Assembly: GCF_003010965.1 (NCBI RefSeq)
Contig: NZ_PGGM01000004.1
Location: 62,001 to 126,000, forward strand
Source of the DNA: Phyllobacterium sophorae
GTDB lineage: Bacteria; Pseudomonadota; Alphaproteobacteria; Rhizobiales; Rhizobiaceae
Length of the DNA: 64,000 nucleotides
Direction: 5' to 3'
The notes under the pieces were generated by a model. The model saw only the letters and a program-made list of their open reading frames with translations. It was not told the DNA's origin and did no database searches. Positions 1 to 64,000 of the stretch are shown one piece after another; the first letter of the stretch is position 1; each line of letters begins with the position of its first letter. The position numbers were made by a program, and so were the translations under genes.

Positions 1-725
1 CGCCACTGCCTCAGCCGGGTGAAGACGCCCACGATTTGATCTTCACGCCGGCACCGGAAGAGCGGCGTGCCATTGTCCGCCGCACGCCTCCTCCGCCAGT
101 ACCGACCCCCACTGCCGACATTTTGAATCAGCTCACGCAAGCCAAAGCCCTCGTACAAGCCGAAGCTCCTGCGCTGACGCTTTTTCCGGAGATTGACCAA
201 GCGGAGCGCAATGGTCGGATCGATTCGGTGATGCATGAAATGCTGAATGATCCCGACGCTTCCTTCCGCACTGATGCCGTCCTCTACCAGGACTTTCTCG
301 TCCGTTGCCGTATTCGCCGTGTACCGGGCGAAGCACTGGCACTTCCCGAGTTTCGTCGCAGACTAGCGGTCGCTCGGGCTGGTATTGACGGAGAAACGGC
401 GCAAAGCGAGCCATGGCAGCAGGCGCTGGAGCTGTCAAAGGCCCTGCCCGACGATGTTCAGGGCGTATTCTTCATTGTGGCGCAAGCTGCGGTCACAAAT
501 AGCCCCTGCCCGTCGGATGCGACATTGGCCCGCGCCTATGGCACGCATTCGGCCAGGCGAGCCCGACGGCTTCTCACCTATTTCGAAGAACAGGGCTTGA
601 TTGTCGTTCGCACCGATTTCACCGGCAACCGCGTCGTCGCCTTTCCGGATCTCGGCCGTGAGACAGCAGCCGGTGATCCGAATGGTCCCGACGAAGTCAC
701 ACCAGAACAGCACGCCGCTGAATAA
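1..725 (+). CDS. Uncharacterised protein with C-terminal winged-helix-like region (5' end outside window)
   Basis: The reading frame is open from the left edge (first full codon at base 3) to the TAA at 723-725, so the start lies outside the window. The visible part has a Pro-rich stretch (RRTPPPPVPTPT), a charged middle, and a C-terminal segment (PSDATLARAYGTHSARRARR, then LLTYFEEQGLIVVR) that reads like a helix-turn-helix followed by a beta wing. I do not recognise the family; a DNA-binding or partner-binding role is inferred from that segment only. The stop codon is directly adjacent to the convergent HAD gene stop at 726. Confidence 0.6.
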   Translation, partial: PLPQPGEDAHDLIFTPAPEERRAIVRRTPPPPVPTPTADILNQLTQAKALVQAEAPALTLFPEIDQAERNGRIDSVMHEMLNDPDASFRTDAVLYQDFLVRCRIRRVPGEALALPEFRRRLAVARAGIDGETAQSEPWQQALELSKALPDDVQGVFFIVAQAAVTNSPCPSDATLARAYGTHSARRARRLLTYFEEQGLIVVRTDFTGNRVVAFPDLGRETAAGDPNGPDEVTPEQHAAE

Positions 726-1427
726 TCAATCGATCTCTACCAGAAGCGGTACCAATTCTCCCAGATGCCTGATCTCCCGGAAACGCGGCTCGGCAACTGG
801 CGCATCGACATGTTCGAGTACCCATGTCAATTCGTGCGGTACGAACACGCCCCAACTACCGGCCTCTATCGCCGGAACCACATCGGATTTCAGCGAGTTG
901 CCAATCATCATGGCTCGTTCCGCACCATCGCCATGACGACTGAAAATCCGTGCGTACGTTTCTCTGTCCTTATTGCTGACGATTTCCACCGCATCGAAGA
1001 AATCACCGAGCCCCGATTGCGCCAGCTTGCGTTCCTGATCAAACAGATCGCCCTTCGTGATCAGCACGAGTCGATATTGATCGGCCAGTTGCTCCAGCGT
1101 TTCCTGCACATGCGGTAAAGTTTCAACCGGATGACGCAGCATTTCCCGACCGGCGGCCAGAATCTCGGCGATAACCGAAGCTGGAACCTGACCTTCCGTC
1201 ACTTCGACTGCCGTTTCGATCAATGAGAGTGTGAACCCCTTGATGCCGAATCCATAAACATCGAGATTACGCTTCTCGATGGCAAGTAATCGCTCGGACA
1301 GGCCGGCTACCTCGACATGAGCAGACAATAGATCCGTAAAGTGCATTTCCGAGCTCCGGAAGAACTGTTCGTTCTGCCAGAGTGTGTCATCTGCGTCGAA
1401 GCCGATTGTTGTAATGGAACTGGGCAT
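726..1427 (-). CDS. HAD-superfamily hydrolase (phosphatase-like)
   Basis: A soluble Rossmann-like phosphohydrolase of about 233 residues. Motif I appears as GFDADDTLW, with the nucleophile and acid Asp two residues apart. Motif II is LITKGD and motif IV is MIGNSLKSDV, an Asn-Ser form used in the YjjG/haloacid-dehalogenase-like subgroup. A large helical insertion after motif I is the cap. I chose ATG 1427 because AAGGA lies ten bases upstream and it starts one base after the TGA of the Kazal gene. A TTG 21 bases earlier is open but would overlap that gene. Substrate unknown; phosphoglycolate or nucleotide phosphatase activity is typical of the family. Confidence 0.85.
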   Translation of the reverse strand: MPSSITTIGFDADDTLWQNEQFFRSSEMHFTDLLSAHVEVAGLSERLLAIEKRNLDVYGFGIKGFTLSLIETAVEVTEGQVPASVIAEILAAGREMLRHPVETLPHVQETLEQLADQYRLVLITKGDLFDQERKLAQSGLGDFFDAVEIVSNKDRETYARIFSRHGDGAERAMMIGNSLKSDVVPAIEAGSWGVFVPHELTWVLEHVDAPVAEPRFREIRHLGELVPLLVEID

Positions 1428-1428
1428 A

Positions 1429-1869
1429 TCAACAGCGTCCTTCGCCAATCACCTGGTAACCCGCATTGCCAGCCTCGCAGGTATTGCCAAAAGTTTGGAC
1501 GGAAGTGCCGCGGCGGGCACAAACGGGCGCGTATTGCAGTGTGCACATGCGGGGCTGCTCGGGTCTATCGCGCCGTCCGTCCCAGCCGCTGTCCGGTCTG
1601 TCCTGAAAACTGCATTTCCCAGAACCGATAATACGATAACCTTTGGAACGTGCTTCGCAAGCATTGCCGAATGTCTGGCGCTCGGAATTACGAACGCCGC
1701 AAACCGGCGCATATTCGCGTGTACAAATCTGCGGCCGCTCTGGCCGCGGATGGTGCGGCCCGCTATCCTCTACCGAAACGGTACAATTGGCGGCTATGAC
1801 CGCCACAGCCATTATCGCACCAATTCTCAGGAAATTCCTCGGCTCCGCTTGCATGACCTCTCCCTTCAT
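1429..1869 (-). CDS. Putative lipoprotein with two Kazal-type inhibitor domains
   Basis: An N-terminal hydrophobic signal (LRIGAIMAVAVIAANC) ends in a Cys that could be lipidated, although Asn at -1 is unusual for a lipobox. Two tandem repeats of about 39 residues follow, each with four Cys in Kazal order: CTREYAPVCGV...TFGNACEA...GSGKC and CTLQYAPVCAR...TFGNTCEA...GEGRC. Kazal modules are small disulfide-bonded serine-protease inhibitors, so a periplasmic or surface anti-protease role is inferred. The repeats are joined by a charged Pro/Arg linker. The start is ATG 1869; ATG 1854, preceded by GGGAGAGG, is an alternative. The HAD gene follows one base after the stop, suggesting co-transcription. 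Confidence 0.8.
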   Translation of the reverse strand: MKGEVMQAEPRNFLRIGAIMAVAVIAANCTVSVEDSGPHHPRPERPQICTREYAPVCGVRNSERQTFGNACEARSKGYRIIGSGKCSFQDRPDSGWDGRRDRPEQPRMCTLQYAPVCARRGTSVQTFGNTCEAGNAGYQVIGEGRC

Positions 1870-1982
1870 TCAAACCTTGCGCAATCAGATCAAAACAATG
1901 GAATCATTGCGCTATACCTCTTATCAGAAATATCGCTGTGCTTTATGCCTGTGCGCAGATGCACGAAGGGGATGACTACGGA

Positions 1983-2852
1983 GTGAACAGGCTCAGACGG
2001 TTCAGCTTGATGGCAGCATTCGTCCTCATGCCCCCGCTCGATGCGTGGTCTGCGGACAATCCGTCCGTTTCAACACCAGTGCAGCCACCGGTGCCAACCG
2101 TTGGCCAAATCTGCGCAGCCATCGCGACTCAGGCCGATGGCCATGGGGTCCCACGTGATTTTTTTGCAAGGTTGATTTGGAAAGAGAGCCGTTTCGACGT
2201 GTCGGCGACAAGCCCGGTTGGTGCTCAAGGTATCGCCCAGTTCATGCCCGGGACCGCCAAGGAGCGAAATCTGGACGACCCCTTCGATTTTGCCAAGGCA
2301 CTTCCAGCCTCCGCTGCGCTTTTGAAGGACCTCCGCAGATCATTCGGTAATTGGGGTCTGGCAGCCGCGGCTTATAATGCTGGCCCGACGCGCGTGGCAA
2401 ATTGGCTTTCCAGTGGCGGCTTTCTCCCGCTCGAAACGGAAGAATATGTCCTCGACATTACGGGGCATTCGGCAGACGATTTTGCCGCTGGAACCGAAAT
2501 AAACGCACGCCCCCTCAACGCCAAGCTCAGTTTCGATGCGGCGTGCCGCCAGCTGCCCATTGTCCGCTTTTCCACGATTGCCATGGCTCAGATCAAGCCC
2601 AAGCCGTGGGGTATCCAGATTGCCGGAAACTTCCGCCGTTCGGCCGCTGTCGGTCAGCTTCAGCGCTTGCGCCGAAGCTTTCCAGCCATTTTGAACCAGC
2701 ATGAACCAGTGATCAGCCGCTACCGTTCCGCCTTGGGACGGCGTGGTATCTATGCGGTACGCATCGGTGCAGACAGCCGGAACGAAGCCAATCAAATCTG
2801 TGCCCAGCTGCATAATGCCGGGGGCGCCTGCATCGTGCTGCGCAATCGATAG
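1983..2852 (+). CDS. Lytic transglycosylase (SLT domain), exported
   Basis: A peptidoglycan-cleaving enzyme of about 289 residues. A signal peptide (NRLRRFSLMAAFVLMPPLDAWSA) precedes a family-1 SLT domain with the catalytic Glu in WKESRFDVSATSP, then GAQGIAQFMPGTA and the AAYNAGPTRVANWL motif. The last 80 residues (GIQIAGNF... and YAVRIGADSRNEANQICAQL) resemble a SPOR-like repeat and may bind glycan. I prefer GTG 1983, with AAGGGG eleven bases upstream, to the longer open frame from 1938, because the signal peptide then starts at residue 1. Divergent from the Kazal gene; the 113-bp gap should hold both promoters. Confidence 0.88.
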   Translation: MNRLRRFSLMAAFVLMPPLDAWSADNPSVSTPVQPPVPTVGQICAAIATQADGHGVPRDFFARLIWKESRFDVSATSPVGAQGIAQFMPGTAKERNLDDPFDFAKALPASAALLKDLRRSFGNWGLAAAAYNAGPTRVANWLSSGGFLPLETEEYVLDITGHSADDFAAGTEINARPLNAKLSFDAACRQLPIVRFSTIAMAQIKPKPWGIQIAGNFRRSAAVGQLQRLRRSFPAILNQHEPVISRYRSALGRRGIYAVRIGADSRNEANQICAQLHNAGGACIVLRNR

Positions 2853-3244
2853 CAGTCAAGGATGGAGCGAGGCCCACGCACTTTCCATGATGTCGAAAGG
2901 TACCCCATCGGGAATGCCTAAAGAAATTTCCTACTCCTAAGTATGTAGGTTGCAATGTCGTTCGTTATAGTCGTCTAAATGATAGAAAAACTTTTGCTTG
3001 CCAAAAAACACTTATTCTAGCAGTCTCAATGTGTTCGGGCATTTGCGAACACTGGAAGACTGGAAGAACGGCGCGCCGGAACCGCAAGAATACCGGGTCG
3101 GGAGAAATCTCGGCAATGATCGGCTCCTTTCCTGAATTCGAGAACTGCCTGCATGATTTCCGTTGGATGTATCTCACAGAAGACGGCTCTACCAATCCCG
3201 CAAACCCGGAGGGGAACGCGGTAAGTAAGGAAAAGGAACGAAGC
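2853..3244 (+). other. Long leader and intergenic region of the cold-shock gene
   Basis: About 390 bases without a convincing gene. It contains a perfect 7-bp inverted repeat, GTGTTCG at 3031-3037 and CGAACAC at 3046-3052, followed by an 8-base near-tandem repeat (CTGGAAGA, 3052-3068). The csp frame stays open upstream to 3029 without a ribosome site there, so I read 3030-3244 as untranslated leader. Cold-shock mRNAs often carry long structured leaders; the transcript start is not determined. Confidence 0.4.
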
Positions 3245-3460
3245 ATGGCACAGACCGGTACGGTCAAATTCTTCAACAGTGAAAAAGGCTTTGGCTTTAT
3301 CAAGCCGGATGACGGCGCAGCGGATATTTTCGTTCATATTTCCGCCGTTCAAGCTTCCGGACTCACAGGTCTCGCAGACAATCAGAAGGTGTCCTTTGAT
3401 ACCGAGCCTGATCGTCGCGGCAAGGGACCAAAGGCCGTCAATATCTCGGTCACTGAATAA
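3245..3460 (+). CDS. csp: Cold-shock domain protein
   Basis: A 71-residue single cold-shock (OB-fold) domain with RNP1 KGFGFI and RNP2 DIFVHIS, the two single-strand nucleic-acid-binding motifs, and start MAQTGTVKFFN as in CspA proteins. It is expected to act as an RNA chaperone in the cytoplasm. ATG 3245 has AAGGAACG just upstream and gives the normal family length; the in-frame extension to 3029 would add 72 residues with no homology to the family. A strong stem-loop ends the transcript at 3488-3510. Confidence 0.95.
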   Translation: MAQTGTVKFFNSEKGFGFIKPDDGAADIFVHISAVQASGLTGLADNQKVSFDTEPDRRGKGPKAVNISVTE

Positions 3461-3487
3461 TACTGGGCGGCTAACACCGTCAGAAAG

Positions 3488-3512
3488 ATCCCCGGTCAGG
3501 AATCGGGGATTT
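3488..3512 (+). terminator. Rho-independent terminator of csp
   Basis: ATCCCCG (3488-3494) pairs with CGGGGAT (3504-3510), extended by G-U and A-U pairs, and is followed by a pyrimidine-rich stretch. It lies 28 bases after the csp stop. Confidence 0.75.
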
Positions 3513-3781
3513 CCGTTCCTTAAATTTTGTGGCGCGCCCGAGTGGCCAGTCGCCGAGCTGAAGCTTTTGCGCTTCGCTGCCTTGGATTTGCTGAATTTGT
3601 GTGTGCTTTCTCTTCCCGTCAGGAGTGACGTGGAATGAATTCCTGCGATGTCCGTTCAGCTTGCATTCATGCTCATGCGGATAAAACAGACACTACGGCT
3701 GGCGCCCTCACCTAAGTCCAGCCCAACACTATCAGGCAAGCATATAATCGCTTCGCCAAGGATGCTTCAAAGGAGGCACAA
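3513..3781 (+). other. Intergenic region before BA14K gene
   Basis: I see no gene in this stretch. A TATAAT at 3743-3748 may be a -10 element for the BA14K gene but has no convincing -35 at 17 bases. AAAGGAGG just before 3782 is the ribosome site of the next gene. Confidence 0.3.
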
Positions 3782-4201
3782 ATGAACAAAGGCACGAAAA
3801 TTGCCGTCCTGGCAGCCGCCGCTTTTGCAACGGTCATGGTACCCCTCAGCTCAGCATCGGCAGACGATTGGCGCTGGCGCCGCCATCACCACCACGACAA
3901 CGGCGGCGACGCATTGGCGGCCGGCGCAATCGGTCTTGCGGCCGGCGCCGTACTCGGTAGTGTCCTTGCCCAACCGCGTGAACCGGAAGTTATTTACCGC
4001 GATTATGACGATGGCTATCGCCCGGCCTACCGTGCCGCGCCTGTTCGCGTATATCGTGAGGCACCACGCTATTACGGTTCTCTGGAGCCATGGTCCCGTG
4101 AATGGTACCGTTATTGTTCAGATCGATATCGCTCGTTCAACCCGGAAACCGGCACATTCCGCGGGTATGATGGAGGCGACTACTTCTGCAATGCCAACTG
4201 A
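3782..4201 (+). CDS. BA14K family lectin-like protein
   Basis: An exported protein of 139 residues. It has a signal peptide cut near SASADDW, a His-rich patch (RRHHHHDNGG), a Gly/Ala hydrophobic segment (AAGAIGLAAGAVLGSVLA), a Tyr/Arg-rich middle and the family C-terminus WSREWYRYCSDRYRSFNPET then YFCNAN with two Cys. BA14K was described as a 14-kDa immunoreactive Brucella protein with lectin-like properties; the family is largely restricted to Rhizobiales. AGGAGG eight bases before ATG supports the start. A strong terminator follows. The His patch could bind metal, which is inference. Confidence 0.92.
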   Translation: MNKGTKIAVLAAAAFATVMVPLSSASADDWRWRRHHHHDNGGDALAAGAIGLAAGAVLGSVLAQPREPEVIYRDYDDGYRPAYRAAPVRVYREAPRYYGSLEPWSREWYRYCSDRYRSFNPETGTFRGYDGGDYFCNAN

Positions 4202-4223
4202 TGTTGATTGGATAGCTTCGACG

Positions 4224-4250
4224 AACCGCCGGGAGACCGGCGGTTTTTTT
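4224..4250 (+). terminator. Strong rho-independent terminator
   Basis: Perfect 9-bp stem AACCGCCGG/CCGGCGGTT with a GAGA tetraloop and a run of seven T. It ends the BA14K transcript; the last two T overlap the stop of the convergent hydrolase gene at 4249. Confidence 0.93.
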
Positions 4251-4893
4251 ATGGTTGCAGGAACGGATTAGTGCGGCGCTCTTCGCCAAAACGCCCGCCC
4301 GGCCCGTGTCCGCAGATGAATCCGATATCGTCTCCGAGCGGCAAAAGCTTTGTCTTGATGGAGTTGATCAAGGCGGCGTGGTCGCCACCCGGCAAATCCG
4401 TACGCCCCACCGATCCGTTGAACAGGACATCGCCCACATGGGCAAACTTGGCCACCCGGTTGAAATAAACGACATGGCCCGGCGCATGGCCCGGACAATG
4501 CAGGACTTCGAAGGCATGCGAACCAAACGACACCGTATCACCGTCGTTCAACCACCGGTCCGGGGTGCAGTTACGAACCTTGTCCGCAATGCCATACTGC
4601 AAAGCCTTTGCTTCCAGACTATCCAACAAAAAACGGTCCGCTGCGTGTGGCCCGATGATGTCGACGCCAAGCGCATCCTTCATGTCCATAGCCCCGCCCG
4701 CATGATCGATATGGCCATGCGTAATCCAGATGGCTTCAACCACGATGCCATTTGACTGGATTGCATTCAGGACTTGATCATTGTCCCCGCCTGGATCGAT
4801 GAGAACACCATGCTTGTCGTCACTGTCAAAAAGGATCGTGCAATTCTGCTGGAACGCCGTAACGGGAATAATACCGGCCTGCAATTGTCCCAT
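4249..4893 (-). CDS. MBL-fold metallo-hydrolase, glyoxalase II-like
   Basis: A 214-residue cytoplasmic metallo-beta-lactamase-fold hydrolase. The metal site is visible as THGHIDHAGG, with further ligands in HCPGHAPGHV, FAHVGDVLF and ICGHGPG. The length and motifs match the short YcbL/GloB-like thioesterases that hydrolyse S-lactoylglutathione or related thioesters, without the C-terminal glyoxalase II domain. The ATG at 4893 is preceded by a weak purine stretch. It is monocistronic and convergent with the BA14K gene. The exact substrate cannot be told from sequence. Confidence 0.88.
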   Translation of the reverse strand: MGQLQAGIIPVTAFQQNCTILFDSDDKHGVLIDPGGDNDQVLNAIQSNGIVVEAIWITHGHIDHAGGAMDMKDALGVDIIGPHAADRFLLDSLEAKALQYGIADKVRNCTPDRWLNDGDTVSFGSHAFEVLHCPGHAPGHVVYFNRVAKFAHVGDVLFNGSVGRTDLPGGDHAALINSIKTKLLPLGDDIGFICGHGPGGRFGEERRTNPFLQP

Positions 4894-4958
4894 TTCACGA
4901 TAGTCCCATGCTCGATCAATCTTATTTAGTATCTACTGCAAAGTGCACTCAAATGAAA

Positions 4959-4979
4959 AGGGCGGTCATGGACCGCCCT
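4959..4979 (-). terminator. Rho-independent terminator of the 5.0-5.3 kb gene
   Basis: GGGCGGTC/GACCGCCC stem with ATG loop; on the minus strand it is followed by CTTTTCATTT. It sits 26 bases after the stop of the gene ending at 5005. Confidence 0.8.
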
Positions 4980-5004
4980 CGAAATCGTTTGCTTTCCGAT
5001 AGGA

Positions 5005-5316
5005 TCAGGTCTTGGCCATCGAGTTCTTGATTGCCCCAACAATCGCAGTCAGAATAAGGCCGCCCACACCGCCGCCGGCGACTTGTCCGATGATCGAGCC
5101 AAGATCCAGACCCGACGATGCTGCTGCATTTGCCACGACTTCAGCACCACCGGAACCGAGGAATTGCGTCAAATAACCACCGATAAGTCCGCCAATACCG
5201 CCGGCAACAGTATTGCCTGTTGTGCCGAGGCTCAGGTTTTTTAGAAGGCCGCCGACAATATTTCCGCCGACACCACCCGAGATAAGCTGGATAATAATAG
5301 GAAGAAGCGCTTCCAT
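5005..5316 (-). CDS. Small Gly-rich hydrophobic protein, unknown function
   Basis: A 103-residue protein made almost entirely of Gly/Ala/Ile/Leu segments (LISGGVGGNIVGGLLKN, VAGGIGGLIGGYLTQFLG, GQVAGGGVGGLILTAIVGAI) with a short basic tail NSMAKT. These Gly-zipper-like segments suggest membrane insertion or self-assembly. I do not recognise a characterised family. I chose ATG 5316, which has GGGG eight bases upstream; GTG 5325 is also open. It has its own terminator and stands alone between ilvE and the MBL hydrolase. Confidence 0.65.
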   Translation of the reverse strand: MEALLPIIIQLISGGVGGNIVGGLLKNLSLGTTGNTVAGGIGGLIGGYLTQFLGSGGAEVVANAAASSGLDLGSIIGQVAGGGVGGLILTAIVGAIKNSMAKT

Positions 5317-5450
5317 GATTGACACCCCGTCAACGTTTCAAGCCAGACTCATGCCTGACCTGACTCATGTTGACTAAGTTTTAAGCAATGTCAAACAGCT
5401 TGGTACCTCTATTCGAAGGTATCCAAGACTATTTTGCATTCTACTTTCGA

Positions 5451-6341
5451 TCACTCCGCAGCTGCTTTCTTTGGCATTACTTCGGCAGCATAATCATTCA
5501 TCAGATTGACAGCAATTTCGCCCACCGTGAAACGATACGAGCCGGCTTCCGAAACTGGAGTAACTTCTGCGGCAGTGCCTGTGAGGAAGCATTGCTCGAA
5601 ACTCTCCAGTTCCTCCGGCATTATAGCCCGTTCGACAACTTCATATCCACGGCGCTTTGCCAGATCGATGACTGTACGGCGCGTAATACCGTCGAGGAAA
5701 CAATCGGGCGTCGGCGTGTGAATGACGCCATCCTTCACGAAGAACACGTTGGCACCGGTTGCTTCGGCAACTTGGCCACGCCAATCGAGCATCAGGGCGT
5801 CAGCATAGCCCTTGGCTTCGGCGGCGTGTTTGGAGATCGTGCAGATCATGTAAAGGCCAGCGGCCTTGGACTTGGATGGGGCTGTTTTAGGGTCTGGACG
5901 GCGATATTCCGCAAGGTCAAGGCGGATGCCTTTAAGTTTCTGTGCTGGATCGAAATAGCTTGGCCATTGCCAGATGGCTATCGCAACATTGATTTTGTTC
6001 GCTTGGGCCGAGACGCCCATCGATTCACTGCCCCGCCACGCGATCGGACGGACATAGGCATCCTTGAATCCCTGTTTGGCCAGAAGTTTGCGGCTTGCTT
6101 CATTCAACTCTTCAACGGTGAAAGGTATTTTGAATCCAAGAATCTTTGCCGATTCGTGCAAGCGTTCGGTGTGCTCGTTAAGCTTGAAGATCTCGCCGCC
6201 ATAGGCGCGCTCCCCTTCGAAGACTGAGCTAGCATAGTGCAAGCCATGGGTCAGCACATGAATCTTTGCATCCGCCCAGCGAACGAATTCGCCATTCATC
6301 CAGATGTAACCTTCAAGCTGATCAAATGGAACGGATGCCAT
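5451..6341 (-). CDS. ilvE: Branched-chain amino-acid aminotransferase
   Basis: A PLP enzyme of 296 residues catalysing the last step of Leu, Ile and Val synthesis and the first step of their breakdown. The Schiff-base lysine is K159 in SKSKAAGLYM, and the fold-type IV pattern GQVAEATGANVFFVKDG follows. The start ATG 6341 has a perfect GGAGGAAAAC ribosome site; the longer open frame up to 6521 has none. It is divergent from the MarR gene at 6591. ACCANNTGGT-type palindromes lie 50-80 bases upstream and are likely control sites. Confidence 0.95.
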   Translation of the reverse strand: MASVPFDQLEGYIWMNGEFVRWADAKIHVLTHGLHYASSVFEGERAYGGEIFKLNEHTERLHESAKILGFKIPFTVEELNEASRKLLAKQGFKDAYVRPIAWRGSESMGVSAQANKINVAIAIWQWPSYFDPAQKLKGIRLDLAEYRRPDPKTAPSKSKAAGLYMICTISKHAAEAKGYADALMLDWRGQVAEATGANVFFVKDGVIHTPTPDCFLDGITRRTVIDLAKRRGYEVVERAIMPEELESFEQCFLTGTAAEVTPVSEAGSYRFTVGEIAVNLMNDYAAEVMPKKAAAE

Positions 6342-6391
6342 GTTTTCCTCCAGGCGTTTGATTCCTGATAATTTTGCGGGTTTGAGCCTGC

Positions 6392-6444
6392 ACCAACTGG
6401 TCCCGATTACCAATTGGTGTACCATTGCCCACGGCACCAATAGG
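6392..6444. promoter_or_regulatory. Candidate operators between ilvE and the MarR gene
   Basis: Two palindromes of the form ACCANNTGGT, ACCAACTGGT (6392-6401) and the perfect ACCAATTGGT (6409-6418), have centres 17 bases apart. A partial third copy, ACCAATAGG, is at 6436-6444. The spacing and symmetry fit a winged-helix dimer such as the adjacent MarR protein, but the assignment is inference. Confidence 0.45.
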
Positions 6445-6590
6445 CGTTTCAATAAGGAAAATGTCCCAGAAACACTTATTGGCTTTTCGTTTAATTCAAA
6501 ATGTAGCCAACAGCTTGCCAAAAATTATCAGCAGTCTAAAATTAAGTCAATAAGACTGACATAATTTTCGGACAAGAGCGGGAACCCTGC

Positions 6591-7094
6591 ATGAAATCTT
6601 ATACACCAGATAGACATATCGAGACAGCCCTGACCAAGAAAGATGCGAGAGAACTCGACATCATCGAGCTGTTTTTCTTTGCATACCGTGACTTTACCGC
6701 CGATCCGGACATGATCCTGGAGAAGCTTTCATTTGGCCGGGCGCATCATCGCGTTCTGTACTTCATAAACCGTAAACCCGGGATGACGGTGGCGGAATTG
6801 CTGGATGTCCTTCAGATTACTAAGCAAAGCCTTGCCCGTGTACTCAAGCAACTTATTGACACAGACCATGTCGTCCAGATTCCCGGTCCACGGGACCGGC
6901 GCCAACGCGAACTTTACCCGACACCAAAGGGCCGCGACCTCGCACTGGAGCTTGCGGCACCGCAATCACGCCGCATTACCAGTGCATTGGATCAAATCGG
7001 TCATTCTGATCGGATCATCATTGAGCATTTCCTTAAGGCCATGGTGAACCCCGCCCAATGGCAACAGATCGACAGTTTACCGAAGGCAGGGTAG
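6591..7094 (+). CDS. petP: MarR-family regulator, PetP-like
   Basis: A 167-residue winged-helix regulator. The recognition region is MTVAELLDVLQITKQSLARV followed by the wing IPGPRDRRQRELYPTPKGRD. It directly precedes an OmpR-type response regulator, the same order as petP-petR in Rhodobacter capsulatus, where PetR is needed for cytochrome bc1-dependent growth. The cytochrome bc1 operon itself lies 17 kb away here. The symbol is assigned by gene order and family, so it is provisional. Divergent from ilvE, sharing a 249-bp control region. Confidence 0.8.
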   Translation: MKSYTPDRHIETALTKKDARELDIIELFFFAYRDFTADPDMILEKLSFGRAHHRVLYFINRKPGMTVAELLDVLQITKQSLARVLKQLIDTDHVVQIPGPRDRRQRELYPTPKGRDLALELAAPQSRRITSALDQIGHSDRIIIEHFLKAMVNPAQWQQIDSLPKAG

Positions 7095-7169
7095 AACCAT
7101 GCGGACCCTGCCACTCGTTTCGATGAACAGGGGCAAGGAAGCGAATGCCCGAAAAAAAGAGGACCGACA

Positions 7170-7874
7170 TTGGTGAGTGACGAACTTCCACTTTCAGACG
7201 ATGCGCCACATCTGCTCATTGTTGATGACGACACCCGAATTCGAAATCTTCTGTCGCAATATCTCACCGGCAGCGGCTTTCGCATTACGGTGGCTGCCAA
7301 CGCAGACGACGCTCGCCGTAAGCTTGCGGGAATCGATTTTGATCTTCTCATTCTTGACGTGATGATGCCGGGGGAGAGCGGTGTCGCCCTGACCCAGTCG
7401 TTGCGCAAGGAAAAGACTGTCCCGATCCTCATGCTGACCGCTCTATCGGAAACCGACAGCCGCATCACCGGACTGGAAGCAGGAGCGGATGACTACTTGC
7501 CAAAGCCTTTTGATCCGCGTGAACTAATTCTCCGGATCAATAATATCCTGCGGCGAGGTGCCCCCGCTACGCAGGCGAAGATCGAGCAGATCGTATTTGG
7601 CCCGTATACGTTTATAATCGCCAAACGCGAACTCAAGCGCTCAGGGGAGTTGATCCGCCTGACGGATCGGGAACAGGATATCATGGCTATTTTCGCGGCA
7701 CGGGCCGGGGAAACGGTACCACGCCATGAGTTGACTGGGCAGGAAGGCGATGTCGGCGAGCGTACGATCGATGTGCAGATCAACCGCCTGCGCCGCAAGA
7801 TCGAAAACGATCCTGCCAATCCTGTTTGGTTGCAGACGGTGCGCGGCGTCGGCTATAAACTGAGCGTGGAGTAG
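7170..7874 (+). CDS. petR: OmpR/PhoB-type response regulator, PetR-like
   Basis: A 234-residue two-domain regulator. The receiver has acidic residues D19-D20, the phospho-acceptor D63 in LLILDVMMPG, T90 and K112 in DDYLPKPFD. The C-terminal winged helix has TDREQDIMAIF, ERTIDVQINRLRRKIE and the closing TVRGVGYKLSVE. The start is a TTG (7170) or the next codon GTG (7173), each six to nine bases after AGAGGA; no in-frame ATG is suitable. A histidine kinase follows 55 bases downstream. PetR identity rests on the MarR-RR neighbourhood. Confidence 0.88.
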   Translation: MVSDELPLSDDAPHLLIVDDDTRIRNLLSQYLTGSGFRITVAANADDARRKLAGIDFDLLILDVMMPGESGVALTQSLRKEKTVPILMLTALSETDSRITGLEAGADDYLPKPFDPRELILRINNILRRGAPATQAKIEQIVFGPYTFIIAKRELKRSGELIRLTDREQDIMAIFAARAGETVPRHELTGQEGDVGERTIDVQINRLRRKIENDPANPVWLQTVRGVGYKLSVE

Positions 7875-7929
7875 CAAGACAAGATCTACACCACGCTATG
7901 AACCGAGTGCGCAAGCGGATACCGACAAG

Positions 7930-9342
7930 ATGGCAACGACCGACTCCGCAAAACGCGCATTGGCAGTCAGAAAGCGCCACTGGCGGCGCAAGCGAAGCAC
8001 CCTCCTTGCCCCATGGCGGAAGCTGACGCGATGGCTCGCGCATTGGATGCCAAAACGGCTCTATGCGCGCTCGCTGATCATCATTATCGCACCAATGGTA
8101 CTACTCCAGTCCGTTATCGCTTTTGTCTTCATGGAGCGCCATTGGCAAACTGTTACGCAACGCCTGTCCACAGCGGTGGTTCGTGACATTGCCGGTATCA
8201 TCGATCTCATGGACACCTATCCCCAAGACCCGGGCTACGAGAATCTGATCCGGATCTCGCGTGAAAGACTGGCGCTCAATATCTCGATTCTCCCGGCTGA
8301 TCCGCTGCCCGCACCTGGTCCCAAGCCGTTCTTTTCGATTCTTGACAGCATCTTGGGTGAGGAGATCACCAGGCAGATCAATCGTCCCTTCTGGATCGAT
8401 ACGATTGGTGATTCCGACCTGGTAGAGATCCGTATCCAGCTGGAGGATAAGGTCATGCGCGTATTTGCCCGCCGAAGTCAGGCTTACGCATCAAACACCC
8501 TGATTTTTCTTGTCTGGATGGCGGGTTCTGCGCTTGTCCTGCTTGCTATTGCAATCCTGTTTCTTCGTAACCAGATCAAACCAATACAGCAACTCGCGAC
8601 AGCGGCCGACAGCTTTGGCAAGGGGCGCGCACCGCCACCCGACTTCAAGCCGCGTGGTGCTGAAGAGGTACGCCGTGCTGGTGCAGCATTTATCGTCATG
8701 CGCGAACGCATTGAACGGCAAATTGAGCAGCGCACGACTATGCTCAGCGGTGTCAGCCACGATTTACGCACTATCCTGACCCGATTTAAACTTCAACTCG
8801 CCCTGGTGGGTAACAAGGTCGATACCGATGCCATGGAGCAGGATATCGCGGATATGCAGTCCATGTTGGAAGGCTATCTGGCATTCGCCCGCAGCGAGGC
8901 CGAAGAAGAGACGGGAACCTTCAATCTGGAGCGCTTCTTTGCCAAACTGAAGGAAGAAGGTGCGTTGCTGGAGCGCGGATTTGAGTCAAGCATCCGGGGC
9001 GAGCCAGAAATTCAGGTCCGCCCGAACGCATTCTCACGCCTTATTTCCAATCTTGTCTCGAATTCGTTCCGTTATGCGACCAACGTATCCGTCACCGCCG
9101 ATCATCGCGAGGGCTGGCTGACAATCACCATTGACGACGATGGCCCCGGCATCCCAAAGGAAATGCGCGATGAAGTATTCAAACCCTTCTTCCGGCTGGA
9201 TGAAGCACGCAACCAGGATGCAGGCGGAACCGGGTTGGGCCTCGCCATCGCACTCGACATTGCCCGCAGCCATGGCGGCGACATCTCACTCGATGAGAGC
9301 CCGAAAGGTGGTTTGCGGGCGGTCGTCCGAATACCGGCATAG
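7930..9342 (+). CDS. Membrane sensor histidine kinase, EnvZ-like
   Basis: A 470-residue inner-membrane kinase and the evident partner of the preceding response regulator. Two membrane segments, near residues 44-64 and 192-214, enclose a periplasmic sensor domain of about 125 residues. A HAMP linker (QIKPIQQLATAADSFGKG) leads to the dimerisation motif SGVSHDLRT with phospho-acceptor H277, then the ATPase N box NLVSNSFRYA, G1 DDDGPGIP and G2 GGTGLGLAIA. The 40-residue N-terminal cytoplasmic tail is very basic. The signal sensed is unknown. Confidence 0.92.
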   Translation: MATTDSAKRALAVRKRHWRRKRSTLLAPWRKLTRWLAHWMPKRLYARSLIIIIAPMVLLQSVIAFVFMERHWQTVTQRLSTAVVRDIAGIIDLMDTYPQDPGYENLIRISRERLALNISILPADPLPAPGPKPFFSILDSILGEEITRQINRPFWIDTIGDSDLVEIRIQLEDKVMRVFARRSQAYASNTLIFLVWMAGSALVLLAIAILFLRNQIKPIQQLATAADSFGKGRAPPPDFKPRGAEEVRRAGAAFIVMRERIERQIEQRTTMLSGVSHDLRTILTRFKLQLALVGNKVDTDAMEQDIADMQSMLEGYLAFARSEAEEETGTFNLERFFAKLKEEGALLERGFESSIRGEPEIQVRPNAFSRLISNLVSNSFRYATNVSVTADHREGWLTITIDDDGPGIPKEMRDEVFKPFFRLDEARNQDAGGTGLGLAIALDIARSHGGDISLDESPKGGLRAVVRIPA

Positions 9343-9540
9343 TCGCAATCAGGGTCAATCAGTCCTTACGCGGCTCGCTCGCCAACCAGTGCTGACGTTT
9401 GGGCGGTGCAATTTCTGTTTGTTTCGGATGGCAGCCTGTTCACAACCGGCGGTGCAGAAAATCCGATGCTGACGATTGTCAGTCTCGCGATCCGGCAGGC
9501 GGACTATATCGCCAAGGAGATGGTAGCGAAGACAATTTAG
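9343..9540 (+). pseudogene. C-terminal remnant of a GMC-family oxidoreductase
   Basis: Directly after the kinase stop the frame is open for 65 codons and has no start codon with a ribosome site. Its second part reads PTSADVWAVQFLFVSDGS, LFTTGGAENPMLTIVSLAIR, then QADYIAKEMVAKTI and a TAG at 9538-9540. This matches the conserved C-terminal end of FAD-dependent GMC oxidoreductases of the gluconate/sorbitol dehydrogenase-like group (typically NLFVSDGSQFTT.AAENPTLTIVALAIRQADYI). The N-terminal FAD-binding part is absent, so this is the tail of a deleted gene. Confidence 0.8.
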
Positions 9541-9636
9541 CGTCAGGTCGGTTCCACTCGAGTGCTGACAATAGTTACGCCATTGGCACAATTCCAAGGG
9601 GAATTGAGTCAGTGGTGTAGCTATTCACATGGGGTT

Positions 9637-9972
9637 CTAGAACAGCTTGCCGCCATTCGGCACGGGCTTGCTTATGGCAGCCAGGACAACAGCTCCTTCC
9701 TCATCCGGAAATCCGAGGGTCAGAACTTCCGACATGAATGGCCCGATCTGGCGCGGCGGGAAATTCACCACTGCCATGACCTGGCGGCCCTGCAGCTGGT
9801 CCATCGTATAATGCTTCGTAATCTGCGCCGAGGATTTCTTGATGCCGATTTCGTCTCCAAAATCGATTTTCAGTTTGAACGCAGGCTTACGTGCTTCGGG
9901 GAAGGTTTCCACCTCGACGATAGTGCCGACGCGAATATCCACTTTCTCAAAATCGTCAAAACTGATGGTCAT
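9637..9972 (-). CDS. csaA: CsaA-type tRNA-binding-domain protein
   Basis: A 111-residue protein consisting of one EMAPII/Myf-like OB-fold domain ([60 protein letters not shown]), the whole length of CsaA proteins. These are described as dimeric, export-related chaperones that also bind tRNA-like folds. The start ATG 9972 lies 31 bases after the stop of the ybjN-like gene, so the two are probably co-transcribed. Confidence 0.88.
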
Positions 9973-10003
9973 AAACTCAACCGTTGAATTGATCTGGTTT
10001 CGC

Positions 10004-10504
10004 TCAGGCTGAACCTACCGTCTCGAACAGTATACTGTCGAGCGATTCCCGGGCTGTCGAACCTGACCAGACAACGAACTGGAAAGCCTGAAAATAGGTC
10101 TCGCAGGCGTCCAAAGCGCTGGAGAGCAGTACTTCGACCTGTTTGCTCGTCGGCTCGGCTCCACCCGAGAGCAGCAGCGACTGGCGATACATGACCGCTC
10201 CTTCCTGCCGCCAAAGATCAAAATGGCCCATAAGTAGCTGTTCGTTGATGAGTGACAGCAAACGCATCACTTCATTGACGCGCGGCTCGCTCACGGCAAT
10301 ATCAAAGGCGCAAGCCAGATGCAGCGCTTCGAAATCCTCCATCCACGAAAAGGAAATCTGGTAGTCGGTCCAGCTCCCCTCGACAGTGATGGCAATTTCA
10401 TCTTCCCCAGTGCGCTCGAATGCCCATTCGTTGGCGTGGGCTACATGCTCAATCACATCAACCGGATGCAAATCGCGCGCAATTTCTATTTCCAGAAGGC
10501 TCAT
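10004..10504 (-). CDS. YbjN domain-containing protein
   Basis: A 166-residue soluble protein of the YbjN family (also called bacterial sensory transduction regulator domain). It is recognisable from [39 protein letters not shown] and the [21 protein letters not shown] core. The fold resembles type III secretion chaperones, and the biochemical role is not settled. ATG 10504 has AGG eight bases upstream; a GTG two codons earlier is open. It heads a pair with csaA. Confidence 0.85.
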
Positions 10505-11063
10505 CGCCACTACCTGCTAAATCGAATCTCATATGACGCTGCGGGAGCACAGCGCACCCACCCGAATGACACAAACGCTTGAAAACTCACCGGCAGGAAG
10601 AACGCACCAACCGGACCACGGTTAAGAACCAGAATAACCGCTACATGATCCTAGAAACGAATCATGCTGTAATTTCAGTGTATTGATGCTGAGTCCGAGC
10701 GCCAGTCCCCTTTTGATCGAACGGCGAGAATGGGTGTGGACAGACGCTCCCAAAAGGATTCACGACCTGCCTTTAACTGACTCTAAGAAAACGATTTTCG
10801 GCGATTTCCACCTGTTGATAAATTCTTAAGATTAATTTTGGGGATTGCGGATTGGGCGGTGGAAATATCAAGAAAATACCCGCAAGGATCGCCGCATCGT
10901 TCGCGCGGACGTCCAAGCTCGTGAAGCGGCGATTTTTATGGCCCCAAAAAATTGCGTTCTTGCGCGGTGACAATCGCGCGGTGACGGTCCCGAAATTTCC
11001 GTCATATATCCGATATCCACACCATCTAGACTGATGTTCTTGCCAACTCAAAGGAGACCGGCG
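10505..11063. other. Long non-coding region
   Basis: No convincing gene in about 560 bases; open frames here lack coding character. The notable feature is a direct repeat GCGCGGTGAC at 10962-10971 and 10976-10985, 14 bases apart, about 80 bases before the small gene at 11064. The region presumably holds promoters for both flanking divergent genes. Confidence 0.4.
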
Positions 11064-11237
11064 ATGTCCAGCGAAACAAGTACGACTGTGTCCGCAAGCC
11101 AAAAGAATGATGACGGACAATGGTACTATGTGATCACCACTGGTGGCGAACAGGGCCCAAAGGTTGGACCTTACGAAACGGAAGAAGAGGCGATCGCAGC
11201 AGGCGAACAACAGCTGGCGAAAAGCAGCAACGCCTGA
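11064..11237 (+). CDS. Small conserved-type protein, unknown function
   Basis: A 57-residue acidic protein: Ser/Thr-rich start, then DDGQWYYVITTGGEQGPKVG, PYETEEEAIAAGEQQLAKSS. The aromatic strand followed by a Gly-containing turn and an acidic helix suggests a small beta-beta-alpha unit; I do not know a characterised relative. ATG 11064 has AAAGGAG eight bases upstream, far better than the earlier in-frame ATG at 11034. Monocistronic. Confidence 0.7.
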   Translation: MSSETSTTVSASQKNDDGQWYYVITTGGEQGPKVGPYETEEEAIAAGEQQLAKSSNA

Positions 11238-11328
11238 CCGAAATTTGGGTTCGAAAAACCCAGTAAATCATATGGCGTGAAATATCACGAAATCCGTGCA
11301 GCAGCGGGACCGACCGCGTCCGTTCATT

Positions 11329-12228
11329 TCACGTCATGAACTCGGGCAATGCGGCCGCCAACGCATCGACAGCAAGGCGAACCTTCAGCGGCAAGTGAGG
11401 TGTCTGCAGCCATAGGGCGTAGCAGTCGTAAGGAAATTCGGGCTGATCCTGCAACAGTGGGATTAGTGTGCCGGCTTCAATGCGCTCCCTGATGAGCCAG
11501 CGCGGCAGCCAGGCGAGCCCCATGCCGGCGGTTGCAGCATCGGCGATAGCGTCCATGTCGTCGAGCCGTATCCGGCTGATTGGCAAGACCTCCATTGGAG
11601 GCGCATCATTGCGTGGAAACAGCCATGGGCGTACACGGCCTGAGCGGCTGTAGATGATCGCATGATGTCCGCTGAGCGCCGCGATCTCCAGTGGCCGGCC
11701 GTACATCTCCACATAGGATGGCGACGCGCAAACGATCATGCGCTGGCGTGCAACGCGGCGCGCGATCATACCGGCCTTGCCCTCCAGGCTGCCGGTGCGG
11801 ATGGCAAGATCATAGCCATTCTCAGCCAGGTCAGCGATGCGGTCATTGAACGACAGATCAAGTTCCAGCATGGGATATTGCTGTGCAAGTTTCAGCAGGA
11901 TGGGCGCAACGCAGCGCCGGCCGAATAATGCCGGCATGGTGACACGCAGCCTTCCACAGGGATCGGAAAGGTGGTCGGAAGCCAGCGCATCCGCTGCTTC
12001 GGCTTCCGCGAGCACCACCTGGCAGCGTTCATAATAAGCGCGTCCGAACTCTGTCAGGCTTTGGCGCCGGGTGGTCCTGTTGATGAGGCGCACGCCGAGA
12101 CGCTGTTCCAGAAACTGGACGTGCTTGCCAACCATTGGTCCGGACAGATTGAGTGCGGCCGCGGCCCCCGCGAACGAGCCCAGGTCCACAGCTTTAACGA
12201 ATACGGCCATACTTGTAAGGCGATCCAT
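11329..12228 (-). CDS. LysR-family transcriptional regulator
   Basis: A 299-residue LTTR. The N-terminal helix-turn-helix is MAVFVKAVDLGSFAGAAAAL with SGPMVGKHVQFLEQRLG, and the periplasmic-binding-protein-like effector domain follows (LRVTMPALFGRRCVAPILL... DMDAIADAATAGMGLAWLP). ATG 12228 matches the usual start MDRLTSM. Upstream in-frame TTG has no support. It faces away from the oxidoreductase gene at 12331 across 102 bases, the classical arrangement of an LTTR and its target. Confidence 0.93.
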   Translation of the reverse strand: MDRLTSMAVFVKAVDLGSFAGAAAALNLSGPMVGKHVQFLEQRLGVRLINRTTRRQSLTEFGRAYYERCQVVLAEAEAADALASDHLSDPCGRLRVTMPALFGRRCVAPILLKLAQQYPMLELDLSFNDRIADLAENGYDLAIRTGSLEGKAGMIARRVARQRMIVCASPSYVEMYGRPLEIAALSGHHAIIYSRSGRVRPWLFPRNDAPPMEVLPISRIRLDDMDAIADAATAGMGLAWLPRWLIRERIEAGTLIPLLQDQPEFPYDCYALWLQTPHLPLKVRLAVDALAAALPEFMT

Positions 12229-12270
12229 ATTCAAAACTCTTGATTTCGACTGTTCTTCATACAAGCCAAT

Positions 12271-12282
12271 TTATCGCAATAA
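12271..12282. promoter_or_regulatory. Candidate LysR-type operator
   Basis: TTATCGCAATAA is an interrupted palindrome (TTAT-N4-ATAA) inside the T-N11-A pattern recognised by LTTR proteins. It is centred between the divergent LysR and oxidoreductase genes. Assignment is inference from position and symmetry. Confidence 0.4.
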
Positions 12283-12330
12283 TGCCAGCCGCTATAGCTT
12301 ATTATGTCGAAATCTTTTGGAGTTATGATA

Positions 12331-13320
12331 ATGACGCGCGTTATTCGCTTTCATAAGCATGGTGGTCCCGAGGTCCTGCGAATTGAAACCGTCGATGTTC
12401 CTAAGCCCGGCCGCGGCGAGATTCAAATCCGTGTCAAGGCGCTTGGCCTCAACCGCGCCGAGGCCTTGATACGCTCGGGCTCTTATATCGAGACGCCGCC
12501 ATTGCCATCCGGTCTTGGCCTTGAGGCGGCAGGCATCGTCGAGGCGGTGGGCGCAGATGTGCGCGGTTTCGCACCGGGCGATGCCGTTAGCGTTGTTCCG
12601 CCACTGTCGATGGTCCGCTGGCCAGCCTATGGTGAGCTCGCGACATTTCCTGTCGAGATCGTTGTTAGGCATCCGCCGTCACTGACCTGGGAACGCGCCG
12701 CAGCCGTCTGGATGCAGTATGTCACGGCCTACGGGGCGGTGATCGATATTGCCCAACTCCGCAGGAAGGATTTTGTCGTCATTACCGCCGCATCCAGCAG
12801 TGTCGGCCTTGCCGCGATCCAGATTGCCAACCTGGTTGGCGCGACCCCGATCGCGGTCACACGGACGTGTGTTAAGAAGCAGGCCCTGATCGAGTTAGGT
12901 GCAGCGCATGTCATCGCTTCAGCGGAGGAGGATCTGGAGGCCCGGCTAAGAGAAATCACCGGCACTGAGGGCGTACGGGTTGTGTTCGACGCAGTTGGCG
13001 GCCCATTAATCGAGCCGCTGACGGCTGCAATGTCACGGAATGGCATTCTCATCGAATACGGCGGCTTGAGCTCAGATCCTACCCCCTTCCCGCTGTTCAC
13101 CGTGCTGAGCAAGAGTCTGACGCTGCGCGGTTACCTCATCCATGAGATCGTCCGGGATCCGGCACGGTTGGAGGCCGCCAAGACGTTCATTCTCGATGGG
13201 TTGATATCCGGTTCGCTACAGCCAGTAATTGCCAGAATTTTTCCGTTCGACCAGATCGTAGAGGCGCATCGCTTTCTGGAATCAAATGAACAATTAGGGA
13301 AGATTGTCGTGACCCTTTGA
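12331..13320 (+). CDS. Quinone-oxidoreductase-like MDR-superfamily enzyme
   Basis: A 329-residue NAD(P)H-dependent medium-chain dehydrogenase/reductase. The N-terminal GroES-like domain (VLRIETVDVPKPGRGEIQIR, GLNRAEALIRSGSY) lacks the structural and catalytic zinc Cys cluster, as in quinone or enoyl reductases. The Rossmann part shows FVVITAASSSVGLAAIQIAN with a Ser-rich variant of the usual GxxGxxG loop. ATG 12331 has GGAG eight bases upstream. It is probably controlled by the divergent LysR protein. Substrate unknown. Confidence 0.88.
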   Translation: MTRVIRFHKHGGPEVLRIETVDVPKPGRGEIQIRVKALGLNRAEALIRSGSYIETPPLPSGLGLEAAGIVEAVGADVRGFAPGDAVSVVPPLSMVRWPAYGELATFPVEIVVRHPPSLTWERAAAVWMQYVTAYGAVIDIAQLRRKDFVVITAASSSVGLAAIQIANLVGATPIAVTRTCVKKQALIELGAAHVIASAEEDLEARLREITGTEGVRVVFDAVGGPLIEPLTAAMSRNGILIEYGGLSSDPTPFPLFTVLSKSLTLRGYLIHEIVRDPARLEAAKTFILDGLISGSLQPVIARIFPFDQIVEAHRFLESNEQLGKIVVTL

Positions 13321-13332
13321 CGTTCCGTGATC

Positions 13333-13365
13333 TTCGGTCCGAACGCATTGATGCGCAGGACCGAA
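13333..13365. terminator. Bidirectional stem-loop between convergent genes
   Basis: TTCGGTCC (13333-13340) pairs with GGACCGAA (13358-13365); a smaller GCA/TGC pair lies in the loop. It sits between the stops of the MDR enzyme (13320) and ubiK (13398). No T run, so a moderate call. Confidence 0.5.
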
Positions 13366-13397
13366 ATCCACCAAACCCGCCGGTTACAGTTCGGAAA

Positions 13398-13718
13398 CTA
13401 CGCCTTCTTTGTACGGCCGCCACCAGACGCAGCAGGCTTTTCCAAAGTATCGCCCGGAGCTTTCTCTTTTGCGCCTACAAGAGCTTCCAGCGCCTCGATG
13501 CGGGCCAGGAGTGCCGTGTTTTCCGCCCTGGCGCGGATTGCCATTTCGCGCACAGCCTCGAAATCCTCGCGCTGCACCACATCCATCGTGTTGAGCAATC
13601 GTTCTGCCTGGCCACGGAACGCTGTTTCGACCTCGCGGCGCACGCCCTGAGCCGCTCCCGCAGCGTCTGTTACAAGCTTTGCCAGTTCATCGAGAACGCG
13701 ATTTGATCCATTGGTCAT
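13398..13718 (-). CDS. ubiK: UbiK-like BMFP-domain protein (ubiquinone accessory factor)
   Basis: A 106-residue protein with the BMFP (YqiC) domain: an amphipathic N-terminal part, then a long coiled coil (VVQREDFEAVREMAIRARAE, NTALLARIEALEALVG) and a low-complexity tail. Family members trimerise, can fuse membranes in vitro, and in E. coli UbiK assists aerobic ubiquinone biosynthesis. The start ATG 13718 has a perfect GGAGGT site; the longer frame to 13775 has none. It is divergent from lgt, a gene order common in Rhizobiales. Confidence 0.88.
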   Translation of the reverse strand: MTNGSNRVLDELAKLVTDAAGAAQGVRREVETAFRGQAERLLNTMDVVQREDFEAVREMAIRARAENTALLARIEALEALVGAKEKAPGDTLEKPAASGGGRTKKA

Positions 13719-13731
13719 GGCTGTACCTCCT

Positions 13732-13829
13732 CTGCTGCGCCGTGCTCCCTTTGTGCATAAAGGACGCAGTAGCACCTTGAATTGCGCACATCCTTGTCGA
13801 AACCTCTTCCAGTTTCAAGGATATGCGCC
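13732..13829. repeat. Palindromic intergenic repeat, copy 1
   Basis: A 98-base element built of two adjacent hairpins. The first has CTGCTGCG/CGCAGTAG arms around GTGCT..CCTTT/AAAGG..AGCAC. The second is GCGCACATCCTTG.CGAAAC paired imperfectly with GTTTCAAGGATATGCGC. A second copy in the same orientation is at 54707-54807, sharing GGACGCAGTAGCACC and TGCGCA. It is of the kind of small palindromic repeat known in Rhizobiales (Bru-RS or RIME type), though I cannot assign it to a named family. Confidence 0.75.
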
Positions 13830-13981
13830 GGTTCCCAATCAGATAATCGCCGCCCGGTGTGATTGCAAGCAAGTTGGGCATTGGATCGTCCGCATGCAAA
13901 TGTTACCGGAGAGGCAACTTGACGCTCTTCATGCCCTCGCGCATGGTCCCGCCGATCATCAATCACGACTGGAGTGCCTTT

Positions 13982-14833
13982 GTGAGCGAAATCCTTCTTC
14001 CGACATTTGCCGCGATCGCATTTCCGGATATTGATCCTGTGCTTTTCTCTATCGGCCCGCTGTCAGTCCATTGGTACGGTCTAGGCTATGTGGCCGGGAT
14101 TCTCTTTGCTTGGTGGTATGGCAAGAAACTGATCGGCAAGCCTCGCCTTTGGGCGAATAACACGCCACCGATGAAACCTGCCGACCTTGACGATTTTGTC
14201 CTGTGGGCGGCACTTGGCGTCGTCCTTGGCGGTCGCATGGGCTACATCCTCTTTTACGACCTTGCTCGTTATGTCTCCAACCCGCTGGACATATTCAAAG
14301 TATGGGAAGGTGGCATGTCGTTCCATGGTGGTCTGCTTGGCACCATTCTGGCGATGATACTCTTTGCCCGGTCGCGTAGGATCAATGTCTACAGTATGTT
14401 TGACACCGTCGCCGCCGGCGTGCCGGTTGGCCTCGGTCTTGTCCGGGTGGCAAACTTCATCAACAGCGAGCTCTGGGGACGCCCAACCGACGTTGCATGG
14501 GGCATGATCTTTCCAACTGGCGGACCTTTCGTCCGCCATCCGAGCCAGCTTTACGAGGCAGCCCTGGAGGGCATTATTCTTTTTACAACCCTCGCACTCT
14601 TGATCTTTTATGGGCGGAAGCTGAAAAGCCCGCGCTTCATCAGCGGCGCCTTCATCACTCTATATGGTCTCTCCCGCATCTTCGTTGAGTTTTTCCGCGA
14701 GCCGGATGCACAAATCGGCTATCTTTTTGGCGGGTGGCTGACCATGGGTATGGTGCTTTCCATTCCCATGGTGATGATCGGCTTCGCCTTCATATTATCG
14801 GCTCGTAATCCCGAGGTTGCCACCGGACGATGA
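13982..14833 (+). CDS. lgt: Prolipoprotein diacylglyceryl transferase
   Basis: A seven-pass inner-membrane enzyme of 283 residues that transfers diacylglycerol from phosphatidylglycerol to the lipobox Cys of prolipoproteins. Visible hallmarks are [37 protein letters not shown] (catalytic His region) and [16 protein letters not shown], the Lgt signature. GTG 13982, with GGAG seven bases upstream, gives the normal family length; the open frame from 13859 adds 41 unrelated residues. Its stop overlaps the next gene by four bases (ATGA). Confidence 0.95.
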
Positions 14834-15912
14834 ATCTGAAGCAACGCATCATCCGCCAGATAGAAGCCACCGGACCGATCAGCGTTGCGGACTACATGGC
14901 GATGTGCCTCTTCGACCGCGATGCCGGTTACTACACGACGCGCGAACCGTTCGGGAAAGACGGGGATTTCATCACAGCGCCAGAAGTCAGCCAGATTTTC
15001 GGGGAGTTAATTGGCGTATGGTGTGTCAGCGCATGGCAGGCGCTCGGCGCCCCAAGCGAATTCGTCCTTTGTGAAATGGGCCCCGGACGCGGCACGCTGA
15101 TGAAAGACCTGATTCGTACAGCCATAAAGCTGGCACCGGATTTCATGACTGCTGCGAAGATCCACATGGTGGAGATCAGTGATCGGTTGACCCAGATCCA
15201 ACAATCGGCACTCGGCAAACACTCGAATGCGATTGTTTGGACCAAGCAGCTCCGCCAGATTGGACCTGGGCCCCTTGTTCTCATCGCAAACGAGCTATTC
15301 GATGCCATTCCTTCGCGCCAATATGTCAAGATAAAGGGCCGTTTTGTCGAACGCACGCTTGCACTCGATGCCAGAAAGAATCTTGTCTTTGCTGCGGGAT
15401 CTGGCGCGATCGACCAGGCTCTGCTTCCGCCAGCTGCTAATATCGCGCCAGAGGGCAGTATCTTCGAAATAGCCCCGGCCCGCAGCGCCATGATGCAGGA
15501 GATTTCCGAGCGGATCCACGCCGAACGCGGAGCAGCTCTCCTGTTTGACTATGGCCATTTGCAACCAGGTTTTGGCGATACATTGCAAGCTCTGAGCCGA
15601 CATTCGTCTGTTGACGTATTGCATATCCCAGGAGCGGCAGACCTTACGACCCACGTGGATTTCCACAGCCTGGCTCAGGCCGCTCGTGCAGAAGGCTGCA
15701 AGACGAGCGCCATGAGCCAAGGCGAATTTTTGCTTGCAATGGGATTGCTTGATCGAGCCGGTGCGCTGGGACGGGGCAAACCAGCCGCTTTTCAAGACCA
15801 AATCCGTGGCGACGTTGAACGGCTCGCCGGACCTGAACAAATGGGGACACTGTTCAAGGTATTGTGCGTGACCGATCCCGCCACCCATACTTTCCCGTTC
15901 GAAGCGAAATGA
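14830..15912 (+). CDS. MidA/NDUFAF7-family SAM-dependent methyltransferase
   Basis: A 360-residue class I methyltransferase of the DUF185 family. The SAM loop is [14 protein letters not shown]; other hallmarks are [20 protein letters not shown] near the N-terminus, [14 protein letters not shown], and [19 protein letters not shown]. The mitochondrial relative NDUFAF7 symmetrically dimethylates an Arg of complex I subunit NDUFS2, so an electron-transport-assembly role is plausible but inferred. It overlaps lgt by ATGA, so the two are translationally coupled. Confidence 0.9.
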
Positions 15913-15976
15913 CATTCAGGCAATTGACTTCAATCGATTGCTCAACCACCATCCGCAGCCTTGAAAGGCATCCGGC

Positions 15977-16768
15977 ATGACCACATCCGACAAACCAGCT
16001 CCACTGCGTTCTACCTTGCTGGGATCACCCGAAAAAGATCGAATCGCTCACGGATTCTTCACCCGCAAAGGTGGCGTTTCAGGCGGAATCTATCGTGGAT
16101 TGAATGTCGGTAGCGGTTCGAACGACAATCAGGATCATGTCAAGGAGAACCGCCGGCGGGTCGCGGAATCGCTCGGTGCGCCACTGTCGCGCCTCGTGAC
16201 AGTGCATCAGGTTCATTCCCCTGACGTCGTCACCGTGACGGCTCCATTTGCCGGTGACAGACCGGACGCAGATGCGATGGTCACAGCCACCCCCGGCATC
16301 GTCATTGGCGCATTGTCAGCCGATTGCGGACCGATTCTCTTTGCCGACACTGAAGCCAAAGTCGTCGGTGCCGCCCACGCCGGATGGCGGGGCGCCATCG
16401 GCGGCGTGCTTGAAAACACAATTGACGCAATGATCGCCCTTGGCGCGCAACGTGATAGAATACATGCTGTTCTCGGCCCAACAATCGGCCCCGACAATTA
16501 CGAAGTTGGCAGCGAATTCTATGACCAATTTATTCGAACCGATCCCGCATACAAGGGTTACTTTCGCGACTCGATCAAGGATGGCCACAAGATGTTCGAT
16601 CTGTGGGCTTTTATCATGACGAGACTCGATCGTGCCGGGGTGAACGCCTCATCGCTACAGGCATGTACCTATGCAGATGAGGATCAGTTCTTCTCCTACC
16701 GCCGGACGACCCATCGCAAGGAACCGGACTACGGCCGCCAGATCTCGGCGATCACTATCACGGAGTAA
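15977..16768 (+). CDS. pgeF: Multicopper-oxidase-like laccase-domain protein, purine nucleoside phosphorylase
   Basis: A 263-residue YfiH/YlmD/PgeF family protein. The single metal-site residues are H80 (VHQVHS), C117 (SADCGPIL) and H134 (AAHAGWRG). E. coli PgeF edits wrongly incorporated L-Ser in UDP-MurNAc peptides, while human FAMIN-type relatives phosphorolyse purine nucleosides, so peptidoglycan or purine duties are both possible. It follows midA by 64 bases and precedes the M24 gene by four, within a plus-strand operon. Confidence 0.9.
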   Translation: MTTSDKPAPLRSTLLGSPEKDRIAHGFFTRKGGVSGGIYRGLNVGSGSNDNQDHVKENRRRVAESLGAPLSRLVTVHQVHSPDVVTVTAPFAGDRPDADAMVTATPGIVIGALSADCGPILFADTEAKVVGAAHAGWRGAIGGVLENTIDAMIALGAQRDRIHAVLGPTIGPDNYEVGSEFYDQFIRTDPAYKGYFRDSIKDGHKMFDLWAFIMTRLDRAGVNASSLQACTYADEDQFFSYRRTTHRKEPDYGRQISAITITE

Positions 16769-16772
16769 CAAT

Positions 16773-17924
16773 ATGGCCCTTCATTTTGAACCGGAAGAAT
16801 TTGCCGCGCGCCGCGACCGGCTTATGATAGTGATGGCCGAGCAGAAGCTGGATGCGGTCCTGCTGTTTGCGCAGGAAAGCATGTATTGGCTTACCGGCTA
16901 CGACACCTTCGGCTTTTGCTTCTTCCAGTGTCTCGTCGTGAAGGCCGATGGCAGCAATGTCCTGATGACCCGCTCCGCCGATCTGCGGCAAGCGCGCCAG
17001 ACTTCCAACATCGAAAACATCATTGTTTGGGCCGACCGCGACAATGCCAATCCCGCAGCAGATTTGCGCGAAATCCTGAATGATCTCGATCTGCTTGGGT
17101 GCCGCATCGGCATTGAATATCAGACCCATGGGCTGACCGCGGCCAACGGACGGAAGCTGGACGAACAGCTCACCGCATTCGGACAGCTCGTCGATATTTC
17201 GGGCATTGTCGACAAGCTGCGCGTTCTGAAGAGCCCTGCAGAAATCGTATATAGCCGCAAGGCTGCTGAACTGGGTGATGAAGCCCTTGATGCCGCGGTA
17301 AAGCTGACGAAGGCGGGTGCCGACGAAGGTGCCATTCTCGCCGCCATGCAATCGGCGATATTCATCGGCGGTGGCGATTATCCGGCCAATGAGTTCATCA
17401 TCGGCTCCGGTGAAGATGCGCTTCTGTGCCGCTATAAGGCCGGCCGGCGCAAGTTGACCAAGAATGATCAGCTGACATTGGAATGGGCTGGCGTCTATCG
17501 CCACTATCACGCCCCCATGATGCGTACTGTACTCACAGGCAAGGCTTCGAAACGCCATCAGGAACTCTATGAAGCGGCCCATGAAGCGCTGCTTGCCGTC
17601 GAAGCTGCCATGACACCTGCCTCCACGTTCGGCGATGTCTTCGACGCACATGCCAAGGTTATGGAGAGCCACGAGCTGACCCGCCACCGCCTCAACGCTT
17701 GCGGCTATTCTGTCGGCGCGCGCTTTACGCCGTCATGGATGGATATGCCGATGTTTTATTCCGGCAATCCGGAACGGATTCAGCCCGATATGACACTATT
17801 TGCCCACATGATCATCATGGATTCAGATACCAGCACGGCCATGACCCTTGGCCGGACATATCTCACGACGAATGGTGATGCGGAGCCGCTTTCTCGCCAG
17901 CCTCTTGACTTGATCGTAAAATAA
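16773..17924 (+). CDS. M24 (creatinase/aminopeptidase P fold) family protein with altered metal site
   Basis: A 383-residue pita-bread protein: N-terminal creatinase-like domain (residues 1-145, LDAVLLFAQESMYWLTGYDT) and a C-terminal M24 domain. The usual Asp ligands in the D..G.....D.-RT pattern are replaced: the sequence reads LTLEWAGVYRHYHAPMMRTV, with E237 and A248 at those positions. The closing segment is HMIIMDSDTSTAMTLGRTYL. Loss of the dinuclear metal site is known for creatinase and ectoine hydrolase, so a metal-independent amidinohydrolase or amidase is more likely than an Xaa-Pro peptidase. ATG 16773 gives the family length. Confidence 0.85.
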   Translation: MALHFEPEEFAARRDRLMIVMAEQKLDAVLLFAQESMYWLTGYDTFGFCFFQCLVVKADGSNVLMTRSADLRQARQTSNIENIIVWADRDNANPAADLREILNDLDLLGCRIGIEYQTHGLTAANGRKLDEQLTAFGQLVDISGIVDKLRVLKSPAEIVYSRKAAELGDEALDAAVKLTKAGADEGAILAAMQSAIFIGGGDYPANEFIIGSGEDALLCRYKAGRRKLTKNDQLTLEWAGVYRHYHAPMMRTVLTGKASKRHQELYEAAHEALLAVEAAMTPASTFGDVFDAHAKVMESHELTRHRLNACGYSVGARFTPSWMDMPMFYSGNPERIQPDMTLFAHMIIMDSDTSTAMTLGRTYLTTNGDAEPLSRQPLDLIVK

Positions 17925-17984
17925 AACTTTTGTCTGCTTCTATTTTCTTAAGTGGACTAACAGGTGGCTCATGACGGGGTTTGA

Positions 17985-18620
17985 GTGAAGATGATATCGC
18001 GTAACTCAATGACATGCGCAGTCGCCATTCTGGCAGGGCTTGCACTCACCGCGTGCAATAGCTCAGAATCCCCGATTGGCGTTACCAAATCTGATCTGAC
18101 AACGGCCCAAGGTAGCCAGACAGCGCCTGCACCAGGAACACCAGCACCACCGGGCGCACCAGCAGGGGCTACACCAAACGCACCCGCCAGTGGCACAGTC
18201 ACTGCATCTGGAACGACTCAGGCCGCTACACCAACCGCGCCTGGCACGCTTCGCACGGCAAAATTGCGATTTGCACCTATCGTGGGTGCGCCGATTGCAG
18301 CTGCTACACCACTGTCGCAGCGGCTGTCAGCGCTCGCAAAGGAAAAGGGCATCACGCTTGGCACGGCTGCCGATACAGATAATACCCATATTATGAAAGG
18401 CTACTTCTCTGCCCTCCCCGACGGCAATCAGACGACGATCATCTATGTATGGGATGTGCTTGATCCCGCGGGGACGCGCCTTCACCGCATCCAGGGCCAG
18501 GAAAAGGTTCCAGGAGGCGGTGCTGATCCGTGGAGCTCAGTCCCGCCCAAGACCATGGAAGGGATTGCTGACAAGGCAATACAAGGCTATCTGTCATGGG
18601 TATCCGGCGCCAAGACGTGA
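17985..18620 (+). CDS. Putative lipoprotein with Pro/Ala/Thr-rich linker
   Basis: A 211-residue exported protein. The signal MTCAVAILAGLALTAC ends in a classical lipobox (LTAC). About 80 residues of Pro/Ala/Gly/Thr low-complexity follow and then a folded domain (residues 95-211: LRFAPIVGAPIAAATPLSQR, GKYFS-like KGYFSALPDGNQTTIIYVWD, DPAGTRLHRIQGQEKVPGG). I do not recognise a named function for this family. The start is GTG 17985 or ATG 17991; GGGG lies upstream of both. It precedes prs by 145 bases. Confidence 0.75.
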   Translation: MKMISRNSMTCAVAILAGLALTACNSSESPIGVTKSDLTTAQGSQTAPAPGTPAPPGAPAGATPNAPASGTVTASGTTQAATPTAPGTLRTAKLRFAPIVGAPIAAATPLSQRLSALAKEKGITLGTAADTDNTHIMKGYFSALPDGNQTTIIYVWDVLDPAGTRLHRIQGQEKVPGGGADPWSSVPPKTMEGIADKAIQGYLSWVSGAKT

Positions 18621-18765
18621 CATATTTACGCGTTTTGCGCGATATTCCCGTTGAATTGTGCATGAATCTTGCTTGCGCGCTTGCAATGTGCGTCAAGCAC
18701 AGTAAAAGGCCCGCCATATCCTTTACTTGGCTGACGCTCTGAAAAAGACGTGAGGAAAATACGGC

Positions 18766-19698
18766 ATGAAACTCTTCGCGGGCAATTCCAATCGTGTTCT
18801 CGCCGAATCTGTCGCCAAATATCTCAACATTCCACTCGGAAAGGCCAGCGTTCGGCGCTTCGCTGACCAGGAGATTTTTGTCGAAATTCAAGAGAATGTC
18901 CGCGGCGAAGACGTCTTCGTGATGCAATCGACATCATTCCCAGCGAATGATCATTTGATGGAATTGCTCATCATGATCGATGCGTTCCGCAGGTCATCGG
19001 CAAAACGCATCACAGCCGTGCTTCCCTATTTTGGCTATGCGCGCCAAGACCGCAAACCTGGTCCGCGCACACCTATTTCTGCCAAGCTGGTTGCAAATCT
19101 GATCACTGAAGCCGGCGCGAACCGCGTCCTCACCCTCGACCTGCACGCTGGCCAGATCCAGGGCTTTTTCGATATTCCGACCGACAATCTCTATGCCGTT
19201 CCGGTCATCGCGCGTGATGTCCGCGCTCATTACGGCACTTCAAACGTCATGGTCGTTTCGCCCGATGTTGGCGGTGTCGTTCGTGCCCGCTCGCTGGCAA
19301 AGCGCATCGACGCCCAACTCGCCATTGTCGACAAGCGCCGCGATCGCCCGGGCGAGTCGGAAGTCATGAATGTCATCGGCGATGTTCGCGGCAAGGACTG
19401 CCTGCTGTTCGACGACATCGTCGATTCCGGCGGCACTCTGTGCAACGCCGCCGAGGCCCTGCTGGCGAAAGGCGCCACAAGTGTGACTGCCTATATCACA
19501 CATGGCGTCCTGTCTGGAGGCGCCGTCGCCCGTATCGGCGGCTCCAAGCTCAAGGAACTGGTTATCACCGACTCCATACAGCCAACCCCAGCGATCGAAG
19601 CCGCGCACAATATCCGCGTGCTGTCGATTTCCGATCTGATCGGCGAAGCGGTCTCGCGCACGGCATCGGAAGAATCCGTCTCCAGTCTGTTCGACTAA
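18766..19698 (+). CDS. prs: Ribose-phosphate pyrophosphokinase (PRPP synthase)
   Basis: A 310-residue enzyme that makes PRPP from ribose-5-phosphate and ATP, feeding purine, pyrimidine, His and Trp synthesis. Hallmarks are the ATP-binding [18 protein letters not shown] region, the flexible metal-binding motif [14 protein letters not shown], and the PRPP loop [28 protein letters not shown] lies before ATG. It is followed after 214 bases by rplY; this prs-ctc/rplY-pth-ychF order is common in bacteria. Confidence 0.97.
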
Positions 19699-19779
19699 AC
19701 AATCTGCAGCAATATTGCAGACAATGGCGCGCTGGCTTCGGGTGAAGCAACTTGCGCAATGGCCGTCTTTCCGTTATAG

Positions 19780-19828
19780 ACCCGCCATCCGCGTAGACAC
19801 CCTTGGAGGCAACGCGGAATGGGGCGGT
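19780..19828 (+). promoter_or_regulatory. Structured leader element upstream of rplY
   Basis: CCGCGT (19789-19794) pairs perfectly with ACGCGG (19812-19817), and the stem continues outward as CCGCCAT against ATGGGGCGG with small bulges. The loop carries CCTTGGAGG. The element lies 85 bases before the rplY start, has no T run and is therefore not a terminator. An autoregulatory r-protein leader is inferred. Confidence 0.45.
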
Positions 19829-19912
19829 CATAATGGGCCGCTTCATGTTTTTTGGACAGCCGACCATCGGCCTCAAAGAACACTCCAGATTTGAACCTCG
19901 AAAGGAAATGCC

Positions 19913-20545
19913 ATGAGCGAAGCATACGAGCTCAAGGCCGAGGCGCGCGAACGGGTCGGTAAGGGGTCCGCCCGGGAAATTCGCCGCAACGGTAAAGTGC
20001 CAGCAGTCATCTATGGTGACAAGCAGGCGCCAATCTCGATTACCCTCGATTACAAGACGCTGTACTACAAGATTCACGGCGGCGGTTTCAAGACGACGAT
20101 TGCCAACATCCTTCTCGATGGCAAGTCGATTCAGGTCCTTCCGAAGGACTTCCAGCTTGATCCTGTCAGTGACAAGCCAGTACACGTTGATTTCCTGCGC
20201 GTATCGGCCAAGTCGGTCGTCAACGTGCATGTACCGATCCACTTCCACAATGAAGACGCAGCACCCGGCATCAAGCGCGGCGGTGTTCTCAATATCGTTC
20301 GTCACGATGTTGAGCTTCATGCTCCAGCAAACGCCATTCCGGACGCGATCGATATCGATCTGACCGGCTTGCAGATCGGTGACTCGATTCACATTTCCGC
20401 TGTGACCCTGCCAAAGGGTGTCACGACGGTCATTCAGGATCGCGATTTCACCATCGCCACCATCGTTGGCCACGCCGCTGAAGTAGAAGAAGTCACTGAA
20501 GCTGCTGCGGAAACCACCGAAACCGAAGAAAAAGAAGGCGAGTAA
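19913..20545 (+). CDS. rplY: 50S ribosomal protein L25/general stress protein Ctc
   Basis: A 210-residue long-form L25 (Ctc/TL5 type). The N-terminal 5S rRNA-binding domain includes [20 protein letters not shown] and the domain end [22 protein letters not shown]-terminal beta-rich domain ([19 protein letters not shown]) and an acidic tail rich in Glu/Thr follow. AAAGGAAA precedes ATG. The gene sits between prs and pth as in many genomes. An unusually structured leader lies upstream. Confidence 0.95.
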
Positions 20546-20575
20546 TCGTCTCTCTGACTATTGGGAGCTAGGCGC

Positions 20576-21301
20576 GTGCTGCTTATCGCAGGTCTTGGCA
20601 ATCCGGGCTCCCAATATGCTGCAAACCGGCACAATATCGGTTTCATGGCGGCGGATGAGATACACCGCCGCCATAATTTTTCGCCTTGGACCAAGAAGTT
20701 CCAGGCACTTGTCGCCGACGGTATGATCGACGGCGAAAAGACCATCCTGATCAAGCCCCAGACCTTCATGAACCTGTCAGGCCAAGCCGTCGGCGAAGCC
20801 TTGCGCTTCTACAAACTGGATCTCGGCGACCTGGTTGTCATCTATGACGAACTCGACTTGCCCTCAGGCAAGGTACGCGTGAAAACAGGCGGGGGTGCAG
20901 GTGGTCACAACGGGATCAAGTCGATCGATGCGCACTGCGGTAAGGAATATCGCCGCGTACGGCTCGGTATTGGCCACCCTGGTGTCAAGGAAATGGTTTC
21001 GAATCATGTCCTCGGTAATTTTGCCAAAGCCGACCGCGAGTGGCTGGACCCGCTGCTCGACGCGATTGCTGTCAATGCCGGGCTTCTCGTCAAGAAGGAC
21101 GATTCCAGTTTCATGAATCGCATGGCCCTGGCTGTGGGCAATAGCGCCAAGACGACGACTGAAACGGTCGAAAAGCCTGTTGCAAAATCCGCCGGTCAAA
21201 GCCATATCCGGCAAGCGCGCAGCCAAAAGCCTGCCGTCAACATTCCAAAATCCGGCCCGATGGCCGACATGCTGAACAAACTCTTCGGTAAGAAAGAATA
21301 A
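20576..21301 (+). CDS. pth: Peptidyl-tRNA hydrolase
   Basis: A 241-residue esterase that frees tRNA from drop-off peptidyl-tRNA. The catalytic His is in [12 protein letters not shown] and the partner Asp in [33 protein letters not shown] and [13 protein letters not shown] are also seen. The C-terminal 50 residues are a basic, Lys/Ala-rich extension absent from E. coli Pth but usual in Rhizobiales. GTG 20576 has GGAG eight bases upstream and starts the protein at [11 protein letters not shown]; the TTG at 20561 overlaps that ribosome site. Confidence 0.95.
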
Positions 21302-21313
21302 GGATCGCACATT

Positions 21314-22417
21314 ATGGGTTTCAAATGCGGCATCGTTGGCTTGCCAAATGTTGGTAAATCGACGCTTTTTAACGCCCTGACCAGAACCGCCGCCGCCCAA
21401 GCTGCGAACTATCCGTTCTGCACGATCGAGCCGAATACGGGCGAAGTCGCCGTGCCCGATCCGCGCCTGCAGGCGATCGCAAAGATCGGCAAGTCTGCCA
21501 ACATCGTTCCTACCCGCATCAGCTTCGTCGATATCGCCGGCCTGGTACGCGGCGCCTCGAAGGGCGAAGGCCTCGGCAATCAGTTCCTCGCAAATATCCG
21601 CGAAGTCGACGCGATCGTACATGTCCTGCGCTGCTTCGAGGACGATGATATCACCCACGTGGAAGGTCGAATTGATCCTGTGTCGGATGCCGAGACAGTC
21701 GAAACCGAATTGATGCTATCTGACCTCGAAAGCCTCGAACGCCGCATCGTCCAGTTCCGCAAGCGCGCCAGCAGCAAGGACAAGGAAGCGCTGACCGTGC
21801 TGCCCGTCATGGAACAGGCACTTGGGCTGCTTCAGGACGGGCAGCCAGTCCGGTTCATGCTGAACGGCATTGCCGCCGAAGACCTTGCCATCCTGCAATC
21901 GCTTAATCTTCTGACATCCAAGCCAGTGCTCTATGTCTGTAATGTCGCGGAGGGCGATGCAGCGACCGGCAATCAATATACCGAAGCAGTGGACGAAATG
22001 GCGACTGGCCAGGGCGCTGAAACCGTAACGATATCAGCTGCGATCGAAGCGGAAGTAGCTCAACTGCCGGATGAGGAAGCCAAGGAATATCTGGAGGCGA
22101 TGAATCTTGATGAGCCGGGTCTCGACCGGTTGATCCGCGCCGGCTACAAGCTGTTGCACCTGATCACCTATTTCACTGTTGGACCGAAGGAAGCACGCGC
22201 ATGGACTGTCGAGCGTGGATCCAAAGCACCGCAGGCTGCCGGGGTCATCCACACGGATTTCGAGCGCGGATTCATTCGCGCGCAAACGATCGCCTACCAT
22301 GATTATGTCAACCTCGGCGGCGAAGTGGCCGCAAAGGAAGCTGGCAAGGCGCGCGATGAAGGCAAGGAGTATATCGTCCAGGATGGCGACATCATGCTGT
22401 TCAGGTTCAATACATAG
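21314..22417 (+). CDS. ychF: Ribosome-binding ATPase YchF/Obg-like
   Basis: A 367-residue P-loop protein of the Obg/HflX class that prefers ATP. Motifs: G1 [16 protein letters not shown], switch region [12 protein letters not shown]3 [20 protein letters not shown], the altered G4 NVAEGD that explains ATP use, and the C-terminal TGS domain ([20 protein letters not shown] to [14 protein letters not shown]). It binds ribosomes and is linked to stress responses. AAGGATCG precedes ATG; the gene is 12 bases after pth. Confidence 0.96.
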
Positions 22418-22431
22418 GGTCTCGGCACGAT

Positions 22432-22902
22432 ATGAGCGAGCATTCCCCCAAATATGCCTATGAGGATTTCATCGTCGGCAGCGAATGGCCGCTGGGTTCC
22501 AAAATCGTAACGGCAGAGGAAATCATTGATTTCGCCAGCCAGTTCGACCCGCAGCCGTTCCATCTCGATGAGGCCGCTGGTAAGGCGAGCATTCTCGGTG
22601 GGCTTGCTGCATCCGGCTGGCACACGGCTTCGATGTTCATGCGCATGCTGTGCGACGCATATCTGTTGGATTCTACATCGCAAGGCGCACCGGGGATCGA
22701 CTACGTCAAATGGAAGCAGCCGGTTCTAGCTGGTGATACGCTGACCGGAAAGACGACCGTTCTCGACCGGCGCCTGTCAAAGTCGAAGCCGTCGCTCGGG
22801 TTCGTCAAGCTGTACCATGCAGTCTTCAATCAGAACGATATACTCGTCTGCGAACTGGAGCACACCGCCATGTTTTCACTGCGGGAGCCGATCGCATCAT
22901 GA
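22432..22902 (+). CDS. MaoC-family dehydratase (hot-dog fold), first of a pair
   Basis: A 156-residue single hot-dog domain. The hydratase-2-like segment is FASQFDPQPFHLDEAAG with the D..H dyad, then LAASGWHTASMFMRM. Members hydrate enoyl-CoA or act in dicarboxylic acyl-CoA pathways; the substrate cannot be told. It overlaps the second MaoC gene by four bases, so a heterodimer or double hot-dog assembly is plausible. Confidence 0.88.
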   Translation: MSEHSPKYAYEDFIVGSEWPLGSKIVTAEEIIDFASQFDPQPFHLDEAAGKASILGGLAASGWHTASMFMRMLCDAYLLDSTSQGAPGIDYVKWKQPVLAGDTLTGKTTVLDRRLSKSKPSLGFVKLYHAVFNQNDILVCELEHTAMFSLREPIAS

Positions 22903-23369
22903 GTCGTGAGATCGACAAATTCATCGGCGTTGAGCGGGATCTCGGTACATACACATTCTCGGCCGAGGAGATCGTCGCCTTCGCCAAGAAATATGATCCA
23001 CAGCGCTTTCACGTCGACGCTGATGCGGCAAAAAACCGCAACTTTGGGTCCCTCTGCGCCTCGGGCTGGCACACCACAGCTGTCTGGATGCGTTTGAATG
23101 TCGAAGACATGAAGACCCAGGTTCAATCAGCAATTCAGCGCGGCGAGCAACCGCCGCAATTTGGCCCATCCCCAGGATTCGAAAACCTCAAATGGCTGAA
23201 GCCGGTTTACGCCGGCGACACAATCCGATTCACTCGAACATTGAATGCTATGCGAGCGCTCCAGTCGCGCCCTGGCTGGTGGATGATGCAGATGTCCTCC
23301 GCAGCCTATAATCAGAAGGGCGACAAGGTTCTGGAATTCGACAGTGCTGCGCTGATTGCCCTGCCATAA
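22899..23369 (+). CDS. MaoC-family dehydratase, second of a pair
   Basis: A 156-residue paralogue of the preceding protein, with FAKKYDPQRFHVDADAAKN in the active-site helix and LCASGWHTTAVWMRL after it. ATGA overlap with gene one implies translational coupling. The paralogues are equal in length but diverged outside the active site, suggesting an old duplication kept for a two-subunit enzyme. The stop lies one base before the convergent apt stop. Confidence 0.88.
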   Translation: MSREIDKFIGVERDLGTYTFSAEEIVAFAKKYDPQRFHVDADAAKNRNFGSLCASGWHTTAVWMRLNVEDMKTQVQSAIQRGEQPPQFGPSPGFENLKWLKPVYAGDTIRFTRTLNAMRALQSRPGWWMMQMSSAAYNQKGDKVLEFDSAALIALP

Positions 23370-23370
23370 G

Positions 23371-23916
23371 TCAATGGCCCTCGAAAGCGATCAGCGTACG
23401 CACATTCACGCCAAGTGCTTCAAGCTTCTTGCGACCGCCCAGGTCCGGTAGATCAATGATGAAGCAGGCGCTGACAATATCGGCGCCCATCTGCTGCAGA
23501 AGCTTCACAGCGCCCTCAGCAGTCCCGCCCGTCGCGATGAGATCATCGACCAGAATAACCTTGTCTCCAGGTACGATTGCGTCCCGGTGCATCTCCATCT
23601 CATCCACGCCATATTCAAGACTGTAGGCGATGCTAACCGTATCGTGCGGGAGCTTCCCCTTCTTGCGTATGGGAACGAACCCCGACGAGAGCTGGTGGGC
23701 CATTGCTCCACCAATAATGAAACCCCGGGCCTCGATGCCGGCCACCTTGTCCACTTTGCCGCCGGCGTAGGGATGCACAAGTTCATCTACCGCGCGGCGA
23801 AAGGCGCGCGCATTGCCGAGCAGCGTTGTGATATCTCGGAACATCACCCCGGGCTTGGGATAATCGGGTATGTTGCGGATGGCATCGACCAGCGTTTGCT
23901 TCAATGTGGAATCCAT
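23371..23916 (-). CDS. apt: Adenine phosphoribosyltransferase
   Basis: A 181-residue salvage enzyme converting adenine and PRPP to AMP. The PRPP-binding loop is [20 protein letters not shown], the N-terminal flexible region [20 protein letters not shown], and the hood region [20 protein letters not shown] 23916 has AGGAG eight bases upstream, so the seven extra upstream codons are untranslated. Convergent with the MaoC pair with no room for a terminator. Confidence 0.96.
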
Positions 23917-23976
23917 CTGATCGCTCCTTCGTGCCAATGACAGGTTCTCGCTATCTAGCGTTCCTGTCTTTCAAAA

Positions 23977-23998
23977 GAAAAGGGCGCCGAGCGCCCCT
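23977..23998 (-). terminator. Terminator of the petABC operon
   Basis: GGGCGC/GCGCCC stem with a CGA loop; on the minus strand it is followed by TTTTCTTTTG. It lies 26 bases after the cytochrome c1 stop. Confidence 0.85.
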
Positions 23999-24023
23999 TC
24001 CAAATTCCGAGTTTGATCAGAGC

Positions 24024-24887
24024 TCAATGCTCAACGTCAGCCCAGATCCGGCGCTTGGCCACGTAAACCAATCCCGCAAACAGAACGAGGAAGATCATGA
24101 CGCGGAAACCGGTCTTCTTGCGTTCTTCCAGATGAGGCTCGGCCGCCCACATCAAAAACGCCGAGATATCCTGGGAATATTGGGCCAGCGTCTGGGGAGA
24201 ACCATCATCATAGGTCACCTGGCCGTCCTGCAAAGGCTGAGCCATGGCAAGCGACTTGGCGGCAATGAAGTATGGGTTGTAGTGCGTACCTTCGGGTATC
24301 TGCATACCCTCCGGCGGCGTTTCGCCGAAACCGGTCAGCAGCGCATGGATATAATCCGGACCACCTTCCTGGTACTGAGTGAAGATGTCGGCGAGGAAAA
24401 GTGGGAAGCCACGCTCGACTGCGCGCGCCTTGGCGATGAGTGAAAAGTCTGGCGGAACAGCACCGCCATTGGCTGCTGCGGCGGCCTGCGCATTAGGATA
24501 GGGCGACGGAAAATGGTCGGCCGGGATGGCTTTGCGATTGACGATTTCGCCATCCGCATTGGGCGCATCCGGCACTTCATATTCCGCGGCAAATGCCTTT
24601 ACCTGTGCTTCGGTGTAACCAAGCTCTTCGAGAGAACGGAATGGCACCAAATTCATCGAATGACAGGCGGAGCACACTTCCTTGTAGATCTTCAGACCGC
24701 GCTGCAGTTGCTGCTTGTCGTAGTGACCGAATGGACCGGCGAAGGTCCAGTCCAGTTCGGCTGGCTTCTTGATCGGAAAATGCGTCGGTTCAGCCGCATT
24801 GTGAGCTTCTTCGGCGGCGTAAGCACCACTGAAAGCCAACATTGTACCAAGACCGGCAGCTGCGAGACCGAGGAGGATTTTTTTCAT
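24024..24887 (-). CDS. petC: Cytochrome c1 of the bc1 complex
   Basis: A 287-residue periplasmic c-type cytochrome anchored by one C-terminal helix (VMIFLVLFAGLVYVAKRRIW). A cleavable signal peptide (ILLGLAAAGLGTMLAFSGAYA) precedes the haem motif CSACH in EVCSACHSMNLVPFR; the Met ligand is probably in AKSLAMAQPL. It passes electrons from the Rieske protein to cytochrome c. ATG 24887 is preceded by AAGGA; the much longer open frame upstream is antisense noise in petB. Cytochrome b and c1 are separate genes, unlike the fused fbcH of Bradyrhizobium. Confidence 0.96.
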   Translation of the reverse strand: MKKILLGLAAAGLGTMLAFSGAYAAEEAHNAAEPTHFPIKKPAELDWTFAGPFGHYDKQQLQRGLKIYKEVCSACHSMNLVPFRSLEELGYTEAQVKAFAAEYEVPDAPNADGEIVNRKAIPADHFPSPYPNAQAAAAANGGAVPPDFSLIAKARAVERGFPLFLADIFTQYQEGGPDYIHALLTGFGETPPEGMQIPEGTHYNPYFIAAKSLAMAQPLQDGQVTYDDGSPQTLAQYSQDISAFLMWAAEPHLEERKKTGFRVMIFLVLFAGLVYVAKRRIWADVEH

Positions 24888-24916
24888 GGGGAAGTCCTTT
24901 GAGCCCTTCACGATTC

Positions 24917-26215
24917 TCAGCCTTTGGTTTCCGGAGCAGCGGCAATACCTGCCGGCTGACCACCGCTCTTGTTTTTCGCAAGCACCGCCTCGGTGATCGA
25001 ATTCGGCAATCGACGTGGTGTCTCGATCAGACCGAGCAACGGCATGAGGACGACGAAGAACCCGAAGTAATATGCCGTCCCTACCTGCGAGAAGAGCGTG
25101 TAGAGGCCTTCGGCCGGACGCGATCCGAGCCAGCCAAGCATGATGGCGTTGGCTACGAATACCCAGAAGAACAGCTTGTACCACGGGCGGTAAACCGCTG
25201 ATCGGACCTTTGATGTATCGAGCCAGGGCACGATGAACAGGATAGCGATCGAACCGAACATGATCAGGACGCCGCCGAGCTTGGAGTTGATCGGCCCGAT
25301 GTTGAAGGTGATGGCGCGCAGCATGGCGTAGAACGGCAGGAAGTACCATTCTGGAACGATGTGCGCTGGAGTCTTCAAAGAATCAGCCTGAATGTAGTTG
25401 TCCGGATGCCCCATGTAGTTCGGTAGATAGAATACGAAATAGGCGAAGAGGATGAAGAACAGCACCAGTCCAAACGCATCCTTCACGGTCGCATAAGGGG
25501 TGAAAGCGACTGTATCGGTCTTCGATTTCACTTCGATACCTGTCGGATTGGTCTGGCCGGTCACGTGCAATGCCCAGACGTGCAGAACAACGACGCCTGC
25601 GATCATGAAGGGCAGCAGGTAATGAAGCGAGAAGAAACGGTTGAGCGTCGGATTATCCACGGCAAAGCCACCAAGCAGCAGTTGCTGGATCGGATCTCCA
25701 ATGATCGGAAATGCCGTGAAGAAACCAGTAATAACGGTGGCGCCCCAGAAGGACATCTGCCCCCATGGCAAAACATAGCCCATGAAGGCGGTCGCCATCA
25801 TCAGGAGCAGGATGATCACACCGAGAATCCAGAGCAGTTCGCGGGGCGCCTTGTACGAACCGTAATAAAGGCCGCGGAAGATATGCACATAAACGGCGAG
25901 GAAGAACATCGAAGCGCCGTTGGAATGCAGATAGCGCAGCAGCCATCCGGAGTTCACGTCGCGCATGATCTTTTCAACGGATGTAAATGCAAGGCCCGTA
26001 TCGGCAGCATAATGCATCGCCAGGACGACACCGGTGAGGATCTGCGAAACCAGCATAAGTGCCAGAATGCCACCGAATGCATAGGCATAGTTCAGATTGC
26101 GCGGAACTGGATACGCAACGAATGAATCGTACATCAGACGTGGCAACGGCAGCCGCGCGTCAATCCACTTTTCGATACCAGTGTTCGGCGTATAGGATGA
26201 ATGTCCACCGCTCAT
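24917..26215 (-). CDS. petB: Cytochrome b of the bc1 complex
   Basis: A 432-residue, eight-helix subunit carrying both b haems and the quinol sites. Visible hallmarks are the haem-ligand helices ([49 protein letters not shown]), the Qo loop segment [19 protein letters not shown] and the conserved [14 protein letters not shown]. The C-terminus carries a polar tail. It is the middle gene of petA-petB-petC, 21 bases after petA. Confidence 0.97.
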
Positions 26216-26236
26216 GTCGTGTCTCCCCGTGGAACC

Positions 26237-26800
26237 TTAGCCGATCTTGATGACGGTATCGGAAATGAATGAAAGTGGCGGGATAGGCAGATTCTCGGGC
26301 GCTGGCCCTTTGCGAACGCGACCGGCCGTATCGTAGTGCGAACCATGACAAGGGCAGAACCAGCCACCAAAATCACCCTGCTGACCAAGGGGGATACAGC
26401 CAAGATGGGTGCAGACACCCACCATCACCAACCAGTTTTCCTTGTCCTTGGAAGCGGTACGATCAGCATCTGTGGCCTGGGCATCCGTTGGCAGATTGGC
26501 ATTGCGCGCAATCGGATCTTTCAGCTGGCTCAGCTCGACAGCCTTGGCTTCCTCGACTTCCTTGGGCGTGCGATTGCGAATGAAAATCGGCTTGCCGCGC
26601 CACTTGACCGTCAGGGACATACCCGGCTGAACAGCCGAAACATCAACTTCGATAGACGAGACTGCCAGCGTAGATGCGTCCGGTCTCATTTGATCAATGA
26701 AGGGCCAAGCAAAGGCACCTGCACCGACCACACCGGCCATACCTGTCGCAATATAGAGGAAGTCACGCCGTGTCGGCTCGGTCGTATCGTGTGCGCTCAC
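26237..26800 (-). CDS. petA: Rieske iron-sulfur protein of the bc1 complex
   Basis: A 187-residue subunit with a twin-arginine type N-terminal anchor ([20 protein letters not shown]) and a Rieske domain whose two loops, [11 protein letters not shown] and [10 protein letters not shown], hold the 2Fe-2S cluster with two Cys and two His plus a disulfide. It accepts the first quinol electron. The start is GTG 26800 with AAGGA nine bases upstream. The operon promoter should lie in 26801-26988. Confidence 0.96.
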
Positions 26801-26988
26801 GGGGCCTGTTCCTTTCCGAATAACAACGCAGCGGGAGAATCCACTATGTCAGCATAATAGAAGACAGGCCCAAGAAAATGAGCCCCGTGGAATCCCCAGC
26901 ATATTGCGTGGTTTCTAAGCATGTCCCTTCGGCTTGTCCAGCCTGACAGGGCCACAAGGGCAGGATGTCGCAGGGATAGGCAGCCGTA

Positions 26989-28839
26989 TCACTCATGACC
27001 AATAAATCCACCGGATTGCCGCGCCCAAAGACCCGCATAGATGCCATTGGCAGCAATAAGCTGATCATGCGTCCCGCTTTCGACAATCCGGCCCTGATCC
27101 ATTACTACCAGCCGGTCGAGTGCCGCAATGGTCGATAGGCGGTGTGCAATGGCGATGACTGTCTTGCCGTGCATCAGACGGTAGAGGCTATCCTGAATTG
27201 CGGCCTCCACTTCCGAATCGAGCGCCGATGTCGCTTCGTCCAGAATCAGGATCGGCGCATCCTTCAGCATCACTCGAGCGATGGCGATGCGCTGACGCTG
27301 GCCACCGGAAAGCTTGACGCCGCGTTCACCGACATGCGCGTCAAAGCCTGTTCGTCCTTTTGGATCACTCAGAGCATCAATGAACGCATCGGCCTGCGCA
27401 TTGACGACGGCCTGCCGCATCATTTCGTCCGAGGCGTCCGGTCGCCCATAGAGTATGTTGTCCCGCACCGAGCGATGCAGCAGTGACGTGTCCTGCGTTA
27501 CCATACCGATATGAGCGCGGAGCGAATCCTGGGTGACGATTGAGATATCCTGGCCATCGACAAGGATACGGCCGCCTTCGAGATCGTAGAACCTGAGCAG
27601 AAGATTAACGAGCGTTGACTTGCCGGCACCCGAACGCCCCACAAGGCCGATCTTCTCGCCAGGACGGATATTCAGAGAAAGATCCTCGATAACGTTCCTG
27701 GAACTGTCATAGTGAAAACGCACGCTCTCAAACCTGATTGCCCCATGCGTGACGACAAGTTCTGAAGCATCGGGGCTGTCTACGACGCTAACGGGCTTTG
27801 CCAAGAGCTCCATGGAATTCTGGATCGTACCGAAGTTTCGCAGAAGCCCGTTCAGATTGGCCATCATGCGAGTCAAAAGCATGCTCAGACGCAGGACAAG
27901 GCCGAGCGTAAAGGCCACCTCACCCGAGGAAATTTCCCCGGCCAGCCAAAGATCAATGGAAAGAGATGCAACGGCACAGATCATCACACCGCTCGTTGCA
28001 GCGAGCGAAATCCGAATGCCGCTCAAACCGCGCGTCAGCGCCATGATCGCAGCGAGCCAGCGGTCCATCCCCCGCCGCATGTAGGCATCGTCGCGCTGCG
28101 TCGTGCCGAACAGCTTCAGCGTCTGGATATTGCTGTAGCCATCGACGAGGCGCCCCATGACGAGAGAACTCGTTTCGGCAGTTTCCCTCGCGGCCCGGCG
28201 CACCCGCGGCAGGAAGTAGCGTGCGGTGAATCCAAAGACGACCAGCCATAGTCCAACGACCGAAGCCAGGCGCCAGTCAAGTCTGCCAATTAGAAACAGC
28301 GTTGTCGCACAGTAGACCAGACTGAACCATACAGCCTGCAGCAGCGTAACCATGAAATCGCCAAGCGCCTGACCAGCCGCCCAGACCTTGGTCACTATGC
28401 GACCCGAAAAATCATTCTGGAAGAACGAAAGGCTCTGGCGGTAGACAACACTGTGCGCCTGCCAGCGCACGAGATTGTTGAAGCCCGGTACAATGGCCTG
28501 CTCCTCGACGAGCGCAGCAAGCGAAAGAACAAGCGTCCGCCCGATAAATACCGCCAGAAGCATGAGGAGAAGCGCGACACCATGCCCGTCGATCAGACCC
28601 TGCCAGCCTTGCGCACGATCAGCTGATGACAGAATGTCGATCACTTTTCCGACAAACCAGAACAGACCAGCCTCGAAGAGCGCGATCAGGCCGCCGCAGA
28701 CAAGCATGGCGAGAAATACGTATTTTTCCTGCCTGACGTAAAACCACATGAAAGCCAGTGACTGGTTTGGCACTCGATCGGCCGGCGGGTTTGCGTAAGG
28801 ATCGATCCAGCTCTCGAACAGGCGGAAAAGACGTGTCAT
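26989..28839 (-). CDS. ABC exporter (fused membrane and ATPase domains), downstream paralogue
   Basis: A 616-residue MsbA/LmrA-like half-transporter: six membrane helices (residues about 45-330) and a nucleotide-binding domain. Walker A is GRSGAGKSTLVNLL, signature LSGGQRQRIAIARV, Walker B ILILDEATSALDSE and the switch His in AIAHRLSTI, so the ATP site is complete. Its ATPase domain is almost the same as that of the gene upstream at 28986-30836, while the membrane domain is clearly different. Substrate unknown (lipid or drug-like by family). The gene precedes petABC by 188 bases. Confidence 0.92.
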   Translation of the reverse strand: MTRLFRLFESWIDPYANPPADRVPNQSLAFMWFYVRQEKYVFLAMLVCGGLIALFEAGLFWFVGKVIDILSSADRAQGWQGLIDGHGVALLLMLLAVFIGRTLVLSLAALVEEQAIVPGFNNLVRWQAHSVVYRQSLSFFQNDFSGRIVTKVWAAGQALGDFMVTLLQAVWFSLVYCATTLFLIGRLDWRLASVVGLWLVVFGFTARYFLPRVRRAARETAETSSLVMGRLVDGYSNIQTLKLFGTTQRDDAYMRRGMDRWLAAIMALTRGLSGIRISLAATSGVMICAVASLSIDLWLAGEISSGEVAFTLGLVLRLSMLLTRMMANLNGLLRNFGTIQNSMELLAKPVSVVDSPDASELVVTHGAIRFESVRFHYDSSRNVIEDLSLNIRPGEKIGLVGRSGAGKSTLVNLLLRFYDLEGGRILVDGQDISIVTQDSLRAHIGMVTQDTSLLHRSVRDNILYGRPDASDEMMRQAVVNAQADAFIDALSDPKGRTGFDAHVGERGVKLSGGQRQRIAIARVMLKDAPILILDEATSALDSEVEAAIQDSLYRLMHGKTVIAIAHRLSTIAALDRLVVMDQGRIVESGTHDQLIAANGIYAGLWARQSGGFIGHE

Positions 28840-28985
28840 TCAACCCACATCAATGTTGGAATCTCCTGTGGCTTTGATGAAGTATGCACCGCTGTGAAAC
28901 GCATCGACGGCCAGCGAAACACCTTTGAGCGAGTCCCGCTGGCCGTCAAATTAAACTTGAGTAAGTTTGCAGTATTGAACTCTGA

Positions 28986-30836
28986 TTACTCGGCTGCTTC
29001 CTGATCGTCGAGACCAAGGAAGCCCCCCGACTGCCGTGCCCACAGCCCGGCGTAGATGCCATTAGCAGCAATAAGCTCCTCGTGACTGCCACTTTCGACA
29101 ATCCTGCCCTTGTCCATAACCACCAGCCGGTCGAGCGCCGCAATGGTCGACAGGCGATGTGCGATCGCAATCACGGTTTTCCCCTGCATGAGCCGATAGA
29201 GGTTGTCCTGGATCGCTGCTTCCACTTCGGAGTCGAGCGCGGAGGTTGCTTCGTCCATGATCAGGATCGGTGCATCTTTCAGCATGACCCGCGCTATGGC
29301 GATACGCTGGCGCTGACCACCGGAAAGTTTGACACCTCGTTCACCGACATGGGCATCGAAACCACGCCTGCCCTTCGGATCGGTCGCCGCTTCGATAAAT
29401 CCGTCGGCCCGAGCATTCCTTACGGCCTGATACATCAGTTCGTCGGATGCATCGGGCCGGCCATAGAGAATATTATCCCGGATCGAACGATGCAGCAGCG
29501 AGGTGTCCTGTGTGATCATACCGATGTGTTCTCGCAGGGAGTCCTGTTTGACCTGCGAAATATCCTGGCCATCGATACGTATATGTCCGCTTTCGAGGTC
29601 GTAGAACCGCAACAACAGGTTGACCAGTGTCGATTTGCCGGCGCCCGATTTGCCCACGAGCCCAATCTTTTCGCCGGGGCGAATGTCCAGCGACAGGCGG
29701 TCAATGACACCTGCGCCCTTGCCGTAATGAAAGCCGATCGCATCGAAAGTGATGGCGCCAGCGCTCACGATCAGTTCTGGAGCATCGGGAACGTCCGTCA
29801 CAAGACGGGGCAGTGAGATCGAGGTTATGCCGTCCTCAACTGTGCCGATATTCTCGAACAACGCCGACATTTCCCACATAATCCATTGCGACATACCATT
29901 GAGACGAAGCACCAGCCCAATTCCGACAGCCACCGCACCAACGGAGATCGCCGAGCCGAGCCACAACCAGATGGCAATGCCGCTAACCGAGAACAGCAAC
30001 AGGCAGTTTATCGCATAGAGGCCCACATGGAATGCTGTCACCATACGCATCTGGGTATAGGCGGTACTCAAGAAATCCTGCATGCCCTCGCGGGCATAGC
30101 CTTCCTCGCGCTTGGAATGGGAAAAGAGTTTGACGGTGGCGATATTGGTATAGCTGTCGACAATCCGCCCAGTCATTGTCGATCGCGCATCCGCCTGCTT
30201 TTTGGAGACCACCTGTAGTTTTGGGATGAAATACCACATCAGGCTGAGATAGGCCGCCAGCCATACCAGAAAGGGCATCATGAGCCGCCAATCAGCCGCG
30301 GCGGCAATGATCAGGGTTCCGCTGAAATAGACGATAACGTAGTTGAGAACGTCGAGCAGCTTCATCACCGTCTCGCGCACCGCGAGAGACGTCTGCATCA
30401 ATTTGGTGGAAATGCGGCCCGCAAATTCATCCTGAAAAAAAGTCATCGACTGGCGAACAAGATAGCGATGCACCATCCAGCGGATACGCATCGGATAATT
30501 GCCGAGCAAAGTCTGATGGATGACCAGCGAATCGACGAGAACGACCCCCGGCATCACGACAAGTACGACACCCGCAATCAATGCGAGCTTCCACCCTTCA
30601 TCAGCAAGAAATGTTTCGCGTGAGTGGTTCGAGAGCCAATCGACAATACCGCCCAGGAACCCGTACATCGACACTTCGAGAACAGCGATGAGAGATGTGC
30701 AGACAGCCATAACAGCAATCCACGGCCAGACACCCTTGGTATAGTGCAGGCAAAAGGCCACCAAGCTCTTGGGTGGCTCGCCAGGCTCAGCAGACGGGAA
30801 TGGCTCAAGCCTCTCTTCAAACCAGCGAAACATCAT
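28986..30836 (-). CDS. ABC exporter (fused membrane and ATPase domains), upstream paralogue
   Basis: A 616-residue half-transporter of the same class, first in the minus-strand pair. It has six membrane helices, Walker A GKSGAGKSTLVNLL, signature LSGGQRQRIAIARV, Walker B ILIMDEATSALDSE and switch His AIAHRLSTI. Both proteins have intact catalytic Glu, so either could work as a homodimer, and a heterodimer is also possible. The 146-bp gap to the second gene suggests a shared transcript or a second promoter. The C-terminus ends in an acidic DDQEAAE tail missing from the other. Confidence 0.92.
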   Translation of the reverse strand: MMFRWFEERLEPFPSAEPGEPPKSLVAFCLHYTKGVWPWIAVMAVCTSLIAVLEVSMYGFLGGIVDWLSNHSRETFLADEGWKLALIAGVVLVVMPGVVLVDSLVIHQTLLGNYPMRIRWMVHRYLVRQSMTFFQDEFAGRISTKLMQTSLAVRETVMKLLDVLNYVIVYFSGTLIIAAAADWRLMMPFLVWLAAYLSLMWYFIPKLQVVSKKQADARSTMTGRIVDSYTNIATVKLFSHSKREEGYAREGMQDFLSTAYTQMRMVTAFHVGLYAINCLLLFSVSGIAIWLWLGSAISVGAVAVGIGLVLRLNGMSQWIMWEMSALFENIGTVEDGITSISLPRLVTDVPDAPELIVSAGAITFDAIGFHYGKGAGVIDRLSLDIRPGEKIGLVGKSGAGKSTLVNLLLRFYDLESGHIRIDGQDISQVKQDSLREHIGMITQDTSLLHRSIRDNILYGRPDASDELMYQAVRNARADGFIEAATDPKGRRGFDAHVGERGVKLSGGQRQRIAIARVMLKDAPILIMDEATSALDSEVEAAIQDNLYRLMQGKTVIAIAHRLSTIAALDRLVVMDKGRIVESGSHEELIAANGIYAGLWARQSGGFLGLDDQEAAE

Positions 30837-31178
30837 CGAACCTCATGTGGGGCATATCGTGATCATGGTTGCAGACCGCAAAATCGGCTTGCTGAAGTTT
30901 GGTCAAGACGAACATGGAACAGAACCTGCAAACGTGAGAACAAACGATTGCGGCTTGTGTCAGGAGGAGAGAAACTATGCGAGAATAATAGACACAGAAC
31001 CACCAACGGCACCGGAGACCATCCGGTTTGGAAGAAGTCGGGAATATTCTGGCATCGACACCTCCAAAGTTAGCGTTGCGGTACGTCCCCTATACCTATT
31101 ATGAACGCAAAAGGCGAGACCCCAATCTCATACGTTCAACCTTCCGCAGCGAAGGTGTTGCGAACGGAGCACGCGATA
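30837..31178. other. Intergenic region between ABC exporter and trmL
   Basis: About 340 bases of divergent control region. I see no gene, tRNA or strong repeat. The trmL frame is open from ATG 31101 but without a ribosome site. Confidence 0.35.
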
Positions 31179-31649
31179 TTGACCGAAGCACCACCTGACT
31201 TGCGCATTGCGCTCTACCAGCCCGATATTCCCGGCAATACAGGCACTATACTGCGCATGGCTGCATGTTTTGGTATCGCGGTGGACATCATTGAGCCTGC
31301 AGGATTCGACCTTTCGGACCGCTCATTGAAGCGGGCCGGGATGGACTATCTCGAACAGGCCGCTCTCACGCGCCATGCCGACTGGACCCATTTCCAGCAA
31401 TGGAGGCTGACTGAAAAACGCCGTCTGCTCCTGTTTTCGACGAAAGCGGCCGAGCCCTACACGCAATTCAGATTTCATCCCGGAGACATTCTGCTGCTAG
31501 GTCGCGAATCGGCGGGCGTGCCGGATGAGGTGCATCAGACTGCGGATGCAAGGCTGATCATCCCGATGGTCCCAGGCGCGCGTTCCCTGAATATCGCCCT
31601 TTCGGCGGCCATTGCTGCTGGAGAAGCGCTCCGGCAGTTCCAACTCTGA
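31179..31649 (+). CDS. trmL: tRNA (cytidine/uridine-34 2'-O)-methyltransferase
   Basis: A SPOUT-class methyltransferase that modifies the wobble base of tRNA-Leu isoacceptors. Motifs: IALYQPDIPGNTGTILRMAA at the N-terminus, LLLGRESAGVP and IPMVPGARSLNIALSAAIA, which forms the SAM knot. TTG 31179 is preferred: GGAG lies nine bases upstream and the protein is 156 residues, nearly the length of E. coli TrmL. ATG 31101 is the alternative and would add 26 residues not conserved in the family. Confidence 0.9.
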   Translation: MTEAPPDLRIALYQPDIPGNTGTILRMAACFGIAVDIIEPAGFDLSDRSLKRAGMDYLEQAALTRHADWTHFQQWRLTEKRRLLLFSTKAAEPYTQFRFHPGDILLLGRESAGVPDEVHQTADARLIIPMVPGARSLNIALSAAIAAGEALRQFQL

Positions 31650-31654
31650 AAAGC

Positions 31655-31686
31655 AAGTCCGCCGGGCATTTCTGACCGGCGGACTT
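31655..31686. terminator. Bidirectional terminator between trmL and the LivJ-like gene
   Basis: A perfect 11-bp stem, AAGTCCGCCGG with CCGGCGGACTT, and a ten-base loop lie between the two convergent stops (31649 and 31706). It has no long T run on either side, but the position and stability fit termination. Confidence 0.75.
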
Positions 31687-31705
31687 CTCCATGTATGGCT
31701 GCGTT

Positions 31706-32809
31706 TTAGTCGATCTGAACAGCCTTGCCGCCTTCCCACTTGTAGAAGACGAAGGCCGGTGTGGTCAGGTCACCTGTGCTCGAATAGGTCAGGTCACCCA
31801 CGACCGTTGGCAGCGCCTCACCCGACTTGATCTTTGCCGCAACTTCCGTTGGTTCAGCGGAACCGGCCTTTTCGATGCCGCCTGCGATCACCTGCAACGC
31901 TGCATAAGCGTTGAGTGTGAAAGCTTCCGCCGGGATATTCTTGGCTTGAAGTGCTTCTACGACTTTCGAAGCCGCAGGATTTTTTGTCGGATCTGCACTA
32001 TTGGTAAACAGCGTACCTGCAGCAGCCTCTCCGCCGATTGCCCAGTACTCGGTATTTGACAGACCATCAGGGCCAATCAGCTGCGCCTTGATACCTTGGT
32101 CGTTCAACTGGCGGGCAATCAGACCGCCTTCAGCGTGATAACCACCAAAATAGATCACGTCGGCTTTTTCAGACTTCAGACGCGTAACAAGCGCGCTGTA
32201 GTCTTTTTCACCGGCATTGATGCCTTCGAAGACAACTTCGGTGACACCGCCCTTGTTAAGCACGGCCTTGAGGCCGTTACCGATGCCGGTACCGTAAGGG
32301 GTCTTGTCATAGACAATGGCAATACGCTTGTCCTTGAAATTGTCGAGAATGTACTTGCCCGCAACGTCCGCTTGCTGATCGTCACGTCCGCATGTGCGGA
32401 ACACGGTTTCAAGGCCGCGCGTCGTCAGGTCCGGGGTGGTCGCGGTTGGCGTGACCATCACGATGCCGTTTTCAGCCAGAACATCCGAAACCGGCATGGC
32501 GACGCCCGACGTCACCGGACCGACCACGAACTTGATACCTTCGCCAACGACCTGGTTGGCCACCGATACGCCCTGCTTGGGCTCGCCCGCATCGTCAAAA
32601 ATCTTCGTTACGATTTTTTCGCCCTTGATGCCGCCTGCGGCATTGATGGCTTCCGCAGCACTTTCGACGCCGTTCTTTACCTGCAAGCCATACGCTGCGA
32701 CCGGTCCGGTGACAGGTGCGATAATGCCAACCACGATGTCGGCCTTGGCAAACGACGTCATCGCCATAACAGCGGCAAACGCCACGCCAGATATCAACGA
32801 TAAGCGCAT
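31706..32809 (-). CDS. Branched-chain amino-acid ABC transporter substrate-binding protein (LivJ-like)
   Basis: A 367-residue periplasmic binding protein with signal peptide ([20 protein letters not shown]) and a two-lobe type I fold: [60 protein letters not shown] and [20 protein letters not shown]. It should deliver Leu/Ile/Val or related amino acids to a Liv permease. No permease or ATPase gene is next to it, so it is an orphan binding protein that shares a transporter encoded elsewhere. An AT-rich 200-bp upstream region may hold its control sites. Confidence 0.92.
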
Positions 32810-33029
32810 AGTATCCTCCTTGATTTTTCTTGTGCGTCCGGACGATTCTCCGGTGCTGGCAGAGTTCTACTGGCTTTGCAAAAGGCTGTCAGCAACGATT
32901 GCTTGAAATTCCGCTTTAACGATAGAAAATCTCATAGATTTTTAAAAAGGACGACGATTTCTCATCAAACTGATCAATTTTCTGAAGAAGATCATCAATT
33001 TTATTGTTGAATCTCTGATTTTTCAAATT

Positions 33030-33302
33030 TCAGTCTGCGTTCGGCAATCGGCGCATCGTAAACTCGATGATGTCCCCCGGGCGTTCATACCAACTTTCTA
33101 TTTCAGTCCAGTAGGCGGCCTTCGGGTACTGCTCGAACCATTCACGCGCCTTCTCCCGCGCCGCGAGGCGTGGCAGTCTGAAACTCTCGCGAACGAAAGC
33201 ACCACGCTGCTGGCTGGTGCCGTCGCGGCTCTCCTGCAATCTCTTGCGCAAGCCATCAAGTGGCGGCTTGGGAAATTGCGATCGGGGTGCTTTGGAGACC
33301 AT
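33030..33302 (-). CDS. Small conserved-type protein, unknown function
   Basis: A 90-residue soluble protein, basic in its first half (VSKAPRSQFPKPPLDGLRKR) and with an aromatic, helical second half (WFEQYPKAAYWTEIESWYER, PGDIIEFTMRRLPNAD). I do not recognise a characterised family. ATG 33302, with GAGGG eight bases upstream, is preferred to the frame start at 33368. It faces hemF and may share its control region; no functional link is evident. Confidence 0.65.
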   Translation of the reverse strand: MVSKAPRSQFPKPPLDGLRKRLQESRDGTSQQRGAFVRESFRLPRLAAREKAREWFEQYPKAAYWTEIESWYERPGDIIEFTMRRLPNAD

Positions 33303-33457
33303 CTCGTATCCCTCACTGAACCCTACACCAATAGAGATTAGGGAGTGTTCGGACGGAAAACGAGTCATTTTTTGTGCATTCAGTATTTGAGTAAACTTCC
33401 CTTCCTTTTGGCTTTCGGTTGGTGTGATACTGTCCGCTACAAAAAGGATTCTTTGCC

Positions 33458-34372
33458 ATGGACCGTCCAGATATTCCCGCCATTCTCCCAGAAGCGCTTG
33501 AAGACAAGAAAAACACGGCTACTGCTTGGTTTGCGGAACTGCGCGACAAGATTTGCGCGGCCTTTGAACAGCTGGAAGATGAACTGGATGGACCGTTCTC
33601 CGACCGTACGCCCGGACGCTTCAAGCAGACACCCTGGCAACGTGACGAGGGAAAGGGCGGTGGTGGCATCATGTCCGTCATGCATGGCCGTGTATTCGAG
33701 AAGGTCGGGGTGCATATTTCGACCGTGCACGGCGAGTTCAGCCAGGAATTCCGCAAGCAGATACCTGGCGCCGACGAGGATCCCCGGTTCTGGGCTTCAG
33801 GCATTTCGCTCATCGCGCACCCGCAAAGTCCGTTTGTGCCGGCGGTGCACATGAACACGCGCATGGTCGTGACGACACGGCAGTGGTTTGGCGGTGGTGC
33901 GGACCTGACACCTGTACTTGAACGCAAGCGCACCCAGGAAGACCCTGACACGATGGCGTTTCATAAGGCGATGAAGTTCGTGTGCGACAAGCATTCTGCG
34001 GTAGCCAGCTATGATAAATTCAAGAGCTGGTGCGACGAATACTTTTATCTTCCCCATCGCAAGGAGCCCCGCGGTACGGGCGGCATCTTCTACGATTGGT
34101 TGCACTCCTCCGAAGAGGCTGGGGGCTGGGATGCCGATTTCAACTTTACACGCGATGTTGGACGGGCTTTTTCCGTTGTCTATCCCTACCTCGTACGACA
34201 AAACTTCAATAAGGATTGGACCGATACCGATCGGCAGGAGCAACTCGTTCGCCGGGGCCGCTATGTCGAGTTCAACCTGCTCTACGATCGCGGCACGATC
34301 TTCGGTTTGAAGACCGGCGGCAATGTCGAATCCATTCTTTCGTCCATGCCGCCAACCGTTAAGTGGCCCTAG
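33458..34372 (+). CDS. hemF: Oxygen-dependent coproporphyrinogen III oxidase
   Basis: A 304-residue enzyme that decarboxylates two propionates of coproporphyrinogen III using O2 in haem synthesis. The family signature is complete: [30 protein letters not shown] and GGIFYDWL. His residues in [16 protein letters not shown] and [12 protein letters not shown] fit the catalytic set. The window has no hemN, the oxygen-independent counterpart. CAAAAAGG precedes ATG 33458. It supports the haem demand of the bc1 genes but is not linked in an operon. Confidence 0.96.
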
Positions 34373-34498
34373 TCGGATATTTTTGGGATCAATCTTCGAC
34401 GTCATGCGTTATGATCCGTGTTGGCGCGGCGAAATCGCGCCCGATGAATCGAGCGCGTCAGGCACACGTTTTGCGGGCTCACAACAGGAAGAGAAGCC

Positions 34499-34681
34499 AT
34501 GAAAGAACTTCATTGCATTGTTCCCGGTTGCCAGTGGCACACACGTCACGACACCGAAGCTGAGATTATCCGCCGCGCCACAGAGCATCTTCGCGAGACT
34601 CACGGCGAAACCGTCATTCGCGAGCACATGCTCGATACGATCAAGGCGAACATTCAGCCTGAAAAGGGCCGCGCCGCCTGA
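34499..34681 (+). CDS. DUF1059 small protein
   Basis: A 60-residue cytoplasmic protein of the DUF1059 family: KELHCIVPGCQWHTRHDTEA followed by an amphipathic helix (EIIRRATEHLRETHGETVIR). Two Cys and several His near the N-terminus (C6, C11, H14, H17) could bind a metal, which is inference. AGGAAGAG precedes ATG. Monocistronic; its stop is 15 bases from the convergent cca stop. Confidence 0.85.
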   Translation: MKELHCIVPGCQWHTRHDTEAEIIRRATEHLRETHGETVIREHMLDTIKANIQPEKGRAA

Positions 34682-34696
34682 TCTGAGCCAGGAACC

Positions 34697-35965
34697 TTAA
34701 GCCTTCCCCGTATAATCGGGAATCTTTGCAAGCAATGCGTCGCGGCCGAGACTGAATCCGGACTCGATCCATTCATTCTCCAGTGCTCGTTGTACTTTGC
34801 CGATCTCTGGACCTTTGTCGAAGCCGGCGGCAACGAGATCGCCGCCGGATAATGGGAATTTCGGCTTTTCATAGCGTTCAAGAAATTCCAGCAGTTTTGA
34901 TAGATGCCCGGCGCGCATCATTGCTGCGTTATCCTCCAAAGCGCCTGCACGCGCGGAAGCCAAAGCGAGACGCAGCTGATCGCTCATGCCTTGCCTATCA
35001 CTGCGATAGAGTTTCTTCGCAAATCCAGATTGAGAAATCTCCGGTTGCGGCGGCATCGTATTGGCCCAGTTTTCAAGCCGCTCACGCTCGCTGTTGGAGA
35101 GTTTCAGCCGCAATGCCAGTTCGGTCGTGCGTTCGGCATTTGGCGGGATAATGCTCGCCAGCCGCAGCATGGGATCGATGTCCCAATCAAGATCCCGCTC
35201 TGTCTTCACCAGACCGTGGATCGAGTCGATCCCCCACTTTTCGCTTTCCGGCAGAACCGCGGTAAGCACACCCGCCTGCCGCATCCACAGGAGTGCACGC
35301 GAGGGATCCGGTGCCGCCAGCAGTTTTTTCAGCTCAGACCAGATTCGTTCAGCCGAAAGTCTGGCCAGACCATCCTTCAGCCGGGCGCATGCCTTCAGGC
35401 CCTCGCTTTCGGGTCTGCCCTTTCCATACCAGGCGAAAAACCGGAAAAACCTCAAGATGCGCAGATAGTCTTCCCGGATTCGCTGCTCCGGATCGCCGAT
35501 AAAGCGCAACGTCCCGTTTTCGATGTCGGCAATTCCACCCACAAGGTCAATGACCGTGCCGTCAGCCTCGACATAAAGCGCATTGATGGTGAAATCACGC
35601 CGTTCCGCATCCACCTGCCAATCGCGGCCAAATGCCACTTCTGCATGCCGGCCATCGGTCTCGACGTCGGCGCGCAAAGTTGTGACTTCATAGGGGCGCC
35701 CTTGGGCGATAACCGTAATCGTTCCATGACCGATGCCAGTCGGAACAACCTTGAAGCCAGCCTCTTTCGCACGCCGCAACGTCTCTTCCGGAAGGCAGGT
35801 GGTTGCGATGTCCAGATCGCTAACGGGCTGGCCGAGTAACGTATTGCGCACTGCGCCACCGACAACGCGTGCCCCCTCGCCTCCGGCAGACAGAACCCCG
35901 AGCAGTTTCTGCAAGGATTTGTCCCTGATCCAGGGGGCCGTGTTCGCGATCGAGATTGTGCTCAC
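34697..35965 (-). CDS. cca: CCA tRNA nucleotidyltransferase/poly(A) polymerase family
   Basis: A 422-residue class II nucleotidyltransferase. The N-terminal head shows VVGGAVRNTLLGQPVSDLDI with the catalytic DxD, then RRDFTINALYVEADG and RIREDYLRILRFFRFFAWYG, the RNA/ATP-binding part. It adds or repairs the tRNA 3' CCA end or may be a related poly(A) polymerase; alphaproteobacterial members are annotated as CCA-adding. Its ATG overlaps the NUDIX stop by four bases, so the DUF1285-NUDIX-cca set is a tight operon. Confidence 0.92.
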   Translation of the reverse strand: MSTISIANTAPWIRDKSLQKLLGVLSAGGEGARVVGGAVRNTLLGQPVSDLDIATTCLPEETLRRAKEAGFKVVPTGIGHGTITVIAQGRPYEVTTLRADVETDGRHAEVAFGRDWQVDAERRDFTINALYVEADGTVIDLVGGIADIENGTLRFIGDPEQRIREDYLRILRFFRFFAWYGKGRPESEGLKACARLKDGLARLSAERIWSELKKLLAAPDPSRALLWMRQAGVLTAVLPESEKWGIDSIHGLVKTERDLDWDIDPMLRLASIIPPNAERTTELALRLKLSNSERERLENWANTMPPQPEISQSGFAKKLYRSDRQGMSDQLRLALASARAGALEDNAAMMRAGHLSKLLEFLERYEKPKFPLSGGDLVAAGFDKGPEIGKVQRALENEWIESGFSLGRDALLAKIPDYTGKA

Positions 35966-36603
35966 GAATAGAGCCTTTCATAAAGCGTGCGGATAATCCC
36001 GGCGGTAACGCCCCAGATGAAGCGATCGCCAAATGGCATTGTGTAGTAGAAGCGTTCCTTGTCCTGCCATATCCGGCTTTCGCGACGATGGTTAGCCGGA
36101 TTCATCAGAAATGACAGCGGCACCTCGAATACGTCTGCAACCTCATCCGGGTTCGGCGTCAATTCAAATGGCGGATGCACAAGACCAAGCACCGGCGTGA
36201 TCGAATAGCCGGTCGTCGTCAGGTAGCGCGGCAGACGACCGATAAGTTCCACATGCCGGCCTTCAAGCCCGATTTCCTCATGAGTCTCGCGCAGCGCTGC
36301 TTTCTCCGGCTCGTAGTCGTCCTCTGGATCGATCGCACCGCCCGGAAAAGCCACCTGGCCGGAGTGCTTGCGCATGTTGGCGGTGCGTAAGGTAAGGATC
36401 ACACTCGCCTCGTCGCCACGATCAACAATCGGTACCAGCACAGCCGCATCACGCAATGGATTTGCCGCGATCACGGCATCGAGCCCGGGATTGAGCAGAT
36501 GGTCACCGTGGTCCTCATCCAATGTTTCATTGCCCTTGAGTGCCACGCGCTGCGCGAAAGCCCTGGCAGAAAAGCCCTCTTCCAGTATTTTTGACTGGCT
36601 CAT
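35962..36603 (-). CDS. NUDIX hydrolase, CoA pyrophosphatase-like
   Basis: A 213-residue NUDIX protein. The box reads GGAIDPEDDYEPEKAALRETHEEIGLE, fitting G-x5-E-x7-REUxEExGU, and is preceded by RTANMRKHSGQVAFPGG, the short motif typical of NudL/CoAse enzymes that split coenzyme A. It overlaps DUF1285 upstream and cca downstream by four bases each, indicating translational coupling of all three. Confidence 0.9.
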   Translation of the reverse strand: MSQSKILEEGFSARAFAQRVALKGNETLDEDHGDHLLNPGLDAVIAANPLRDAAVLVPIVDRGDEASVILTLRTANMRKHSGQVAFPGGAIDPEDDYEPEKAALRETHEEIGLEGRHVELIGRLPRYLTTTGYSITPVLGLVHPPFELTPNPDEVADVFEVPLSFLMNPANHRRESRIWQDKERFYYTMPFGDRFIWGVTAGIIRTLYERLYS

Positions 36604-37208
36604 AGGCTTTGCTTTTCCAGATCGACCGCGGGCATGATCGGAAAAACCTTGCCTTTCGATCGGACGGCAAACATGACTTCGCCGTCGATAGTAACATCCT
36701 CTCCGTGACCGACCAGTTCATACATCACCGGGCGAGCAAGAAGAGCTTCAAGGCGCCCTCTGACGAGAAGGTACGGTTTCAGACCGCCATTGGTCTCGTC
36801 GACGACAAAACGCAGTGGGTTTTCCGCGCTTGCCTCGACGATATCACCCACATTGGTCCGGAACGTCATGGTCTGATCATCCCCTTTGCCGGATACATTT
36901 ACTTCGACGGCAAGAAAATGCGCATCCTCGACCCGAATGCCCACCTTCTCCACGGGCGTTACGAGATAGGTCTTATCGTCGGCATCCTTGCGCAGAACGG
37001 TCGAGAACAGGCGTACCAGAGGCTGTCGTCCGATCGGCGTTCCCATATAAAACCAGGTCCCATCCGCCTTGATCTCCATGTCGAGATCGCCGCAAAAATC
37101 CGGGTTCCATTTGTCGACCGGCGGCAGGCCCTTGCCCGATGCCGCGGCGCGGGAAATCAACGCTTCAAGTCCCGCAGCATCGCGCAAAGTGCTTTCTCCC
37201 TCGGCCAT
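36600..37208 (-). CDS. DUF1285 domain-containing protein
   Basis: A 202-residue beta-rich protein. The DUF1285 core is PPVDKWNPDFCGDLDMEIKA, DGTWFYMGTPIGRQPLVRLF, YLVTPVEKVGIRVEDAHFLA. No catalytic motif is evident, and the function is not known. It is the first gene of the operon with the NUDIX hydrolase and cca and is divergent from the moxR operon across 123 bases, an arrangement that may reflect joint control. Confidence 0.88.
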   Translation of the reverse strand: MAEGESTLRDAAGLEALISRAAASGKGLPPVDKWNPDFCGDLDMEIKADGTWFYMGTPIGRQPLVRLFSTVLRKDADDKTYLVTPVEKVGIRVEDAHFLAVEVNVSGKGDDQTMTFRTNVGDIVEASAENPLRFVVDETNGGLKPYLLVRGRLEALLARPVMYELVGHGEDVTIDGEVMFAVRSKGKVFPIMPAVDLEKQSL

Positions 37209-37331
37209 AGCCCGACCTTTTTTCTGTATACGTCACGAAATAGTCACCGTTGGACCGCTTGTCAGCATGTCATAGTGATTTAGAGTCATTTAAGACAGAC
37301 TCTGATCAGATACCAGCGGTGAGGTGAATCC

Positions 37332-38339
37332 ATGACCATGATTAAACCTGAGGTACCGTCCGACCCCAAGGCCATGATCGCCGAGGCAGAGAAAGCGCTG
37401 GCCGATATTGCGAAGATAAGACAAGGCATAGGCACGGTCATCTTCGGTCAGGAAAGTGTCATCGAACGAACACTCGTGGCACTTCTGGCAGGTGGGCATG
37501 CTCTTTTGGTCGGCGTCCCGGGCCTGGCAAAGACAAAGCTGGTGGAAACGCTGGGAACGGTGCTTGGCCTTGACGATCGCCGCATTCAGTTTACTCCCGA
37601 CCTCATGCCATCAGATATTCTCGGTTCTGAGATCATGGAGCAGGACGATAACGGCAAACGTTATTTCCGTTATGTCAAAGGTCCGGTTTTCGCTCAATTG
37701 CTCATGGCCGACGAAATAAACCGCGCATCACCACGCACACAATCGGCGCTGCTGCAGGCCATGCAGGAGTACCATGTGACGATCGCAGGCGAGCGCCATG
37801 ATTTGCCGCAGCCTTTCCATGTGCTGGCAACGCAGAACCCGCTCGAGCAAGAAGGCACTTACCCGCTGCCGGAAGCGCAACTTGACCGGTTCCTGATGCA
37901 GATCGATATTCTCTATCCGGAAATCGAAGCGGAGCGACGCGTCCTTCTTGAAACGACCGGTACATCCGAGGCCGTGGCGGAAAGAACGATTGATGCGGAA
38001 CGCCTCCGCGAGATGCAACAGCTTATCCGGCGTATGCCGGTACCTGAAGGCGTCGTCGATGCCATTCTCAAGCTTGTCCGCTCTGCCCGTCCGGGCGCCG
38101 ATAATGAGATTGCGAAGAAATTCATCTCTTGGGGTCCCGGTCCACGGGCCAGCCAGGCATTGATGCTCTGCGCCCGCGCCCGTGCCCTCTATGATGGGCG
38201 CCTGGCCCCATCGGTCGACGATGTCAAAGCGCTTGCCGAGCCGGTATTGCAGCATCGTATGGCGCTTACTTTTGCCGCGCGAGCCGACGGAATGAACGTA
38301 CGTGACGTCATCGGCAACATCACCAAGGTTGCTCTCTGA
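37332..38339 (+). CDS. MoxR-family AAA+ ATPase
   Basis: A 335-residue AAA+ protein, MoxR class. Walker A is LVGVPGLAKTKLVETL (a normal GxxGxxK-T pattern with Ala before Lys), Walker B LLMADEINRASPRTQSALLQ, sensor 1 LATQNPLEQEGTYPLPEAQL. MoxR proteins act as chaperones with VWA or DUF58 partners, and here the DUF58 gene follows with a one-base overlap (TGATG). Cell-envelope or enzyme-maturation work is inferred from the neighbours. Confidence 0.93.
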   Translation: MTMIKPEVPSDPKAMIAEAEKALADIAKIRQGIGTVIFGQESVIERTLVALLAGGHALLVGVPGLAKTKLVETLGTVLGLDDRRIQFTPDLMPSDILGSEIMEQDDNGKRYFRYVKGPVFAQLLMADEINRASPRTQSALLQAMQEYHVTIAGERHDLPQPFHVLATQNPLEQEGTYPLPEAQLDRFLMQIDILYPEIEAERRVLLETTGTSEAVAERTIDAERLREMQQLIRRMPVPEGVVDAILKLVRSARPGADNEIAKKFISWGPGPRASQALMLCARARALYDGRLAPSVDDVKALAEPVLQHRMALTFAARADGMNVRDVIGNITKVAL

Positions 38340-39253
38340 TGCCAGCAATCGGCACGCAAGTTCAGCGGACCGAGACGGGCGACGCCCTTGCGCGAGCCCG
38401 CCAGCGTGCCGCCTTGCTGCCTGATCTTCTGGTCGAAGCGCGCCGCATCCTCAATACCGTCAATACCGGCTGGCATGGTCGCCGCAAGAGGGGAGTCGGC
38501 GAAAGTTTCTGGCAGTTTCGACCCTACACAGAGGGTGAAGCAGTATCGCGCATCGACTGGCGCCGGTCGGCCCGCGATGACCGTACCTACATCCGCGACC
38601 AGGAATGGGAAGCGGCCCACACCGTCTGGCTATGGGCTGATCCCTCTCCTTCAATGCTCTACAAATCAGAACAGGCACATGTGTCGAAAGAGTCGCGTGC
38701 GCTCGTCATGGTTCTTGCATTGGCAGAACTTCTGTCGCGTAGCGGAGAGCGCATCGGCTTTCCCGATATAACAGATCCATCCTCTGTCCGAAACGGCGCG
38801 GAACGCCTGGCAACCTTGCTCTCCCACGCAACAAGCCTGCCCGCCAAACCTGACCTCAGCAAAGTACGCCGGTTTTCCGACGTGGTGCTTGTCAGTGATT
38901 TTCTTGAGCCGGTCGAAGAGACGCTGGGCATTTTGCAGAAACTGGCTCACGATGGTGCGCGCGCTCATCTGATCGAAGTTTACGACCCGGCTGAGGAAGA
39001 TTTCCCCTATAAGCGACGGACGGAATTCGTTGATCCGGAGACCGGGGCGTCACTGACCTTCGGCCGCGCCCAGGACTACGCGGAAGACTATCGGCGTCTG
39101 TTCTACGCGCGCCGTGAAACGTTGAGTTCCTTCTGCAAGCGGATTGGCTGGAGTTACACCATCAACCGTACCGATCACCTTGCTTCCGAAGCGCTCGTAA
39201 CAGTGCATATGAACATGACCGCCAGCATAGGCTATCAGGGAGGAGGCTCATGA
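38339..39253 (+). CDS. DUF58 domain-containing protein
   Basis: A 304-residue soluble protein. The DUF58 core is RRKRGVGESFWQFRPYTEGE, AVSRIDWRRSARDDRTYIRD and a VWA-like segment (HTVWLWADPSPSM, DVVLVSDFLEPVEETLGILQ). Such proteins partner MoxR ATPases. The last Gly codons overlap the start of the next gene by four bases (ATGA). Unlike some homologues, no membrane helix precedes the domain. Confidence 0.9.
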   Translation: MPAIGTQVQRTETGDALARARQRAALLPDLLVEARRILNTVNTGWHGRRKRGVGESFWQFRPYTEGEAVSRIDWRRSARDDRTYIRDQEWEAAHTVWLWADPSPSMLYKSEQAHVSKESRALVMVLALAELLSRSGERIGFPDITDPSSVRNGAERLATLLSHATSLPAKPDLSKVRRFSDVVLVSDFLEPVEETLGILQKLAHDGARAHLIEVYDPAEEDFPYKRRTEFVDPETGASLTFGRAQDYAEDYRRLFYARRETLSSFCKRIGWSYTINRTDHLASEALVTVHMNMTASIGYQGGGS

Positions 39254-42081
39254 ATGCCCTTCCGCTGGCCTTCGGCGCTCCCGCCATTCTTGCAGCTCTG
39301 GTTGTCCTTCCTGTTATCTGGTGGTTGCTGCGGATAACCCCACCACGGCCGGTCAGGGAAGTGTTTCCTCCACTTAGGATCCTGGCGCAACTCCTGAAGA
39401 AGGAAGAGACTCCGAACAAGAGCCCCTGGTGGCTGACCCTTCTGCGGCTGCTGCTTGCCGCGCTTGTCATTCTCGCTTTGTCGGAGCCCGTCTGGAACCC
39501 GCGCCCCGAAACATTGACGGGCAAGGAACCCGTTGCGATCGTTCTCGACAACGGTTGGTCTTCAAATGAGGAATGGGATGCGCGCAAGGAAACCGCTGAG
39601 CGATTGATTGGCGATGCGGAGCAATCCGGGGCGCTGATCTACATTCTCGGGACTGCTGAGAGAGCAAATACGGATATTGGTCCGTTTAATGCCAGCACGG
39701 CGTTGGAACGGGTGCGCGCATTGGCCGTCCGGCCAATCCCGGTTGATCGCGCCGGTGCATTCGCTCGGCTGAGAACAACACTCGAAAACGTATCTGGCAC
39801 GCGCGTTGCGTACCTCAACGATGGTATCGATACGCCTCAGGCGGCCGAAGCGTTGAAATCACTCGAAGACGCAGGAATAGCATCCTTGATCTGGTATCAA
39901 CCTTCGATAACCTCGCTCGCAGGTATTCGCCAGGCCGAGAACAACGCCAACGGCTTGACCGTGCATGCGGTACGTCCAAGCAATGAGCGCGGACAGGGCG
40001 CTGTGACGATTGGCGCATTTGATGAAAAAGGGCGGCGCATCGCCGAAACCGGTCTGATCTTTTCTGCTGGCGAGGCTACTGGCCAGGCCGTCATCAACGC
40101 CCCATACGAGCTGCGTAATGATTTCCACACCTTGCGCATCGACGGTACTGCTCAGGCCGGTGCGACCTATCTGATCGATGACAACAACAAGCGCAGGCGT
40201 GTGGCCTTGCTGTCCGGGTCGGAAGCCGATCTGTCACAACCCCTTCTTTCGCCGCTCTACTATATATCGCGCGCCCTTGAACCTTTCGCCGACCTCCTGC
40301 GACCGCGCAATGCAGAGCTCGTGCGGGCTGTGCCGGAACTTCTTGAGCAGAAACCATCGGTTGTCATTATGGCGGATATCGGCAAGTTGCCGCCTGAAAC
40401 CGAACAGGTCCTGTCCGACTGGGTAAACAATGGTGGCACTCTGATCCGGTTCGCTGGGCCACGTCTGGCGGGTGGCAGCGAAGAAGATCCTTTGTTGCCT
40501 GTAATCCTGCGCAAGGGCGAACGGTCCTTGGGCGGCGCCCTATCGTGGAAGGAATCACAGCCGGTAGCCGCCTTCCCGGAGAACGGTCCCTTCGCCGGCC
40601 TACCGACACCGCAGGACGTTACCGTGACGCGGCAGGTGCTGGCAGAGCCGTCTTCAGACCTCTACGACAAAAGCTGGGCCAATCTCGCCGACGGTACTCC
40701 GCTCGTGACTGGCGAGACTCGCAAACGCGGACAGTTGGTCCTCTTCCATGTCACGCCTGAGGCCACCTGGTCGAACCTGCCAATCAGCGGCAGTTTTGTC
40801 GATATGCTGCATCGCATCGTTACGCTCTCTCGCAATGCCGGGCCCATCGCAGGTTCAAACGGCGCCGATGTTTCGCGCGCACTTCCGCCCTATCTTACTC
40901 TGAATGCAGAAGGTTCGCTCACACCTCCAGGCGGCGACACGCGACCTCTCATAGCCAGAGCTGGTCAAAACCCACAGGTGAGTTTCGACAATCCACCCGG
41001 CTTTTACGGCGTAGAGGACGCGATGTCGGCACTCAACCTCTTCAAGCCCGACGACGAGATCAAACCGTTGGCGAGACCTGATTTGACAATTCCGGTGACG
41101 ACAGCGCGTTACGCGGTTGATGAATCCGTACAGCTGCGGGCGCCCCTGTTCGCACTGGCTGCATCAATGTTGGCACTCGATGCGATCGCGATCCTTTGGC
41201 TCGGTGGCCACCTGCGCAGGCGTTTCCGCACCACAGCCGCTGCGTCTTTGGCAGTCTTGCTGCTCCCTGCCGTTATCGCATTTGGACCATCCCCCGCGCA
41301 TGCCCAGCAAAATGACAGCAAACCCGGAGATCAAACCATCCTCGAGGCGATCAATGTCACCCACCTCGCCTATGTGATTACGGGCGACAGCGCGATCGAT
41401 GATATCAGCAAGGCAGGCTTGTCAGGCCTGTCAAAGGCACTCTCCGAAAGCACGGCGCTAGAGCCGGGAGAGCCAATCGGCGTCAATCCCGCAACGGATG
41501 AACTTGCATTCTTTCCGCTCATTTACTGGCCGGTCGATTCCTCCGCGAGGATGCCTTCGCCCGAGGCCATTGCCAAAATCGATGCCTATATGCAGCAGGG
41601 CGGGACAGTTCTCTTCGACACGCGGGACCAGGATGCGGCAGCGATCGGCTTTGAGAATGCGACGACACCGTCCAACCAGAGATTGCGCGAAATCCTAGCC
41701 GGGCTGAACATCCCGCCGCTCGAACCGGTGCCCAGCGATCATGTTCTGACCAAGTCTTTCTATATCCTGCAGGATTTTCCGGGTCGTTACCGCGGCAGCC
41801 CGCTGTGGGTGCAGGCCTCATTGTCAACAGAAGCTCGCGCCGACCGGCCCGTTCGCGCGGGCGATGGTGTCACCCCGATCATGATCACGGGCAATGATTT
41901 CGCCGGAGCCTGGGCGATCGATGCCAATGGCTCACCATTATTGCCGACCGTACCCAATGATCCCATACAGCGCACCTATGCCTATCGTACTGGCATCAAT
42001 ATCGTGATGTACATGCTGACCGGAAATTACAAATCTGATCAAGTGCACGTGCCCGATCTCCTGGAACGGTTGGGGAACTGA
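39250..42081 (+). CDS. DUF4159 membrane protein with BatA-like N-terminus
   Basis: A 943-residue inner-membrane protein. The first 90 residues form the aerotolerance (BatA) N-terminal region with two helices (FGAPAILAALVVLPVIWWLL, LLRLLLAALVILALSEPVW). A VWA/amidotransferase-like region follows (VAIVLDNGWSSNEEWDARKE; VALLSGSEADLSQPLLSPLY). Two more helices lie near residues 630-690. The C-terminal 220 residues match DUF4159 (THLAYVITGDSAIDDISKAG, GGTVLFDTRDQDAAAIGF). Function unknown; it is the probable membrane platform for the MoxR/DUF58 pair. Confidence 0.88.
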   Translation: MNALPLAFGAPAILAALVVLPVIWWLLRITPPRPVREVFPPLRILAQLLKKEETPNKSPWWLTLLRLLLAALVILALSEPVWNPRPETLTGKEPVAIVLDNGWSSNEEWDARKETAERLIGDAEQSGALIYILGTAERANTDIGPFNASTALERVRALAVRPIPVDRAGAFARLRTTLENVSGTRVAYLNDGIDTPQAAEALKSLEDAGIASLIWYQPSITSLAGIRQAENNANGLTVHAVRPSNERGQGAVTIGAFDEKGRRIAETGLIFSAGEATGQAVINAPYELRNDFHTLRIDGTAQAGATYLIDDNNKRRRVALLSGSEADLSQPLLSPLYYISRALEPFADLLRPRNAELVRAVPELLEQKPSVVIMADIGKLPPETEQVLSDWVNNGGTLIRFAGPRLAGGSEEDPLLPVILRKGERSLGGALSWKESQPVAAFPENGPFAGLPTPQDVTVTRQVLAEPSSDLYDKSWANLADGTPLVTGETRKRGQLVLFHVTPEATWSNLPISGSFVDMLHRIVTLSRNAGPIAGSNGADVSRALPPYLTLNAEGSLTPPGGDTRPLIARAGQNPQVSFDNPPGFYGVEDAMSALNLFKPDDEIKPLARPDLTIPVTTARYAVDESVQLRAPLFALAASMLALDAIAILWLGGHLRRRFRTTAAASLAVLLLPAVIAFGPSPAHAQQNDSKPGDQTILEAINVTHLAYVITGDSAIDDISKAGLSGLSKALSESTALEPGEPIGVNPATDELAFFPLIYWPVDSSARMPSPEAIAKIDAYMQQGGTVLFDTRDQDAAAIGFENATTPSNQRLREILAGLNIPPLEPVPSDHVLTKSFYILQDFPGRYRGSPLWVQASLSTEARADRPVRAGDGVTPIMITGNDFAGAWAIDANGSPLLPTVPNDPIQRTYAYRTGINIVMYMLTGNYKSDQVHVPDLLERLGN

Positions 42082-42086
42082 GCGCC

Positions 42087-44168
42087 ATGTACCTGTCCTT
42101 GGATTTCCAGCCCCTGGTGTCAACCGCACTACTGGTCTTGTTGCTGGTCCCGATGTTCGTCCTGACATTGGTTGGCATCTACTTTCGTCAACGTGGCAGT
42201 TTGCTCCGACTGCTGGCCGTCGCGGCATTTTCGATGGCTCTGTTCAACCCGATCGTCGTGAATGAAGAACGCGAACCATTGAAAAGTGTCGTTGCTGTGA
42301 TCGCCGACCGCAGTCAAAGCCAGGACATTGGCAACCGCAGGGCCGATACGGATGTGGCACTCAAACAGGTGCAGACAGCCCTTTCCCGTCTGCCGCAGTT
42401 CGACGTTCGAACCGTCGAGACGGGCCGTGCCAGCGAAAATGACGACGCGGTATCGACACGGCTGTTCCAGGCCCTGAATAGTGCTTTTCGTGATGTGCCG
42501 CCTTCACGCATAGGCGGTGCGATCATGATCACGGACGGCCAGGTTCATGACATCCCGCCGAATCCGGCTGGCCTTGGTTTCAATGCGCCAGTCCACGGTC
42601 TTATAACCGGCACGCCCGGCGAAATCGATCGGCGTATTCAGTTCGTTCGCGCACCGCGCTTTGGCTTGACCGGCAAGCCACAGCAAATGGCGTATAAGGT
42701 TACGGCATCGAACGAGCCCCCGGGTAGTCGCGTTCGGGTGCGTGTGCGGGTCAATGGCACAGAAACAGCCAACACAGATGCCATCGTCGGCGAGGAAATG
42801 CCGATGGAAGTGACGCTTTCACGCGCCGGTATCAATATCGTTGAGATAACGGTGGATTCCGTTCCAGGCGAACTCACTGAGGTCAATAATCGTGCTGTTG
42901 CGATGGTGGACGGGATTCGTGAAAACCTGCGGGTACTTCTCATCTCGGGCGAGCCACATAATGGCGAACGCACGTGGCGCAACCTTCTGAAATCTGATGC
43001 ATCGGTTGATCTGGTGCATTTCACTATTTTGCGCCCGCCCGAAAAACAGGACTCGACCCCGCTACCCGAACTCGCGCTGATCGCCTTCCCGACGCGAGAG
43101 CTCTTCGTCGACAAGATAGGTGAATTTGATCTGATCATTTTCGATCGTTATCAGCACCGCGATGTGATGTCGCTGCTCTACTACGACTACATCAATGATT
43201 ATGTCCAAAAGGGCGGAGCCTTGCTTATTGCCGCTGGCCCCGAATATGCGGGCAATATGTCTATCGCCAATACACCCCTGCTGTCGGTGCTTCCGGCAAC
43301 ACCAACGGGGAATATTGAAGAACGGGCTTTCTATCCACGCTTGAGCGACCAGGGCAAACGCCATCCGGTCACGCGCGGGCTCGAAGGCAGCGAACAGGAA
43401 CCGCCGAACTGGAGCCGCTGGTTCCGTGTCATCGATGTAAATCCGCCGGAAGGTTCGGTCATCATGAATGCCGGTGAGAGGCCGCTTCTGGTGCTCAATC
43501 GTATGGGCGAAGGCCGCGTCGGAATGTTTCTCTCCGATCAGGGCTGGCTCTGGGCGCGCGGGTTTGAGGGTGGCGGGCCCCATGCAGCACTCTACCGGCG
43601 TATTGCCCATTGGCTGATGAAAGAACCGGAACTCGAAGAAGAAGCTCTTACCGCGAAGGGCAGTGGCCGCAATCTTGAAATCCATCGCCAGACCATGAAG
43701 AAGGTCGCCGACCCAGCGAGTATAATTACACCGTCGGGAAAGACGAAATCCATCCCACTTACCGAAACCGAGCCGGGTGTGTTCACCGCTTCTGTCCCGA
43801 CCGATGAAATTGGTCTCTATCAGGTGGCCAACGGCGAGTTGACAACACTCGCCCATGTCGGACCAGTGGATGCACCCGAATTTACTGACAATGTTTCGAC
43901 CACCGCCAAACTCGATCCGCTCGCGCGCCAGACAGGCGGCGGCACGCGCCGTCTGCGCCCCACTACGGACCAGAACTCGATCGAAGTACCCAACGTTGTC
44001 GCCTCCCGCGGTATGGCTAACGCCAGCGGAGACAACTGGATCGGCTTGCGTCCGACAAATGAAACAGTGCTCAAGAGTGTTACGCGGCTGCCATTGTTTT
44101 CAGGTTTTCTTGGTCTTGCCGCAATGATCCTCGTCCTTGGCGGCATGTGGTATCGCGAGGGAAAATAA
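42087..44168 (+). CDS. Large membrane protein of the MoxR operon (amidotransferase/VWA-like)
   Basis: A 693-residue protein with two N-terminal helices (LVSTALLVLLLVPMFVLTLV, LLRLLAVAAFSMALFNPIV), a large periplasmic part and one C-terminal helix (LFSGFLGLAAMILVLGGMWY). The periplasmic part contains VVAVIADRSQSQDI, GGAIMITDGQVHDIP and KGGALLIAAGPEYAG, which recall VWA and class I amidotransferase-like folds without a Cys nucleophile. It starts five bases after the DUF4159 gene. No confirmed function; together with the previous protein it may form one complex. Confidence 0.85.
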   Translation: MYLSLDFQPLVSTALLVLLLVPMFVLTLVGIYFRQRGSLLRLLAVAAFSMALFNPIVVNEEREPLKSVVAVIADRSQSQDIGNRRADTDVALKQVQTALSRLPQFDVRTVETGRASENDDAVSTRLFQALNSAFRDVPPSRIGGAIMITDGQVHDIPPNPAGLGFNAPVHGLITGTPGEIDRRIQFVRAPRFGLTGKPQQMAYKVTASNEPPGSRVRVRVRVNGTETANTDAIVGEEMPMEVTLSRAGINIVEITVDSVPGELTEVNNRAVAMVDGIRENLRVLLISGEPHNGERTWRNLLKSDASVDLVHFTILRPPEKQDSTPLPELALIAFPTRELFVDKIGEFDLIIFDRYQHRDVMSLLYYDYINDYVQKGGALLIAAGPEYAGNMSIANTPLLSVLPATPTGNIEERAFYPRLSDQGKRHPVTRGLEGSEQEPPNWSRWFRVIDVNPPEGSVIMNAGERPLLVLNRMGEGRVGMFLSDQGWLWARGFEGGGPHAALYRRIAHWLMKEPELEEEALTAKGSGRNLEIHRQTMKKVADPASIITPSGKTKSIPLTETEPGVFTASVPTDEIGLYQVANGELTTLAHVGPVDAPEFTDNVSTTAKLDPLARQTGGGTRRLRPTTDQNSIEVPNVVASRGMANASGDNWIGLRPTNETVLKSVTRLPLFSGFLGLAAMILVLGGMWYREGK

Positions 44169-44169
44169 C

Positions 44170-44682
44170 TCAACCGTCCGCCACGGACGCATGACGCACT
44201 TTTCCCTCAACATTCAGCAACGAACGAGGTGTGAGTTCACAAGCAAGAAACCGAGCGGGATCGACGGGAGCAGGCATCTCGATCTGATGACCCGGAATAG
44301 CACGAAATCCAAATGGCGCGTAGTAGGGTTCGTCTCCAACGAGGATGACGAGCTTGTGTCCCGCAATTCGCGCAGATTCCATGCCTGTGCGCATCAATGC
44401 CCGGCCAATTCCCTTGTTTTTCCAGGCTGGCCGCACCGCCAGAGGACCAAGCAGCAGTGCTGGTGTTATGCCGATCATGATTGGCGTAAACCGGACCGAC
44501 GCGATCACATGCTCGCCATTCAGCGCGACAAAGGAAAGCCTGCGGTCATGCGGCCCGCCCTCGCGGATCCTGTAGGCGGCACGGGTGAACCTTCCAGGTC
44601 CGAAGGCCTCTTTATTGATGTCTTCGATGGCAGAATCATGCACCGGCTCTTCCGGCGTGTACGTCACGACATGGGTCAGCAT
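44170..44682 (-). CDS. GNAT-family N-acetyltransferase
   Basis: A 170-residue acetyltransferase of the YhbS type. The acetyl-CoA loop is LAVRPAWKNKGIGRALMRTG (the Q/RxxGxG/A pattern), with ASVRFTPIMIGITPALLLGP before it and YYAPFGFRAIPGHQIEMPAP after it. ATG 44682 is chosen because the family starts with a short beta strand; the open frame up to 44787 adds 35 residues with no relation. Substrate unknown. Its stop is one base from that of the convergent operon. Confidence 0.85.
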   Translation of the reverse strand: MLTHVVTYTPEEPVHDSAIEDINKEAFGPGRFTRAAYRIREGGPHDRRLSFVALNGEHVIASVRFTPIMIGITPALLLGPLAVRPAWKNKGIGRALMRTGMESARIAGHKLVILVGDEPYYAPFGFRAIPGHQIEMPAPVDPARFLACELTPRSLLNVEGKVRHASVADG

Positions 44683-45003
44683 GCTGGGTATCTTTTTAAA
44701 GGAGTGGACAATCGCCTTGGACCATGATGGGACCGTTGGCCAACACAGGAACTTCCGCCGCGCAATCAGCGCCGGTTCGGGTTTCATCGTCGGATGAACA
44801 GAATTCCTGCCACAAAAGTCTCCTTTTTCGTTCGCCTAACATCAAACCAGCACCACGTAAACCGAAATTCGAATCTTATGAGCAAAAAGTGACGCTCTGT
44901 TCACTCCGCTCGTACTGGATGGGCGAAGATTAAAGTCTAGGTAAAAGACAGGATAATAAATTCCCCCTGATGGCAGCCTCATGTGAGGGCAAGGAGCAAT
45001 GAT
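44683..45003. other. Intergenic region between GNAT and GST-like genes
   Basis: About 320 bases between divergent genes. I see no additional gene or strong repeat; AAGGAG just before 45004 is the ribosome site of the next gene. Confidence 0.3.
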
Positions 45004-45981
45004 ATGGGCCTATTGATCGATGGCGTCTGGCACAACCAATGGTACGATACCAAGGATAGTGGCGGGCGCTTTATCCGAGTCGAGTCACAGTTTCGCAATT
45101 GGGTTACCGCCGATGGCAGCGCCGGACCGACCGGCAAAGCGGGCTTCAAGGCCGAGTCTGGCCGCTACCACCTCTACGTTTCCTATGCCTGCCCCTGGGC
45201 CCATCGCACGTTGATCTTCCGTACGCTGAAACAACTGCAGGACGTCATTTCGGTGTCCGTGGTCGATCACTATATGGGAGCTGAAGGCTGGACTTTCTAT
45301 GAGAAAGACGGTTCCACGCCTGATCATCTCTTCGGTTACAAGCGCCTGCACGAGGTCTATTCACGCGGAGACCGGAACTATTCTGGGCGGGTAACCGTGC
45401 CGGTCCTGTGGGACAAACAGCAAAATCTTATCGTTTCGAACGAATCATCCGAGATTATCCGCATGTTCAATTCGGCATTCGATGACTTCGGCGATGCTTC
45501 AATTGATTTCTATCCCGAAGACCAGCGCAGACAGATCGAAGCGATCAACGCACTCATTTACCCTAACATCAACAATGGCGTGTATCGTGCCGGTTTTGCC
45601 ACGACACAGGAGGCCTACGAGGAAGCTTTCAGCCAGCTTTTCGACACGCTCGATCAGGTCGAAGAGCGGCTTTCGAAACAACGCTATCTGGTGGGCAACC
45701 AGATAACAGAAGCCGATTGGCGGCTGTTCACCACCCTCTTGCGCTTCGACCCGGTCTATGTCGGACACTTCAAATGCAACCGCCAGCGCATAGCCGATTA
45801 TCCGAACCTGTCCAACTACACACGCGACCTCTATCAGGTGCCGGGAGTCGCGCCGACGGTCAACCTGAAGCATATCAAGGCGCACTACTATGGTAGCCAC
45901 AAGACAATCAATCCAACTGGGATAATCCCGATTGGACCCGAACTTGACTTGACCCTGCCGCACGACCGGGACCGCTTCTGA
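45004..45981 (+). CDS. Glutathionyl-hydroquinone reductase (Xi-class GST)
   Basis: A 325-residue GST-superfamily enzyme. The N-terminal thioredoxin-like domain carries the catalytic Cys in SYACPWAHRTLIFR, and the C-terminal helical domain shows NINNGVYRAGFATTQEAYEE, EADWRLFTTLLRFDPVYVGH and YPNLSNYTRDLYQVPG. This matches the YqjG/EcfG-like group that reduces glutathionyl-hydroquinones. ATG 45004 has AAGGAG eight bases upstream; seven further upstream codons are excluded. Its stop lies three bases from the convergent NUDIX gene. Confidence 0.93.
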   Translation: MGLLIDGVWHNQWYDTKDSGGRFIRVESQFRNWVTADGSAGPTGKAGFKAESGRYHLYVSYACPWAHRTLIFRTLKQLQDVISVSVVDHYMGAEGWTFYEKDGSTPDHLFGYKRLHEVYSRGDRNYSGRVTVPVLWDKQQNLIVSNESSEIIRMFNSAFDDFGDASIDFYPEDQRRQIEAINALIYPNINNGVYRAGFATTQEAYEEAFSQLFDTLDQVEERLSKQRYLVGNQITEADWRLFTTLLRFDPVYVGHFKCNRQRIADYPNLSNYTRDLYQVPGVAPTVNLKHIKAHYYGSHKTINPTGIIPIGPELDLTLPHDRDRF

Positions 45982-45984
45982 TTG

Positions 45985-46455
45985 CTACCAGGCGAGCGGC
46001 ACTTCGGCACCGTTCAGGATTTCAGCCAATCGGCGCCGGGTTGAAGGTGTTATGTCGTCCGGCAGAGCATCCAATCTGAAAAATCTTGCCTCGGCAATTT
46101 CACGATTGGATAAGAAGGGGGCGGTTTGCCGGAAGGAGCGGCAGACATAAAGAGCGACATGATCACGCCTCGATGCATGGGCATTGTGGTAGATGGCAAA
46201 GAGCTGAGGCCGGCCCGTCAGCTCGATATTGCCTTCTTCCATCAATTCCTTGGCCAGGGTTTGCTCGACAGTGTGACCAGGCTCAACACCCCCGCCGGGA
46301 AATTGCCAGCCAGGCACGTAGGTATGGCGAATGAGAAACACCGACTTCTCGCCCTCATCGATGACAACACCCCGTGCACCCAGCGTCATCGGACGGCGAA
46401 GCAAAAAATAGGTATGAAACAGGCGGTGACGCCATTTTGATCGTTTTTCAACCAT
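45985..46455 (-). CDS. NUDIX hydrolase
   Basis: A 156-residue NUDIX protein with the start MVEKRSKWRHRLFHTYFLLR and the box GGGVEPGHTVEQTLAKELMEEGNIEL. The usual Arg of REUxEE is Lys here (KELMEE), and the Glu ligands are kept. Such proteins split nucleoside diphosphates linked to another moiety; the exact substrate is unknown. Divergent from the metallophosphoesterase gene. Confidence 0.86.
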   Translation of the reverse strand: MVEKRSKWRHRLFHTYFLLRRPMTLGARGVVIDEGEKSVFLIRHTYVPGWQFPGGGVEPGHTVEQTLAKELMEEGNIELTGRPQLFAIYHNAHASRRDHVALYVCRSFRQTAPFLSNREIAEARFFRLDALPDDITPSTRRRLAEILNGAEVPLAW

Positions 46456-46540
46456 TCCGTATAACCTTGAGCGGAACCTCGGCTTTGTGCGACGGTTCTA
46501 TCACTGGATTTCACCTGCGTACTCCCATAAAGCTGAAATA

Positions 46541-47473
46541 ATGTTCCGTCTCGCCCATATCTCCGATATTCACCTGTCGCCGCTTCCGGCGCTAACCCTG
46601 CGCGAGCTGATTTCCAAGCGTATAACCGGCTACATCAACTGGCGTTCCAACCGCAAAGACTCGATGACCGGCGGTACCTTGGATACGCTCGTCGCCGATA
46701 TGAAGACACAGGCGCCTGATCATATCGCCGTGACAGGCGACTTGGTTAATCTCGCTTTGGATGAGGAACTCGAAACGGCACAGCGCTGGCTGAAAACGCT
46801 CGGCGATCCCGCTGATGTTTCGGTTGTTCCCGGCAATCACGACGCCTATGTGCCAGGCGCGCTGAAGAAAACGCGCCGGTTCTGGGCGCCATGGATGCGT
46901 GGGGATCGCGAGGCGTCCGCAAACAGTCCCGTCGAATTTCCCTATTTGCGGGTTCGCGGCGATGTTGCGCTGATTGGTGTCTCATCGGCACGCGCAACGG
47001 CACCCTTTATGGCAACTGGCGATATACGTGAACGGCAGGCGCGAAAACTGGGGGAAATTCTCGACGAAACCGGTGAACGTGGTCTGTTTCGAGTGATCAT
47101 GATCCACCACCCGCCGGTACGCGGCGCTGCGCCCTCGCATAAGAGGTTGCTTGGCATTGGTCTTTTTCAGCGCACGGTCCGCAAGCATGGCGGCGAACTG
47201 ATCCTTCACGGCCACACGCACCTCGCGACCCGCTACGAGATTGAGGGACCAAGCTGGAAAATCCCCGTGATCTGCGTTCCGTCGGCAAGCCAGGGTTTCG
47301 GAGGAAATCAAAATCACCGCCCGCCAGCCGCGTTCAATTTGTTTGCGATTGCAAAAACGAATGCGGTCTGGTCCTGCCAGATGGTGGAGCGCGGAATTGT
47401 CGACGAGCATATGACCATACGCACAATTCGAGAGCATGACCTGACGGTCGGAGCAGTCCTTACGTCTGTGTAG
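46541..47473 (+). CDS. Metallophosphoesterase (calcineurin-like)
   Basis: A 310-residue phosphoesterase with the five motif blocks of the class: AHISDIHLSP (D-x-H), AVTGDLVNLA (GD), VVPGNHDAYVP (GNHD/E), VIMIHHPPV (H) and ILHGHTHLAT (GHxH). These build a dinuclear metal site. Similar proteins act on cyclic nucleotides or phospholipid-type substrates, and the substrate cannot be told here. ATG 46541 starts the protein right at the first strand (MFRLAHISDIH), as in relatives; the open frame to 46487 adds 18 residues. Confidence 0.9.
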   Translation: MFRLAHISDIHLSPLPALTLRELISKRITGYINWRSNRKDSMTGGTLDTLVADMKTQAPDHIAVTGDLVNLALDEELETAQRWLKTLGDPADVSVVPGNHDAYVPGALKKTRRFWAPWMRGDREASANSPVEFPYLRVRGDVALIGVSSARATAPFMATGDIRERQARKLGEILDETGERGLFRVIMIHHPPVRGAAPSHKRLLGIGLFQRTVRKHGGELILHGHTHLATRYEIEGPSWKIPVICVPSASQGFGGNQNHRPPAAFNLFAIAKTNAVWSCQMVERGIVDEHMTIRTIREHDLTVGAVLTSV

Positions 47474-47476
47474 CGT

Positions 47477-48163
47477 TCAAAAGAACTGCGCCAGCCGATC
47501 CCAGAAAAAGGCGAGGAGCGCACCGGCACCTGCCAGCGCGCCGATCAGAAACCACGTCATGATCGTAACAGCGTTACTGAAAACAGAGGGGCGCGGAGCC
47601 ATCGATGCTGACGACGTACCGGAATGCCTCCTCTCAGCTGATTCCATCGAAACATTTGCGGGACGAAGGCTAATCCGTTCACCTTCCATCAACTTCTGAC
47701 GCTCGACGATGCGCTCCGCGATGTAGTTGGTTACGGCATCCGAAATCGGCCCGACGTCCGTTGATTCCGCCAGCACTATCCGTCCGAGCCGGGTATCGCG
47801 GACAAAACGATATGTCCGTCGATCCCGGGCCATCATCACATGTGACGTAGCGTCAATCCACAATCGCGGCTGCAGTCCAGTCGAGACCGCGAAGTCCCAC
47901 TGCAGATCATCGGCAGGCACTTCGTCAAAAACGGCCTTGAGATCCTGAGCGAGAATTTCGATCCGGGCGAGATCGGCTTCCTTCATGTCGATGACAACGT
48001 CGCCGCGATCCGCCGTGGCGACCTGAGCACCACGAATGGCGTCGGCGAGCTTGTGACGATTGTCGGCAGTTTTAATCTTTTCTCGCATCTCGCTCATGAG
48101 CGTTTCCGGAACAGGGGTAGCAATTGTAGCGACATCATTAACCATATGCGCCAGGCATTGCAT
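47477..48163 (-). CDS. Membrane-anchored protein of unknown function
   Basis: A 228-residue protein. A soluble N-terminal part (VVIDMKEADLARIEILAQDL, QWDFAVSTGLQPRLWIDATS, YRFVRDTRLGRIVLAESTDV) precedes a low-complexity linker and one C-terminal helix (VTIMTWFLIGALAGAGALLA) that would anchor it. I do not recognise a characterised family. ATG 48163 or ATG 48145 could be the start. It ends next to the phosphoesterase and starts 60 bases after leuA, possibly by readthrough of the leuA terminator. Confidence 0.65.
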   Translation of the reverse strand: MQCLAHMVNDVATIATPVPETLMSEMREKIKTADNRHKLADAIRGAQVATADRGDVVIDMKEADLARIEILAQDLKAVFDEVPADDLQWDFAVSTGLQPRLWIDATSHVMMARDRRTYRFVRDTRLGRIVLAESTDVGPISDAVTNYIAERIVERQKLMEGERISLRPANVSMESAERRHSGTSSASMAPRPSVFSNAVTIMTWFLIGALAGAGALLAFFWDRLAQFF

Positions 48164-48193
48164 CAGAAACTTGTCCGGAATGAAATCGTCCGC

Positions 48194-48222
48194 AGAAAAA
48201 GAAAGACCCCGAAGGGCCTTTC
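48194..48222 (-). terminator. Rho-independent terminator of leuA
   Basis: The minus strand reads AAAGGCCCTTCGGGGTCTTTC then TTTTT: a stem capped by a TTCG tetraloop with a T run. It starts just after the leuA stop (48224). Confidence 0.75.
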
Positions 48223-48223
48223 T

Positions 48224-49942
48224 TCACTTTCCGATAATCCTGTTTGCCGCCGAGATAATTCCCTCCAGCGAGGCAGTCACGATATTCTTGTTTATGCCCG
48301 CACCAAAGATTTTACCGCCCGGGTGTTCAATTTCCATGTAGCTGATGGCAGCGGCGTCGGATCCGTGTTGAAGCGAATGCTCCGAATAATTCACAACCGA
48401 CAGCCTGATGCCGAGATAGTGCGAAAGTGCGTCGATGAAACCATCGACCGGTCCCGTGCCCCTGCCCTCGATGCGCTTGGTCTCACCACGATCGGTGATC
48501 TCTGCAGAAAGTATGCGTATTCCCTTGTGCTCAGTGTCGGGATAGGTGTGGTGATCAACGAATTTCAGGCGCGCACCTGGCTGTTCGACATAGAGCTCCT
48601 GAAAACGCTCGTAGATCCGCCTGGATGGCATCTCCTTGCCTTCCACATCGGTAATTTGCTGGATATCCTCACGGAATTCCACCTGCATGCCGCGCGGCAG
48701 GTTCAAGCCATAGTCGGCTTGGAGAATATAGGCGATGCCACCCTTGCCTGATTGCGAATTGATGCGAATGATCGCTTCATAGCTGCGGCCGACATCCTGT
48801 GGATCGATCGGCAGATAAGGCACTTCCCACAGGGTCTTGTTGGCCTGCTTGATCGCTTTCATGCCCTTGTTGATCGCATCCTGATGCGAGCCGGAGAACG
48901 CCGTGTAGACCAGTTCGCCCACGTAGGGATGACGTTCCGGAATCACCAGCTGATTGGAATACTCATAGACCTCTTTCATCCGGTTAATATCGGAGCAGTC
49001 GAGTTCGGGATCTACGCCTTGTGTAAACATGTTCAGCGCCAGCGTAACGATATCGACATTGCCGGTCCGCTCGCCATTGCCGAACAAGGTGCCTTCCACA
49101 CGGTCTGCGCCAGCCATCAGTCCGAGTTCCGTCGTCGCAACGCCCGTGCCGCGATCGTTGTGCGGATGCAGCGAAATGATCAGGTTTTCGCGATTGTCGA
49201 GCTGGCGGCACATCCATTCGATGCGATCCGCATAGATATTCGGGGTCGACATCTCGACGGTCGATGGCAGGTTGATGATCAATTTGTTGTCAGGCGTTGG
49301 TTTGACGATCTCCGTCACCGCGTTGCAAATTTCCAGCGCAACTTCCAGTTCAGTGCCGGTGAAGCTTTCCGGCGAATATTCGAAGCGGTAGCCGCCGCCT
49401 GCCTTTGCCGCCATGTCGGTGATCATCTTGGCAGCGTCGGTAGCGATAGTCTTGATGCCATTGACGTCTTTGTTGAACACCACGCGGCGCTGCAATTCAC
49501 TGGTGGAATTGTAGAAATGCACAATCGGCTTGTGTGCGCCTTCCAGCGACTCGAAGGTTCTTGTAATCAGCTCCGGCCGGCATTGTACCAATACCTGCAG
49601 AGAAACGTCCGGGCCGCAATTGCCTTCTTCTACGCACCAGCGGGCGAAATCGAAATCCGTCTGCGAGGCTGACGGAAAGCCGATTTCGATTTCCTTGAAA
49701 CCCATATCGAGCAATAGCGCAAACATGCGCACCTTGCGGTCATGCCCCATGGGGTCTATTAGCGCCTGATTGCCATCGCGCAGATCGACCGAGCACCAGA
49801 TAGGCGCTTTTTCGATACGCTTGGAAGGCCATTGCCGGTCTTTCAAGTCGACAATTGGATAGGGCTCGTACTTCTTGGCAGCATCGGGCATGCCCGCGTT
49901 CTGTTTGCCCATAGTCTTTGCGGGGACGATCATGTCAGTCAT
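48224..49942 (-). CDS. leuA: 2-isopropylmalate synthase
   Basis: A 572-residue long-form enzyme that condenses acetyl-CoA with 2-ketoisovalerate, the first committed step of leucine synthesis. The catalytic barrel shows SVDLRDGNQALIDPM and FKEIEIGFPSASQTDFDF, the metal ligands ISLHPHNDRGTGVATTELGL, and a C-terminal allosteric domain (residues about 430-572). It belongs to the bacterial type similar to yeast Leu4. ATG 49942 is preceded by AGAAG. A leader peptide with a Leu run and alternative hairpins lies 133 bases upstream, so expression is probably attenuated by leucine supply. Confidence 0.96.
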   Translation of the reverse strand: MTDMIVPAKTMGKQNAGMPDAAKKYEPYPIVDLKDRQWPSKRIEKAPIWCSVDLRDGNQALIDPMGHDRKVRMFALLLDMGFKEIEIGFPSASQTDFDFARWCVEEGNCGPDVSLQVLVQCRPELITRTFESLEGAHKPIVHFYNSTSELQRRVVFNKDVNGIKTIATDAAKMITDMAAKAGGGYRFEYSPESFTGTELEVALEICNAVTEIVKPTPDNKLIINLPSTVEMSTPNIYADRIEWMCRQLDNRENLIISLHPHNDRGTGVATTELGLMAGADRVEGTLFGNGERTGNVDIVTLALNMFTQGVDPELDCSDINRMKEVYEYSNQLVIPERHPYVGELVYTAFSGSHQDAINKGMKAIKQANKTLWEVPYLPIDPQDVGRSYEAIIRINSQSGKGGIAYILQADYGLNLPRGMQVEFREDIQQITDVEGKEMPSRRIYERFQELYVEQPGARLKFVDHHTYPDTEHKGIRILSAEITDRGETKRIEGRGTGPVDGFIDALSHYLGIRLSVVNYSEHSLQHGSDAAAISYMEIEHPGGKIFGAGINKNIVTASLEGIISAANRIIGK

Positions 49943-50030
49943 TTGCTTCTCGTTTCCGGCCGGATGCGAATAGGTTCCCTCGCGATCACGGCACTCTTCT
50001 TAGGCGTTACATTTGTCTTGTAAAGGGATA

Positions 50031-50092
50031 AGGAGCGACAGCCAGGCGGCAATTTCGACCGCCGGACGCTCCTCTTAACGAGCCCGGCGGTC
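50031..50092 (-). promoter_or_regulatory. leuA attenuator: alternative terminator and antiterminator hairpins
   Basis: Terminator: AGGAGCG (50031-50037) pairs with CGCTCCT (50067-50073) and the inner GGCGG/CCGCC (50045-50049/50059-50063); on the minus strand it is followed by TATCCCTTT. Antiterminator: GACCGCCGG (50057-50065) pairs with CCGGCGGTC (50084-50092) over nine bases. The two share 50057-50065 and exclude each other. The upstream antiterminator arm lies in the last codons of the leader peptide, so a ribosome reaching the stop would free the terminator. Confidence 0.8.
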
Positions 50093-50191
50093 GCCGATAA
50101 GGTCGAGGAGAAGCGGAAGGAGAAGTGCGCGATTCGTCAGGCCTGCAAAAGCAGACTGGCCGAAGGACTTATGTGTCGGGCGCGTTTTCAT
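50075..50191 (-). CDS. leuL: leuA leader peptide (38 codons, Leu-rich run)
   Basis: A start ATG at 50191 opens a 38-codon frame ending in TAA at 50075-50077. Codons 23-31 read LLLPLLLDL: seven Leu in nine codons (CTT, CTC), followed by DLIGDRRAR. The frame lies immediately before alternative hairpins and leuA. By analogy with known Leu leaders, a ribosome slowed at the Leu run when charged tRNA-Leu is scarce leaves the antiterminator free. The peptide itself probably has no function. A -10-like TATTTG is eight bases before the ATG, so the transcript may be leaderless. Confidence 0.82.
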   Translation of the reverse strand: MKTRPTHKSFGQSAFAGLTNRALLLPLLLDLIGDRRAR

Positions 50192-50192
50192 G

Positions 50193-50228
50193 GGTCAGAC
50201 AAATAAACGACTGTCTGACCGGATGCAA
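50193..50228 (-). promoter_or_regulatory. leuA leader promoter with overlapping operator palindrome
   Basis: On the minus strand TTGCAT (50223-50228) and TATTTG (50200-50205) are 17 bases apart and end eight bases before the leader ATG. A perfect inverted repeat, GGTCAGACA (50193-50201) and TGTCTGACC (50212-50220), ten bases apart, overlaps the -10 and part of the spacer. Promoter and operator roles are inferred from position and symmetry. As an alternative, the same repeat could be a stem-loop ending the upstream hydrolase transcript. Confidence 0.6.
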
Positions 50229-50268
50229 GTGGATTGGTGCCGAATACGATCTCTATCTGATCGCAGGT

Positions 50269-51216
50269 TCAATTCTTATTGAGTTGAGCCGTTGCTCCCG
50301 ACAGCCATTCGCTGACGACCTTCACATCGTCCTTCCCGAGCCCGTGATCGGACTTTATCGAACGGGCTTCTACGCGAGCGCCATGCGATCTCAACATATC
50401 CTCGAGCGCAGGCGCATATGGTGCATAGAGTCGGTCCGATGCGCCCGATACTGTCAGGACCCGTGCATTGGCAAGATTTGCCTCGGATGTTTCGGTCAAC
50501 ACCGGCATGGAACGCAACAGGACGGCCTGTTTTACCAAATCCGGGTAAAGCATCATCACTGCGTTGACCAGGTTGGCACCGTTGGAATAGCCGAGGAAGG
50601 TCGTGCGGTTCGGGTCAATCTTGTATTGCTGGGTCACCTGTTTCAGGAATTCGGCAAAAGCCTTTGCTTCGGAACGAATGTCTTTCTGGTCAAAGCTGAC
50701 GGGCGTCAGGCGGCGATACCAGCGGCTCGATCCATCCTGTATAACGCGTCCGCGCACGGCGAACAGCACAGCGTTCGGGGCTATTTTTGAACCAAAGGAA
50801 ACAAGGCTGGTCTCGTCCTGGCCGGAGCCATGCAACAGGACCATCGTATCGCCATTTGGTGTTTCGGGACGGTAGATACGGTACTTGAATGCTAGATCTT
50901 CGTAGAGCGATCCTTCGCTCTGGGGAAGAATATCGCCTTTGATCGCTTTCTTCAAAATACTGGCACCGCCTGTTGCAACGATATTGATGGGCGCGACCTT
51001 TGCTGGCACCTGCGAGACCACTTTGCTCTTCTGCGTGCAAGCGTCGACGCTGTCATTTTTATCGACATCCGGCAGCGGATCAACCGTGTCTGATAAAACT
51101 TGCGTTTTTGCGGACTGCGGCTTGTCGCAATCGGCTGTGCTGCGCGCGCTTGCAGGATGCGCCGCAGTGAAGAGAGAAAGGCCTGCAATCAGTGCATATA
51201 AGTACGGTTTACCCAT
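50269..51216 (-). CDS. Secreted alpha/beta hydrolase (phospholipase/carboxylesterase-like)
   Basis: A 315-residue exported protein: signal peptide (YLYALIAGLSLFTAAHPASA), a 90-residue variable region, then a hydrolase fold. The nucleophile is the Ser in LGYSNGANLV, the acid is in VSGASDRLYAPYAPALE and the His in IKSDHGLGKDDVKV. The oxyanion loop is VLLHGSGQDETSLVSF. It resembles YpfH/Est carboxylesterases that here have been given a signal peptide. Substrate unknown. Upstream of it lies the conspicuous inverted repeat at 51463-51517. Confidence 0.85.
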   Translation of the reverse strand: MGKPYLYALIAGLSLFTAAHPASARSTADCDKPQSAKTQVLSDTVDPLPDVDKNDSVDACTQKSKVVSQVPAKVAPINIVATGGASILKKAIKGDILPQSEGSLYEDLAFKYRIYRPETPNGDTMVLLHGSGQDETSLVSFGSKIAPNAVLFAVRGRVIQDGSSRWYRRLTPVSFDQKDIRSEAKAFAEFLKQVTQQYKIDPNRTTFLGYSNGANLVNAVMMLYPDLVKQAVLLRSMPVLTETSEANLANARVLTVSGASDRLYAPYAPALEDMLRSHGARVEARSIKSDHGLGKDDVKVVSEWLSGATAQLNKN

Positions 51217-51584
51217 AAGTTAATCCTGGCAGTTTTTGAGCAAAGGATACTATCCGGATATCGTTTGCTTTAAGGTTAACTAAGCTTGTAAACAGCCGCG
51301 GTTGTCCGCTCGGCGCTGCCATGCCTATTGGCGCTCGATCCTCAATTTTGGGACTTGATGCGTCTCGCCAAATTTACTGTCCCCTGACGTACGCCCCGGC
51401 GTCGCATCAATAGTGGAGAATTGCATTGCTGAGGCACATGTGACCCAGCCCTGCATCTATGTCAACAAAATTGTAACGAAATCATGACCGGCTGAAATAA
51501 TCCGTTACAATTTGTTGCTGGCTTGCATCGATTTTGACGATGAGACGATACAATCCCATTCCGCTTCCGGCAAACAATGGAAAC
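51217..51584. other. Intergenic region with a large inverted repeat
   Basis: No gene seen in about 370 bases between the hydrolase and the CDF transporter. A near-perfect inverted repeat occupies 51463-51517 (listed separately). Confidence 0.4.
51463..51517. repeat. Large imperfect inverted repeat
   Basis: Left arm CAACAAAATTGTAACG (51463-51478) pairs with right arm CGTTACAATTTGTTG (51503-51517): eleven uninterrupted pairs, then four more after a single bulged A. The loop is 24 bases. There is no T run, so it is not an ordinary terminator; it could be an operator pair, a cruciform or an RNA structure at the end of the trpE(G)-CDF transcript. Confidence 0.7.
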
Positions 51585-52493
51585 TCAGGCGAATGGAACG
51601 GCGGCCGTGCCAAGCGGCAGTTTCGCTTCGTCTTCCGGTTCTACATGGATCACCACGCTGGCATCCGGGATCTGCGCCATCAGGGCGTTTTCGATGCGAT
51701 CGCAAATAACGTGTGCATCGCCGACGCTCATGTTTGCTTCGACTACAAGATGAAACTCGATAAAGGTCATTCTGCCGGCGATGCGTGTCTTGAGGTCATG
51801 CACTTCCAGCGCGCCCCCCGCATTGGCGGAAATGACGTCGCGAATACGCATGGTCTCCTCGGTCGCCACGCCCACATCCATCAGGCCCTGCACCGAATTG
51901 CCGATCACGCTCCAGCCTTGCCATAGGATGTTCAGCGCCACGATGACGGCAAGCAGCGGATCGAGGATGGTCCAGCCGGTCATGACTGCGCCGGCCAAGC
52001 CGGCAAACACGCCGACGGATGTCACGACATCGGTCATAATATGCTTGCCGTCGGCTTGCATGGCCGGAGATCGGTGCTTTCGCCCGCGGTTGATGAGCAA
52101 CGATGCCCAGAATGCATTGATGACCGTTGCCCCGCCATTGATCGCAAGACCAAGCCAGGGCTGATCCAGTGTCATCGGCGTCTCCCAGGCAAGCCAGACT
52201 TCGCGCAGAATCAACAGTGCGGCCACAACAATCAGCACACCTTCGAGCACCGCCGAGAAATACTCGGCCTTGTGGTGCCCGAAAGGATGATTTTGGTCCG
52301 CGGGCTTATAGCTGACGCGGATTGCCCACCACGCAGCCATCGCAGCCACCACATTGACGATCGACTCCAGCGCATCGGAATAAAGCGCGACAGAGCCGGT
52401 GACGTAATAGGCACCGTATTTCAGCGCAAGTACGGTCATTCCAATGAAGATCGACCAGAAAGCCAGCCGCTGAACTGTGGTGTCTTCATTCAT
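51585..52493 (-). CDS. Cation diffusion facilitator (CDF) metal exporter
   Basis: A 302-residue inner-membrane antiporter with six helices and a cytosolic C-terminal domain (MRIRDVISANAGGALEVHDL, HVICDRIENALMAQIPDASV). Metal-site residues include YSDALESIVN in helix 2, HPFGHHKAEYFSA between helices and HIMTDVVTSVGV in helix 5. It should export Zn2+, Fe2+, Co2+ or similar. ATG 52493 lies one base after the trpE(G) stop, so the two are translationally linked. The family's His/Asp pattern is intact; metal specificity is not evident. Confidence 0.92.
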   Translation of the reverse strand: MNEDTTVQRLAFWSIFIGMTVLALKYGAYYVTGSVALYSDALESIVNVVAAMAAWWAIRVSYKPADQNHPFGHHKAEYFSAVLEGVLIVVAALLILREVWLAWETPMTLDQPWLGLAINGGATVINAFWASLLINRGRKHRSPAMQADGKHIMTDVVTSVGVFAGLAGAVMTGWTILDPLLAVIVALNILWQGWSVIGNSVQGLMDVGVATEETMRIRDVISANAGGALEVHDLKTRIAGRMTFIEFHLVVEANMSVGDAHVICDRIENALMAQIPDASVVIHVEPEDEAKLPLGTAAVPFA

Positions 52494-52494
52494 G

Positions 52495-54678
52495 CTAGGC
52501 TGCTCGTTCCTTGGCGCGGCGTGGCAGATGCGCCACGACATTTTCGATCATGCGCATACCAGCATTGTGACCGAGTGTCATGATCGATTCCGGATGGAAT
52601 TGCACGGCGGCGATCGGTTCGCTCTTGTGTTCGAACGCCATGATGACACCATCTTCGGTCTCCGCCGTTACGATGAACTCGTCCGGCAGGCGAACGGGAT
52701 CAGCGAAAATCGAATGATAGCGGCCGACGGTCACTTCCTTGGGCAGGCCAGAGAAGATTTTGCCTTGCTTGGTGATCCGGATGCGCGAAGGCTTGCCATG
52801 CATCGGCACATGCAGCTGGCGCAACGTTCCGCCATAGGCTTCAGCCAGTGCCTGCAAACCGAGACAAACGCCGAAGATCGGCAGCTCGCGTATGCGCGCC
52901 TTCTTTATCGTTGCCTTGCAGTCGAAATCCTGCGGCGTGCCCGGTCCGGGTGAAAGCACGACGAGATCCGGCTTGATGCGGTCAAAGACCTCCTCCGGCA
53001 CCGGTGTACGCACCGTGGTGACCGTTGCGCCAGTCTGGCGGAAATAATTCGCCAGCGTATGGACAAAGGAATCTTCGTGATCGACGAGAAGAATCGACAA
53101 GCCCTCCCCGACGCGGGCCACTGCACGCTCTTCCGGCAGGACATTGCTTTTGTGCGCATCGCGCACGGCAGCGATCATTGCCGAGGCTTTGAGCTCTGTC
53201 TCGGCTTCTTCCTCTTCAGGCACTGAATCAAAAAGCAGGGTGGCACCGGCACGGACTTGCGCAATGCCCTCTTTGATGCGGATGGTGCGCAACGTCAGGC
53301 CGGTGTTCATGTCGCCATTGAAGTTGACCATGCCGATTGCACCGCCGTACCATGCACGCGGGCTCCGCTCATTTTCTTCGATGAATCGCATGGCCCACAG
53401 TTTTGGCGCACCGGTTACAGTCACCGCCCAGGCATGCGACAGGAAGCCGTCAAAGGCGTCCATATCTTCGCGCAACCGCCCTTCGATGTGGTCGACCGTG
53501 TGGATCAGCCGCGAGTACATCTCGATCTGGCGGCGGCCGATCACCCGGACGGAACCCGGCTCGCAAACACGGCTCTTGTCGTTGCGGTCCACATCCGAGC
53601 ACATGGTGAGCTCGGACTCATCTTTCTTCGAGTTCAAGAGCTTGATGATCTGCTCACTATCGGCAATCGCATCCTCGCCGCGCTTGATCGTCCCCGAAAT
53701 CGGGCAGGTCTCGATGCGGCGCCCTACCACGCGCACGAACATCTCCGGCGACGCGCCGACCAGATATTCGTTATCTCCAAGATTGATGTAGAACGAATAG
53801 GGCGACGGATTGATGGCCTTCAGCCTCCGTGAAATCACCGACGGTTTGGTTTCACAGCGCTCGTAAAAGGTCTGTCCAGGCACGACTTCAAAAAGGTCAC
53901 CGCGCTTGAAGCTGTCTTTCGCCTTCTTCACGAGCTCCGCGTAGTCACCGGGATTGTGGTCGCCACGGCCAGGAATTGCGTCTGTCGGCTTGAAGAGTTC
54001 CACAGCGGTATCGCGCGGCAAACCTTCCGTCGAGGAACCCTCAAAGGCATATTCGTAGCGGTCGAGCCATGCCTTGGCGGCATGATGATCGACGACCAGA
54101 ATTTCGTCTGGCAGATAAAGCACAATATCCCGCTGATCGTCCGGCCGCTTAAGCTTGTACTGGATTGGATCGAATTGGAAGGCCAGGTCGTAGCCGAATG
54201 CACCGTAAAGACCAAGGTTGGCATCATCCTCCGTAAAGAACAGCGCCACGACGGCGCGCAGCACCGTGAAGACGGAAGGGACACGGGAACGTTCTTCTTC
54301 CGTGAACGGGCGGTTCGGCAACGCAATTTCAAGCTCGATTTTGCTCGCGCTTGCGGCTGTAATGGACACTTCCCCAAGTGTGGCAATGGCTCTCTTGATA
54401 GGCGCAAGCAGAACCTCGCCGCGCTTGTTCAACGCCTCGATGGTCATGTGGCGGCCATTGGAGGTGATAACGGCAGGGGGATCGACAATAGCCGTATCCC
54501 AGCGTGTATAGCGGCCCGGATACTCATAATTGGACGAAAAAACTGCGCCGCGCCGCTCGTCGAGAGCATCCACGTAACTGTCGATCGCGCTGGCATAGGC
54601 CGTCGCAATGCGTGACCGGGAAATCGTGACACCGCCTGCGGTATCGAATATTTCCACGTCGCCCTCAATTCTATGCAT
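52495..54678 (-). CDS. trpE(G): Fused anthranilate synthase, component I and glutamine amidotransferase
   Basis: A 727-residue fusion making anthranilate from chorismate and glutamine. Residues 1-520 are the TrpE half (ending motifs [49 protein letters not shown]). The C-terminal 200 residues are TrpG with the nucleophile Cys in [17 protein letters not shown] and His-Glu in [10 protein letters not shown]. The fusion is typical of Rhizobiales. ATG 54678 is six bases after GGAG; ATG 54684 and TTG 54690 lie on or before that site. It is preceded by an attenuator and followed by a CDF gene. Confidence 0.96.
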
Positions 54679-54706
54679 CTTCATCTCCAATTCGTTGCAT
54701 CTGGCT

Positions 54707-54807
54707 CTACTGCGCCGTGCGTCCAGTGGACGCTGAAGGGACGCAGTAGCACCGTGAATCTGCGCATAACCCTTTCCAAAAATCGAAGATGATTTTGGGG
54801 TTATGCG
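54707..54807. repeat. Palindromic intergenic repeat, copy 2, inside the trpE(G) leader
   Basis: The same two-hairpin element as at 13732-13829. CTACTGCG (54707-54714) pairs with CGCAGTAG (54742-54749). Then CGCATAACCC (54764-54773) pairs with GGGGTTATGCG (54797-54807), and AAAATC pairs with GATTTT inside. It lies between the attenuator terminator and the trpE(G) start, so every antiterminated transcript contains it. Confidence 0.78.
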
Positions 54808-54828
54808 TTGGGCATCGGACGGTCAAAC

Positions 54829-54860
54829 AAAAAGGCCGCCCGGAAAACCCGTTGCGGCCC
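54829..54860 (-). terminator. trpE(G) attenuator terminator
   Basis: Minus strand GGGCCGC...GGCGGCC then TTTTT: GGCCGC (54834-54839) pairs with GCGGCC (54854-54859), and pairing continues inward. The downstream T run is at 54829-54833. GGCCGC at 54894-54899 can instead pair with GCGGCC 54854-54859 and acts as antiterminator arm. Confidence 0.85.
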
Positions 54861-54901
54861 TGTTCCTTTTCACAAACATGCAAAAAGCTGCGTGGCCGCT
54901 A

Positions 54902-54946
54902 TCAGCGAGCCCACCACCAGCCATTTGAAAGAATGCGTGTGTTCAT
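54902..54946 (-). CDS. trpL: Trp leader peptide (peTrpL)
   Basis: A 14-codon frame, MNTRILSNGWWWAR, with three consecutive Trp codons and stop TGA at 54902-54904. It matches the rhizobial trp leader (in Sinorhizobium meliloti also a 14-residue peptide ending WWWAR). Ribosome stalling on the Trp codons releases the antiterminator at 54894-54899. In S. meliloti the released attenuator RNA and the peptide also act in trans, so this one may too. It is too short for ordinary gene finders. Confidence 0.93.
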   Translation of the reverse strand: MNTRILSNGWWWAR

Positions 54947-54954
54947 GGCGGTGA

Positions 54955-54983
54955 TTGTTAGCGGCATGCGCCGCCGCTTGCAA
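54955..54983 (-). promoter_or_regulatory. trp leader promoter
   Basis: On the minus strand, TTGCAA (54978-54983) and TAACAA (54955-54960) are separated by exactly 17 bases. The -10 element ends eight bases before the trpL ATG, so the transcript should start at or just before that ATG, as reported for leaderless rhizobial trpL. It lies in the 65 bases after the fhs stop. Confidence 0.6.
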
Positions 54984-55011
54984 CAGCAAAAATGCAGCTT
55001 TGGCTCAGCTT

Positions 55012-56691
55012 TCAGAAAAGGCCCTCGATTACCCCGTCGCCGTTCAGGTGGATTCGCTCGGCGGAAGGCGACTTCGGCAGGCCCGGCATAGTCATGATCT
55101 CACCGCAGATTGCCACAATGAATCCGGCGCCGGCAGACAAGCGCACCTCCCGCACATGCACCACATGATTGACCGGCGCGCCGCGCAGGCTTGGGTTCGT
55201 CGAGAATGAATATTGGGTCTTGGCCATGCACACGGGAAGGTTGCCATATCCGGCATCTTCCCACTGGCGCAACTGTTCGCGCACGCTTGCATCGGCATCC
55301 GCTTCGGCACCGCGGTAGATGCGCTTGACGATGGTCTCGATCTTGTCGAACAGCGACAGCTCATCTTCATAAAGCGGTGAAAACTGCGCCGAACCACTTT
55401 CAGCTAAGGCGACAACCTTGTGCGCCAGATCTTCAATGCCAGCTGAGCCTTGCGCCCAGTGCTTGCACAGAATTGCTTCCGCGCCATGCGCCGTGACAAA
55501 CCCCTTCACGGCTGCAATCTCGGCTTCGGTGTCGGCGGTGAAATGATTAATGGCAACGACCACTGGCACGCCGAATTGCCGGACATTTTCCATATGGCGG
55601 CCGAGATTGGCACAGCCGGCTTTGACTGCGGCAATGTTCTCCTGGCCCAGATCATCCTTTGCAACGCCACCATGCATCTTCATGGCGCGCACCGTGGCAA
55701 CAATAACCGCTGCGGCCGGCTTCAGCCCCGCCTTGCGGCATTTGATATCAAAGAATTTCTCTGCACCAAGATCAGCTCCGAAACCCGCTTCTGTCACCAC
55801 ATAATCGGCAAGCTTCAGGGCCGTGGTGGTCGCGACGACTGAATTGCAGCCATGAGCAATATTGGCAAAGGGCCCTCCATGCACAAATGCCGGATTGTTT
55901 TCCAGCGTCTGCACAAGATTGGGCTGCATCGCATCCTTGAGCAGAACGGCCATGGCCCTGTCTGCCTTCAGATCGCGGGCATAAACCGGCGTCTTGTTGA
56001 AGCGGTAGCCGATGATGATTTCGCCCAGCCGTCGTTCCAGATCGCTCAGATCCGTAGCCAGGCAGAGGATCGCCATCACTTCGGAAGCCACCGTGATGTC
56101 GAATCCCGATTCCCGCGGGAAGCCGTTGGCGACGCCGCCAAGGGATGAGGCAATGTCGCGCAGGGCCCGATCGTTCATGTCCATGACACGCCGCCAGGTG
56201 ATGCGGCGCGTGTCGAGATTGAGCTCATTGCCCCAGTAGACATGGTTGTCGATCATCGCCGCGAGCAGATTGTGCGCAGCGGTGACCGCATGGAAGTCAC
56301 CCGTGAAATGCAGGTTGATGTCTTCCATCGGGATCACCTGCGCATAGCCGCCACCTGCGGCGCCACCCTTGGTCCCGAAACAGGGACCGAGCGATGCTTC
56401 TCGAATGCAGACGATTGCCTTTTTGCCGATGCGGTTGAGCCCGTCGCCAAGTCCAACGGTCGTAGTGGTCTTGCCCTCGCCAGCCGGAGTCGGACTGACG
56501 GCCGTCACCAGGATAAGCTTGCCATCCTTGCCGCCCTGCTTCGAGCGAATAAATTCTGCCGAAAGCTTGGCCTTGTCATAACCATAGGGCGCAAGGTGTT
56601 CAGGCGGTATGCCGATTTTTGCGCCGATCTCAAGCACCGGCTTTTTCGCCGCCGAGCGCGCAATCTCAATATCGGATTTGACGATAGCCAT
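55012..56691 (-). CDS. fhs: Formate-tetrahydrofolate ligase
   Basis: A 559-residue enzyme making 10-formyl-THF from formate, THF and ATP for one-carbon metabolism. The P-loop is [14 protein letters not shown] and other hallmarks are [40 protein letters not shown] and [23 protein letters not shown] 56691 has GGGGGAA upstream; ten extra codons to 56721 are excluded. It may run into the trp leader region; a small GC hairpin at 54961 is the only candidate terminator. Confidence 0.96.
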
Positions 56692-56742
56692 CGACGTTCC
56701 CCCGTATCGGAAGTACGTCAAATAGCATTCTACAAGCCAAAT

Positions 56743-56768
56743 GGGGATAGCCCGAACTGACTATCCCC
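56743..56768 (-). terminator. Stem-loop after putA
   Basis: GGGGATAG (56743-56750) pairs with CTATCCCC (56761-56768), loop ten bases; on the minus strand it is followed by ATTTGG. It lies 25 bases after the putA stop. Confidence 0.55.
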
Positions 56769-56792
56769 AGCTGCAGCGTAATCCGGCAACGC

Positions 56793-59700
56793 CTATTCGC
56801 CCATGGCGATAAGGCTCGCGTTTCCACCTGCAGCGGCCGTGTTGACGGAAACCACCTGCTCCAGCGCAAAGCGCGCCAGATAGGCCGGCCCCCCGGCCTT
56901 TGGCCCGGTGCCGGAAAGGCCCGATCCGCCGAAGGGTTGCGTGCCGACAACCGCGCCGATCGTGTTGCGGTTGACATAGACATTGCCGATATCGAGCCGG
57001 TCGATCACCTTGGTCACCGTGGCTTCGATGCGCGTATGCAGGCCGAAGGTCAGGCCGTAACCCGTCGAGGCAATCTGGTCGAGCACCTTGTCGAGGTCCT
57101 TGGCCTTCCAGCGAACCACATGCAACACGGGACCGAATACCTCGCGTTCCAATGCATCCGGCCGGTTAAGCTCCACGATATGCGGCGCGAAGAACAGGCC
57201 CTCCCTGGGCGCTTCGCCTGCATAGCGCACCTTCTGGCTCTTGCGCATCGCCGCGATGTGGTTCGAGAGCATATCGCGCTGTGCCTCGTCGATGATCGGT
57301 CCGACATCGGTCGAAGGCAGTGCCGGATCGCCAAGGGTAAGTTCCTTTGCTGCTCCCTCGATCATTTCGAGCATGTTGTCCGCGATATCTTCCTGCAGAT
57401 AGAGAATGCGCAGTGCCGAACAGCGTTGCCCCGCCGAACGGAACGCCGACATGACCACGTCATCCGCGACCTGCTCGGACAATGCCGTTGCATCGACGAT
57501 CATCGCATTTAAACCGCCGGTCTCGGCGATCAGCGGGACGATAGGTCCTTTCTTCGCAGCCAATGTCCGGTTGATAGCCCAAGCCGTATCGGTCGAACCG
57601 GTAAAGGCAACGCCGGCAATCTCCGCATGTGACGTCAAGGCCGCGCCAACCGGGCCATCGCCCGGGACATAGAGCACGGCGTCCTTCGGCACCCCGGCTT
57701 GATGCAGGATGCGAATGGCCTCGTAAGCGATGAGCGGTGTCTGCTCCGCGGGCTTGGCCACAACGGTATTACCCGCCGCCAAAGCTGCTGTCACTTGCCC
57801 GAGGAAAATCGCCAGAGGGAAATTCCACGGACTGATGCAAACGAAGGCGCCCCGGCCGCGATGCCGCAGCTTGTTGTCCTCGCCCGTTGGCCCGGGCATG
57901 ACCTTGTCGACCCCAAACTGCCGGCGTGCTTCGGCGGCGTAATAGCGGCAAAAATCAACGGCCTCACGGATTTCGGCGATACCGTCATCGATGGTCTTAC
58001 CGGCTTCGCGCGATAGAAGATCCAGAAGCTGATTGCGATTTTCTTCCAGCAGATCAGCCGCCTTTTCCAGCGCCCGCGCCCGTGTATCCACCGGCAGGCG
58101 CGACCATGAAGCAAAACCCTTGCGGGCAATACCGACAGCCTTTGCAGCTTCATCAGCCGTGGCAAATACGACGGTACCAACAGTTGAACCATTCACCGGC
58201 GAGACGACATTCTGGGGTTTGCCGTGAACCTTTACGCCGTCGATCAACGGAATCGCATTGACGCTGCGCGACGCCTTGGCGATACCACCGAGAAGTGCGG
58301 CCAGTTCCTTGCGATCACCCAGTTCGATACCTGAAGAATTGGTGCGCTTGCCATAGAGCTTCGATGGGAGCGGAATATGCGGATGCCTGTACCCCTTGCC
58401 GTCATTGAGTTTGTCGGCCGGACGGATCAGCAGGTCGGCAATCGGTATATCGATATCGCCCACGACTGAAACGAACGAGGAGTTTGCGCCGTTTTCGAGA
58501 AGGCGCCGCACGAGGTAGGCCAGAAGATCGCGGTAGCCGCCAACCGGCGCGTAGATGCGGCAGGCGATCTTGTCATTTTTTTCGGTGATCTGCTTGTAAA
58601 GGCTTTCGCCCATGCCGTGCAGGCGCTGGAACTCGAAGCCAGTCTTGTCGGCGCCTGCCATTTCCAGAATCATCGCGACTGTCAGCGCATTATGCGTGGC
58701 AAATTGCGGGAATATTCGCGGACGTGCATCGAGCATGCGCTTGGCGCAGGCAAGATAGGAAGCATCGGTCGCGGGTTTGCGGGTAAATACCGGGTAATCG
58801 GCAAGGCCGCGTTCCTGCGCCCGCTTCACCTCAGTATCCCAATAAGCGCCCTTCACCAGCCTGACCATCATCTTGCGGTTGTGGCGTGCGGCGAGCCGGT
58901 CGATATGATCGATCACATCGAGGGCACGCTTCTGATAGGCTTGAATGGCAAGACCGAACCCGTCCCAGCCATCAAGCGAGGGGTCAGCGAAAACCCGGTC
59001 GATCACGTCCAGCGACAGTTCCAGCCGGTCAGCTTCCTCAGCGTCTACAGTGAAGTTGAGATCATAGGATTTTGCCTTCTGCGCTAACGCCAGCAGATCG
59101 GGTACCAGTTCCGCCATGACCTCGTCGTGATGCGTGGCGAGGTAGCGCGGATGCAGCGCCGAGAGTTTGACTGAAATGCCCATGCGATCCGGCAGCTTCT
59201 TGTTGCCAGTCGCACGACCAATGGCGTCAATGGCGTCGGAATAGGATTTGAAGTAGCCGCGCGCGTCCTTGCGGGTGCGGGCACCCTCGCCGAGCATATC
59301 GAAGGAGTGGCGGTAACCCTTGGCCTCGTTGGTGCTGGCCCGCTTGAGCGCATCCTTGATCGTTTCACCAAGGACGAAGTGATGACCAAGATAGCGCATG
59401 GCCTGCTTGGTCGCGGTGCGTACGGTCGGTAGACCAATTCGCTTGACCAGCGAGGAAATGACGCCTTCCGGCGTTTCGCCCGGCTTGATGACCTTTGCCG
59501 AAAGGCCCAAGGCCCAGGCGGATGCCGAGACGAACCATGTGTCACCGCTCGGCTCGTGCTCGGACCAGTGGCCTTGCTTCAGCTTGTCCTCGATCAACTT
59601 GTCCTGCGTTGCGGCATCCGGCACGCGCAGCAGGGCCTCTGCCAAAACCATGAGCGCCAAGCCTTCGCGCGTCGACAGCCCGTATTCGCGCAGGAAGTCT

Positions 59701-59885
59701 TCAACGCCGCCGATGCCGCTCGCTTCCTTGCGGATGGTCGCGATATACTTGCTGGCGCGCGCATCGATGCGGCGATTCATATCCTCCGGAAGGGCAATCG
59801 TCTTCAGCAGCGATGCGACCAGTTGCTGGTCATCGACTGCATAGGGTGCAGAAAAATCATTAGTCGCTGGCAATTGAACGGTCAT
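56793..59885 (-). CDS. putA: Bifunctional proline dehydrogenase/P5C dehydrogenase
   Basis: A 1030-residue enzyme oxidising proline to glutamate. The N-terminal half is the FAD proline dehydrogenase barrel (YNLNFTVDAEEADRLELSLD region, AIQAYQKRALDVIDHIDRLA, MMVRLVKGAYWDTEVKRAQE, RIYAPVGGYRDLLAYLVRRL). The C-terminal half is aldehyde dehydrogenase with the general base Glu (PLIAETGGLNAMIVD) and catalytic Cys in SAGQRCSALRILYLQED. No ribbon-helix-helix DNA-binding domain precedes the barrel, so regulation is by a separate protein. The divergent Lrp-type gene fits PutR. Confidence 0.96.
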   Translation of the reverse strand: MTVQLPATNDFSAPYAVDDQQLVASLLKTIALPEDMNRRIDARASKYIATIRKEASGIGGVEDFLREYGLSTREGLALMVLAEALLRVPDAATQDKLIEDKLKQGHWSEHEPSGDTWFVSASAWALGLSAKVIKPGETPEGVISSLVKRIGLPTVRTATKQAMRYLGHHFVLGETIKDALKRASTNEAKGYRHSFDMLGEGARTRKDARGYFKSYSDAIDAIGRATGNKKLPDRMGISVKLSALHPRYLATHHDEVMAELVPDLLALAQKAKSYDLNFTVDAEEADRLELSLDVIDRVFADPSLDGWDGFGLAIQAYQKRALDVIDHIDRLAARHNRKMMVRLVKGAYWDTEVKRAQERGLADYPVFTRKPATDASYLACAKRMLDARPRIFPQFATHNALTVAMILEMAGADKTGFEFQRLHGMGESLYKQITEKNDKIACRIYAPVGGYRDLLAYLVRRLLENGANSSFVSVVGDIDIPIADLLIRPADKLNDGKGYRHPHIPLPSKLYGKRTNSSGIELGDRKELAALLGGIAKASRSVNAIPLIDGVKVHGKPQNVVSPVNGSTVGTVVFATADEAAKAVGIARKGFASWSRLPVDTRARALEKAADLLEENRNQLLDLLSREAGKTIDDGIAEIREAVDFCRYYAAEARRQFGVDKVMPGPTGEDNKLRHRGRGAFVCISPWNFPLAIFLGQVTAALAAGNTVVAKPAEQTPLIAYEAIRILHQAGVPKDAVLYVPGDGPVGAALTSHAEIAGVAFTGSTDTAWAINRTLAAKKGPIVPLIAETGGLNAMIVDATALSEQVADDVVMSAFRSAGQRCSALRILYLQEDIADNMLEMIEGAAKELTLGDPALPSTDVGPIIDEAQRDMLSNHIAAMRKSQKVRYAGEAPREGLFFAPHIVELNRPDALEREVFGPVLHVVRWKAKDLDKVLDQIASTGYGLTFGLHTRIEATVTKVIDRLDIGNVYVNRNTIGAVVGTQPFGGSGLSGTGPKAGGPAYLARFALEQVVSVNTAAAGGNASLIAMGE

Positions 59886-59977
59886 CAGGCTTCCCCTTAT
59901 TGATTTTTCCCATATAATCTATTCCATATGGTTCTTCTCACCAATGAATGTGAGGGAATTGGCGCAAAAAACTAAGA
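59886..59977. promoter_or_regulatory. putA-putR divergent control region
   Basis: The 92-bp gap contains CCATATGG (59924-59931), a perfect palindrome preceded by CCATATA at 59909-59915, and an inverted repeat CTCAC/GTGAG at 59937-59941 and 59950-59954. Lrp-type regulators often bind such sites. Binding by the divergent regulator is inferred. Confidence 0.45.
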
Positions 59978-60457
59978 ATGGGGAATAATTTAGTGATGAA
60001 GAATCTGGACAGCCTCGATCGCAGGATTTTGCGCGAGCTGCAAAAGGACGGGCGCCTTACCAACACGGAACTTTCCGAACGTATCAGCCTGTCACAAACC
60101 GCAACGACAGAGCGCGTCAAGCGTCTCACCCGTGATGGTTATATCCTTGGCTACACGGCAAAATTGTCGCCTAAAAAGCTTGATCGTGCAATGCTTGTGT
60201 TCGTCGAGATCAAGCTCGACCGGACGACGCCAGACGTCTTTGCGACCTTCGCGGCGGCAACGCGCCGAAATCCGGATGTCATGGAGTGCCATATGGTTGC
60301 TGGCGGTTTCGATTATCTTATCAAGGCGCGTGTCGCCGATATGGAACATTACCGGCGTTTTCTCTCGGACGCACTGCTCTCCCTGCCAGGCGTACGCGAA
60401 TCCCATACCTACGCAGTCATGGAAGAGGTCAAGGAAACGTCGAGCCTGCCGGTGTGA
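59978..60457 (+). CDS. putR: Lrp/AsnC-family regulator of proline catabolism
   Basis: A 159-residue Lrp-type protein. The helix-turn-helix is LTNTELSERISLSQTATTER (recognition helix) after LDSLDRRILRELQKDGR, and the RAM effector domain follows (AMLVFVEIKLDRTTPDVFAT, GGFDYLIKARVADMEHYRRF). It is divergent from putA, the arrangement seen for PutR of Agrobacterium and other Rhizobiales, which activates putA when proline is bound. ATG 59978 or ATG 59996 may be the start. Confidence 0.9.
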   Translation: MGNNLVMKNLDSLDRRILRELQKDGRLTNTELSERISLSQTATTERVKRLTRDGYILGYTAKLSPKKLDRAMLVFVEIKLDRTTPDVFATFAAATRRNPDVMECHMVAGGFDYLIKARVADMEHYRRFLSDALLSLPGVRESHTYAVMEEVKETSSLPV

Positions 60458-60467
60458 CCGGCAGGCT
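60443..60467. terminator. Bidirectional stem-loop between putR and DUF2333 gene
   Basis: AGCCTGCCGG (60443-60452) pairs perfectly with CCGGCAGGCT (60458-60467); the putR stop codon is in the loop. The convergent gene ends at 60481. There is no T run. Confidence 0.55.
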
Positions 60468-60480
60468 GCATTGACGCCGC

Positions 60481-61605
60481 CTACTGCTGCAACACCTGCT
60501 TGATGTCGATCAGGTTCGAGCGAACGCGCAGAATGTAAAAACCCATCGTCGTCAAATGGTTCGGCAACAGCCAGCCGCTCTCCTTGCCATTGGCGATGAT
60601 CCACGGCTTGATATTCAATGCGGCGCGCAGCTGGCCATCCATACCGTCCCAAAGCGGTGTCAGATGTTTTTCCTGCAAGACCTGATTGAAATCGACCTGG
60701 GCCGCATTCATGAGGCCGTAATACGCATAAAGCTGGCCATAGGCGAACCAGAACCGGTCATCGGCGCGGGTATCGAACCAGCCATAATTATTGTTCTCCG
60801 AGCGATCCTTCAGAATGGCCGAGGTCGCGCCGATATCATTGGCAATACGGTCAATGAACTGGATGAGATTATCGGCACGGGCATCGAATATGGCGTTGCA
60901 GTTCTCGAGTTTGGAATTGAAAGTCCGCAAATCCCTGACGGCCGAACGGTAATAGCTCGGCGTCGGCGTTTTTGGTCCGAACGGGTTGACGCCGAAGTAC
61001 CAGGCATCCTCGGTGAACTGCAGATTGCCGCGCGCCTTCTGCAGATCGGCATCGATCTGCGACGTGCCGCGAACGCGGCCGAGCGTATCGACCAGCTCAA
61101 CCGCCGTGCGCCGCACCGCGGAATTGATGCCGCGCTGGAACGACGCCTTGTTATCGAGAAATGGCGTATTGTCCCAGTCGACACCGAAGAAACCGAGTTT
61201 ATAGAGCAGCATGGATGAAATCCACGCATTCTGGTTGACGTTGAAATCCGTCAGATCCGCCGTCACCTCGACAATGGCCGACCGGGCGCAGCTTTTCGCA
61301 GGCGTTCCGGCCGCCTGCGCGGCGACAGGCTCGCCCGCAGGCACATTGCGGTTCTTGAAATCATAGACCGAAATGTAGTCGGGGTTGAAATTGGTCCAAG
61401 CCTGCGTGTTGTAGAAAAAATAGCCGTAGAGGCCGAGCCACACGAGCGCCACTACGCCGAGAACAGCCTTGAGGACAATGCCGCGCTGGCCGTACCAGCT
61501 GCCGAGCCAAAGGAACGGCCACAGAATGATGCCGACCAGAAAGCCGATACCGCGTCCAATGTAATAAAAAATCCGGCTGAAGAAATTGATCACGGGCTCG
61601 AGCAT
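60481..61605 (-). CDS. DUF2333 family membrane protein
   Basis: A 374-residue protein with N-terminal helices (YYIGRGIGFLVGIILWPFLW, LKAVLGVVALVWLGLYGYFF) and a mostly helical periplasmic part (NAWISSMLLYKLGFFGVDWD, DDRFWFAYGQLYAYYGLMNA), ending NHLTTMGFYILRVRSNLIDI. This is the DUF2333 family, of unknown function. ATG 61605 has AAGGAAA upstream. It follows the DUF6638 gene by 105 bases and is probably in one operon with it and the ATPase. Confidence 0.88.
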   Translation of the reverse strand: MLEPVINFFSRIFYYIGRGIGFLVGIILWPFLWLGSWYGQRGIVLKAVLGVVALVWLGLYGYFFYNTQAWTNFNPDYISVYDFKNRNVPAGEPVAAQAAGTPAKSCARSAIVEVTADLTDFNVNQNAWISSMLLYKLGFFGVDWDNTPFLDNKASFQRGINSAVRRTAVELVDTLGRVRGTSQIDADLQKARGNLQFTEDAWYFGVNPFGPKTPTPSYYRSAVRDLRTFNSKLENCNAIFDARADNLIQFIDRIANDIGATSAILKDRSENNNYGWFDTRADDRFWFAYGQLYAYYGLMNAAQVDFNQVLQEKHLTPLWDGMDGQLRAALNIKPWIIANGKESGWLLPNHLTTMGFYILRVRSNLIDIKQVLQQ

Positions 61606-61710
61606 TCTGTTTCCTTCGCTGTTCAAGTCCATAAGGCCGCCTCAGCAGCCCTCTTGGTCATTCACATAGGTTGTTTCGCGAATATCGACAACGTGCCCGC
61701 TATTGATTGT

Positions 61711-62997
61711 TCACTCATTAAATCCATACAACCGCTTCCTTAGCCCTTCCTTGTCGTTCAAATAAATCGTCTTCAGGGTCTCGACGACATGTTGCTGATA
61801 GGGCGGGTTCCAGCTTTCATAGTCCGCAAAAAATCCCGGCTTGTTGAACACATAGCGTGACAGGAAATCCCACGGCACGAAATCGCTGATCAGATGGTTG
61901 ACCAGCCAGGCATCCGGATGGCGGGGCAGCGCGCGGACGACAAGGAACCGGCGCTTGGGATCGATCTCGGCCATGTTGAGCTGCCCGGTCTGGCCGATCT
62001 CGCGCTTGACCGCATTGAGGAACGGCCAGGTGCCGTCATGATTGATCAGGGCGGCATTGGCGTGGATCCATGTCTGCAGCCAGATACGGTCGATATTGGT
62101 CAGGTCCCGTTCGGGTTCCAGTGCCTGGATCAGGTGGCGGATGATCATCTCGCCGCGATTTTCCAGATAGCCGGATTGCTCGATCCATGAGGCGCGCGGC
62201 AATTCGATGCGCGAGGTGGAGGCAAGAAATTGAAAGACCTGCTCGGCATCCTTGATGGAAATATAATTGACTTGCCAGGGGCGTGAACGCCTGAACCCCG
62301 GTGCCGACGGGTCGCCGATAACCGTGGTGGTATTATCGTCGACGAATATATACGTACCGCCGAAATGGCTGGTCCAGAAGGCGCGGTGCCGGAACATGAC
62401 CTTGTCCGGCACCAGCGAATTCTCGCGTATGTCGCCGGTGATCTTGGCGAGTTCCACCATGCGGTTGAGAAGTTCATTGTTGCGCCAGGCGTCCGGCTCG
62501 TTCTCCAGCCGGTCGACCAGCAGCCGCAGTTCCGCGGCCTGCCCCATGACGTTCTCAGCCGAAAGGACCCGGAATTCGACCTGGTTTATCGACAGCAAAT
62601 CCTCGATGTCGCTGACAACCGAAACCGAATCCTCGATCTCGCCGTAGAGCACATCCTTGATCGTCAACGCATTGATCGCCCGGGAATTGCTGGTGAAAAA
62701 CTCATACATCAGCTGCGATGTATTGGAGAATTGTGTGTGCACGACCGGCAGGTCAGCCTGCGCCGGTGTTAGAATGATGAAGCGCCGGTTGACGCCATTT
62801 GGATCCAGGTAGGACGGGTCTTTCAGTTCCTTGGCGATTTCCGGCGAAAAGCCGGTCCGGTCAATGTCGAATTTCTTGAGCTTGGTCGCAGGAAACCCGA
62901 AGGATTTCAGCGCCCGGTTATAGCGCTCGATCAGGTGCGGCTGGTCGACCGTCAGCAAGCGCCCGTAGATCAGATCGTTTTCGTAAAGAAGGTCCAT
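61711..62997 (-). CDS. DUF6638-like protein
   Basis: A 428-residue soluble protein without membrane segments or known catalytic motifs (MDLLYENDLIYGRLLTVDQP, FEVLSAEN-like FRVLSAENVMGQAAELRLLV, HRAFWTSHFGGTYIFVDDNT). I match it to the DUF6638 family by memory of its order next to an AAA ATPase and DUF2333 in Rhizobiales; no function is known. ATG 62997 shares its A with the TGA of the ATPase gene, so translation is coupled. After its stop the frame continues in a segment resembling its own C-terminus. Confidence 0.72.
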   Translation of the reverse strand: MDLLYENDLIYGRLLTVDQPHLIERYNRALKSFGFPATKLKKFDIDRTGFSPEIAKELKDPSYLDPNGVNRRFIILTPAQADLPVVHTQFSNTSQLMYEFFTSNSRAINALTIKDVLYGEIEDSVSVVSDIEDLLSINQVEFRVLSAENVMGQAAELRLLVDRLENEPDAWRNNELLNRMVELAKITGDIRENSLVPDKVMFRHRAFWTSHFGGTYIFVDDNTTTVIGDPSAPGFRRSRPWQVNYISIKDAEQVFQFLASTSRIELPRASWIEQSGYLENRGEMIIRHLIQALEPERDLTNIDRIWLQTWIHANAALINHDGTWPFLNAVKREIGQTGQLNMAEIDPKRRFLVVRALPRHPDAWLVNHLISDFVPWDFLSRYVFNKPGFFADYESWNPPYQQHVVETLKTIYLNDKEGLRKRLYGFNE

Positions 62998-64000
62998 CAG
63001 GCGTCCCACTGTCCCTTGGCCTTGAGCCCCTCTACTTCCCGCACCGCCCGTTCGCGCAGTCTCGCATCGCGGACCATCTTGTCCACGGCGGCATCATCGG
63101 ATTTGTCCGCATAGCGGAATTCCGAATCCGCGTAGCGGTTGGTTTCCTGCAGCACCATCTCCATCGTAAATGGCTTGCGCAGTTCCTCGATCATCGCCTT
63201 CTTGTCATCATAGCTTTTGTGCATGAACATTTCGGGCTTCTCAAACCACTCATCCGGCAATTCCACATCCATAGCCCGCATCTTGATCGCATCCGTGACA
63301 TTCTTGATGGCCCGGCCGGTGAAGCGCGGCTCTCGCTCCTTGATCATATGCAGATAGGTGCCGACATCGGCCAGCGTCTCCGGCTCGCCATTCTCCTTGA
63401 TGAAGCGGTCGTATACAGCCTTCAGTCCCTCCTCTTGCGGCTTCGACAGTTCGTCATAAGCCGTCTCCACCGCCCTTTCGATCTGCTGAGCCTCGTAGAG
63501 CTTGTGATCGCCAAGCGGGATCTTGTGGTTCTTGCCCGCCAGCAGCGTGAAAATGTCGATATAGTCGTCGCGCGTCTGCGGGCCATTCACCAGCCAGCGC
63601 GCGCCAGCACGCTGCCGCAATGCGTCATCGACGTTTTCCGGATAGTTGGAAAACATGCCGAACGAGCAATTGCCGCGCACGACAGTCGATGCGCCGGAAA
63701 AGGCTTCCATAAGCACACCAGTGATTTCGTGCTGGCCGGAAGACGCACGGTCGTCGGAACGTTTTGCCGCCACCTGATCGATATCGTCGATCGTGCCGAA
63801 ACCAATCACCCGCGGATTGAGCACATTGGTAACGAACTGCTTGCAATTCTGTCCGGATTTACCCTGATAGGACGAAATCTGGTCGACACCAAAATTCTCG
63901 TAATGGAAGGCGTATCCTGCGACCTGACAATAATCATTGACCAGCCCGGCGATCATCTGGATCAGTGTGGTCTTGCCCGTACCCGGTGCACCATCGCCGA
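62997..64000 (-). CDS. AAA-family ATPase (5' end outside window)
   Basis: The frame runs from the TGA at 62997-62999 through the right edge. The upstream end shows a Walker A, GAPGTGKTTLIQM, five codons from the edge, then a Walker B-like segment GFGTIDDIDQVAAKR and the sensor-like RGNCSFGMFSNYP. The C-terminal half is helical (EGLKAVYDRFIKENGEPETL, RFTGRAIKNVTDAIKMRAMD). It is probably the motor of an operon with DUF6638 and DUF2333. The N-terminus is missing, so the class (MoxR-like or other) cannot be fixed. Confidence 0.85.
   Translation of the reverse strand, partial: GDGAPGTGKTTLIQMIAGLVNDYCQVAGYAFHYENFGVDQISSYQGKSGQNCKQFVTNVLNPRVIGFGTIDDIDQVAAKRSDDRASSGQHEITGVLMEAFSGASTVVRGNCSFGMFSNYPENVDDALRQRAGARWLVNGPQTRDDYIDIFTLLAGKNHKIPLGDHKLYEAQQIERAVETAYDELSKPQEEGLKAVYDRFIKENGEPETLADVGTYLHMIKEREPRFTGRAIKNVTDAIKMRAMDVELPDEWFEKPEMFMHKSYDDKKAMIEELRKPFTMEMVLQETNRYADSEFRYADKSDDAAVDKMVRDARLRERAVREVEGLKAKGQWDA

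Follow-up and report, generated by a model that had tools for sequence, protein, structure and literature searches.

Background

Attenuation read by a translating ribosome is textbook RNA control in which an intrinsic terminator is assumed to serve as the off-switch. For the leu genes of Escherichia coli and Salmonella, a review describes a Leu-rich leader before leuA in which the position of the ribosome chooses the hairpin, and with reference to Vitreschak et al. 2004 it mentions putative BCAA leaders throughout the Gram-negatives (PMC6123439). In Sinorhizobium meliloti, the rnTrpL RNA is reported to begin at the leader ATG (PMC7298713), and 171 leaderless starts were mapped in the same species, leuA being absent from the main text of that study (PMC3616915).

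A leucine leader upstream of leuA

The window, i.e., the whole 64,000-nt stretch of DNA analyzed, covered positions 62,001 to 126,000 of contig NZ_PGGM01000004.1 of Phyllobacterium sophorae (genome of 6.35 Mb in 49 contigs). The following features of the leuA locus are given in window coordinates.

48224 to 49942, minus strand: leuA, 2-isopropylmalate synthase (NCBIfam NF002991 and TIGR00970 over cut-off; Pfam HMGL-like and LeuA_dimer)
49946 to 49951, minus strand: likely Shine-Dalgarno sequence of leuA, GAGAAG (from the sequence)
50075 to 50191, minus strand: Leu leader ORF of 38 codons, upstream of leuA
50099 to 50125, minus strand: control codons 23-31 of the leader, CTT CTC CTT CCG CTT CTC CTC GAC CTT, LLLPLLLDL (from the sequence)
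50223 to 50228, minus strand: -35 box TTGCAT (from TTGC spacing to the leader ATG across 89 sequences)
50200 to 50205, minus strand: proposed -10 box TATTTG, with a 17-nt spacer (by eye; aligns with TATAGG of Sinorhizobium)

The 38-codon ORF (50191-50075, minus strand), with LLLPLLLDL at codons 23-31, was present just as an earlier sequence-only reading of the window had described it. Its 38-aa peptide matched no family of NCBIfam or Pfam. No Rfam family, the Leu leader family included, was found at gathering score in the window or at E <= 5 around the leader, and the leader RNA gave a single match in its own genome, with no second copy.

Related loci were the best 80 of 586 confirmed leuA candidates and hence close relatives (Phyllobacterium, Sinorhizobium/Ensifer, Mesorhizobium, Rhizobium, Nitratireductor and others), the closest leuA among these best 80 being those of Phyllobacterium (92-95% identity). 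A Leu-rich leader ORF preceded leuA in 80/80 of these named loci. With 19 further loci of the same genus and the window itself, 100 loci yielded 89 distinct sequences, all of which held the leader, its length varying by whole codons. Alignment of related leuA upstream regions, the check that had been suggested with the earlier reading, displayed conservation of the leader frame and of both hairpins. A chance origin of the ORF was rejected on its occurrence in all of the best 80 of 586 candidates.

The distance between promoter and leader was also constrained. The leader ATG lay 35-37 nt after the -35 TTGC in 80 of the 89 distinct sequences in a scripted count, which in three of those 80 (L040, L063, L077) chose an upstream in-frame ATG; seven sequences showed other distances, six of these seven at an upstream ATG, and two gave no value. 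About 6-8 nt separated the -10-like box from the leader ATG (by eye). Given this spacing, the leu leader mRNA is probably leaderless, with its transcript start at or adjoining that ATG. Such spacing predicts that translation of the leader depends on a 5'-terminal AUG.

Leucine codons of the leader departed from those of leuA. The Leu runs of 81 leaders encompassed CTT 300, CTC 106, CTG 40, CTA 10 and TTG 1 (n=457), while leuA bodies held only 106 CTT and 1820 CTG among 3081 Leu codons; no p-value is quoted, as the rows are related. CTT and CTC share a single tRNA-Leu, and the CTT bias predicts the reading of one tRNA-Leu isoacceptor.

Two alternative hairpins

Two helices sharing one arm were found around the leader stop codon.

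50084 to 50093, minus strand: arm 2, 5' arm of the antiterminator, in the last leader codons (folding, alignment)
50056 to 50065, minus strand: arm 3, 3' arm of 2:3 and also within the 5' half of 3:4 (folding, alignment)
50030 to 50074, minus strand: hairpin 3:4, previously called a terminator (folding; base stem GGAGC:GCTCC nearly invariant)

The antiterminator, earlier given as 9 bp, was present and somewhat longer, with 10 bp formed between 50093-50084 and 50065-50056 and a further 4 bp on the other side of a bulge, and its arm 2 lay inside the last codons of the leader, as had been claimed. The claim of mutually exclusive hairpins was borne out by arm 3 being common to both helices and by compensatory changes in each; arm 3 pairs in two ways, both conserved, which argues for a switch.

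Taken singly, both folds were more stable than expected (2:3, -27.3 kcal/mol, z -3.66; 3:4 at 50074-50030, -24.5 kcal/mol, z -3.62), none of 200 shuffles being as stable in either case. The joint 2:3 plus 3:4 stretch, in which 2:3 won, was less striking (z -1.86), 11/200 shuffles folding equally well. Covariation in 2:3 was counted on 76 distinct alignment rows, in which 99.7% of 912 cells were paired and one pair alternated between A-U (46 rows) and G-C (30 rows). Two-sided change affected 31 cells, compared with 12.3 on average after shuffling, a level reached in none of 500 shuffles, and the covariation score exceeded all 500 shuffles. Only two 2:3 pairs showed two-sided change, no excess over shuffles (194/500), and further pair types were fewer than in shuffles. 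For 3:4, two-sided exchanges occurred at arm-3 columns 45, 50, 52 and 53 (60 distinct segments), in counts biased towards structure since the base stem was enforced in folding; the base stem GGAGC:GCTCC itself was nearly invariant and so offered no covariation support.

This base stem (50066-50073 with 50031-50037) follows the leader stop directly and resembles a Shine-Dalgarno sequence paired with its complement; downstream, no start codon was seen (by eye). A pseudoknot in which this stem pairs alongside 2:3 is also conceivable. The hairpin base of the distant L135 reads ACGGC..GCCGT (by eye).

Helix 2:3 was more stable than 3:4 in 89/89 sequences (means of -25.6 and -20.6 kcal/mol), 3:4 being cut at its GC base for these energies; the margin in the window with flanks was smaller (27.3 vs 24.5). 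A 1:2 protector hairpin was dropped, its mean pairing energy of -17.1 kcal/mol being equal to that of codon-shuffled controls and none being conserved. As 2:3 is the more stable and no 1:2 pairing goes beyond controls, the RNA alone would favor 2:3, and the off-state with 3:4 would need a well-timed ribosome over arm 2.

Proposed switch

The comparison of relatives shows a conserved leader, two exclusive helices, a codon bias and a locked promoter spacing. A leucine-responsive switch read by the ribosome is therefore the likely function of the leuA 5' leader, as judged from sequence; the trp and ilvI leaders of the same genome were counted in its favor, while the response to leucine and its direction are what we infer. 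RNA polymerase would start at or adjoining the leader ATG, and ribosomes would load on the leaderless mRNA. A shortage of charged Leu-tRNA, especially of the reader of CTT/CTC, would make the ribosome pause at codons 23-31, leaving arm 2 free, so that the very stable 2:3 would form and leuA would be expressed. With ample leucine, the ribosome would reach the stop codon and mask arm 2, 3:4 could form and leuA output would fall.

The leucine attenuation that had been placed before this rhizobial leuA thus stood as regards the leader and the conserved exclusive helices, and was not supported as regards an ordinary terminator. The earlier finding was real and largely rightly read, its terminator being overstated; the leaderless spacing, the codon bias and the spread across the class are observations beyond it.

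The proposed off-step at hairpin 3:4

50020 to 50031, minus strand: stretch behind 3:4, TTATCCCTTTAC, without a clear U-tract (sequence and comparison of 89 sequences)

The claimed terminator (50031-50073) is a stable and conserved hairpin; its reading as an ordinary terminator was not supported, a clear U-tract being missing in most of the 89 sequences. Within the 12 bases behind 3:4, the longest T run was 1 in 27 sequences, 2 in 39, 3 in 20 and 4 in 3 (n=89), the hairpin end being mis-set in three rows (L009, L011, L101). A scan for a hairpin plus T-rich tail accepted 11/89 leu leaders vs 19/19 trp and 1/1 ilvI leaders. The trp leader of the window ends GGCGGCC-TTTTTGTTT, and 19/19 loci of the genus have that U-tract or nearly so; the ilvI leader of the same genome ends GGGGGCC-TTTTTTATTT. 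A consensus terminator scanner reported none at the leu leader and missed the trp terminator too, and so decides nothing. A clear U-tract, by which an intrinsic terminator is recognized, was lacking behind 3:4, which is no proof that 3:4 cannot terminate. With both hairpins and no U-tract beside U-tract-bearing trp and ilvI leaders, this leader provides a natural comparison for other ways of ending expression.

The two other attenuators were recorded in their own right. A homologue of the S. meliloti trpLE(G) attenuator lies within the same window, upstream of trpE(G) (54946-54826, minus strand), with the leader MNTRILSNGWWWAR and a hairpin with TTTTTGTTT; its Rfam matches were weak and under gathering score (RcsR1, 32.3 bits; Trp_leader, 20.6 bits). 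An interspersed repeat of ~100 bp (window about 54706-54809) separates it from trpE; it has seven more partial matches in the genome, and congeneric genomes contain others. The ilvI attenuator, upstream of ilvI in the same genome (L143, contig C22 near 154500), has the leader MKTVLIVVGSRMGRVL and a hairpin with TTTTTTATTT.

Three mechanisms, all versions of the 3:4 off-step, may be weighed. In classical attenuation, 3:4 would terminate by itself in spite of its poor U-tract. The stability, conservation and compensatory changes of 3:4 are in line with this, as are the 6 T among the 12 bases behind the window hairpin and the T-rich tails accepted exactly at the 3:4 base in L016 and L088 and three nt short of it in L058; the longest T run did not exceed 3 in 86/89 sequences, while a U-tract was found in trp (19/19) and ilvI (1/1), which makes self-sufficient termination less likely than not.

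It seems rather unlikely that Rho would act instead, between the hairpin and leuA, once translation of the leader ends. The untranslated stretch from leader stop to leuA (117-228 nt in 25 examples of 81) would give it room, and the first 20 nt behind the hairpin were G-poor (mean G 0.16), yet these 20 nt displayed no excess of C (mean C 0.26, A 0.30, T 0.28) and how 2:3 would block Rho is not clear.

The least probable version places control in translation, with the pyrimidine-rich Leu run pairing with the purine-rich leuA RBS until a stalled ribosome frees it. Modeled RBS openness rose from 0.37 in free RNA to 0.53 with the Leu run occupied (81 leaders). Exchanging the real Leu codons for synonymous ones raised the predicted openness of the RBS in 61/81 leaders (0.346 with the real codons vs 0.412), the predicted pairing of Leu run and RBS lay above the synonymous control in 58/81, and a parallel is described in actinobacteria (PMC1262725). 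Pairing of CU-rich with GA-rich sequence is, however, expected anyway and the effect was small; moreover, predicted openness was nearly as high (0.47) with a ribosome at the stop, which would leave the two hairpins nearly idle. This modeled pairing of the Leu run with the leuA RBS could provide another reason for the CTT bias, rivaling the reading of one isoacceptor.

An inverted repeat over the promoter

50193 to 50220, minus strand: palindrome GGTCAGACA-N10-TGTCTGACC, possible operator (arms 50220-50212 and 50201-50193)

The palindrome reported to overlap the promoter is indeed exact and lies over the promoter boxes. It has a single occurrence in the 6.35-Mb genome. When the 85-nt stretch was shuffled by mononucleotides 20,000 times, 50 of the shuffles contained a 9-bp inverted repeat with a spacer of 4-16. 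Among 21 Phyllobacterium-type sequences (15 distinct arm pairs), 157/189 position pairs were complementary vs a shuffled mean of 144.9 and a maximum of 154 in 2000, a test inflated by relatedness. Dyad symmetry over the promoter was kept in at least 5 of 9 pairs in 20/21 of these sequences, L101 keeping only 2.

The second, transcription-level control that had been suggested retained the conserved dyad over the promoter in its favor; the dyad was seen in Phyllobacterium-type sequences only, and neither a regulator candidate nor a second site was found. A lineage-specific operator is suggested with moderate confidence by the sequence pattern, and a protein that binds DNA as a dimer may act there in Phyllobacterium in addition to the leader switch. 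The competing view, that the palindrome has no regulator and is a by-product of constraint on promoter sequence in one genus, is a serious one to which we give slightly less than even weight. The strict form CAGACA-N10-TGTCTG occurred in 7/19 genomes, once each and always at leuA, a like dyad was absent in 19 inspected sequences of other groups (best repeats of 3-6 bp), and the inner bases of the palindrome partly coincide with the -10 box, all of which fit a by-product; the number of complementary pairs, above every one of the 2000 shuffles, with swaps like TA or GC for CG, speaks against it.

A wider palindrome regulon was dropped, as 19 genomes gave leuA places only. In Sinorhizobium/Ensifer, a shorter dyad, AAGCC-N7-GGCTT, was seen round the -10 box in 4/6 rows inspected (e.g., L032, -36 to +3 relative to the leader ATG).

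Leucine uORFs in other Alphaproteobacteria

LeuA was detected at E <= 1e-150 in 76/241 genomes of the class, and 71 of the 75 5' regions from genomes other than the window's were read (L160, G255, G181 and G279 left out). A CGA-CTT uORF was defined as a short ORF with in-frame CGA-CTT and ending within 66 nt. Outside Rhizobiaceae (n=71; loci L150-L159 and L161-L221), 25 regions held none, 18 one, 26 two and 2 three, i.e., at least one in 46/71 and two or three in 28/71, whereas mononucleotide shuffles gave, per 71, 1.64 with one uORF and 0.02 with two. The last two uORFs lay 129-212 nt apart, one pair excepted (31). TTGA(C/T) occurred 34-38 nt before an in-frame ATG, a leaderless-type spacing, in 35/46 first uORFs vs 1/30 later ones. 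The hexamer was codon-specific in the same zones (CGACTT 83, CGCCTT 25, CGGCTT 17, CGACTG 13). IGG formed the next residues in 7/28 second uORFs, and several of these second uORFs end like the rhizobial leader (LRLIGGRRA vs LGLIGDRRAR, by eye). GC-rich hairpins lay near uORF stops in ten folded examples (nine loci and L135, by eye).

On 370-nt class stretches, the hairpin-plus-T scan did not discriminate (33/71 real vs 28/71 shuffled) and was therefore used on short leader stretches only. Some leuA 5' regions of the class, e.g., L163, hold T-rich stretches. A covariance model of the leader matched 9/289 class genomes at E <= 0.01, namely the genome of origin, G307 (2.2e-9) and seven others with weak matches, of which the one in G203 lies just upstream of its leuA by coordinates.

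We tentatively advance, while doubting that it will hold in full, a class-wide leuA device made of a leaderless CGA-CTT Leu uORF, often followed ~130-210 nt on by a second on the same transcript, so that leucine would be gauged twice in succession. In this view the rhizobial type, with its one leader ending much like the second uORF, is a reduced form, and the off-switch, at least in Rhizobiaceae, would be Rho, pausing or translation rather than a U-tract terminator; the missing U-tract pertains to Rhizobiaceae, where it was observed. If the tandem form outside Rhizobiaceae is true, leucine control in much of the class would consist of two serial readings; no such arrangement is known to us among leaders read by the ribosome.

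Comparison with known systems

The leu leader codons of E. coli are CTA, and to our knowledge leu has no trans-acting RNA comparable to rnTrpL. Unlike the leu attenuator of E. coli and Salmonella, the one described here is probably leaderless, uses CTT/CTC codons, has no clear U-tract and matches no Rfam family; unlike in the enterobacterial scheme, 2:3 is more stable than 3:4. Both systems have a Leu-rich leader before leuA and hairpins that the ribosome chooses, or here would choose.

No paper on a rhizobial or alphaproteobacterial leuA attenuator was recognized among open PMC full texts, and a leaderless leuA start, a missing U-tract, CTT bias and a tandem form were absent from the portions of the literature examined. 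Like the proteobacterial attenuators of Vitreschak et al. 2004, as cited in the review, the present one is a comparative prediction, and the Leu leader may already be predicted in print, in part.

With S. meliloti trpLE(G)/rnTrpL it shares being an alphaproteobacterial attenuator with an RNA start at the leader ATG, here probable (PMC7298713); the trp attenuator differs by its Trp codons, its 14-aa leader and a terminator with a U-tract. The actinobacterial LEU element is alike in its Leu-codon leader before leuA, its alternative folds and the lack of a clear terminator, and differs in that a pseudoknot is closed there by the Leu codons and the leuA SD, whereas here two exclusive hairpins lie well upstream of the SD (PMC1262725).
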